A program made the translations under genes and the position numbers. This document shows positions 1 through 30,938 of a stretch of DNA of 30,938 nt, piece after piece. The notes under the pieces were generated by a model. The model did not search any database. It worked only from the letters and a program-made list of their open reading frames with translations, and was not told the origin of the DNA. The DNA lies in the IMG/VR virus record IMGVR_UViG_3300036770_002653, positions 1-30,938 of that record; one strand, 5' to 3'. The first letter of the stretch is position 1, and every line of letters starts with the position of its first letter. The stretch comes from a virus.

Positions 1-11
1 GCTTTCGTCAT
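1..11 (-). CDS. First codons of the next gene (cut by window edge)
   Basis: Only the first codons of a minus-strand gene are visible: ATG at 11-9 opening M-T-K. An AAGGTGG Shine-Dalgarno lies seven bases before that ATG; a competing ATG at 17 sits too close to the same site. The gene follows the HNH nuclease by about 24 bases and so continues the same transcript. In many phages HNH sits next to the terminase genes, so a packaging gene is possible, but nothing of the protein can be read here. Confidence 0.4.
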
Positions 12-34
12 CGCCATGCCACCTTGGCAGGGGG

Positions 35-382
35 CTATGGGGTGCCTCTCGCACGGGCCGCCGTCTCATTCGCTGTCTTCCTGCTGTGACACGAGTGGCA
101 CAAGCACTGCCCGACATCCACCTCATACCGCGAGCGGCCATCGACACAGACCTTCGTGCCCGGCACGACCGGCGACACATGGTCAGCGTGGGCGTTGCCC
201 TTCTCGCCGCAGACGTGACCGCACGCCCGGCAAGTCCAGTTGTCACGCAGGAGGACAGCACGTCGCCACGCTGAGTGACGCTTGTCCGAGTAGCCCCGCT
301 GGTATCCGTTGGGGCGATTCTCTTTCCGCTTGATCCGGTAGTTCGGCCGGGCCGCCCGGATGAACTCGATGCGCTGCGGCAT
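35..382 (-). CDS. HNH endonuclease
   Basis: A 115-residue protein of the phage HNH nuclease family. Zinc/active-site signature: CRACG near residues 50-54, HADHVSP near 65-71 (the histidine-rich core that holds the catalytic metal), and LCHSCHSRKTANE near 94-106 (second CxxC and the final N/K part of the motif). The N-terminus is basic. Stand-alone HNH proteins of this size usually lie beside the terminase genes and assist cleavage during genome packaging; others are homing nucleases. It starts four bases after the GDP-mannose dehydratase stop. The HNH call is firm; the packaging role is inferred from location and family only, since terminase is outside the window. Confidence 0.88.
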   Translation of the reverse strand: MPQRIEFIRAARPNYRIKRKENRPNGYQRGYSDKRHSAWRRAVLLRDNWTCRACGHVCGEKGNAHADHVSPVVPGTKVCVDGRSRYEVDVGQCLCHSCHSRKTANETAARARGTP

Positions 383-386
383 AGCC

Positions 387-1355
387 TCACGCTACCACGC
401 GTCCCCATAACGCTTGCAGTTCTGCGTCCATCATCCCCGCCACGAGACCCTCGAACGTGACCTTCGGCACCCAGCCCAGCGCTCGGCGTGCCTTGCTCGC
501 GTCGCCTTGGAGGAGATCCACCTCGGCCGGTCGGTAGTAGCGAGGGTCGATCTCTACGTGGTCGCGGTAGTCCAGCCCAACGTGGGCAAACGCCCGCTCG
601 CAGAACTCCCGCACGCTGTGCGTCTCGCCGGTCGCGATGACATAGTCGTCGGGGTCGTCCTCTTGCATCATGAGCCACATCGCCTCCACGTAGTCGGCTG
701 CGTGGCCCCAGTCACGCCGGGCGTCGAGGTTGCCGAGGTACAGCGTCTCGGGGATGCCGCTCGCGATCCGTGCCGCTGCCCGTGTGATCTTCCGCGTCAC
801 GAACGTCTCGCCCCGCCTCGGACTCTCGTGGTTGAACAGGATGCCGCACGAGGCGTGCATCCCGTAACTCTCGCGGTAGTTCATCGTGATCCAGTGAGCG
901 TAGACCTTCGCGACACCGTACGGCGACCGTGGACGAAACGGCGTCGTCTCACGCTGCGGTGTCTCGGCGACCTGCCCGTACATCTCGGAGGAGGACGCTT
1001 GATAGACGCGGCATCCCGGCACGATGCGGGCGGCTTCGAGGACGTTGAGCGCACCGATGCCGACCGCTTCCGCCGTGTACGCGGGCTGATCGAACGACAC
1101 CCGCACGTGCGACTGTGCCGCGAGGTTGTAGAGTTCGTCGGGCTCGATCTCGGCGACGAGCCGTGCCATAGCACCGCCGTCGGTCACGTCGCCGTAGTGG
1201 AGGTTGAGCCGATCGAAGATGTGTTCGATCCGCTGCGTGCCGAACGTGCTCGACCGTCGCACGATGCCGTGGACGATGTAGCCCTTCGCGAGCAGGAGCT
1301 CGGCGAGATACGAGCCGTCCTGCCCTGTGATGCCGGTGATCAGAGCGACGCGCAT
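387..1355 (-). CDS. gmd: GDP-mannose 4,6-dehydratase
   Basis: Converts GDP-D-mannose to GDP-4-keto-6-deoxymannose, the first step of GDP-L-fucose synthesis in the cytoplasm. The 322-residue product has the NAD(P)-binding GITGQDG at residues 8-14, RRSSTF at 33-38, the active-site SSSEMYG at 121-127, and the YGVAK pair Tyr146/Lys150 of the extended short-chain dehydrogenases; the [15 protein letters not shown] segment is characteristic of Gmd. The open frame runs further upstream, but the start chosen at 1355 has GGAGGG just before it and begins exactly at the Rossmann fold. It overlaps the fucose synthase stop by 16 bases, so both enzymes are made together. Length is close to that of shorter bacterial Gmd proteins. 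All key residues are present, so it is probably active. Confidence 0.95.
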
Positions 1356-2266
1356 TGATCCCTCCACCACGCGACCGTCTCGGCGATGCCGTTCTGTAGG
1401 CTGACCCTCGGCGTCCACCCGAGGATCTCGCGGGCTCGCGTCGCATCGACCGCACGGCGCGGCTGACCGTCGGGCTTCGATGCGTCCCAGAGAATCGTGC
1501 CCATGTAGCCGCACTCGCCAGCGATCATCTCGGCCAATTTCCTCATCTGCACTTCGCCGCCGCCACCCAGGTTGATCGGGTCTGGCGTCGTCACTGTCTC
1601 CGCTGCTCGCACGATGCCTTCCGCAGCGTCATCGACGTGCAAGAACTCCCGCGACGCCGAGCCCGTGCCCCAGAGCGTGACCGGGTCGGTTCGGCAGAAT
1701 CGGCGGATCATCGCCGGGATGACGTGCGACGACGCCGGGTCGAAGTTGTCGAATGGTCCGTAGAGATTGGTCGGAATCACAACGGAACCCGGCAAGGAAT
1801 ATTGCTTGTGGTACTGCCGCAAGAGTTCGTACACCGCACGCTTCGCGATGCCATAGCCCGCGTTCGTCGGCTCGGGGTAGCCGTTCCACAGATCCGCCTC
1901 GACGAACGGCACCAAAGGCGACAGCGGGTACGAGCACACCGTGCCGACGACGACAACCTTCTCGACCTCGAACCGTCGGCACTGCTCGACGACGTTCACG
2001 CCCATCGCGAGGTTCGCGTACGTGAACCGGCCCGGCGTCTTCATGTTCGCGCCGATGCCGCCGACTTCGGCTGCGAGGTGCAGCACGACTTCGGGTCGCA
2101 CGTCGTCGAACAGGTCGACGGTGTCCTCTTCGCTGGTCAAGTCGCACGCGATGCGACGCGGCACCGTGACCTGCGCGCAGCCCCGCTGGGTCAAGAGACG
2201 GCACACGGCACGACCGAGGAAGCCGGCACCGCCCGTGACGAGGATTCGCTTGGTCGAGAGTTCCAT
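1340..2266 (-). CDS. fcl: GDP-L-fucose synthase (epimerase/reductase)
   Basis: Turns GDP-4-keto-6-deoxymannose into GDP-L-fucose (3,5-epimerisation and NADPH reduction). The 308 residues show the nucleotide-binding GGAGFLG at 12-18, the HLAAEVGGI segment, a VGTVCSYP active-site strand with Cys111/Ser112, YGIAK with Tyr138 and Lys142, SREFLHVDD, and a C-terminal KPDGQPRR typical of Fcl. Its stop overlaps the gmd start, the classic gmd-fcl pair, so a phage-encoded route from GDP-mannose to GDP-fucose is complete. The upstream glycosyltransferase ends 26 bases before this start; no strong ribosome site is seen. GDP-fucose may feed glycosyltransferases in the window, although donor specificity cannot be read from sequence. 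Confidence 0.95.
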
Positions 2267-2292
2267 GCCCGCATCGTGGCGGGTGTGTCAAC

Positions 2293-3228
2293 TCAGTCAT
2301 CCTCTCGCCGGCTGGCGAAGTATCCCCGCACCCACTCGACGAGCTCGGGCGGTGCCGCGTCCGTCCACGCCAAGAGCCCGTTGTCGTCGACTTCGACGTG
2401 CTCGCGCGGGTCGAAGCCGGCGTCGATCACCGGCTGCCACCGATCGACATACTGCCGGTCGGCCCGCGAGCCGTGGTACAGATGAACCGCATCGCCCGTG
2501 AGGCAGGCGATGTCGCCCTGCACCTTCGCGTGCGCGACCTCGCCCCACGCTGAGAAATCCGCCGCCATGCCGGGCGTGCAGCGCCGCATGCAGCGACTCG
2601 ATTCCATCCCGACCCATGCTTCCAGGCACATCGCGTCACCGCTGCCCACGATGTGACGGTCGTAGAGGGGAAACACTTCGCGTCGTGCCGCCCACGCTCC
2701 ACCCGGCGAGCACGCAACCCGCTGCGTGTACCGCGTGGCGAGATCGCCGACGCAATTCAGCACCTCGCCGACGCGGCCCAGCCGATCGGCGCAGTGCCAG
2801 CGGTGCCAGAGTTGGACGACCGGGGAGAGCTCAAGCTCGTTACGAAGCCTCGCCTCCCACTGCGGATCGAGGAGCAGGATGTCGGCATCGATCCACGCCA
2901 CCTTATCGAACCGCTTGGGCAGCCGCTCGACCGCGAGGTTGATGAGCCGCTCTTTCTGCCAGAGCACGTTGCGATCGGTGCCACGCACCTGGAGCCACGC
3001 ATCGTCACTCGCGAAGTCCTGCCCGTCGTACGCGACTTCGACGTTGAACGTCGGGACGCTCCACCATCGCATCTCGTGGAGGAACCGCAGGTAGTTCCGT
3101 CGCAGCGACTGCCAGCCGGCCGGGTTCCAGAAGACGCAGACGACCGCGAGATCGCCGGGCATCGGCGTGCGTCTTCGGCGACGCTGCGGCATCTGCTGCG
3201 ACCGCAGCATCTCACCGATGCGTGCCAT
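2293..3228 (-). CDS. Glycosyltransferase, GT-A-like, phage tail-region type
   Basis: A 311-residue protein that looks like a GT-A-fold glycosyltransferase. Visible signs are a beta-alpha start AVVCVFWNP, a region VLWQKERLINLAVE, and the metal-binding DAD in VAWIDADILLLDP (about residues 111-120). The late GDAVHLYHGSRADRQYVDRW block is of a kind often seen in glycosyltransferases encoded near phage tail genes. The frame can start at GTG 3231 or ATG 3228; the ATG overlaps the upstream TGA as TGATG, the arrangement used repeatedly in this genome, so it was preferred. It lies just before fcl-gmd, so it might use GDP-fucose, but donor and acceptor are unknown. A role in decorating tail fibres or the host envelope is inference. 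Confidence 0.75.
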   Translation of the reverse strand: MARIGEMLRSQQMPQRRRRRTPMPGDLAVVCVFWNPAGWQSLRRNYLRFLHEMRWWSVPTFNVEVAYDGQDFASDDAWLQVRGTDRNVLWQKERLINLAVERLPKRFDKVAWIDADILLLDPQWEARLRNELELSPVVQLWHRWHCADRLGRVGEVLNCVGDLATRYTQRVACSPGGAWAARREVFPLYDRHIVGSGDAMCLEAWVGMESSRCMRRCTPGMAADFSAWGEVAHAKVQGDIACLTGDAVHLYHGSRADRQYVDRWQPVIDAGFDPREHVEVDDNGLLAWTDAAPPELVEWVRGYFASRREDD

Positions 3229-3539
3229 CACTCAGGCGTCGCCACCACGCCCTGCTCGATGCCCACCTTGCCCACGTAGTTCATCAGCGCCCCGACCGCC
3301 GCCGCGAGGTCGGGATCGCTGTCGGCTCCCGCGAGCAGGTCTCGCACGTGCAGCCGCACCGGCTCGGCTGGTGCCTCTTCGAAGCCGTGGTCGGTGGTGC
3401 GGAATCGGACGAGGGTCACGCGGGCCTCTGCTTCGCCGCCTGTCGGGGATGACACTACGATCTCGCGGACCCACAGGCGGTCGTATACAGCCGATATGGA
3501 CAGCGGTTCAGCGCAGTACAGCGTGGGGATGTCAGGCAT
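3228..3539 (-). CDS. Hypothetical protein between tail fibre and glycosyltransferase
   Basis: A 103-residue protein not matched to a family. It has an N-terminal aliphatic beta-type region, a middle RVTLVRFRTTDHGFEEAPAE, and a helical acidic C-terminus. There are no cysteine clusters, signal peptide or membrane segment. GAGGAG lies upstream of the ATG at 3539, inside the last codons of the tail-fibre gene, supporting the start. The stop overlaps the next gene as TGATG. The size and position directly after a fibre suggest a fibre accessory or chaperone-like protein, but this is only positional. Confidence 0.7.
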   Translation of the reverse strand: MPDIPTLYCAEPLSISAVYDRLWVREIVVSSPTGGEAEARVTLVRFRTTDHGFEEAPAEPVRLHVRDLLAGADSDPDLAAAVGALMNYVGKVGIEQGVVATPE

Positions 3540-3542
3540 GGC

Positions 3543-5024
3543 TCACTCCTCGTAGACCAGTTTCTCGCCAGTGAGTTGTTCCAGCAGCCGCACCACGCGG
3601 AGCATATCGACGTTGATCCTGCGGCCGTCACGCTCTGAGTAGTACGCCCACGCCATAGGCTCACTCGGCCCGTCTGGGATCAGCGGAAACGAGTGTGGCG
3701 ACAGCGTCGTCACGTTGCCCGCCTCGTCACGCACTCGCAGTTCCGATGAGTTGCTGACATCGGCAGCAAAAAGGACGACGCCGTCGGTGATGTTCGCAGT
3801 AGGCGCGGTTCCGTTTTTGATGTGGATGCACCCGACCGCAGATGTCGCTGCGTCGGCTCCGTTGATGCGAACATTCCCGCTGGCATCCACCCGCACCCGC
3901 TCGGTGCCGCCAGTCACAAGCGACAGCGTATTAGCGCCGCCTACCTGCTGCACACCGCTGTCGTCGTCCCCTGACACCGCCAGTCCCGGCTTGTACGATC
4001 CGCTGCTGCCGCTGCCTGCGGTGACGAGGACTTGCCCACGCGACATGACGATGTCGCCGTTGTTCTTGAACGTCGTCGAAACCTCAGACGCAAAGATGCC
4101 GTGAGCGAAGACGAACTCCGTAGCCTCAAATCGCATTGCCGTGTAGCCGCTGCCGAAGTCGGCAGAGACGATATACGCCGTCCCTGTCACGGCAGACGTT
4201 GGCGCTGTGCCTTCGCTGGGCGCGAAACTCAACCGCACCTGCTTGCTGCTGCCGCCGACCGATAGGCCAGAGTTTGCCGCCGTGCTGGTGACGATCGCTC
4301 CTGCGGCCAGAGTTGCGGTGCCTGTGAATGTAGGACTCGCCGTCGGCTGCACGGAGAGCGTGGTGCGCGCCGCTGCGGCGTCGGCATCGTCGATCAGCGA
4401 GCGGCCGAACGACGTGCAGGTGATCTCCTCCACGTCGCCTGCACCCGCAGACGAGCGACCGAGCAGGCGGTCGGTGGCGGAGACGTTTTGAATTTTCGCG
4501 TACGTGACGGCGTCGTTCTGAATCTTCGCCGTGCTGACGGTGTTGTCCGTCGGCGTGCGGGTGTCGCTCAGGCGGGCGTCGTTGCCCTCGCAGAACGACG
4601 ATGCCGCCGTGCCGAAAGTGCCCGTCGTCAACACACCCGACGTTGTGGTGATGACCGGCAGGTTCGCCGTCGATCCGATCGCACCGGCGTTGCTGATGTT
4701 GCCGTGCGTGTGCGATGTCGGCGTCCTCGCATCGGAGAGCCGCGAGTCGTTGCCCTGACACGCGGTGCCGCTGCTAGTCCCGTACGTCACGCTCACCGTG
4801 CCCGACGAAACGCCGAGCCCCGTGCCGACGATCATCGCACCGGCAGCCAGCGTCGTCGCGAGGGGCAGGCGGGCGGCGTCAAGCGTGCCGGAGGTGATCA
4901 CGCTCGCAGGCAGCGCCGCAGGCGTCGCGACGATCTCCCACGCATAGCCGCTCCATGAGTAGGTGCGGCCGTTTTGCGTCGATTGATCGTTGACGGCGGG
5001 GGATGCGGGGAAGGAGAAAGGCAT
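3543..5024 (-). CDS. Large tail-fibre/adhesin protein
   Basis: A 493-residue low-complexity beta-rich protein with the hallmarks of a trimeric phage fibre. The N-terminus has a short WSGYAWEI block. A shaft of GTLDAARLP-like repeats follows, with the module GNDSRLSDARTPTSHTHGN at about residues 91-109 and a related GNDARLSDTRTPTDNT near 148-163, then STAKIQNDAVTYAKIQN. The C-terminal AADVSNSSELRVRDEAGNVTTLSP, ending in a helical YYSERDGRRINVDMLRVVRLLEQLTGEKLVYEE, resembles a terminal trimerisation or cleavable chaperone region. GGAGTAGCC precedes the ATG. Such proteins bind the host surface and evolve by swapping modules. Confidence 0.85.
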   Translation of the reverse strand: MPFSFPASPAVNDQSTQNGRTYSWSGYAWEIVATPAALPASVITSGTLDAARLPLATTLAAGAMIVGTGLGVSSGTVSVTYGTSSGTACQGNDSRLSDARTPTSHTHGNISNAGAIGSTANLPVITTTSGVLTTGTFGTAASSFCEGNDARLSDTRTPTDNTVSTAKIQNDAVTYAKIQNVSATDRLLGRSSAGAGDVEEITCTSFGRSLIDDADAAAARTTLSVQPTASPTFTGTATLAAGAIVTSTAANSGLSVGGSSKQVRLSFAPSEGTAPTSAVTGTAYIVSADFGSGYTAMRFEATEFVFAHGIFASEVSTTFKNNGDIVMSRGQVLVTAGSGSSGSYKPGLAVSGDDDSGVQQVGGANTLSLVTGGTERVRVDASGNVRINGADAATSAVGCIHIKNGTAPTANITDGVVLFAADVSNSSELRVRDEAGNVTTLSPHSFPLIPDGPSEPMAWAYYSERDGRRINVDMLRVVRLLEQLTGEKLVYEE

Positions 5025-5045
5025 GGCTACTCCGCGTCGATCGCC

Positions 5046-5231
5046 TCAATCCCTCGCCACCGCTCGCGGTGGCCGCACTACTTGCAGCACCTTGAGCAGA
5101 ACGGCCGATTGTTCTTCGTCATGCTGCGCCGCAAGCGTGCGAATCGTGTTTACCTCTGCATCAGTCAACGTCGGCACGTCCACAAGACGCCAGCCATAAG
5201 GTCGCGAATTATCGGGCTGCATAATGGTCAT
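5046..5231 (-). CDS. Small hypothetical protein between fibre genes
   Basis: A 61-residue product fitting exactly between the LamG-protein stop (5235) region and the large fibre start (5024). The middle, LTDAEVNTIRTLAAQHDEEQSAVLLKVLQVV, is predicted to be helical and amphipathic; the start MTIMQPDNSRPYGWRLVDVP is polar. It has the gene order and orientation of its neighbours and no better competing frame. The family is unknown; tail-fibre assembly or connector functions are possible but unsupported. Confidence 0.55.
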   Translation of the reverse strand: MTIMQPDNSRPYGWRLVDVPTLTDAEVNTIRTLAAQHDEEQSAVLLKVLQVVRPPRAVARD

Positions 5232-5234
5232 GGC

Positions 5235-6005
5235 TCAATATTGTCCAGGCGTGAATGCTGCTGTGTAGAACGCTTCTTTTGCAAACCGAAAGTCATCCAG
5301 GTAGCCAGCGACCTCCTGTCCGCCGCTTCCTGAGCCAGCCATGATTGAAAAATTTCCACTTACGCCGATGGTGCCAGACACAGATATCGTGTTTCCTGCA
5401 ACGCCGTCGCGAAATGTTCTGAGCGTGTTGCCGTCACGCACCAAAGCAAGATGCTGCCATGAGTTGGTTGTCAGCGTCAGTCCTGTACTGTGTCCTACAA
5501 TGTCCCAGTCAGTCGCACTTGAGTTTGCAATATACAACTCTAAGGCTGCGTTATTTGACACTAAAAGGGCTCCTCCGTATGCATTTAAATTCGTCCTATG
5601 CGCCCACATTGTTGCAAACCCTGCGGGAATAGAAGTTGGATACACCCACCCCTCTATCGTGAAATTGCCACTGCCGACATTCATGGCGGAATCGCTGATC
5701 GTGAGATAATCGCCGCTTCCATCGAAAAAACCTGAAGACCCGCCAAACTTGCTTTGCGTTGTGCTTATTTTCGCGTTGCCAACAGCAGTCACAGTCAATG
5801 GCGTATCGCTACTGTCCGTAAATATAGTGCTGTTGTCTGCGCCGTCCATTCGCAGCAGCAAGGTTGCGCCGAAACTTCTCGGCCACGTCCCCGCCCGCTT
5901 GAGCGCATCCGCCTCGCGCAGCGTCCAAACGCCGCTCGCCGCAGAGTTGATCGCCGCCGCCGCAGGGACGCGGTTGAACCCGATGTAGCCGCCGCGTGGT
6001 CGCAT
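5235..6005 (-). CDS. LamG (concanavalin-like) domain virion protein
   Basis: A 256-residue protein made mostly of one LamG/concanavalin A-type jelly-roll, residues about 45-255. Typical landmarks are LLLRMDGADNST at the first strand, FDGSGDYLTI, GNFTIEGWVYPTS, WQHLALVRDGNTLRTFRDG, and the closing GYLDDFRFAKEAFYTAAFTPG. These domains in phage tails bind carbohydrate or close a fibre tip. The first 40 residues (IGFNRVPAAAAINSAASGVWTLREA) are a short attachment segment. ATG at 6005 overlaps the upstream TGA as TGATG; GTG at 6008 is possible. Base composition from about 5235 to 5850 is visibly richer in A+T than all neighbours, a sign of recent import of the LamG cassette. Confidence 0.87.
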   Translation of the reverse strand: MRPRGGYIGFNRVPAAAAINSAASGVWTLREADALKRAGTWPRSFGATLLLRMDGADNSTIFTDSSDTPLTVTAVGNAKISTTQSKFGGSSGFFDGSGDYLTISDSAMNVGSGNFTIEGWVYPTSIPAGFATMWAHRTNLNAYGGALLVSNNAALELYIANSSATDWDIVGHSTGLTLTTNSWQHLALVRDGNTLRTFRDGVAGNTISVSGTIGVSGNFSIMAGSGSGGQEVAGYLDDFRFAKEAFYTAAFTPGQY

Positions 6006-6379
6006 CACGCGAACTCCTGATACTCGGCGTCGAACGTCAGATCATTTGCGGCACCTGCGACCGCTCGGATGTCCTGCCCCTCGGTGACTGCGAGCGAACC
6101 GCCATCGTCGTAGACTCGCAGCACAGCGTCCGCCGGAACGCTGACCGTGTTGACGATAGTCGTCGAGTTCGTGCCCACGAATCGCAGGATCGTGATATCC
6201 GCCGCGTTCGTGCCGTCGATGTTGCCGATGTCGAGACGCGTGACTCGCAGCACCGTGCTCGATGTCGATCCGCACGACACGATCAGAGTGGCGTTCGTGC
6301 CGGTCGCCGTCGCCACCGGGCCGCACGCGACCCGCAGATAAACCGTCGCCGCAGTGCTGCCGATATTGGGTGCCGCCAT
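6005..6379 (-). CDS. Beta-rich structural protein, unknown family
   Basis: A 124-residue Thr/Ser/Val-rich protein with alternating hydrophobic strands (TVYLRVACGP, ATLIVSCG, TVLRVTRLDI, ADITILRFVG, AVLRVYDDGGSLAVTEGQDI). It ends in DLTFDAEYQEFA. There is no signal peptide or membrane segment. It lies among tail-fibre genes with a four-base gap to the previous gene and TGATG coupling to the LamG gene. The overall look is that of a small virion or fibre-head protein; no specific family is recognised. Confidence 0.75.
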   Translation of the reverse strand: MAAPNIGSTAATVYLRVACGPVATATGTNATLIVSCGSTSSTVLRVTRLDIGNIDGTNAADITILRFVGTNSTTIVNTVSVPADAVLRVYDDGGSLAVTEGQDIRAVAGAANDLTFDAEYQEFA

Positions 6380-6383
6380 GTTG

Positions 6384-7190
6384 TCACCGTAGCAGGAATG
6401 TCAACGCACGAGAGCCAGCGGATGATCCGCCGCTTGATCCGCCGGAAAGCGATGTCGGCCCGACCTCGACGTACTCCGACCCGGTCCAGCGATAGGACCG
6501 CGAGGCGTCGGTTGCGAGGTACAGCAGCGAGGTGTTGCCGGTTGCCGGGAACACGGAGGTCGTGAGGTACTCGACGACTTCCTCTGTCCCCGAGATCGTG
6601 ATCGCCGTGCCTGCGGTGGCGACCGACACCAGACTCCCAGCCACGATCGACATCGCGCCGGTGATCGTGTTCAGGGAGATGACGCGAGAGACGTTCGTTG
6701 CTGCGGCGTCGGCTTTGGTCCCGAGGCTTGAGTCAATCGACTGTAGCACGTCGTCTAGCGGGTCATTTGTAGTTATGTACTGTAGCTGTAGATTTCCAAC
6801 TGTAATATCAACGCTGCTATGCGTATGTGAGGCAGCCGCCGCCGACACGCTGGTGTGCGTCAGCACGACCGTGCCGGTCTTTCCGTTCACGCTCGACACG
6901 GCATCGTTCGCAGCGGCAATCGTGATCGTCGATCCCGCCGTCGATACCGTGACGTTCGACCCGGCAGCGATCGTCAGCGTGCCGGTGAGCCCGTTGAGCG
7001 ACACGACCCGCGAGACGTTCGTTGCGCCGGGCGTGGCGTACGGTTGCAGCGTGAACGATTGAATCGTCGCGCTGCTGTCCTTGAAGAACAGCTTCGAGTC
7101 GGCCGTGTTGATCGCGAGCTCGCCGTCGGCCAGCGTCGTCGGAGCGACACCCGCTGCGGTGCTTCGCCTCAGTTGGACTGGAATGGGCAT
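6384..7190 (-). CDS. Tail-fibre protein with GELAIN-type N-terminal module
   Basis: A 268-residue fibre protein. The N-terminal PIPVQLRRSTAAGVAPTTLADGELAINTADSKLFF is of the widespread phage module that begins many receptor-binding fibres and probably attaches to the virion. It is followed by two VSRV(I/V)SLN-(T)-GT/GA repeats (NVSRVVSLNGLTGTLTIAAGS and NVSRVISLNTITGAMSIVAGS), then a Ser/Gly-rich end with a YRWTGSEYVEVGPTS block. ATG at 7190 makes TGATG with the upstream stop; TTG at 7193 is an alternative. A short stretch at about 6765-6830 is unusually A+T-rich and lies between the repeats, a likely module junction. Confidence 0.82.
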   Translation of the reverse strand: MPIPVQLRRSTAAGVAPTTLADGELAINTADSKLFFKDSSATIQSFTLQPYATPGATNVSRVVSLNGLTGTLTIAAGSNVTVSTAGSTITIAAANDAVSSVNGKTGTVVLTHTSVSAAAASHTHSSVDITVGNLQLQYITTNDPLDDVLQSIDSSLGTKADAAATNVSRVISLNTITGAMSIVAGSLVSVATAGTAITISGTEEVVEYLTTSVFPATGNTSLLYLATDASRSYRWTGSEYVEVGPTSLSGGSSGGSSAGSRALTFLLR

Positions 7191-8266
7191 CAAAAAGTCC
7201 CGCCGTCGATGCTCGTCGCCCAGGCGATCGTGTCGCTCGATGCCGTGTAGGCGAGGAGTCCATCGTTCGTACCGCCACCGTCAAGCGCGGTGATCGTGTT
7301 CACATCGTTGGCGACGAGTACCGTGCCCTTCGCCACGCTGGTCAGCCCGGTGCCGCCGTAGGCGACGCCGATGGCAGTGCCTTGCCAGACGCCGGTAGCG
7401 ATCGTGCCGACGCTCGTGAGCGATGACGAAACGACCGTGGAGCCCAGCGTGGTCTTGCTCAGAACCGACACGCCGTCGATCCGGTAGGCGTAGGTGGCGG
7501 TGAGCTCGATGTTCTGGTTGTAAGTCCACGAGTCGGTGCTGTTGACCCAGAGGATCGTCTTGTCCGTAGACCCGCGAAGTGTCAACCCGCCACCGTCGGC
7601 GGTCGTGTCTGTGGGGCTATAGACGCTGCCGAGCTCGATGTTCTTGTCGTCAACCGTGACGGTCGTCGAGTTGACCGTCGTGACCGTGCCGTTGACCGTG
7701 AGGTTGCCGGTCACCGTGAGATCGCCACCGACCGTCGCGTTGCCGCTGGTCGTGAGCGTCGTCGCTGCGATCTGCCCGGCCGAGCCGTAGATCACCGCAC
7801 GCGAGTTCACCACCGTGTTTGCGATCGAGCCATCGACGAGGTTCAACTCAGCGGCCGACGACGTGACAGTGGTCGAGCCGACCTGGAACGTGCCCGTGAC
7901 GTTGACCGTGCCGCTGAACGTGTACGTGCCGGTCGGCGTCGCCGTGCCCGACATCGGGATGTAGACGCCCGACAGTGACGGGATGTCGTCGGCAGTCAGC
8001 GCCCGGAACGTCGGTGCAGCGGCGGCACCGCTCGTCGGTCCAGCGAGGACCGTGTTCGCCGCGCGGACTTCGGTGATCGAGACGAATGCACCCGAGCCAC
8101 CGATCGCGATGATGCTGGTAGCCGAGCCGCCAGCGCCGCCGGTGCCCGTGCCGTAGTAGAGGATGTTGGAGTTTTCGTTGAACGCGAGCTCCGCGTTGGC
8201 GAGCGAACTCGGCGCTCCTGCACCACCGGACGATGCGCGCCTTTTGATTCTGATCGTGTTCGGCAT
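7190..8266 (-). CDS. Tail-fibre protein with beta-helical shaft
   Basis: A 358-residue fibre protein. Its N-terminus, IRIKRRASSGGAGAPSSLANAELAFN, is paralogous to the start of the next fibre downstream. The shaft has GTYTFSGTVNVTGTFQVGST, GDLTVTGNLTVNGT and STTVTVDDKNIELGSVYSPT, a block common in virion proteins of environmental phages, and then SLTSVGTIATGVWQGTAIGVAYGGTG, a shaft repeat typical of long fibres. It ends in SIDGGTF, like the LTDGGNF end of the neighbouring 96-residue protein. The start at 8266 has AAAGGA about nine bases upstream. Confidence 0.85.
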   Translation of the reverse strand: MPNTIRIKRRASSGGAGAPSSLANAELAFNENSNILYYGTGTGGAGGSATSIIAIGGSGAFVSITEVRAANTVLAGPTSGAAAAPTFRALTADDIPSLSGVYIPMSGTATPTGTYTFSGTVNVTGTFQVGSTTVTSSAAELNLVDGSIANTVVNSRAVIYGSAGQIAATTLTTSGNATVGGDLTVTGNLTVNGTVTTVNSTTVTVDDKNIELGSVYSPTDTTADGGGLTLRGSTDKTILWVNSTDSWTYNQNIELTATYAYRIDGVSVLSKTTLGSTVVSSSLTSVGTIATGVWQGTAIGVAYGGTGLTSVAKGTVLVANDVNTITALDGGGTNDGLLAYTASSDTIAWATSIDGGTF

Positions 8267-8285
8267 CTCAGTGTCCTTTCACCTT

Positions 8286-8576
8286 CTAGAAATTTCCGCC
8301 GTCGGTCAGGTTCACTTCGGCATAGTCACTCCACCGCGAAGTCGAGCCGTTGTATCGAAGCACGTCACCATCGGCGGCAGCGGTGATCTCCACGTCGGAC
8401 AGCGTCGCGAGGCTCGTCGCACCGCCGCCTTCGCCGGTCGCGCCCGCCGGTCCCTGCGGCCCGATGCCCGCGAGCACGGTCGCCGAGATCGCCACGGGCG
8501 ACACCGCGACGCTCGCGCCGCTTTCGGTCACGCTTGCCGTGATCGGTGATCCCGAGACGCTCGCCGTGATGCTCAC
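8286..8576 (-). CDS. Small collagen-like fibre protein
   Basis: A 96-residue fibre component. GPQGPAGATGEGG at about residues 39-51 gives four Gly-X-Y collagen triplets, a trimer-forming phage-fibre element. The C-terminal half DGDVLRYNGSTSRWSDYAEVNLTDGGNF is a recurrent phage fibre ending. The open frame extends to 8636, but the true start is GTG at 8576: GGAGGTGA lies eight bases upstream and the GTG overlaps the upstream TGA as GTGA. The extra 20 upstream residues are arginine-rich and lie inside the preceding gene. Confidence 0.8.
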   Translation of the reverse strand: MSITASVSGSPITASVTESGASVAVSPVAISATVLAGIGPQGPAGATGEGGGATSLATLSDVEITAAADGDVLRYNGSTSRWSDYAEVNLTDGGNF

Positions 8577-8908
8577 CGCGTCACCTCCAGTACGCCGGAT
8601 AGTGCGGTGCGAGTGACCGCGCCTGGCGCGATCCACCGCAGTGACCAGGCATAGGAACCAGATGCAAGCGCCAAGGTTTCGTTCTCTTGCAGCGAGATCG
8701 AGACCGTGCCCGCAGTCGCCGAGACGACCGAGCAGGTGAAGTCGTCCACGCTCGTGCCGTCCACGAGCGACGTGATGCCAGCCGTGACCGTGTAGCCGGT
8801 GAGCGAGAACGCCGCCGTGCCCTGCGAGAGCGTGACGGTCGCCGAGAACTCGTCGCCCTGGCGGGTCTTCAGGGCAAGCTGACCTGGGAGGAGGCTGAAC
8901 TCTGCCAT
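8573..8908 (-). CDS. Baseplate/fibre-associated beta protein (BppU-N-like)
   Basis: A 111-residue beta-sandwich-type protein: LKTRQGDEFSATVTLSQGTAAFSLTGYTVTAGI at the start, then GTVSISLQENETLALASGSYAWSLRWIAPGAVTRTALSGVLEV. The sequence 'QGD-hydrophobic strand-DLTGYTV' followed by 'L..G.Y.W.L...' is a recurrent form of small baseplate or upper-fibre proteins in phages of both Gram types. It ends by GTGA overlap with the collagen-like fibre gene and starts one base before the stop of the upstream membrane gene. The family assignment is by pattern only. Confidence 0.72.
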   Translation of the reverse strand: MAEFSLLPGQLALKTRQGDEFSATVTLSQGTAAFSLTGYTVTAGITSLVDGTSVDDFTCSVVSATAGTVSISLQENETLALASGSYAWSLRWIAPGAVTRTALSGVLEVTR

Positions 8909-8909
8909 G

Positions 8910-9179
8910 TCACTTCTCCTGCACCGGGGCGGCGACTTTGTACTGCGTCTCGCGTGCGCCCGGCTGCAAGGCGTAGAGCAGGCGGGTCTGCTCCTGCACC
9001 GCCGAGGCGATCTCCCGCTGCGTCTCGCCGAGTTGCGTGAGGAACTGCCGATGAGCCTCGACGAGCGGAAGCAGAACGTCCTGCCGCATGACGTAGCCCA
9101 CCGCCACGGCCACGAGAACCGGGAAGCCCCAGCGCTCCATGATCGAGTGCAGGCTCGTCGTGACTTCCTCTCGCGTCAT
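8910..9179 (-). CDS. Small membrane protein with coiled coil (lysis candidate)
   Basis: An 89-residue protein with one transmembrane helix (FPVLVAVAVGYVM, about residues 19-31) and a long polar amphipathic helix afterwards (VEAHRQFLTQLGETQREIASAVQEQTRLLYAL). The open frame reaches 9587, but ATG at 9179 overlaps the upstream gene's TGA (ATGA) and the protein begins naturally as MTREEVTT; the upstream part is arginine-rich shadow. One helix plus a periplasmic or cytoplasmic coiled coil fits inner-membrane spanin-like or holin accessory proteins, and the neighbours include a lipoprotein and a peptidase. No family is recognised; the lysis role is inferred from topology and location. Confidence 0.72.
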   Translation of the reverse strand: MTREEVTTSLHSIMERWGFPVLVAVAVGYVMRQDVLLPLVEAHRQFLTQLGETQREIASAVQEQTRLLYALQPGARETQYKVAAPVQEK

Positions 9180-9535
9180 CGAGTCAACTCCTGTTGCCAC
9201 GCCGCCATGAGAACGCGATTGACACCACGTTCGAGCCACCATTTCACGATGATCTGCACGATCGCATTGACGATCGCGCCGAGCATGAGCGTCCAGAAGA
9301 ATCCGTACTCTTGCGGCTCGCGGCCCGACTGCCACTGGTGGGCTCGCTTCACTTTCCCGGCGATCGACATCGCGACGATGTCGCGACCCTCCTCGCTCTC
9401 GGCGTGCCCCAGATACTCGCCCTCCCAGTTCTCGATCGCGAGCGTCGTCAGGTCGTGGACAGTCTCTCTCCCCACCATGTACTTTCGCATGGGAAGCCGC
9501 TTCCAGACGTGTTCGTAGAGCTCGTCGCGAGTCAT
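9176..9535 (-). CDS. Membrane protein, C-terminal helix (lysis candidate)
   Basis: A 119-residue protein starting MTRDELYEH at ATG 9535 (ATGA with the upstream stop; an in-frame upstream ATG would lie deep in the previous gene). The first 80 residues are hydrophilic. A hydrophobic span FFWTLMLGAIVNAIVQIIVKWWL at roughly 84-106 is one membrane helix, followed by a short basic tail. The MTRDE/MTREE openings of this gene and the following one are similar, but the rest does not align by eye. Function is unknown; it sits in the candidate lysis cassette. Confidence 0.75.
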   Translation of the reverse strand: MTRDELYEHVWKRLPMRKYMVGRETVHDLTTLAIENWEGEYLGHAESEEGRDIVAMSIAGKVKRAHQWQSGREPQEYGFFWTLMLGAIVNAIVQIIVKWWLERGVNRVLMAAWQQELTR

Positions 9536-9786
9536 AGCACTCCGTCTCCACCGCACGGCTGGCACGGGACGCGAACCCTCCCGTCACCGACGTACCCGCG
9601 CCCGTCGCAGTTCGAGCACGTGCCGCCCGGCGCTGGCGGCACCGGCGTCGGGGCGACCTCGTGGCGCAGGCGGATCACCTCGCGTGCCGTCTCGGCTGCG
9701 AGGTCGGCAGTGATCGCGGCATCGTCACGCGGCAGTGACGCCACGCAACCCACGAGCACGATCGTGAACGCGACGAGCCATCTCAT
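9532..9786 (-). CDS. Small lipoprotein with zinc-ribbon-like tail
   Basis: An 84-residue exported lipoprotein. The start MRWLVAFTIVLVGC has a lipobox LVGC (residues 11-14), so the mature protein would begin at Cys14. A helical segment (DLAAETAREVIRLRHEV) is followed by a Pro-rich PTPVPPAPGG linker and a DnaJ-like zinc motif, CSNC at 57-60 and CQPC at 75-78 with glycine-rich surroundings. ATG 9786 overlaps the peptidase stop as ATGA, which fixes the start; a longer open frame upstream is shadow. Outer-membrane spanins (Rz1 type) are small Pro-containing lipoproteins, so a spanin role is possible, but the CxxC pairs are not typical of Rz1. Confidence 0.75.
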   Translation of the reverse strand: MRWLVAFTIVLVGCVASLPRDDAAITADLAAETAREVIRLRHEVAPTPVPPAPGGTCSNCDGRGYVGDGRVRVPCQPCGGDGVL

Positions 9787-10715
9787 CCGAGGATGTCTCC
9801 GGTCCAGTTTGGGATTTGCGTGCGGCGGAACCCGCTGTACCCGGCGTAGACGTAGGAATCGCGACCCGAAAGCATCCGGGTGCATACCTCGGCGTCGATC
9901 CAGAACGAGCAATTCCGCACCGCCGTCGGCATCGTCTCGGGGTAGTGCTTGCCGGTCGTGTTCGAGTCGCCCCATGAGTTCATGCAGAGCAGCCCCGGAC
10001 GCTTGCCCCAGCGCACAGCCGCGAAGACCATGCAGTGCCACCACGTCCCGCCCGGCTTGCAGAACCCGTCTGCGTCGCGGGACATCGAAAAGCCCTGTCC
10101 AGAACAGACCACCACAGGCAGCCCATTGGATATCGCTGCCGCTGCCTGCCCGAAGTCAACGGCGAGCGTCACCTCGCTGCACCGCCGCTCGCGGGCGTAC
10201 GGCTCGAGCTCGTCGGGGACGCCGTTGCGGCCCCACGATCGATCGCGCTCTGCCTTGCCGCTCTCGGCGATGACGACCGACCCGTACTCGACGCCGTAGT
10301 GCAGACACCCGAGCTCACGGATCGCCTTCGCAGCGTGGAACCCCGTGGACCCGTCGCCACCGTTGTTCACGGTTTTGCCACGAGCCTCGACGCGCGAGAA
10401 ACCGTAGAGCGATGCCTCGATCGTGCGGCCACGCCAGACCTCGGGCTCGCGTCGGTAGACGATGTCGCACGCGCTCGTGAGGTCTACCGCGAGGCTCGCG
10501 CCCCAGCCGACGCATGAGCCGACCGTGCCCTGCGAGCCACGCTTCCAGTTCGGCGAGCACTGGAGCAGGGCGGGCCAGAGGTGCGCCTCGGTCTTGCCGT
10601 CAGCGACGAGATCCGGCCCCGCCTGGGCGAGCGTCGGACGCGGCAGCGTGGAGGCGAACGCCTCGGCACCAGCCGGATCGGGTTCATACCCGAATGCGTG
10701 AGCGTCGAGTGCCAC
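9783..10715 (-). CDS. Papain-like (C1-type) cysteine peptidase
   Basis: A 310-residue protein with the papain-fold catalytic set in order: Gln62 and Cys68 in GSQGTVGSCVGWG (oxyanion hole and nucleophile), His227 in PGGTWWHCMVFAAV, and Asn246 in MNSWGDSN. The glycine-rich GGDGSTGFHAAKAI and VSCSGQG-like loops also fit. No signal peptide is seen. GTG at 10715 is preceded by GAGGTGA. Substrate is unknown: candidates are virion maturation, host-wall peptide bridges (an endolysin role), or adhesin processing. It lies between membrane proteins and a lipoprotein, which favours lysis, and no lysozyme or amidase appears nearby. The catalytic assignment is strong; the biological role is inference. Confidence 0.85.
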   Translation of the reverse strand: MALDAHAFGYEPDPAGAEAFASTLPRPTLAQAGPDLVADGKTEAHLWPALLQCSPNWKRGSQGTVGSCVGWGASLAVDLTSACDIVYRREPEVWRGRTIEASLYGFSRVEARGKTVNNGGDGSTGFHAAKAIRELGCLHYGVEYGSVVIAESGKAERDRSWGRNGVPDELEPYARERRCSEVTLAVDFGQAAAAISNGLPVVVCSGQGFSMSRDADGFCKPGGTWWHCMVFAAVRWGKRPGLLCMNSWGDSNTTGKHYPETMPTAVRNCSFWIDAEVCTRMLSGRDSYVYAGYSGFRRTQIPNWTGDILG

Positions 10716-10718
10716 GGG

Positions 10719-11321
10719 TCACCTCGCAGCCCACGCCAGAGCACGCACGAGAGCCACGTACCGCTCACGCAGCGACGCATCGACCGCCACATCATCGAGC
10801 CCGATCACCTCGGCGAACGCCGCCTCGACGCCGTCCTTCAGCCCCGGATACTTGCCGGGTGCGACGCCAGCGATGCGACGCCACGCAACGTCGAGAGCGA
10901 CGACCTGGAACGCACGCAGAGCCCGCACGTCCGCGAGCACGGGCGTCGAGTGGACGTTGTCGGCCGCGACGACGATGCCTGACTTCATCCACGTCTCAGC
11001 CCATGTCGCACGGTCACGCATCGACGCCGACGCGAGGGCGGCCCTGACGGGTGCGACGAGCCGCCGTAGTTCCGGCGTGGGCTCCTCGACCTCGATCATG
11101 ACCTGGGCCTCGGGCGTCGGCAGCGTCGGCATCGGCACCTTGCCCCACGCGGCGGCGATAAGCAGGCTCGCGGCGATCAGACGCCCGATGATCCCGCTGT
11201 GCTGCCGGACGGCTTCGGCGGCTGCGGTGGCCGCAGCGCGGATGTGCCCTGCGTACGGCGCAGCGAGCAGAGCAACCGCAGCAGCGACGGCTGTGATGCG
11301 TAGAAGTGCATCGTGGCTCAT
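10719..11321 (-). CDS. Two-helix membrane protein, unknown
   Basis: A 200-residue protein with two N-terminal hydrophobic segments: ITAVAAAVALLAAPYAG (about 9-25) and IIGRLIAASLLIAAAWG (about 44-60), separated by an Ala-rich helix. A soluble alpha-helical C-terminal region of about 130 residues follows (PTPELRRLVAPVRAALA...). The longer open frame to 12167 belongs to the shadow of other genes; ATG 11321 gives ATGA with the upstream stop. Two closely spaced helices recall class II holins, but the large soluble domain is unusual for them. It precedes the papain-like peptidase by three bases, so a holin or anchoring role is possible. Confidence 0.7.
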   Translation of the reverse strand: MSHDALLRITAVAAAVALLAAPYAGHIRAAATAAAEAVRQHSGIIGRLIAASLLIAAAWGKVPMPTLPTPEAQVMIEVEEPTPELRRLVAPVRAALASASMRDRATWAETWMKSGIVVAADNVHSTPVLADVRALRAFQVVALDVAWRRIAGVAPGKYPGLKDGVEAAFAEVIGLDDVAVDASLRERYVALVRALAWAAR

Positions 11322-11623
11322 TTGACGCCCACTTGGAACAGGCAGAACCGGACCAGCGCCTCGCCCTCGGCGGTCTCCAGCACCGCCGCGACGTGCCGCA
11401 CGAGCTCGTCGTCGAGCTTCGCGTCGGTCTGCTGGGCGATCCACTCGCACGCATCTGCGACGACGAGCCCCTTCTTGTACGGGTCGATCTCGCCGATGAA
11501 CGCACGGGCGTAGTTCACGACCGGCGAGTACTTCTGGAGCAACCGCAGTGCGTCCCAGAACGACAGCGTCGCGCCGTACTGCGTGATCTCGTCGGGCGTG
11601 GCACCGAGCTCGCGAGCGTCCAT
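11318..11623 (-). CDS. Hypothetical helical protein
   Basis: A 101-residue helical soluble protein: MDARELGATPDEITQYGATLSFWDALRLL, then a segment with DPYKKGLVVADACEWIAQQTDAKLDDELVRHV and a C-terminal GEALVRFCLFQVGVK. GGAGA lies upstream of ATG 11623 and the stop overlaps the two-helix membrane protein (ATGA). No family is recognised. A 44-base gap separates it from the next upstream gene, one of the few gaps in this stretch, so a minor promoter or processing site could lie there, though I see no good hexamers. Confidence 0.75.
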   Translation of the reverse strand: MDARELGATPDEITQYGATLSFWDALRLLQKYSPVVNYARAFIGEIDPYKKGLVVADACEWIAQQTDAKLDDELVRHVAAVLETAEGEALVRFCLFQVGVK

Positions 11624-11667
11624 AGCACGATCTCCGGGGGATTCCCCGAGTCTGCCACGCTATCCCC

Positions 11668-12063
11668 CTAGCCTTGCAGTTCGTCCTTGGCGAACCGCTG
11701 GACGATCTCCTTCGCCTTGATCCAGCGAAGCATGCCCTCGCTCGGCGTCGTCGCCATCGTGCGATCGAGGCGTTGCTGCTCGGTCCACATCGCCTGCACG
11801 CACGTCGCACGCGCGGCGATCTGCGGAGCCAGCGACAGGCTCTCGCGGCTCGCCCGTTCCTCCTCGTCATCGGGGCCGGGATCGCGAGGCGGCTTGTAGC
11901 GGAGGCTGCGGTCGTGACGCTTCGGCAGGTGCCATACGTCACGCAGGCGTATGAGTTGATCCTTCGCGATCGTCCAGTGCGTGCAGATTTCCGCCATCGG
12001 CATCTGCGATTCCCACTGCACGCGGAGGATCGCGGCGTCAATCGTCGCCGTGTTGCCTGGCAT
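11668..12063 (-). CDS. Helix-turn-helix DNA-binding protein, GcrA-like
   Basis: A 131-residue likely DNA-binding protein. The N-terminal ILRVQWESQMPMAEICTHWTIAKDQLIRLRDVWHLPKRHDR (about residues 12-52) reads as a helix-turn-helix like those of sigma-region-4 and GcrA-type phage proteins. A charged DDEEERASRESL linker follows, then a helical CVQAMWTEQQRLDR and RWIKAKEIVQRFAKDELQG tail. It overlaps the glycosyltransferase end by 26 bases, longer than the usual four here, and has only a weak ribosome site. Its layout (HTH, acidic linker, W..E..R) resembles the 114-residue protein at 16474-16818, so the two may be paralogues. A role in late transcription is inference. Confidence 0.72.
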   Translation of the reverse strand: MPGNTATIDAAILRVQWESQMPMAEICTHWTIAKDQLIRLRDVWHLPKRHDRSLRYKPPRDPGPDDEEERASRESLSLAPQIAARATCVQAMWTEQQRLDRTMATTPSEGMLRWIKAKEIVQRFAKDELQG

Positions 12064-12913
12064 CGCGTGGTGTCCAGTAGGAGACGCACCGGCTCGACGG
12101 GTTCAACCCGAATCGCCGTCCGGGATTCGCGTCGGCGATGGAGCGATGCAGTGAGACGTGCTCGCAATCCTCACCGCTGTAGGTGCCGCTTAGGTACGCG
12201 TCGGAATCGTATACGGCAAGTTGACCGAACGCCGAGTTGAACTCGATCGGGTAAGAGCCGACCGCAGGATGGAAGTGGTGGAACCACGTCTGATCGCGCC
12301 GCCTCCAGTGATTCAGCCTCGCCGCGAACGCGTCGTAGTGGATCGCGTGCCCGTTGTGCTCTGCCCACGAGTAGCTCGCAAGCCCGTACCACCAAGGGTC
12401 GCTTCCCAAGATCGCCACGCTCGTCGCCACTCCGTCCACACTCCATCCGCCCCAGGCATCGGAGTCGAACACCACGACGTAGTCGCACGGCTCGCCTTGC
12501 CTCACCCACCACTGGCACTGCGTGCGGTACTCCGCGAGTGCGATCGTCCGTTCGGTGGCGATCGTGTGCGAGAGGTGCGGTCGGTGATTGATGTTCAGCG
12601 AGACCTGACGCTGCGTACCGTTGGCCCACGCCGCGAGCACGTCCTTCGTCTCGTCGGTCGAGTCGTTCTCGAAGATGTACGCTGACCACGAGCGGAACAT
12701 CGCGCCCGTCTCTTCGACGAGTCCGAGCGTCTGTGGGAGCCAAGGCATGGCACTGCGAGCGATGGCAACCAGGGCGACCGTGCGATCGGCGGCGAGCTCG
12801 CGCCCGACGCACACGGCTTCGGCGTACTGCTCCGCGAACTCCTCGTCTGGCGGGAGCAGCACATCTGGGCGGTGAGCCTCGATGTCGGCGGCGGTGATTG
12901 TGAAGGTCGTCAT
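12038..12913 (-). CDS. Glycosyltransferase, mannosyltransferase (GT69)-like
   Basis: A 291-residue protein resembling CMT1/CAP59-type glycosyltransferases. FENDSTDET at 81-89 is the nucleotide-sugar strand-loop, YVVVFDSDAWGGWS near 145-158 supplies the metal-binding DSD, and GEDCEHVSLHRSIADANPGRRFGLNPSSR near the end is the acceptor-side block with the late E-D-C-E-H. The first 30 residues are a short polar extension. ATG 12913 overlaps the upstream glycosyltransferase as ATGA. It belongs to a run of three glycosyltransferases and one methyltransferase. Fold class is likely correct; donor (GDP-mannose would fit the family and the local gmd) is inference. Confidence 0.75.
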   Translation of the reverse strand: MTTFTITAADIEAHRPDVLLPPDEEFAEQYAEAVCVGRELAADRTVALVAIARSAMPWLPQTLGLVEETGAMFRSWSAYIFENDSTDETKDVLAAWANGTQRQVSLNINHRPHLSHTIATERTIALAEYRTQCQWWVRQGEPCDYVVVFDSDAWGGWSVDGVATSVAILGSDPWWYGLASYSWAEHNGHAIHYDAFAARLNHWRRRDQTWFHHFHPAVGSYPIEFNSAFGQLAVYDSDAYLSGTYSGEDCEHVSLHRSIADANPGRRFGLNPSSRCVSYWTPRDARQHGDD

Positions 12914-13683
12914 ATCCCCACGTCATCCGCCGTCGCACCGATGGCGAACGGGAAGAACTCTTGAAGGTTCACCGGCCCGCTCGTCGCCTGGAGCCGATGC
13001 CACGCATCGACCAATCCGACGTACCCGTAGTAGTCCTGCTTCATCGCGATCTGCTGCGGCGTCGTGTACGCGAAGTGATCAAACACGAGCCCCGCCGCCT
13101 GCGTTGATTCGATCGTGACGCATCGGTCAAACCCGGTGACGATCGGCGGCTCGTGTCGGAGGAACCGCATGCCCGGTCCCCACCGCCACGCCCGCAGCCA
13201 TTCGAGGTCGCCGCGAGCCCAGCCGCTCGTCGATGTCAGGAGCTTCGACGGCCCGACCCAGTAGCGGCACGCGAACCGCGCGGCCGTCGCCACGGGCTGC
13301 TGAAGCATCAGCCAGTAGATCCGCTCCAACTGCCACGCCTGCCAGAGCTCGTCGCTGTCCACCTGCATGACGACGCCGCCCTCAACGCCTTCGAGGGCGC
13401 GGGCGATCATCGCGATCTTCCCGTCCCACGGCGAATGCCGCCACGAGCAGGTCACGTTCGGCGTGTTGTTGACCGCACGCACGTACTCGTGCGTGCCGTC
13501 CACGCTGACGTAGTCCCGGTGCCACTTGTCCGGCATCGTACGGCACCATGCCGTACAGTGAGTCGGTGCCGCGACGCCCTCGACGATCCGCCACTGCCAC
13601 GGGATCGTGAGCTGGCGAAACGTCGCGAGGTGCTGCTCGATGTACGGCTCGCCGTTGAGCACGAGCGTGAAGAGCGTCAGCAT
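12910..13683 (-). CDS. Glycosyltransferase, family-2/92-like
   Basis: A 257-residue protein with a GT-A pattern: LTLFTLVLNGEPYIEQHLATFRQL at the N-terminus (nucleotide-binding start), GKIAMIARALEGVEGGVVMQVDSDELW at about 88-114 with the DSD metal site, and GPGMRFLRHEPPIV later. The open frame continues far upstream, but ATG 13683 overlaps the previous stop by seven bases and starts exactly at the fold; the upstream residues are shadow. The C-terminal HFAYTTPQQIAMKQDYYGY could be a substrate domain. There is no membrane helix. Sugar and acceptor are unknown. Confidence 0.75.
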   Translation of the reverse strand: MLTLFTLVLNGEPYIEQHLATFRQLTIPWQWRIVEGVAAPTHCTAWCRTMPDKWHRDYVSVDGTHEYVRAVNNTPNVTCSWRHSPWDGKIAMIARALEGVEGGVVMQVDSDELWQAWQLERIYWLMLQQPVATAARFACRYWVGPSKLLTSTSGWARGDLEWLRAWRWGPGMRFLRHEPPIVTGFDRCVTIESTQAAGLVFDHFAYTTPQQIAMKQDYYGYVGLVDAWHRLQATSGPVNLQEFFPFAIGATADDVGI

Positions 13684-14282
13684 TTCCAGAGCGGCGATCG
13701 CCGACCCTCCCAGTTGACCGCCTCGACGCCGCAGTGACCGACCGTCATCGGCAGCACGACGCACGACGCGAACTGCTTCGCAAACGACAGGTCGCAGAGC
13801 TCGGCCGTGCGTGACCACTCGGGGTAGAGGACGTGCCGCCGGTAGAGTTGGAAGAATCCGGCGAACATGGAGGCGTATGCCTTGCTCGGCTTGCCCTCCA
13901 TGAGCCTCTCGGGCGTGTGAAAATCGACCCGCCTCGCTCCGTAGAGCGTCTCGGGATTCGTCGCGTCCTGCTCGATGATCTCGCGAGCGTTCGTCGGCAC
14001 CATCACGTCGGCGTCGATCAGCAGATACCACGCTTCCGGGTACGCGGCGTGCAGGTGCTCTTGGGCGAATCGGATCGCGCCGGACTTGTTGAAAGCCGCC
14101 CCGTCGGCGTGCCACCCGTCATAGATCAGCGGCGTCGCCTCGAATCGCTGCGCCACGTCAACGCTCGCGTCGTTCGCCTCGGTGACGACGCAGACGCCAG
14201 ACACCTGGCCAGCGAGGCAGTGCAGGCAGTGCGGCAGATAGTCCGCGTAGTTCACGCTGGTCGTGATCGCATAGATGTCCAT
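13677..14282 (-). CDS. Glycosyltransferase, GT-A-like, short
   Basis: A 201-residue protein with YAITTSVNYADYLPHCLHCL at the start, VVTEANDAS, a region AFNKSGAIRFAQEHL, the DAD metal site in WYLLIDADVMVP (residues 85-96), and GFFQLYRRHVLYPEW towards the end. This is the pattern of small GT2-like enzymes encoded by phages near tail genes. ATG 14282 forms TGATG with the methyltransferase stop; a longer start at 14315 would overlap the upstream gene and lacks support. It ends in SPLWKC seven bases into the next glycosyltransferase. Confidence 0.75.
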   Translation of the reverse strand: MDIYAITTSVNYADYLPHCLHCLAGQVSGVCVVTEANDASVDVAQRFEATPLIYDGWHADGAAFNKSGAIRFAQEHLHAAYPEAWYLLIDADVMVPTNAREIIEQDATNPETLYGARRVDFHTPERLMEGKPSKAYASMFAGFFQLYRRHVLYPEWSRTAELCDLSFAKQFASCVVLPMTVGHCGVEAVNWEGRRSPLWKC

Positions 14283-14851
14283 CACTCGCCCCGCTTCACG
14301 GCGATGACTTGCCACTCACGGTGCAGCACGTCGAGGTATTGACCGTAGAGCGCGAGGAACGCGTCGATCGCGGGCTTCGGCGTCGGCAGGTGCTTTCGGT
14401 GCGGGTGCGGGTCGAGCCATTCGTAGTCGTCCCACACGATGACAGCGCCGACCTTGAGCAGCCGCCACGCGAGGACCGTGTCTTCGATAACCGTGCGGCC
14501 CTCGTGCCCGCCGTCGATGTAGATGCCGTCGAAGAGCCGATGCTCGGCGAGAGCGCGGGCGAGGAACACGTGCGAGCGTCCGCGAAACTTCTCGGCACGC
14601 CCGGCGAGGTTCGCGTCGAACCTCGCCTCGGGATTCTCTGCCGAGTAGCCGTCGAACGGCCCGCCCCACGTATCGACGCACGTGATCGTGTCGCCTGGTT
14701 GTAGTGCCTCATCGAGCATCCAACACGCCGAGCGGCCCTCGTGCGATCCGATTTCCAGCCAGCGGCACGGGTGCGGCAGGCGAGGCACGACGTGCTCACG
14801 CCACGCGTTCGTCCGCATCGTCCACCAGTCGTGCGTGAACTCGTAGCTCAT
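14282..14851 (-). CDS. SAM-dependent methyltransferase, class I
   Basis: A 189-residue Rossmann-fold methyltransferase. CRWLEIGSHEGRSACWML at 29-46 is motif I (the glycine-rich SAM loop); DTITCVDTWGGPFDGYS is motif II; FDGIYIDGGHEGRTVIEDTVLAW near 107-129 is the motif IV/post-IV region characteristic of the Methyltransf_24 type. VGAVIVWDDYEW follows. It lies between RusA and the glycosyltransferases, with ATGA to RusA and TGATG to the next gene. These enzymes often methylate sugars or small molecules; the company of three glycosyltransferases supports O-methylation of a glycan, which is inference. Confidence 0.85.
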   Translation of the reverse strand: MSYEFTHDWWTMRTNAWREHVVPRLPHPCRWLEIGSHEGRSACWMLDEALQPGDTITCVDTWGGPFDGYSAENPEARFDANLAGRAEKFRGRSHVFLARALAEHRLFDGIYIDGGHEGRTVIEDTVLAWRLLKVGAVIVWDDYEWLDPHPHRKHLPTPKPAIDAFLALYGQYLDVLHREWQVIAVKRGE

Positions 14852-15246
14852 GTAATCCGCACCGTCGTGCGACCTTCTGTGCCCCACGATTTCTCGACGA
14901 CGAGCCGAGCCACGTGCGTGTCGTCGCCCATCACGTCCTGCAATGCGTCGAGCACCGCCTTGCCCAGGTTGTCCACGTCGGGGCGCGGCAACGCCGGTGC
15001 GGTCGGCTTCACGCCTGCCTTGTTCATGTGCGACTTCGGTCGTGCGAACACGGCATCGATGACGACGCTCACGGGCTTCGCCTGCTCGCGGAGCCCGGCG
15101 ACGCTCGCCGCCAGCGCGATCGCCTGGCGGTAGGCGTGGACCGGGTGGCTCTTCGGCACGTACGCGCGAGCGAACCCGCCCTGCGTTGACACTCGCGGGC
15201 GCGGTTGCGGCACCGGATCGCCGGGGATAGAGAGCGTGATGGTCAC
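14848..15246 (-). CDS. rusA: RusA-type Holliday-junction resolvase
   Basis: Resolves four-way junctions during phage recombination or packaging. The 132 residues show the RusA start SIPGDPVPQPRPRVST, then RPDVDNLGKAVLDALQ (Asp90, Asp92 and Lys96 of the active site) and MGDDTHVARLVVEKSWG (Asp109), matching the family's acidic cluster. Length is close to the 120 residues of E. coli RusA. The frame runs far upstream but GTG 15246 overlaps the previous stop (GTGA), where the fold begins. Its position next to sugar genes is odd and suggests that it moved as a unit. All metal-binding residues are present, so it is probably active. Confidence 0.9.
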   Translation of the reverse strand: MTITLSIPGDPVPQPRPRVSTQGGFARAYVPKSHPVHAYRQAIALAASVAGLREQAKPVSVVIDAVFARPKSHMNKAGVKPTAPALPRPDVDNLGKAVLDALQDVMGDDTHVARLVVEKSWGTEGRTTVRIT

Positions 15247-15464
15247 AGCAAATCGAGCCCGTGCTCTGCACACTGACTCCGCAGCCACTCGCGGAGCTCT
15301 TGATACGCCACCTCGACATCGTGGCCGAGCTCGCCTCCCTTGATCTCGGTCGCGAGGTGGTCGTCGAGCAGGATGACGATCGACTTCGCCCGTGACCCCT
15401 CGACGCAGTCGCGGAACTCGCCCTCGTCCTCGGGCAACCTGAATCTCAACGTGGCGGTTGGCAT
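15243..15464 (-). CDS. Small hypothetical phage protein
   Basis: A 73-residue protein (M-PTATLRFRLPEDEGEFRDC...) with a short helical part, ...ELREWLRSQCAEHGLDLL. The opening 'RFRLPEDEGEFRDCVEG' is typical of small phage proteins seen beside RusA or replication genes. ATG 15479 would add five residues; ATG 15464 gives a smaller overlap with the serine protease, but no strong ribosome site decides between them. It ends by GTGA overlap with RusA. No enzyme motif. Confidence 0.7.
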   Translation of the reverse strand: MPTATLRFRLPEDEGEFRDCVEGSRAKSIVILLDDHLATEIKGGELGHDVEVAYQELREWLRSQCAEHGLDLL

Positions 15465-16237
15465 CCCGGCATCGTGCATGGCTCGTCAAGTTCGCCCGTC
15501 ACGCTCCGAATCCAGTCGAGGTAGAGCACCACGCGGGTGTGACCTGACTCCTCGCCGACGACGTACCTCGTCTTTCCGCCGACCCTCGCGACGTATGAGT
15601 TCACGCCAATGAGCCTCGTCGAGCCGTCGATCGCCGTCGCCCAGAGCGGGCCACCCGAGTCGCCCGGTGCTATGCACGTCGGGAGCGGCCCCGCGTCCGG
15701 CGTCCTGCGAATCTGGCAGACGTAGACGCCGTGTTCGATCGACCCGAGGACGACCGTCCCAGCCCGCAGCCGCTGGTCGCCGCCAGTGAGCCCGCGAGTG
15801 AGCGTGCCGGTCATCCCGTACCCTGCGGCGGCGGCGACGCTCCCGAGCCTCTCTGTGCCGTCGGCGAGCCTTGGGTACACGTCGGCGTGTCGATGCCGCT
15901 CGAGCCGCGCCAGGGCGATGTCGTGCCACCCGTGGACGCCGGTCCATTCGGGGTGCCGCACGACGCGATCGCACGCGAGACGCTCGCCGCCGAGGACGAC
16001 GGTGACCGATTGCATCTCGTGCGGGACGTGGGCCGCCGTCAGTACCCAGTGCGGTGATATGAGCGTGCCAGACCCGGCGAGCGGCACGCCTTCGGCGTTG
16101 TTTCCGACGACCCGCACGACGTATCCCGCGAACGTCGCGCCGTAGTCGAGGTAGCGTGCGTCGCCTTTCGACTCGTCAATCGTGGCGGCAGACGCCGCGA
16201 GGGCCGACACGGCGATGAGCGTCGCCAGGAGTCGCAT
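15446..16237 (-). CDS. Exported trypsin-like serine protease (S1 family)
   Basis: A 263-residue protein with a signal peptide (MRLLATLIAVSALAASA, cleavage probably after ASA) and a chymotrypsin-fold domain. The catalytic triad is in order: His70 in VLTAAHV, Asp106 in HDIALARL, Ser194 in GDSGGPL. GSGTLISPHWVLTAAH is a standard trypsin block. Cysteines around 174 and 188 may pair near the active site, and a CTMPGC tail could form another bridge. Phage genomes rarely encode exported S1 proteases. Possible roles are lysis, host-surface remodelling or virion processing. The stop overlaps the next small gene; a 96-base untranslated gap with a candidate promoter precedes it. Confidence 0.9.
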   Translation of the reverse strand: MRLLATLIAVSALAASAATIDESKGDARYLDYGATFAGYVVRVVGNNAEGVPLAGSGTLISPHWVLTAAHVPHEMQSVTVVLGGERLACDRVVRHPEWTGVHGWHDIALARLERHRHADVYPRLADGTERLGSVAAAAGYGMTGTLTRGLTGGDQRLRAGTVVLGSIEHGVYVCQIRRTPDAGPLPTCIAPGDSGGPLWATAIDGSTRLIGVNSYVARVGGKTRYVVGEESGHTRVVLYLDWIRSVTGELDEPCTMPGCQPPR

Positions 16238-16291
16238 GCCCGATCATGGCACGCGAGGCTAGTGGCCTTGCAGTTAGCGTGATACACGGAA

Positions 16292-16327
16292 GCGGCGTGT
16301 TATACCGACCGCATAAACACTAGTTCC
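16292..16327 (-). promoter_or_regulatory. Candidate promoter and operator upstream of the protease gene
   Basis: This is the only sizeable gap in the run from 3228 to about 18534. On the minus strand a -10 TATAAC (16304-16299) is 17 bases from a weak -35 GGAACT (16327-16322). The same stretch contains an imperfect palindrome on the plus strand, GTGTTAT (16297-16303) and ATAAACAC (16313-16320), with CTAGT just inside the -35, like the operator sites at 26182 and 30578. The leader runs about 55 bases to the ATG at 16237. Prediction by eye. Confidence 0.4.
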
Positions 16328-16333
16328 GCAACC

Positions 16334-16477
16334 CTACCTCGTCATCCACATGAGCCCCCAGTTCGCCATTCCGTAGCTCGCCCACACGACGAACCCGGCG
16401 GGGCTGCCCTTCCACCACTGCTCGATGGCGACGGCCCAGTAGATCAGCGAGACGAGGAAGAGGAGCGGTGCGCTCAT
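16334..16477 (-). CDS. Small hydrophobic membrane protein
   Basis: A 47-residue protein with hydrophobic stretches LLFLVSLIYWAVAI and AGFVVWASYGMANWGLMWM, so probably two short membrane helices. ATG 16477 overlaps the upstream stop as ATGA. Tiny two-helix proteins of this kind are common in phage genomes; some are holin-like or interfere with host membrane functions. No family is recognised. Confidence 0.65.
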   Translation of the reverse strand: MSAPLLFLVSLIYWAVAIEQWWKGSPAGFVVWASYGMANWGLMWMTR

Positions 16478-16818
16478 GAGTACACCCCGCCGTAGCAGAT
16501 GGGCTGAATCTTCTGGACGCGACGGTGATACCGCTCGTCCTCGCTCCACCCGTCGCGGATCGGTCGTGCCCGCTCCTCGGTCCAGGCGTCGAGGCGAAGA
16601 TCGACGACAGTCGAGTCGTCCTCGGCGTCCTCGATCGCCTTACGCTCGCGAATCTCGCTCACGACGCGACTGCGGTTCGCGAGCCCGAACCGCTGTGCCG
16701 TGCGTGTCACGGTGTTCGGCGTGACTCGCAGCCGATCAGCGATGTCTTCGACACGAAGCGTCTCGTCGTGCCAGAGACGAAACAACAAGGCAGCGTCCGT
16801 GATTCTGCGATGTCCCAC
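16474..16818 (-). CDS. Helix-turn-helix protein, likely regulator
   Basis: A 114-residue protein with a clear N-terminal helix-turn-helix, LRVEDIADRLRVTPNTVTRTAQRFGLANRSR (about residues 22-52), then a charged linker EIRERKAIEDAEDD and a C-terminal AWTEERARPIRDGWSEDERYHRRVQ. The true start is GTG 16818, five bases after AGGAGGTG; the open frame further upstream is shadow inside the clamp end. The plan resembles the protein at 11668-12063. It sits at the boundary between DNA-metabolism genes and the late block, a good place for a regulator, although none has been shown. Confidence 0.8.
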   Translation of the reverse strand: MGHRRITDAALLFRLWHDETLRVEDIADRLRVTPNTVTRTAQRFGLANRSRVVSEIRERKAIEDAEDDSTVVDLRLDAWTEERARPIRDGWSEDERYHRRVQKIQPICYGGVYS

Positions 16819-16829
16819 GTTGCACCTCC

Positions 16830-17951
16830 TCAGTCGTTCGACAGGGGCATGATCACGCCGGTGTAGACGCCGCCGTTGCGGAGAACGCACGCGGACTGCG
16901 CGTCCACGAGCTCGACCGTGATGTGCGGCCCCTCATCCGTCGCGATGCCACGCAGCCACTCGACCACGAACACGGGATCGAGCTTCACCTTCACGGGATC
17001 GCCGCCGCTGACGACCTCGATCGTCACGTCGCTCTGCCCGTACTCCGCGCTCTGCCCGTGAAGCGTCACGCCGTCAGCCGAGAACGTGAAGTCCACGCCC
17101 TTCGACTGCTCGCTGGTCACGATCGCCGCCGCCCTGGTCGCAGCGATGAGCTCGTCGCGATCGACCACCGTGTCGATCGCACCGGGCCGGTCCTTCGGCA
17201 GCACGTCACGCCAGCGAGGGAACCGACCGGCGATCTGCCGAGCCGTCACGACGCACCCCGGCAACGTGGCGACAAGCTCGTGCTCGCTCGCCTCCAGTTG
17301 CACCGCGTCGTCGCCACGGGCCGCCACGCTCGCGAGCGACGCGAGCACCCGAGCCGGTACGAGGGCCGAGCCGTCGTCCACCGCCTGGTCGTGCTCCACT
17401 GCCACGTGCGAGAGCCGACGCCCGTCGGTCGCCACGAACGAGCACTCGCCGCCGAGCACCTCGATGAGCACCGCACCGAGGGCGTAGCGGCTGGAGTCGG
17501 TGTCCGTCGCGTAGACGCACGCCTTCACCGCTCTGGCGAACTGGTCGCACGGGACACGCACGAGCGTTCTGAGCGGCTCGTGGTTCCACGTCGGCCACTC
17601 GGCGGCGCTCTCGACCGGGAGCCGCCACGTGCCACGCCCGGCGGTCACGACGCACGACGTGCCGTCAGGCGTGATCGTCACCTCCTCGGAGCGAGCCTCG
17701 GCGAGGATCGCCCGCAGCCGCGCGAACGGCAGCAGGATCGGCTCGCCGTCGTACGGGACATCAACCGCGATCTGGAGTTCCAAGTCAGTCGCCGTCAGCG
17801 TGCCACCGCCAAGCAGCACGCACGCGAGGATCGGCTTCGCCGGTCGCGTCGGCACCGCTGCCGCCACGTCCGCGAGTGCCGCCTTGAGCGTCGCCGTTGC
17901 CAGCACGATGCCAGTACTCCTTCGCCGCTTCGTAGCCGTTGCTGTCGTCAT
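16830..17951 (-). CDS. dnaN: DNA polymerase III beta-type sliding clamp
   Basis: A 373-residue DnaN-type clamp. VLATATLKAALADVAAAVPTRPAKPILACVLL (about residues 16-47) is the first-domain start, SSRYALGAVLIEV and FVATDGRRLSHVAV (around 155-185) are the conserved middle block, and VVTARQIAGRFPRWRDVLP and the final CVLRNGGVYTGVIMPLSND match the third domain, ending in the usual MP-L. It would encircle DNA and tether a polymerase. GGAGGAG lies upstream of ATG 17951; a longer start adds ten poorly supported residues. The final gene overlaps by 167 bases with a small membrane protein in another frame. No phage polymerase is seen in the window, so the clamp probably serves host PolIII or a gene outside. 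Confidence 0.88.
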   Translation of the reverse strand: MTTATATKRRRSTGIVLATATLKAALADVAAAVPTRPAKPILACVLLGGGTLTATDLELQIAVDVPYDGEPILLPFARLRAILAEARSEEVTITPDGTSCVVTAGRGTWRLPVESAAEWPTWNHEPLRTLVRVPCDQFARAVKACVYATDTDSSRYALGAVLIEVLGGECSFVATDGRRLSHVAVEHDQAVDDGSALVPARVLASLASVAARGDDAVQLEASEHELVATLPGCVVTARQIAGRFPRWRDVLPKDRPGAIDTVVDRDELIAATRAAAIVTSEQSKGVDFTFSADGVTLHGQSAEYGQSDVTIEVVSGGDPVKVKLDPVFVVEWLRGIATDEGPHITVELVDAQSACVLRNGGVYTGVIMPLSND

Positions 17952-18048
17952 GTCCTCTCCTCCTGAGTGACGCACCCACAAGGATCCCGAGGGCGAACGT
18001 CGCCGACTGGATCACGATCCCGATTGCGATGATGGCGAGCTCGGTCAT
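17785..18048 (-). CDS. Small membrane protein overlapping the clamp gene
   Basis: An 87-residue protein: one N-terminal membrane helix IIAIGIVIQSATFALGILVGASL (about 5-27), then RRRGHDDSNGYEAAKEYWHRAGN and a Gly/Arg/Asp-rich tail. ATG 18048 overlaps the upstream stop as ATGA, strongly supporting translation. The last 167 bases lie inside the first 167 bases of the clamp gene in a different frame, so the tail composition is dictated by the clamp. The helix is a real feature; the tail may be of little importance. Confidence 0.6.
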   Translation of the reverse strand: MTELAIIAIGIVIQSATFALGILVGASLRRRGHDDSNGYEAAKEYWHRAGNGDAQGGTRGRGGSGADATGEADPRVRAAWRWHADGD

Positions 18049-18290
18049 GCCGCGCCGCCTTTCTGCCCGCCGAACGCCGCGCGACGCATGATCTCGGCGT
18101 CGAGCTCGGCCCGCTCGAGGTGCAGCGACTGACGGGCGAGACGGTCTCGCAGGTCTCGCACGCGACGACGCAACTCGCCGATCGCGTCGCCAGCACGTTC
18201 GAGCACGAGCCGCGAGGCGTCGTCGGTCGAGTCATCCCACGAGCGGCGACGACACGCGGCGTGAGCTGCGGTGATCTCTCGATCAGTCAT
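18045..18290 (-). CDS. Small coiled-coil protein
   Basis: An 81-residue highly charged helical protein: RLVLERAGDAIGELRRRVRDLRDRLARQSLHLERAELDAEIMRRAAF reads as a continuous coiled coil. ATG 18290 has GGAGG six bases upstream and overlaps the previous stop by eight bases. The longer frame upstream (to 18434) is a shadow in the neighbour. Unknown function, probably an assembly or accessory protein of the replication block. Confidence 0.72.
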   Translation of the reverse strand: MTDREITAAHAACRRRSWDDSTDDASRLVLERAGDAIGELRRRVRDLRDRLARQSLHLERAELDAEIMRRAAFGGQKGGAA

Positions 18291-18534
18291 CGGAGGCCTC
18301 CAGCGATTCGAGGGTCGGGATGATCGTGTTGGCACGTCCGTCTCGCCACTCGACCCAGCCACGCTTCCGCAGCGGACGCAGGTGACACAGAGCGCCCTCG
18401 GGCGACAGAAAGCCGAACGCATCGCAGATGTCACGGACGCTGCACCCGATACGCTCGCGGGCGTGGTGGTCGCGCACCCACTGCCAGACCTCGCGCTGGC
18501 GTTCGGTGATCGGCGGGAGCGTAGTGGCGGTCAT
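18283..18534 (-). CDS. LexA-N-terminal-like winged-helix protein
   Basis: An 83-residue protein that is essentially one winged helix of the LexA DNA-binding type: ITERQREVWQWVRDHHARERIGCSVRDICDAFGFLSPEGALCHLRPLRKRGWVEWRDGRANTI (about 9-71). The classic LexA opening 'LT.RQ..V...I......G..PS.R.I' is present, but there is no protease domain. ATG 18534 overlaps the replication-gene stop (ATGA). It might bind the phage control sites or act as a co-regulator of replication genes. A function other than DNA binding is not visible. Confidence 0.82.
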   Translation of the reverse strand: MTATTLPPITERQREVWQWVRDHHARERIGCSVRDICDAFGFLSPEGALCHLRPLRKRGWVEWRDGRANTIIPTLESLEASDD

Positions 18535-19379
18535 GTGCGAGCCTCCAGCTTTAGTCTCCTCGTCTTGTCCAGCATCGCCCGGCGTGCAATCTCGGCCGGG
18601 CCAGACCAGACGGCAGGCGGTCGCGGTGCGTCGGCAAAGTCGCCTCGGCCAGCCGCCGCCGTCTTGTCGTCGAACTCGCCGCCGAGGAGGCGGTCGAGGA
18701 AGCGTCCCTTCGTCGCGTCCATCGAGCAGAACTGCCGCAGCGATACGGGCGTGCGGAAGTAGCCGACGGTCGCGAGCTTCGCGATCCCGGCCTGGTACGC
18801 CTCGACCCAGTCAGGCTCAGAAAGCCGATCGACAGCCGGAGGCGGCGGGTTGGTCATCTTCCACGTCTTGCCCGGCCCGGCGTTCCAAGCCTTGCGGAGG
18901 GCACGCCACGCATCGACTGCGAAGCCCTCGCGCGGAAGAGGAGGAAGTTCTTCTCTCGTCTCGTCTCGTCTCGTCCGGCGCGGTGCCGGACACGTGTCTG
19001 GAGGTCTGTCCGGCACGATGCCGGACACGACCGTTTCGTCGCGGGCCGCAGCCTTGCGGGACGCATCGAGCGCCCGCTGTTTTGCGGTCTCGGAGTTGTG
19101 CCGATCCCAGTTCGGAATAACGATTCCGCCCTGGTCTTCGGCGAGCCACCCGACACTCACAAGTGCCTGGGCGAACCCCGAGAGTCCCACGATTTCGTCC
19201 ACGAGCTCGCCGGTCTCGTCGGCCACGTGGCCGTTCCGCGAGTGCCGGTCGAACCAACTCCATAGCCGGAAGAGCTTGCCGTAGATGTCGTCTTTCGTGA
19301 CTCCGCACGCCCGCGCAAGCCGCCGGATTTCCGGGGCGTCGATGAGGTCGTGTCGCATCTTGAGCCACGAGCCGGCCAT
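18531..19379 (-). CDS. Phage replication initiator (O-like)
   Basis: A 282-residue replisome organiser-like protein. The N-terminal third, WLKMRHDLIDAPEIRRLARACGVTKDDIYGKLFRLWSWFDRHSRNGHVADETGELVDEIVGLSGFAQALVSVGWL, is a winged-helix domain of the type that starts phage replication proteins. A low-complexity linker (about residues 118-155, with RRTRRDETREELPPLP) follows, then a helical C-terminal half with SEPDWVEAYQAGIAKLATVGYF and a FLDRLLGGEFDDK part. ATG 19379 is preceded by AAAGGAGG. Direct and inverted repeats lie in the linker DNA, where lambda O has its origin. No helicase loader is seen in the window. Confidence 0.7.
   Translation of the reverse strand: MAGSWLKMRHDLIDAPEIRRLARACGVTKDDIYGKLFRLWSWFDRHSRNGHVADETGELVDEIVGLSGFAQALVSVGWLAEDQGGIVIPNWDRHNSETAKQRALDASRKAAARDETVVSGIVPDRPPDTCPAPRRTRRDETREELPPLPREGFAVDAWRALRKAWNAGPGKTWKMTNPPPPAVDRLSEPDWVEAYQAGIAKLATVGYFRTPVSLRQFCSMDATKGRFLDRLLGGEFDDKTAAAGRGDFADAPRPPAVWSGPAEIARRAMLDKTRRLKLEART
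18955..19028. repeat. Repeat cluster in the initiator gene, candidate replication origin
   Basis: In the linker-coding part of the initiator gene, CTCGT is repeated four times in tandem at 18955-18974. Next comes an inverted pair GTGCCGGACA (18983-18992) and TGTCCGGCAC (19007-19016), and a third copy, ATGCCGGACA, follows at 19018-19027. A further palindrome, CGGAAT/ATTCCG, is at 19113-19128. In lambda-type phages the origin is an iteron cluster inside the O gene between the DNA-binding and partner-binding regions. The location matches, but an AT-rich unwinding segment is not obvious. Confidence 0.45.
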
Positions 19380-19392
19380 CCTTGGCCTCCTT

Positions 19393-20796
19393 TCAGGCGC
19401 TCGCAAAACCACGAGCCTGAGACGCCACAGCGGTCATGTAGATGGCTACCGGGTCTTCATTCATGTCTCCGGCCCTGTGAATCATCGCCAGCAGCGGCAG
19501 CTTCTTGTAATCGTCCGACGAAGCTGCCCTTGCGATCTCGTGGCAGATGACTGATTCGACGCGACCGCGACGACGAAGCGGCTCGCAGTCAGCGAACCAC
19601 GAATGCTCCTTGTCAACAAAGATATGAAGCTCTTTGTTGCGGATTTCGTGCCTAACGATTACCTCGTTTCCGGCGACGTGGTGAACACGAATCTTCCACC
19701 TACCAGCCTTTGACAAAGCCTCAGCCGCTTCGCCTGTTTGCGTCTTTGAGAAACGCTTGTGTCGCCTGCCGGTATCAACAGGCTCGACAGTGCCATCTTC
19801 TCCGTCAGGCTTTTGATCCCGCCTGCCCTTGACGGCGTCATTCATGTCCATCTCGATGTCGCTGCAAAGAGATGACCACTCAAAGTCTTCTGCCTCGGCA
19901 TCCGCCTGCTCAAGGACGGGCCGGATCTGCTGGTAGACGGCCTGCATCAGATCGTTCCACTCGTCCTCGTCGGCAAGCCCGTCCTTCAGCGGGTTTGGCT
20001 GGAACTCAATTCCCAAGTTCAGCACGCCGTACACGCGGGCGGTGTTGAAATCACCGCAGCAGTCGCCAGTTGTCTGCATGAGACGGTGTCCCCAAAACAC
20101 GCTCATGCCGTGCCGAGTCGCCTTCTCGCCATCACAGATGATCCCGAACCAGCCGCTGAATGGCTTTCCGTCTAGCTCGCCGCTGACGACAACCTTGTCG
20201 CGAAGCTCTGGCCCAAGGTTAGGGCGGAGAATGCGAGATTCGCCGTTATGGATGGCCTCAATCTTTACGCCTTCCTTCAGTCGCATCGCGTAGAAGAACG
20301 AAAGCTCATCAAGCAATCGGTTCACGTCGTTCAGCGACTTTCCGCACATCGGGAAATGAATCTTCATTCCAGTCGCGGACGCAACCGGACGATCTTGAAC
20401 CTCAAAAGACGTATCGCCGCACTCCATCATTTCCCGATAGTTGATCGTGGCCATGCGACGCACTCCCGCCTTCACCGTACTGATCGTCGCCGTGCCAACT
20501 TGGGTGATCCAGCACGCAGATGCTGTGAATCCGATTCCGTACTGCCCGGCACGCGTCGTGCTCGTGCGATGATGAACGCCTGGAGAAACCATTCGCCGAA
20601 GGTCGTCGCATCCGCCTCCGTTGTCTTCGATGCTCACCGACAGGTTCTTGCGGCGCGACTCAATCCGAATCGTTATGTGCGCTGCATTCTGGTCGAGCGA
20701 GTTGTCGATCAGTTCCTTGAAGCACTTAGGCCACGACAGGCTGGTGTTAGCAAAGAAGTTGAAAATGCCGCCGCCGAGATCCATTTGCTCTTTCAT
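19393..20796 (-). CDS. GHKL-type ATPase (MORC/topo VI/HSP90-like)
   Basis: A 467-residue protein with a Bergerat ATP-binding fold. N-box: FKELIDNSLDQNA with Glu28 (catalytic) and Asn32; G1 box: EDNGGGCDDL at 57-66; G2 box: GQYGIGF at 84-90. The middle carries a beta-rich transducer-like region (DKVVVSGELDGKPFSGWFGI) and FQPNPLKDGLADEDEW. The C-terminal part has KELHIFVDKEHSWFADCEPL and VICHEIARAASSDDY. No nuclease or topoisomerase motif was found. The gene is less G+C-rich than its neighbours by eye and starts at ATG 20796 after AAGGTGA. It sits between the DUF3102-like gene and the initiator, so DNA-topology or anti-restriction roles are possible, but function is unknown. Confidence 0.8.
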   Translation of the reverse strand: MKEQMDLGGGIFNFFANTSLSWPKCFKELIDNSLDQNAAHITIRIESRRKNLSVSIEDNGGGCDDLRRMVSPGVHHRTSTTRAGQYGIGFTASACWITQVGTATISTVKAGVRRMATINYREMMECGDTSFEVQDRPVASATGMKIHFPMCGKSLNDVNRLLDELSFFYAMRLKEGVKIEAIHNGESRILRPNLGPELRDKVVVSGELDGKPFSGWFGIICDGEKATRHGMSVFWGHRLMQTTGDCCGDFNTARVYGVLNLGIEFQPNPLKDGLADEDEWNDLMQAVYQQIRPVLEQADAEAEDFEWSSLCSDIEMDMNDAVKGRRDQKPDGEDGTVEPVDTGRRHKRFSKTQTGEAAEALSKAGRWKIRVHHVAGNEVIVRHEIRNKELHIFVDKEHSWFADCEPLRRRGRVESVICHEIARAASSDDYKKLPLLAMIHRAGDMNEDPVAIYMTAVASQARGFASA

Positions 20797-20799
20797 GTG

Positions 20800-21432
20800 T
20801 CACCTTTGCTTGCAACGGGAAACCCAGGTCAACAAAAGCCCCTCCAGTTCGTCCGCTCTCTCGGGGCACGCATCGAGAAAAGCGAGTGCGTAGTAGCTGA
20901 TTTCATCAAGCATCCGATCAGGCTCGATCTCTTCGTCTGCCTGCGCCTGCGCGGCCTTGTTGGTTGCAGGCTTGCGAGGCTTGGCAGACGGCTTCTCGTC
21001 TGGCGACAACTCGTCCACGACAGCCTTTACGACGGCAGCCGTAATCGGCTTGCCTGTCTGCTCAGACGCCTCGCAGATTCGCTCCCACACAACCGGCACA
21101 TCTTCGGCCGGCAGCGATGCGAGCGGTCGGCATTGCCGCTCTGAGTCTGGTAGTGGGAGGTTCTTACTTGAACCCATGGGTTCAAGTAGTCGCATCGTCT
21201 CTGCCGCGGCTATTAGCCTGTTGGCCTGTTGATGCGTCCACCCAAACTCATCCCGCACCCACTGACCGAATCCGGCGTGATGATCTGCGAGCAGACGTTG
21301 GGCCTTCTCTAGCTCCCCGCCGACCGTTTCGATGTATTCAGCGAAAGACCGCTGGGCCTTGTGCTGTGCTGTTCGGATGTGATCCGCACATCGGTCAAGA
21401 CCCTTCGGCCGTGTTACGAGTTCTGTGCTCAT
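20800..21432 (-). CDS. DUF3102-like helical DNA-associated protein
   Basis: A 210-residue protein. The first domain, SFAEYIETVGGELEKAQRLLADHHAGFGQWVRDEFGWTHQQANRLIAAAE (about 29-78), is the DUF3102 pattern, seen in phage and plasmid proteins, a helical fold thought to act with DNA. The middle has RPLASLPAEDVPVVWERICEASEQTGKPITAAVVKAVVDEL, a small helical domain also found in ParB-like partners, followed by a lysine-rich linker and an acidic C-terminal segment. ATG 21432 overlaps the previous stop (ATGA); the start 15 bases upstream is less likely. Role unknown; probably replication or gene control. Confidence 0.72.
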   Translation of the reverse strand: MSTELVTRPKGLDRCADHIRTAQHKAQRSFAEYIETVGGELEKAQRLLADHHAGFGQWVRDEFGWTHQQANRLIAAAETMRLLEPMGSSKNLPLPDSERQCRPLASLPAEDVPVVWERICEASEQTGKPITAAVVKAVVDELSPDEKPSAKPRKPATNKAAQAQADEEIEPDRMLDEISYYALAFLDACPERADELEGLLLTWVSRCKQR

Positions 21433-21740
21433 GCCCTCACCCTCCAAACCACCGCCAACCTCCCTGACGCCGTCTTCCTCGTCCCATCCGCCACGACGAA
21501 CCCGCGCCTCGCAAGCTCGATCCGCCTGGGCCGCTGCGTGCTCGGGTTCATGCCCAGCCGCCGCTGCATCTCCTCATCGGTCAGCCCGCCAGGCGTCGCC
21601 TGGAGCAGCTCGAGCACGCGACGCTGCATCGCGTTGAGCGTGTCGCCGTCGAGCGAGTCAGCAGCCGCCGCCGAGGTGATCGAGCCGTTGACGCTCGGAG
21701 CTCGTGGGGCGAAGAGCGGGAGGTCTTCGAGGTCGGTCAT
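21429..21740 (-). CDS. Winged-helix DNA-binding protein
   Basis: A 103-residue protein whose C-terminal two-thirds is a winged helix: LNAMQRRVLELLQATPGGLTDEEMQRRLGMNPSTQRPRRIELARRGFVVADGTRKTASGRLAVVWRV. The pattern (helix, ...G-hT..E...rl......rR..L...G.v......R.t..G....W) is that of small phage regulators or DNA-binding adaptors that pair with methyltransferases. ATG 21740 overlaps the methyltransferase stop (ATGA). Confidence 0.78.
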   Translation of the reverse strand: MTDLEDLPLFAPRAPSVNGSITSAAAADSLDGDTLNAMQRRVLELLQATPGGLTDEEMQRRLGMNPSTQRPRRIELARRGFVVADGTRKTASGRLAVVWRVRA

Positions 21741-22723
21741 GCGAGAGCCTCCTGAGCGTCAAACAGCGTCACCTCGTGCTTCCGACCCTTGGCAGCCTCT
21801 TCGAGGTTCTTGACCGCCTGCCGGTAGTAAGCCGGCTTGAGCTCGACGCCGATCGCCTTGCGGCCGTTGAGCACCGCACCGTATGCCTCGCTGCCGACGC
21901 CCATGAACGGCGTCAGAACGGTCTCGCCGGGCAGGCTTCGTAGATGCACGATCCGCTCAATCACGTCGAGTTGCAGCGGGTGCATGTGCCGCTCGTCATC
22001 GTCTTCGCGGGCCTGCTTGTAAGGCAGCGTTCGCTCCAGACGGATGTCGTCCCAGAAAGCCGATGCGTACTGCCGCCAGATCCAGTGCGAGTAGCGGTTC
22101 TCAATCTGCTTGCCCTTGTGGCCGCGATACGCGAGCAGTTCGGACGGAATCTCGCGCTCGCCCGCGTACTCCAGCAGCCCGGTCGGGTTCGCAACCGGAA
22201 CCGGGTTCTCTCCGTCCTTGCGGAAGAGCAGAAGGCAGTCAGCCGAGGCAACGTCGCACAGACTCGCATCGGTCACGACTTGCTTGTGGGCGAGCCCCTT
22301 CGCCATCGTGCGGTTCCGCACGCCGAGCGGCTCCTTCCAGATGAAGTGCCGGCACCAGAACCGCCAGCCGAGGGACTCGTGCAGCCGAATGATCTCGCCG
22401 GGAAAGTCGATGAGCCCGCCGGGCGATGTCTTCCTCGGGATGTCCATGCAGTGAACCGCCGACAGCCGCCCAGGCATCGTCACCCGGTGAATCTCTCCGA
22501 CCACGAACGCATAGTGGTCGAAGAACTCTTGATGACTGCGGCAGTTCGAGAGGTCACGCTCAGAACTGGAGTAGTGGTACAAGCAGCCAGCACCATCTGC
22601 TGCGAACGGCGGCGAGTAGACCGAGAGATGCACCGACTCGTCGGGGATGCTCTGGAGCACCTCGCAGCAGTCGCCGTTGTAGATCGCGTAATCGTCTGTG
22701 ATTACTTGCTCGCTGACAGCCAT
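21737..22723 (-). CDS. DNA methyltransferase (amino-type, beta-like)
   Basis: A 328-residue DNA N6-adenine or N4-cytosine methyltransferase. Motif IV is SPPF (residues 37-40), followed by a target-recognition stretch, WIWRQYASAFWDDIRLERTLPYKQA, and motif I is the late TPFMGVGSEAYGAV with GVELKPAYYRQA. The order IV...I is that of the beta class; the SPP(F) version of DPPY is common in N4-C enzymes. It overlaps the helicase gene stop by 22 bases, with a weak AAAGGA. The absence of a partner nuclease suggests self-protection of phage DNA. The base modified is not determined. Confidence 0.88.
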   Translation of the reverse strand: MAVSEQVITDDYAIYNGDCCEVLQSIPDESVHLSVYSPPFAADGAGCLYHYSSSERDLSNCRSHQEFFDHYAFVVGEIHRVTMPGRLSAVHCMDIPRKTSPGGLIDFPGEIIRLHESLGWRFWCRHFIWKEPLGVRNRTMAKGLAHKQVVTDASLCDVASADCLLLFRKDGENPVPVANPTGLLEYAGEREIPSELLAYRGHKGKQIENRYSHWIWRQYASAFWDDIRLERTLPYKQAREDDDERHMHPLQLDVIERIVHLRSLPGETVLTPFMGVGSEAYGAVLNGRKAIGVELKPAYYRQAVKNLEEAAKGRKHEVTLFDAQEALA

Positions 22724-24084
22724 GCCGGAATCCTTTCGCTATGGGGAAACGTCCTTCGGTGATCCACGGCAAGGGCGTTGCCCATGTGCCGCACGAGTGA
22801 CTCGAACATCCGGTCGGCGGCGTTCGCCTTGCGTCGCAGATTCGCGAGCACGCCGACCTCGCCCTCGGTGGCGATGACATGAACATCGACGGGCTGCGTC
22901 TGACCGAACCGCCAGCACCGCCGCACGGCTTGGTAGTACTGCTCCCACGAGTGCGAGGCGAACGTCACAACGTGGTGGCAGTGCTGCCAGTTGAGACCGA
23001 AACAGCCGATCTTCGGCTTCGTAACGAGCCGCTTCAGTTGCCCGGCTTGAAACGCGAGCAGGAGTTCTTCCTTCTCGTCTTCGCTCTGTGACCCGCTGAC
23101 TTGCCGGCAGTCAGGAATGATCCGCTCCAGTAGGTCGGCTTCGTCGTTGAGATGACACCACACGACAGACGAGCCCGAGTGCGACGCCACGAGCCCGGCG
23201 GCTGCCTCGCAGCGGTCTTCTAGCGTGATCCGCCGCTCTTCGCGTTGCTCTTGCAGCGTGTCAGCCGGCAGCGAGAAGAGCATCCCGGCCCGCGTCTTAC
23301 TGCTATCCACGACGTGCTCATGCTCGCGGAGCGGTGGCAGGACGAGCTGGCCATCATCGAAGCCCAGGTCGCTGGGCTTGCGACACGCCCGAGCCCACGA
23401 GCACACCCATCGCCAGAACGGTTCCTCCGCGTGCCCACGAAACCGATAACTCTTGCGACCCCAGCCGAGGTAGTCCTTGATGATGTCTTCCTTGAAGAAC
23501 CGCGAGAGCATGTCTTGATAGCCGAGGTAGCCGAGGGCTTCGCTCGACGTACCGAGCTCGTGGTAGTCGTTCGGTGCCGCTGTCGCCGTGCAGAGCAGTC
23601 GATACGGGATTAGCCGCATGAACTCGGTGACGAGAGCCTTGGTCGAGCCGTCGAAGTTCTTGAGAATGCTCGACTCGTCGCAGACCATCCCGCCGTAGTC
23701 GCCCTGGTCAAAGTTGTGCAGACGCTCGTAGTTCGTGACCACGATGCCGGCGTCGGGCTTGCCGCCGCTCGATCGCACCGCGTCGATGCCGAACCGCTTC
23801 GCCTCTTCGACGGTCTGGTAACTGACCGCTAGAGGGGTCGCGATCAGCACCGGCTTGCCGGTGTGCTGGCGGATGTTCTCAGCCCAGACCAACTGCATCG
23901 GCGTCTTGCCCATGCCGCAGTCGGCGAAGATCGCCGAACGCCCCTTCCGGCAAGCCCACTCGATCAGATGCCGCTGATAGTCAAAGAGCCACGCCGGCAG
24001 GAAGTCGGGCATAAACCCGTGGTCGCCGTCGAGTTGCTGCTTCGTTTCAAGAAACGCCGCGTAGCGGTCGGATGAGGCAATCAT
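22702..24084 (-). CDS. SNF2/DEAD-like helicase (superfamily 2)
   Basis: A 460-residue ATPase of superfamily 2. Walker A is ADCGMGKT at 54-61, Walker B is MVCDESS near 133-139 (DES rather than DEAH), motif III is CTATAAP near 165-171, and the C-terminal motif VI is QAVRRCWRFGQ near 404-414, with VVTFASHSWEQYY before it. This is the pattern of SNF2-like phage helicases. ATG 24084 forms ATGA with the zinc-ribbon stop. It is followed by the methyltransferase with a 22-base overlap. Many phages carry such helicases in replication or early DNA-metabolism blocks; the exact task is not fixed by the sequence. Confidence 0.88.
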   Translation of the reverse strand: MIASSDRYAAFLETKQQLDGDHGFMPDFLPAWLFDYQRHLIEWACRKGRSAIFADCGMGKTPMQLVWAENIRQHTGKPVLIATPLAVSYQTVEEAKRFGIDAVRSSGGKPDAGIVVTNYERLHNFDQGDYGGMVCDESSILKNFDGSTKALVTEFMRLIPYRLLCTATAAPNDYHELGTSSEALGYLGYQDMLSRFFKEDIIKDYLGWGRKSYRFRGHAEEPFWRWVCSWARACRKPSDLGFDDGQLVLPPLREHEHVVDSSKTRAGMLFSLPADTLQEQREERRITLEDRCEAAAGLVASHSGSSVVWCHLNDEADLLERIIPDCRQVSGSQSEDEKEELLLAFQAGQLKRLVTKPKIGCFGLNWQHCHHVVTFASHSWEQYYQAVRRCWRFGQTQPVDVHVIATEGEVGVLANLRRKANAADRMFESLVRHMGNALAVDHRRTFPHSERIPAWLSASK

Positions 24085-24185
24085 TTCACATTCCTTGCGA
24101 TACGAAACTCAGGGCTGCCGCACTTTGGGCAAAGCGTCACGGTCGTCGGCCGCTTTGCCTTGCAGCGGTTGCACGTCCTTTTCAT
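24081..24185 (-). CDS. Micro-protein, zinc ribbon
   Basis: A 34-residue ORF on the minus strand with CNRC near residues 5-8 and CPKC near 19-22, so two CxxC knuckles of a complete zinc ribbon, and a basic tail (EFRIARNVK). GGAGGTGAAGGG immediately precedes ATG 24185, which is one of the best ribosome sites in the region, and the stop overlaps the helicase ATG as ATGA. Such ribbons bind nucleic acid or act as adaptors for helicases or RNA polymerase. It is likely translated together with the helicase. Confidence 0.75.
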   Translation of the reverse strand: MKRTCNRCKAKRPTTVTLCPKCGSPEFRIARNVK

Positions 24186-24233
24186 CCCTTCACCTCCTTG
24201 TTTCGGCCCCGTCTCGTGGGGCATCCGGTCGAG

Positions 24234-24380
24234 TCACGCGAGGAAGCGTCGCGCCTCGACTGCGGTGGTTACCCGCGACTCCCGCTTCGCGACCCATGCA
24301 GCCGGTATGGAGCAGCCGCTGCGGCCAGGGCGGGCCGGTGTGTCTCCTAGCCGTCGCTCATTGGTCCAGGTTTGCCGCAT
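24234..24380 (-). CDS. Uncertain small ORF in a 160-base gap
   Basis: The gap 24186-24346 between the zinc ribbon and the next gene is mostly covered by one frame, 48 residues from an ATG at 24380, with much G or C at third codon positions (CGC, GAG, CTC) consistent with real coding here. It has no clear ribosome site and overlaps the previous gene's end by 34 bases. It is also arginine-rich with no family. I regard it as weak; the gap might instead hold the leader of the helicase operon. Confidence 0.25.
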   Translation of the reverse strand: MRQTWTNERRLGDTPARPGRSGCSIPAAWVAKRESRVTTAVEARRFLA

Positions 24381-24598
24381 CGATCGCCTGTGTCTCGACG
24401 AGGAGGCTCGTGGACGTGCAGACGCTCCAGAGCCTTCGCCAGATCGTCCTCGGCCCACTGCCGTCTGCGATTAGCGTTGGCGACACCGTTGCCGAGGTCT
24501 CGCACGTACGCTGCCATCCGCTCGCAGCCGTGGTACTCGAGCTCTGCGACGACGACATCGAGCGTGATCGTCAGCGGTTCATCACGACGCCGGGGCAT
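24347..24598 (-). CDS. Small hypothetical early protein
   Basis: An 83-residue helical protein (MPRRRDEPLTITLDVVVAE...VRDLGNGVANANRRRQWAEDDLAKALERLHVHE). AGGAGGTG precedes the ATG by five or six bases, an excellent start, and the gene overlaps the previous stop by 17 bases. No enzyme motif. It is part of the RecT-containing early operon. Confidence 0.72.
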   Translation of the reverse strand: MPRRRDEPLTITLDVVVAELEYHGCERMAAYVRDLGNGVANANRRRQWAEDDLAKALERLHVHEPPRRDTGDRCGKPGPMSDG

Positions 24599-24866
24599 CT
24601 GCCACCTCCTCGCTCACCGCGAACCGCAGCCGCCTCGCCTGCTTGTTCATCGCCAGCGCGATCGCCTCGATCCGGTCGGCAAGCGACGCGAGCGCCGCCG
24701 CCTCCGTCTCGAACCACGTGCCGTCGCGACGCCACCTCGTCTGACCTTGCTCGACCCACTCGCCGCACTCGGTGACCGTGCCGTACCACGACAGCGTCGA
24801 GTGACCTGTCTTCGCGTTGACGCTCGTCCCGAGATCGGCGCGGTAGAGACGTTTCGGCTCGCTCAC
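24582..24866 (-). CDS. Small hypothetical early protein
   Basis: A 94-residue protein: a beta-type N-terminal half (MSEPKRLYRADLGTSVNAKTGHSTLSWYGTVTECGEW) and a helical C-terminal half ASLADRIEAIALAMNKQARRLRFAVSEEV. GTG 24866 overlaps the RecT stop (GTGA). Unknown family. Position directly after recT suggests a partner or modulator of recombination, not shown. Confidence 0.68.
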   Translation of the reverse strand: MSEPKRLYRADLGTSVNAKTGHSTLSWYGTVTECGEWVEQGQTRWRRDGTWFETEAAALASLADRIEAIALAMNKQARRLRFAVSEEVADAPAS

Positions 24867-25735
24867 GACGCCACCTCCTGACCGCTGACGATCTCCCGCT
24901 TCGTTTCGATGAGCGCGAACAACTCATCCGCCTGGGCGTCCGTGTAGAAGCCCTCGTCGAGGAATCGCTTCTCGACCTTGCCTCGAATCTCGCGGAGCTT
25001 CTCCTCGGTCTTCGCTCCCTGCACCGCGTGCCTCGCCTTGACCATGTCCTCGCTGGTCGCACGGGCCGGGGCGTCGGGCACCTCGGGCTCGGGCTGCGAC
25101 GGCTTGACGAATGGGGCGCATGCACCGCCAGCCGGTCCGTGGTCACCGTCGAACTTCGGCCGCACCTGGACCGGCTCACGCGGTGGCGTCGGCGTCGGGT
25201 AGTCCTGTGCCTCCTCAGCGGTCACGAGGCCGTGGAGCAGGTCGGGGAACGCGTCACGCAGTGCGAAGCCGCGAGCACGCATCTGAAGCATCCGACGCGG
25301 GTACTGCGTCCACGGTCCCGATTTGCCAGCGAGCCCTGCCCGTTTCGCGTCGGCCATCGCGAAACGGCTCACGACCGGCTCGGCGTCGCCGCGACGCTTC
25401 GCCTCGCAGATCGCCACCATGGTGTCGCCGTCGCCTTCGATCCGCTCACGGACCCACTCGCAGACCGGCGAGCACTTGCAGACAGCAAGTGCTGTGTCGC
25501 CGTAGACGCTCGGCTTTCCGTTTATCACGGCGATCGACTGAAGGCTCTGCATCGGGCTCAGCCCGACCTCAGCGCCAGCTTGAATCGCGAGCAGGCACGC
25601 CTCTGGCTTGCCGCGAAAATCCTTCGGGGCGAACTCGGTTGCCGCGACCATTTTGGCGAACCGGTATGCGTCATCCATCGAGGCGAGAGCCAACCCTCTC
25701 GCTGGTGGCGTGTGTGTCGAAATCTCCGTGCTCAT
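24863..25735 (-). CDS. recT: RecT-family single-strand annealing protein
   Basis: A 290-residue protein for annealing complementary single strands in phage recombination. LLAIQAGAEVGLSPMQSLQSIAVINGKPSVYGDTALAV (about 48-85) is the family signature; RFAMADAKRAGLAGKSGPWTQYPRRMLQMRARGFALRDAFPDLLHGL (about 123-170) is the second conserved block. A charged P-rich linker and a helical tail follow. GAGGAA lies upstream of ATG 25735. RecT usually has a 5'-3' exonuclease partner next door; none is visible in the window. The early location matches recombination genes of other temperate phages. Confidence 0.88.
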   Translation of the reverse strand: MSTEISTHTPPARGLALASMDDAYRFAKMVAATEFAPKDFRGKPEACLLAIQAGAEVGLSPMQSLQSIAVINGKPSVYGDTALAVCKCSPVCEWVRERIEGDGDTMVAICEAKRRGDAEPVVSRFAMADAKRAGLAGKSGPWTQYPRRMLQMRARGFALRDAFPDLLHGLVTAEEAQDYPTPTPPREPVQVRPKFDGDHGPAGGACAPFVKPSQPEPEVPDAPARATSEDMVKARHAVQGAKTEEKLREIRGKVEKRFLDEGFYTDAQADELFALIETKREIVSGQEVAS

Positions 25736-25767
25736 CCGTTCCTCGCTTTCGTGCGTGTTTTCGTCCG

Positions 25768-25836
25768 TCAGTCAAAACCCGCCGCGTCCCCCTCCTGCGT
25801 CAGCGGCGATCTGCGTCCATGCGTCCCCGGTTCCAC
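25768..25836 (-). CDS. Possible leader micro-ORF upstream of recT
   Basis: A 22-residue ORF, GTG 25836 to TGA 25768, lies in the otherwise empty stretch 25736-25853. AGAGGAG precedes the GTG by five or six bases. It is rich in Gly, Arg and Ser, without membrane or zinc features. Stop to recT start is about 33 bases. It may be a leader peptide; equally it could be chance. Confidence 0.25.
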   Translation of the reverse strand: MEPGTHGRRSPLTQEGDAAGFD

Positions 25837-25853
25837 CGGGTCTCCTCTGTGAC

Positions 25854-26150
25854 TCAAAACGCCGCGATCGCGTCCACGTCGATCGCGTAGTGCTCGCGGC
25901 CACCGCCGGGCTTGTGCCAGACGACGTGGTACGTCGTGTCGGTCAGCACCTCGATGACGACGCAGCGACGGTGACCGTCGGGGAACGCGACGTTCACCGA
26001 GTCGCCGACGGCGTAGGTCGAGACGAGGCGATCGCCGACCCAGCGGCCCTCGCCCTGTGCGGGCGAGCCGTAGAGCTCGGTCATCGCGACGCCTGCGGCG
26101 TGGGCTTCGGCGTCACCGGGGTGGGAGTCGATTGACGAAATCGTGGTCAT
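25854..26150 (-). CDS. Small hypothetical protein, beta-barrel-like
   Basis: A 98-residue protein. After an N-terminal region (MTTISSIDSHPGDAEAHAAGVAMTEL) comes a beta-rich segment YAVGDSVNVAFPDGHRRCVVIEVLTDTTYHVVWHKPGGGREHYAIDVDAIAAF that reads like a small SH3/KOW-type barrel (G-D-V strand, then R-C-V-V-I-E-V and Y-H-V-V-W). AGGAG lies nine bases before ATG 26150. It is the first gene after the regulatory stretch at 26178-26265. Confidence 0.7.
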   Translation of the reverse strand: MTTISSIDSHPGDAEAHAAGVAMTELYGSPAQGEGRWVGDRLVSTYAVGDSVNVAFPDGHRRCVVIEVLTDTTYHVVWHKPGGGREHYAIDVDAIAAF

Positions 26151-26177
26151 GGGGGATGCTCCTGTTCGTGGGTGGGT

Positions 26178-26261
26178 GATGGTATACGGGCGTTCACTAG
26201 GGTCAAGGGGCGACCACCAAATCGCTAGCGGTAGTTCGGCTGTAGGCTAGAGGTAGGTGGG
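26178..26261 (-). promoter_or_regulatory. Regulatory region: GTATAC site and tandem GCTANNGGTAG boxes
   Basis: The 110-base gap upstream of the 98-residue protein. Plus-strand boxes GCTAGCGGTAGTTCGG (26224-26239) and GCTAGAGGTAGGTGGG (26246-26261) are 22 bases apart, about two helix turns. GTATAC at 26182-26187 and CACTAG at 26195-26200 form part of the palindrome seen at other promoters. Possible hexamers on the minus strand are TTGACC (26206-26201) and TATACC (26186-26181), but their spacing of 14 is short. A second -10 like TACAGC lies in the second box area, so more than one start may exist. Confidence 0.5.
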
Positions 26262-26333
26262 TCAATCAGCAAGTCCTGCCGCCAGAATGCGGAGCAGGAC
26301 GATCGCGAGCTCGATCCAGATCGTCGGGTTCAT
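26262..26333 (-). CDS. Micro-protein, single hydrophobic helix
   Basis: A 23-residue ORF made of one hydrophobic stretch (IWIELAIVLLRILAAGLA). AAGGAGG lies six bases before ATG 26333, an optimal site, and it is directly upstream of the repeated operator boxes. Tiny membrane peptides are common in phages as small toxins or membrane modulators. Translation is likely because of the ribosome site, but no family exists to compare. Confidence 0.5.
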   Translation of the reverse strand: MNPTIWIELAIVLLRILAAGLAD

Positions 26334-26384
26334 GGTGGGCCTCCTTGCCCTGGTGGTGGTCGTCCCTGACCGGCGACGTGCCGA

Positions 26385-26771
26385 TCAGCCGTCGATTCCG
26401 GCGTTGATGTTGCGGCCAGCGGCGTCGAGCACGTACCACTCGCCGTCGTGGTTCGCCTCGGCGTAGGCGTTCGCGTCGGCGTCGCTCGCAGCCCGAAAGG
26501 TCTCGACGACCTCCAACTCGCCGGTCGCCTCCAGCATGTAGGCGATGCGGTACTCGGGTGCCTCGTCTGCGTGCTCGACCTCCACGATGCTCGCGTCGGC
26601 GAAGTTGCCTGAATCGTCGCTCTCCAGTGCGGCATCGAGGTAGCCCGTGGCGGCAGCGTAGGACTGGAAGTCGCAGGCATCGCGAGCGCCTGGGGCGACA
26701 TTGAGATTGATCCACTCTTCGCCGCTCCAGCAGTCGCCATTCGGTCGCGTGATGTAGATTCGCGTTGCCAT
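26385..26771 (-). CDS. Hypothetical early protein
   Basis: A 128-residue acidic protein (IYITRPNGDCWSGEEWINLNVAPGARDACDFQSYAAATGYLDAALESDDSGNFADASIVEVEHADEAPEYRIAYMLEATGELEVV...). Its C-terminal HDGEWYVLDAAGRNINAGIDG is a short repeat-like end. GAGGAGATGA is seven or eight bases before ATG 26771. A small hairpin CCCCTCGCGGGG (26794-26805) lies in its leader. Unknown family; acidic proteins of this type can mimic DNA, but this is speculation. Confidence 0.65.
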   Translation of the reverse strand: MATRIYITRPNGDCWSGEEWINLNVAPGARDACDFQSYAAATGYLDAALESDDSGNFADASIVEVEHADEAPEYRIAYMLEATGELEVVETFRAASDADANAYAEANHDGEWYVLDAAGRNINAGIDG

Positions 26772-26830
26772 CGGTCATCTCCTCAGGGTTGTGCCCCTCG
26801 CGGGGCGGGGTGTTGAGTCTATCTCTGCGC

Positions 26831-27001
26831 TCAGACGGTCGCCGCTCGAATCTGGGCGAGCGCCTCGCGGGCCTCGTCACGGGTGTCGTAGGTGCCGACG
26901 CTCCATCGGTCGTCGCCACGCTGGGCGAGGATCTCGAACCAGTAGCAGACGCCACGGCTGCGAGGGTCGGCGATCTTCACAATGCGGTAGGTGGTCGTCA
27001 C
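26831..27001 (-). CDS. Small hypothetical early protein
   Basis: A 56-residue protein, VTTTYRIVKIADPRSRGVC-YWFEILAQRGDDRWSVGTYDTRDEAREALAQIRAATV, a compact beta-alpha layout typical of small early phage proteins. GTG 27001 follows AAGGG; the open frame upstream is shadow. The 29-base window before it carries a 10-base stem hairpin. No family. Confidence 0.65.
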   Translation of the reverse strand: MTTTYRIVKIADPRSRGVCYWFEILAQRGDDRWSVGTYDTRDEAREALAQIRAATV

Positions 27002-27030
27002 GGCGTTGCCCTTGTGTTCGTGGTGGCGTT

Positions 27031-27056
27031 GCCCGTCGGCCCGATTGCCGACGGGC
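27031..27056 (-). terminator. 10-base-pair hairpin between early genes
   Basis: A perfect inverted repeat: GCCCGTCGGC (27031-27040), loop CCGATT, GCCGACGGGC (27047-27056). In minus-strand RNA it follows the stop of the 77-residue gene (27067) by ten bases. There is no U tract, so it may be a processing or attenuator stem rather than a full terminator. Confidence 0.45.
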
Positions 27057-27066
27057 GGGGTGGTGG

Positions 27067-27300
27067 TCAGGCGATCGCCGCACGTCGCGGCAGCTCGCGG
27101 TAGCAAACGCCGCCGTTGATGAGCCGCTTCTCGCCGTCGTCCCACACCTGATAGAGGTAGGTCGCACCACGCTTGCCGCGAACGACGCACTGCGTGTGGC
27201 AGCCGTTCGCACGAACGGCAGGGCCGACGCCGCAAACCTCAAGAATGCGGTACTCGCGTCCATTCACAGTCACGATCATGGGGTTGTTTGCGGCGTCCAT
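27067..27300 (-). CDS. Small hypothetical early protein
   Basis: A 77-residue beta-type protein (MIVTVNGREYRILEVCGVGPAVRANGCHTQCVVRGKRGATYLYQVWDDGEKRLINGGVCYREL). Four cysteines may bind metal or form no clear knuckle. ATG 27300 is preceded by GGAGA about nine bases away; ATG 27279 is an alternative. It is the first gene behind the promoter at 27353-27381, so it is probably the first early protein made. Confidence 0.7.
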   Translation of the reverse strand: MDAANNPMIVTVNGREYRILEVCGVGPAVRANGCHTQCVVRGKRGATYLYQVWDDGEKRLINGGVCYRELPRRAAIA

Positions 27301-27352
27301 CGTTTGGTCTCCAAGTTGGCGTGGCGTCAGGTCTCATCCGCCTGACACCCGT

Positions 27353-27381
27353 ACTGTAGGCTATCGGTAGTTGGGTGTCCA
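27353..27381 (-). promoter_or_regulatory. Early promoter with operator box
   Basis: On the minus strand -35 TGGACA (27381-27376), 17-base spacer, -10 TACAGT (27358-27353). The spacer contains the box GCTATCGGTAGTTGGG (plus 27360-27375), the third copy of the 16-base box at 26224 and 26246. The A+T-rich run at 27391-27402 is at UP-element distance. The geometry is good, so this is the best candidate for the main early promoter; an untranslated leader of about 50 bases precedes the 77-residue gene. Confidence 0.6.
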
Positions 27382-27390
27382 GCCCTCTAC

Positions 27391-27428
27391 AAAAAGATTT
27401 TTCCGGGGCTGTTTTCCCGCAGGAAAAC
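27391..27428. repeat. AT-rich block with hairpin, copy 1 of a promoter-upstream cassette
   Basis: Plus-strand AAAAAGATTTTT (27391-27402), then a perfect hairpin GTTTTCC-CGCA-GGAAAAC (27411-27428). On the minus strand it lies after the stop of the HTH gene (27431) and before the early promoter. The same order (hairpin-like G/C block, A/T run, promoter) recurs at 30616-30666 with close sequence. It may end the HTH transcript and boost the promoter. Confidence 0.5.
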
Positions 27429-27430
27429 GC

Positions 27431-27706
27431 CTACTTCCGCCGCTTGGAGGTCTTTTTCTTCGCCCGCTTGGCGGCGGGACGCTTGGCGAGGTGCCGTTTT
27501 CCGGCCGCCCTGGTGGTCAGGGCATCACGCTGCTCCGTGGCCGAGCTCACCGAGACGAGCCAGAGACGCTCCCCGAGCCGCCGTCCGCGAAGCTTGCCCT
27601 CGCGGAGGAGGGCTCGAACCCACCCGTCGGTGCAGCCCATGAACTCGACCGCCTCGGCGATCGTCATGTGTGGTTCACCGTCAATCGTGTGCGGCATCGC
27701 AATCAT
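27431..27706 (-). CDS. Excisionase-like/MerR-type HTH with basic tail
   Basis: A 91-residue protein: a compact HTH, TIAEAVEFMGCTDGWVRALLREGKLRGRRLGERLWLV, of the excisionase/Xis and MerR-N-terminal type, then a Lys/Arg/Ala tail GKRHLAKRPAAKRAKKKTSKRRK reminiscent of histone H1. ATG 27706 is about where transcription would begin from the promoter at 27713-27740, so the mRNA may be leaderless; ATG 27697 (M-PHTIDGEP) is the alternative. It is transcribed away from the integrase and may control it or direct excision. Its opposite-side partner at 29037 has the same plan. Confidence 0.8.
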   Translation of the reverse strand: MIAMPHTIDGEPHMTIAEAVEFMGCTDGWVRALLREGKLRGRRLGERLWLVSVSSATEQRDALTTRAAGKRHLAKRPAAKRAKKKTSKRRK

Positions 27707-27712
27707 ACCCAA

Positions 27713-27743
27713 ATCATACGTAGCGGGATTTGGCGGTCAAATC
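27713..27743 (-). promoter_or_regulatory. Promoter of the HTH gene with palindrome
   Basis: On the minus strand -35 TTGACC (27740-27735), 16-base spacer, -10 TATGAT (27718-27713). A perfect inverted repeat GATTTG (27727-27732) and CAAATC (27738-27743) covers the -35 half and could be an operator for self-control. The predicted start coincides with the ATG at 27706. Confidence 0.6.
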
Positions 27744-27850
27744 GCCGCCCGCCCCGCCTTGCCCGAAGCCCCGAAACCCACCTAAGTTTCAAGTCCTACG
27801 GGCGATCCTTTTAGCGGAGGGCATGGTAGACAGAGGTTCCGGTGGTCGCC

Positions 27851-27877
27851 CGTATACTAGTCCCATCTAGATACGGA
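27851..27877 (+). promoter_or_regulatory. Integrase promoter -10 and operator palindrome
   Basis: TATACT at 27853-27858 is a good -10 for the integrase; no clear -35 at the right distance. An imperfect palindrome CCGTATACTAG (27850-27860) and CTAGATACGG (27867-27876) overlaps it. Half-sites read CTAGTATACGG in the other direction and so nearly equal the half-site at 30578. GGAGG (27875-27879) is part of the same block, so a repressor here would also cover the ribosome site. Confidence 0.5.
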
Positions 27878-27886
27878 GGCGTGGCG

Positions 27887-29035
27887 ATGACTCTGCGTGA
27901 TCTACTCTCGGTGTACTCGACTCGGCATGGGCTCAAGGACCGCACGACGGCCCTTCTGTCCTCTACGCTCGACCGGTTCGATTCGTTCCTCGGGCGACCG
28001 GCGACGCTCGATGACCTCGACGACATGACGCTCGCGCGGTTCGCCAAGTGGCGAGCCGAGGATCGTCACTGGCGAAACAAGCCGCCGCGACCGGCGACCG
28101 TCAAGAAGGACATCGCCCACCTGTCGGCGCTCTGGACGCACGCGGCGAAGAAGCGGCTCACGCGGTCCGACGGCGTGCTGATTGAGCACCCAGACCTCCC
28201 GCGAGGGTTGGTCAAGGTCAGCCTGCGACCGCCGAAGGGTTACCGCCTTGAGGAGATCGACGCCCTGGTCAAAGCCGCCAGACGCCGCCGGGGCGATGTC
28301 GGGCCGGTCCCGGCGTGGTGGTTTTGGACGACGATTCTTCAAGCGGCGTGGCAGACAGCCGAGCGGATCGGCGGGCTACTCGCCCTACGCTGGCGAGACG
28401 TTGATCTCGACGCCCGGCGGATCACGTATGACGGCAGCGGCAGAAAGGGCGGCGTGAAGACAATCGTGCGGTCGATCACTCCCGAGCTCGCCCGCCTGCT
28501 CGGCAAGCACAGAAGGGGCGACGACGATCTTGTCTGGCCGTGGCTTGAGCACCGCGTACCGGCATCGCTGTGGATCTCGCTGCGGCTCCTCGGCCAGACG
28601 GCGGGCGTCGCCGTCCACGGCTTCCATCCGATCCGCAAGGCGGCGGGCTCCTACGTCGCGGCGGCTGGCGGGGACGCCACCGAGTACCTCTCCCACTCGG
28701 ACCCGTCCACGACGCGGCAGCACTACCTTGACGCCGGGATCGTCGGGGGAGCCGACCCGCTCGACCTCCTCCCCAAGCTCCCCAGCGAGCGACGTGCGTC
28801 CCGCCCAGCCCCGCTCCCAGCCCCGGAGCCGACCACGCCTGCACGGGCGTCCAGCGGCCCCGTAGAGGCTGGTGCGGCGGTCGGCCGGTCGATGGCAGCC
28901 CGAGGGCTCGCCTGCCCGCCACGGGCTCAGCACGACGCCCTGGCGGCGGCTGCGGGCATCGAGCCAGAGGACGTGGCGGCGTTTAGCCGTGGGCTGCTCG
29001 ACGGGTGGATCAGCGGGCAGGGTGATGCCGCGTAG
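27887..29035 (+). CDS. int: Tyrosine-type integrase
   Basis: A 382-residue tyrosine recombinase for phage insertion. N-terminal arm/SAM-like domain about 1-110 (TLRDLLSVYSTRHGLKDRT...PATVKKDIAHLSALW). Catalytic residues, counted from ATG 27887: Arg160 in TAERIGGLLALRWRDVDL, Lys187 in GRKGG, His247/Arg250 in FHPIRKAAGSY, His270 in LSHSDPSTTRQ, and nucleophile Tyr280 in QHYLDAG. The last 70 residues are Pro/Ala-rich followed by AGIEPEDVAAFSRGLLDGWI, an unusual tail. ATG 27887 has GGAGG seven bases upstream; 15 further upstream residues are possible but overlap the promoter. It is the only plus-strand gene, and converges with the HTH gene at 29037 with one base between stops. Confidence 0.93.
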   Translation: MTLRDLLSVYSTRHGLKDRTTALLSSTLDRFDSFLGRPATLDDLDDMTLARFAKWRAEDRHWRNKPPRPATVKKDIAHLSALWTHAAKKRLTRSDGVLIEHPDLPRGLVKVSLRPPKGYRLEEIDALVKAARRRRGDVGPVPAWWFWTTILQAAWQTAERIGGLLALRWRDVDLDARRITYDGSGRKGGVKTIVRSITPELARLLGKHRRGDDDLVWPWLEHRVPASLWISLRLLGQTAGVAVHGFHPIRKAAGSYVAAAGGDATEYLSHSDPSTTRQHYLDAGIVGGADPLDLLPKLPSERRASRPAPLPAPEPTTPARASSGPVEAGAAVGRSMAARGLACPPRAQHDALAAAAGIEPEDVAAFSRGLLDGWISGQGDAA

Positions 29036-29036
29036 G

Positions 29037-29276
29037 TCACCGCTTCCGCCGCTTCGCCGCTTTCTTCGCCGGGCGAGCCGCTCGCGGTCTGCCCTCGGTC
29101 TCGCTCCGCACGTAGGCGGCGGCGCTCGCCCGGCTCACGATGTAGTTCCGCCCGACCTGTAGCCCGACAACGCGACCGTTCTGCACGAGCGTCCGCATCC
29201 AGCGGTCGGTCACGTCAGCAAGGCGGGCGGCTTCGGGGAGGGAGATCCAATCGGTGTTCGGTTCCGTTGGCTTCAC
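29037..29276 (-). CDS. HTH protein with basic tail, converging on integrase
   Basis: A 79-residue protein: an HTH, ISLPEAARLADVTDRWMRTLVQNGRVVGLQVGRNYIVSRASAAAYV, of MerR/excisionase-type, then GRPRAARPAKKAAKRRKR, a basic tail. GTG 29276 overlaps the methyltransferase stop (GTGA), so it belongs to that operon. Plan and tail are like those of the protein at 27431. It may be Xis, a DNA-bending partner or a Cro-like regulator. Confidence 0.75.
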   Translation of the reverse strand: MKPTEPNTDWISLPEAARLADVTDRWMRTLVQNGRVVGLQVGRNYIVSRASAAAYVRSETEGRPRAARPAKKAAKRRKR

Positions 29277-30310
29277 GACGCAACGCTCTCAAACTCAAGG
29301 ATCGCACGACCGATCACTTCGGCGACCTGCGGGACGACGGCGTTTCCGAGGCACCTAAGTCGGTCCACCCGATCGGGAACCCCATGAGCCACTCGACCCA
29401 CTGCGGGTTCAGCCTGCCACCATCCTCTGGTGGTTTCGGGTATGTCTTGTTCTTGGTCTCCCCTCTTTCCACCGCGTGGTCTAGGCAGTCCCTCGCTGGC
29501 GTAGTCCAGCACGGCCCTTTGTGGTCCCTCGCCGTCGGAGTCGGCCACATAATCCGTGGCTTGTATGGGTCTTCCTCCCATTCTTCTATCGGCGGACAAC
29601 TGCAATCGTGTACGTGCATGTTGTGAATCGTGCAGAGGAAGGTATCGCAGCACGGGCATTTTATCCACGCTGGAGCCTGCATCGACCTCATCCTGACAGC
29701 GACCCCCAACGACGGGCCGGGCTTGCCCTTTGTCTTTCCGTCTCTGTGATCCAGAACACGTGCGAGATACGCCTCGACCGGCTCGTCGTGATTCCCACGC
29801 AGAGCATGAAACACTGTCGGCGTGGGCCACAAGCCAGACGCGATCCCTTTGGTGTGGAGCACCAAGGTCGGCAGCGGCAATAACGTCCCATTCGCATACA
29901 TACCCGACCGAGGCAAACGCCCGCAAGATTCCGTGGAACGTGCGGCCTCCGTCATGGCTGAGAAGGCCGATGGGATTTTCCGCCACAAAGAACCTTGGGC
30001 AGAGATCCGCAACAACTCGGAGGGCTTCTCCCCACATCCATCGCTCATCGTTCGCGCCTTTCTGCTTTCCAGCGTGGCTCACCGGCTGGCACGGTACGCC
30101 AGCGCAGATGAGGTCAACCTGCCACTCCGAAGGATCGCCGACCGGAAACGTACGCACGTCTCCCCATCGAGTGACGCTGGGCCATTGCCTTGCCAGCACG
30201 CTACTGGCATAGGCATCGATCTCGACCTGCCACGCGCACTTCATCCCGGCTCGCTCGAAGCCGAGGTCGAATCCACCTATGCCAGCGAACAGTGAGCCAA
30301 AGGTCAGCAT
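29273..30310 (-). CDS. dcm: C5 cytosine DNA methyltransferase
   Basis: A 345-residue C5-cytosine methyltransferase. Motif I FAGIGGFDLGFE (residues 8-19), motif IV GVPCQPVSHAG with nucleophile Cys74, motif VI VAENPIGLL with Glu111, motif VIII QRDRVWLVAHADS (154-166), and motif X GNAVVPQVAEVI near the end. The middle (about 165-290) should be the target-recognition part and is Arg/Gln/Asp-rich. The ATG at 30310 makes TGATG with the upstream stop. A 735-base second frame lies inside its coding strand (see the next feature). It may protect phage DNA or mark integration state; no paired restriction enzyme is visible. Confidence 0.92.
   Translation of the reverse strand: MLTFGSLFAGIGGFDLGFERAGMKCAWQVEIDAYASSVLARQWPSVTRWGDVRTFPVGDPSEWQVDLICAGVPCQPVSHAGKQKGANDERWMWGEALRVVADLCPRFFVAENPIGLLSHDGGRTFHGILRAFASVGYVCEWDVIAAADLGAPHQRDRVWLVAHADSVSCSAWESRRAGRGVSRTCSGSQRRKDKGQARPVVGGRCQDEVDAGSSVDKMPVLRYLPLHDSQHARTRLQLSADRRMGGRPIQATDYVADSDGEGPQRAVLDYASEGLPRPRGGKRGDQEQDIPETTRGWWQAEPAVGRVAHGVPDRVDRLRCLGNAVVPQVAEVIGRAILEFESVAS
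29314..30048 (-). CDS. Overprinted ORF inside the C5 methyltransferase gene
   Basis: A 244-residue frame lies entirely within the methyltransferase gene, same strand, different register. Its sequence does not look like a random shadow: MSDGCGEKPSELL, a SGMYANGTLLPLPTLVL block, twin WPTPT boxes (near 104 and 163), CPCC, and GGRLNPQWVEWLMGFPIGWTDLGASETPSS at the end. From memory, similar 'WPTPT...LNP.WVEWLMGFP.GWTDL' proteins are encoded beside or over phage C5 methyltransferases. GCAGAAAGG precedes the ATG. The motif-X region of the enzyme and the GWTDL end share the same DNA. Either a true dual-coding gene or a constrained shadow; the sequence alone cannot settle it. Confidence 0.45.
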   Translation of the reverse strand: MSDGCGEKPSELLRISAQGSLWRKIPSAFSAMTEAARSTESCGRLPRSGMYANGTLLPLPTLVLHTKGIASGLWPTPTVFHALRGNHDEPVEAYLARVLDHRDGKTKGKPGPSLGVAVRMRSMQAPAWIKCPCCDTFLCTIHNMHVHDCSCPPIEEWEEDPYKPRIMWPTPTARDHKGPCWTTPARDCLDHAVERGETKNKTYPKPPEDGGRLNPQWVEWLMGFPIGWTDLGASETPSSRRSPK

Positions 30311-30534
30311 CAGAGAATCTCGCCCTCGTCGCTGCACTGCACGCCCGCCTTTCGTGCGAGCTCGATCGCGTCGTCATCGGTGACGTGAAACCGCCGCTTC
30401 GATCCACGCTGGCCGTAGGCGTCCGAAACGATGTAGTGCTTGCCACCTTGATACTGGATGCACCAAGCCTGCTGAACGCCGACAGTCGAGGCGAGGTGCT
30501 TGGCGTTGGTCAGGTTGTCGCTGGTCGTGGTCAT
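30310..30534 (-). CDS. Small hypothetical protein, first gene behind an operator
   Basis: A 74-residue protein: MTTTSDNLTNAKHLASTVGVQQAWCIQYQGGKHYIVSDAYGQRGSKRRFHVTDDDAIELARKAGVQCSDEGEIL. The ATG at 30534 follows an AAGGGA-like site; an upstream ATG at 30573 lies close to the predicted transcription start and is disfavoured. ATGA-like TGATG couples it to the methyltransferase. The short basic middle and acidic end fit a small regulator or inhibitor. No family. Confidence 0.65.
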   Translation of the reverse strand: MTTTSDNLTNAKHLASTVGVQQAWCIQYQGGKHYIVSDAYGQRGSKRRFHVTDDDAIELARKAGVQCSDEGEIL

Positions 30535-30577
30535 CGCTGCTTCCCTTTCGTTCGTGGTGTCGTGTCCCGTCATGCCC

Positions 30578-30607
30578 CTAGTATACCGTCATCGGAATAC
30601 TAGACAA
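30578..30607 (-). promoter_or_regulatory. Promoter covered by a palindromic operator
   Basis: On the minus strand -35 TTGTCT (30607-30602), 16-base spacer, -10 TATACT (30585-30580). A 26-base near-perfect palindrome fills the space between: arms CTAGTATACCG (30578-30588) and CGGAATACTAG (30593-30603) with TCAT in the middle, 10 of 11 pairs. A repressor at this site would block RNA polymerase. The A/T run at 30616-30628 is at UP-element distance. This drives the small gene and methyltransferase. Confidence 0.65.
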
Positions 30608-30615
30608 GGGGGCTT

Positions 30616-30666
30616 GAAAAGATTTTTTTGGGAGGCGGTTTTCCCCGCGAAAGCCGGGCTTTTCGC
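30616..30666. repeat. Copy 2 of the promoter-upstream cassette
   Basis: GAAAAGATTTTTTTGGGAG begins at 30616, followed by GGCGGTTTTCCCCGCG and the hairpin-forming GCGAAA...TTTCGC (30647-30666, one bulge). It matches the block at 27391-27428 in order and in much of its sequence, including GTTTTCCC(C)GC and AAAGATTTTT. Both lie directly upstream of a promoter and downstream of another gene's end. Confidence 0.5.
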
Positions 30667-30679
30667 CTGACAGACCGGG

Positions 30680-30711
30680 GGCGGCGCGAGCGGAGGAGGA
30701 CTCGCGCCGCC
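30680..30711 (-). terminator. Strong GC hairpin after the edge gene
   Basis: A perfect 11-base inverted repeat: GGCGGCGCGAG (30680-30690) and CTCGCGCCGCC (30701-30711), ten-base loop. In the minus-strand transcript it follows the stop at 30729 by 18 bases. There is no U run, so it may be Rho-assisted or only stabilise the 3' end. Confidence 0.55.
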
Positions 30712-30728
30712 GCGCCCGGCCGCCATGG

Positions 30729-30938
30729 TCAGTCGTGCGGGTGCTTCCACCAATCGTCGCTCGCGTCCTCGGCGAGCCGATCGACGATCTGCTGGAGCGA
30801 GGCGACGATGCTCGTGAAATTGCGATTGCAGTGATCGGCGTTCGCGTTCGCCGACTCGACAACCGTCCGCAGCGCCTCTGCCATCGACCTCTGGTTCCGC
30901 GCCATCACGGCGACGACCGACGCCAGTTGATCGACGCG
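30729..30938 (-). CDS. 3' end of a helical protein (cut by window edge)
   Basis: The last 69 residues of a minus-strand gene whose start is outside: RVDQLASVVAVMARNQRSMAEALRTVV...CNRNFTSIVASLQQIVDRLAEDASDDWWKHPHD. Hydrophobic residues repeat every three or four places, a coiled-coil look. Codon third positions favour G/C like the rest. Two hairpins follow the stop. No family can be assigned from the fragment. Confidence 0.7.
   Translation of the reverse strand, partial: RVDQLASVVAVMARNQRSMAEALRTVVESANANADHCNRNFTSIVASLQQIVDRLAEDASDDWWKHPHD

Follow-up and report, generated by a model that had tools for sequence, protein, structure and literature searches.

Does one stretch of viral DNA encode two proteins in the same direction, and if so, what does the second protein contribute to the first? 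The question is raised by a C5-cytosine methyltransferase gene in the virus record IMGVR_UViG_3300036770_002653, whose 30,938 nucleotides (30.9 kb) are the window analysed in this study. In canonical C5 methyltransferases, the recognition domain and motif IX are located between motifs VIII and X. A first-pass annotation of the window, made from the letters alone, proposed that the methyltransferase gene is overprinted by a second protein frame, and that such a dual-coding arrangement may be widespread.

Results

Organization of the locus

The methyltransferase ORF occupies 29273-30337 on the minus strand. It is open as far as a GTG at 30337 (-); the methyltransferase chain, which we call alpha (29273-30310 (-)), probably starts at the ATG at 30310 rather than at this GTG. 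At TGATG (30308-30312 (-)), the likely alpha start overlaps the stop codon of an 87-aa ORF (30310-30573), an arrangement that suggests translational coupling. A second ORF at 29314-30048 (-) starts with ATG, encodes a protein of 244 aa, which we call beta, and lies wholly within the methyltransferase ORF in its +1 frame. The two same-direction ORFs of the first-pass annotation are thus present.

A tyrosine integrase ORF (+) and a small HTH/excisionase-like ORF (-) at 27842-29276 adjoin the methyltransferase as a lysogeny-type module. RecT, helicase, structural and tail-like ORFs lie away from the locus. A second methyltransferase may be encoded by the virus, since another ORF, at 21737-22723 (-), matches families of phage DNA methyltransferases (phrog_67, E 1.6e-35).

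The catalytic chain

Alpha matches PF00145 with an E-value of 8.7e-50, and the match ends at residue 175. The hallmarks of C5 methyltransferases are all present on the minus strand: motif I for SAM binding (FGSLFAGIGGFD, 30266-30301), the catalytic motif IV with its PCQ (GVPCQP, 30083-30100), motif VI (ENP, 29972-29980), motif VIII of the QRxR type (QRDRVW, 29834-29851) and motif X with its GN (GNAVVPQ, 29327-29347). Motif X shares its DNA with the last beta codons, as had been noticed in the first pass. Motif IX, by contrast, is missing from the methyltransferase frame and present in beta, which the first pass had not noticed. With motifs I-VIII and X in place and IX missing, alpha departs from the canonical layout, in which the recognition domain (TRD) and motif IX belong to the single chain.

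Homology between alphas and canonical enzymes ends at motif VIII. The AF2 model of alpha is folded at residues ~7-175 and 322-353, and the part in between is of low confidence, with pLDDT mostly <50. Comparison with M.HhaI aligned 211 residues at 2.0 Å (Z 27.1). Alpha has the large-domain fold of M.HhaI, and low confidence falls at the place where the small domain is expected.

Selection on the nested frame

The second frame may be a shadow that owes its apparent conservation entirely to that of the enzyme, to shared codon usage or to some RNA element. When alpha of the window was reshuffled synonymously, the 254-codon stretch stayed open in only 3/100 cases. The corresponding stretch was open in 69/6500 reshuffles of 65 divergent relatives, and the beta score was lost in 65/65 of these genes. 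These results agree with the first-pass view that the second frame is more than a random shadow. However, the +2 frame inside the overlap is also more conserved than after synonymous shuffling, which is a point in favour of the shadow. Because this control exceeds the shuffles too, the shuffle tests alone overstate the signal, and the case therefore rests on omega and on codon-position patterns.

In the omega test, substitutions were sorted by their effect in both frames, using pairwise counts and a simple transition weighting. The 55 independent gene pairs gave the +1 frame an omega of 0.76 (0.67-0.84) inside the overlap versus 1.05 (0.95-1.14) outside, whereas omega of the +2 control frame was 1.47 inside versus 1.42 outside. 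Purifying selection acts on the +1 but not on the +2 frame, and it is confined to the overlap; only there are beta-silent changes favoured over beta-altering ones. The first-pass annotation had named the absence of selection beyond that imposed by the enzyme as evidence against its proposal, and the opposite was found.

Codon positions gave the same picture. Differences between the window and its relative L001 at alpha codon positions 1/2/3 numbered 22/21/61 outside the overlap and 55/16/26 inside, so that wobble falls on beta position 3 within the overlap; among the closest relatives this shift is local to the overlap. Beta is also the more conserved protein in the closest relatives, with identities of 86/81/76% versus 74/71/67% for alpha (86% versus 74% between the window and L001). 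The shadow explanation is rejected by the frame-specific omega, and we give it practically no chance of being correct.

Zone anchors were found in 37 of the 55 pairs, and the zone values refer to these 37 pairs; the remaining 18 were left out, and the unzoned test on all 55 agrees. The alpha/beta omegas were 0.36/1.07 upstream of beta, 0.39/0.75 from the beta start to motif VIII, 0.93/0.72 from motif VIII to EPxVGRV, 0.45/0.48 from EPxVGRV on, where the IX/X end is constrained in both frames, and 0.37/1.16 downstream of beta. In the middle zone, therefore, constraint lies on the beta frame, and the alpha frame is almost free of it. This alpha spacer (29420-29812 (-), alpha omega 0.93 (0.85-1.01)) evolves almost neutrally in the alpha frame and is predicted to be disordered.

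A selected frame could still be reached by programmed ribosomal frameshifting, which would fuse the alpha N-terminus to beta and leave beta with no start of its own. The constant +1 relation of beta to alpha would fit such a mechanism, and so would the absence, in many cases, of a stop ahead of the conserved part of the frame. Frameshifting is nevertheless disfavoured because beta overlaps motifs VI-VIII, and motifs VI and VIII would be missing from the fusion. The beta frame of the window is, moreover, closed by a stop codon 10 codons ahead of the beta ATG. Upstream of this ATG, the window has only a weak signal (AAAGG), but some betas have strong ones, such as TAAAGGAG ahead of ATG, and the best start plus Shine-Dalgarno scores of betas exceeded those of synonymous shuffles (p 9e-11, calculated over non-independent genes). 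Separate beta starts were also placed by the annotators of K1ind2, K1G and Lily. Taken together, a frameshift product is very improbable, and a start within alpha is the preferred reading.

Distribution of the alpha/beta pair

The beta search found 342 relatives in viral contigs. There are also 208 in phage records and 348 in genome contigs, the latter from many bacterial phyla and one archaeon. These numbers show the arrangement to be widespread, which the first-pass annotation had thought possible. At 179/181 loci the beta ORF lies in the +1 frame of alpha, and the other 2 have split or extra alpha ORFs. A beta fused to alpha in one ORF, or standing alone, was not found among the 181 loci. 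Because these loci were mostly picked by the beta search, relatives were additionally sampled by alpha, with beta unused in the selection. Beta was present in 79/80 of them; methyltransferase homologues lacking the second frame, which the first-pass annotation had named as the other finding that would count against it, are therefore nearly absent. The lone relative without a real beta, L277, reads a motif IX, LTPLECERLMGWP, in the methyltransferase frame itself.

In some records beta is already annotated as a nested CDS: 'g62 internal gene' in Lily, 'Mte8-like' in K1ind2 and 'DNA methyltransferase' in K1G. In N15 and most other records the nested CDS is not annotated. The open-licence literature on the nested family yielded nothing beyond the precedent of M.EcoHK31I and M.AquI. 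At L062 and L065, alpha/beta methyltransferase genes stand in tandem, two of them side by side in one contig.

Motif IX and modules of beta

Beta matches PHROG 1008, a family labelled 'DNA methyltransferase' (E 2.2e-19), and has no match in Pfam or NCBIfam. The boxes noticed in the first pass are in place: WPTPT at residues 74 and 168, CPCC at 131-134 and LNPQWVEWLMGFPIGWTDL at 213-231. Modelled alone by AF2, beta gave a poor model (mean pLDDT 57.9), and neither profile nor fold comparison matched it to a solved structure.

Motif IX of beta is located at 29356-29415 (-) (RLNPQWVEWLMGFPIGWTDL; short form LNPQWVEWLMGFP). A profile of canonical motif IX was derived from methyltransferases without this beta, mostly hosts of the second nested family described below, and it ranked the LNPxWVEWLMGFP site top in 61/61 betas. 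The window beta scored 24 bits, versus 5.2 for the 99th percentile of shuffled betas, and the median best score on alpha C-terminal halves was -6.9. When beta was compared with canonical methyltransferases by hhalign, exactly motif IX was aligned, weakly (E 0.1), and the N-terminal half of beta found no counterpart among them. In 15 bacterial genomes, methyltransferases had either beta without an in-frame motif IX or, mostly, motif IX without beta.

The remainder of beta is modular. Betas contain one to six WPTPTA-type boxes, often followed by LxxAV. Module 1 (WPTPTVFHALRGNHDEPV...SLGVAV, 29695-29829 (-)) has the form WPTPTxxHAxRGNHDEPV...SLGVAV and is common to the betas of the window, L010, L011, L013 and L103, which include an archaeal contig. 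The alphas of these betas are distant, only ~27-30% identical. Such sharing is expected if recognition modules are exchangeable, and at the level of sequence it suggests module exchange. Module 2 (WPTPTARDHKGPCWTTPARDCLDHAVERGE, 29464-29547 (-)) is the most conserved module of the family in the alignment.

A Cys/His-rich insert of the form CPCC...C..H..H.H.C.C, also CPCC...CTIH..H.HDC.C, lies at 29554-29688 (-). It is clade-specific. The CPCC pair of the first-pass annotation is present in the window beta, but we reject it as a conserved hallmark of the family, since the insert is found in only 4/183 relatives (the window and L001-L003). The insert had no match in the phage collection; it is a possible zinc-binding insertion.

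A second nested family

Starting from the exceptional relative L277, a further nested ORF in the +1 frame was found, on C5 methyltransferases that have motif IX in frame. In phage P1, this class 2 ORF lies within dmt (L292:1668-2156 (+), AF234172), where it is not annotated; it was also found in L277, L293, L294, L295 and L296-L375. Its consensus is ...GSIPqRyFLSskACAGILRRAEkRGKxLPP.... The hosts include P1 Dmt and the methyltransferases of Vibrio, Caulobacter and Ruminococcus phages, and a scan gave at least 598 relatives. The nested ORF was in the +1 frame in 86/86 pairs examined, and motif IX was recognisable in frame in 66/86 of the methyltransferases. Omega of the nested frame was 0.55 (0.49-0.61) inside the overlap versus 1.11 outside, so that this frame is selected even more strongly than beta.

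Discussion

The product of the locus is very probably a C5-cytosine methyltransferase made of two polypeptides, as in M.EcoHK31I, to which it is likened by architecture rather than by demonstrated homology. Alpha would bind SAM and carry out catalysis through motifs I, IV, VI, VIII and X, and has neither motif IX nor a foldable recognition domain. Beta, which contains motif IX together with the modular WPTPTA...LxxAV repeats, would be translated from its own start within alpha in the +1 frame. These repeats are probably the DNA-recognition part. The nearly neutral alpha spacer, predicted to be disordered and set beside the modular and selected beta, suggests that the TRD is placed in beta. Beta most likely docks on alpha, and the complex would then have a full DNA-binding cleft, with the target sequence determined by beta. 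On the DNA, motif VIII, recognition region, motif IX and motif X follow one another as in canonical enzymes, with the putative recognition region and motif IX read in the other frame. As a putative orphan enzyme of a phage or prophage region, the methyltransferase most likely protects phage DNA, by marking it, from restriction in the host.

Beta is best read as the missing subunit because it carries the motif IX that is absent from the enzyme. It may instead be a real phage protein with a role of its own, such as anti-restriction or regulation, which happened to become overprinted on the enzyme gene. We keep this explanation mainly because the second nested family shows +1 overprinting beyond a missing motif IX: class 2 ORFs sit on complete-motif methyltransferases, including P1 Dmt, and nesting therefore needs no missing motif IX. 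For the same reason, +1 nesting in general cannot be explained by the supply of motif IX. The beta N-terminal half, for which canonical methyltransferases offer no counterpart in hhalign, is also in keeping with an independent protein. However, motif IX occurs in beta exactly where alpha lacks one, with the canonical motif order kept on the DNA. At the loci found by the beta search, moreover, beta never occurs without alpha, and in the sample selected by alpha, almost no alpha of this type is without beta. The title of the 1995 paper by Lee, Kam and Shaw, cited in PMC3404938, states that two proteins are required for in vitro methylation by M.EcoHK31I. An independent role of beta is thus unlikely, and the two-polypeptide enzyme remains our preferred explanation.

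Overprinting in the +1 frame is likely to be general among phage C5 methyltransferases and to comprise two or more classes. In class 1, beta would carry motif IX and swappable recognition modules, and specificity would evolve in the nested frame while the alpha frame drifts. In class 2, the nested family sits mostly on motif-IX enzymes such as P1 Dmt and is more strongly selected. If this is true, an accessory protein has been overlooked in phage P1, and class 2 makes this long-studied phage a direct test case.

If the two-polypeptide reading is correct, the 'DNA cytosine methyltransferases' that look broken or atypical in hundreds of phages and prophages are not lacking motif IX and the recognition domain, which sit in the other frame. 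Work that clones or annotates only the large ORF would then end with an enzyme that is inactive or misassigned, and it is beta that predictions of specificity should be based on. The alpha/beta set may also be a large natural resource on same-strand overlapping genes, in which recognition and catalysis evolve in separate frames.

Several known systems can be compared with this locus. The catalytic domain of alpha is like that of M.HhaI and other one-chain C5 methyltransferases; unlike alpha, these enzymes have the recognition domain and motif IX within the single chain. Beta-type proteins are known as PHROG 1008, 'Mte8-like protein' and 'g62 internal gene', which appear as nested CDSs in some phage records under labels such as 'DNA methyltransferase' or 'hypothetical' that state no role. 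The small chain of M.EcoHK31I comes from an alternative reading frame within the gene of the large chain, as beta does within that of alpha. In M.EcoHK31I, which recognizes YGGCCR, the larger subunit has motifs I-VIII and X, and motif IX is on the smaller subunit (PMC3404938); the same division is found here. The predicted TRD of M.EcoHK31I was reported in the larger subunit (PMC3404938), whereas the recognition region of alpha is nearly neutral and predicted to be disordered, and it is beta that resembles a TRD. The setting also differs, since the present locus is in a virus record with phage genes. In M.AquI (CYCGRG), a split C5 methyltransferase, the smaller chain comprises the distal variable region and motifs IX and X (PMC3404938). 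As in M.AquI, the catalytic and putative recognition parts are on two chains; unlike in M.AquI, motif X remains in alpha, and the two genes overlap in different frames.
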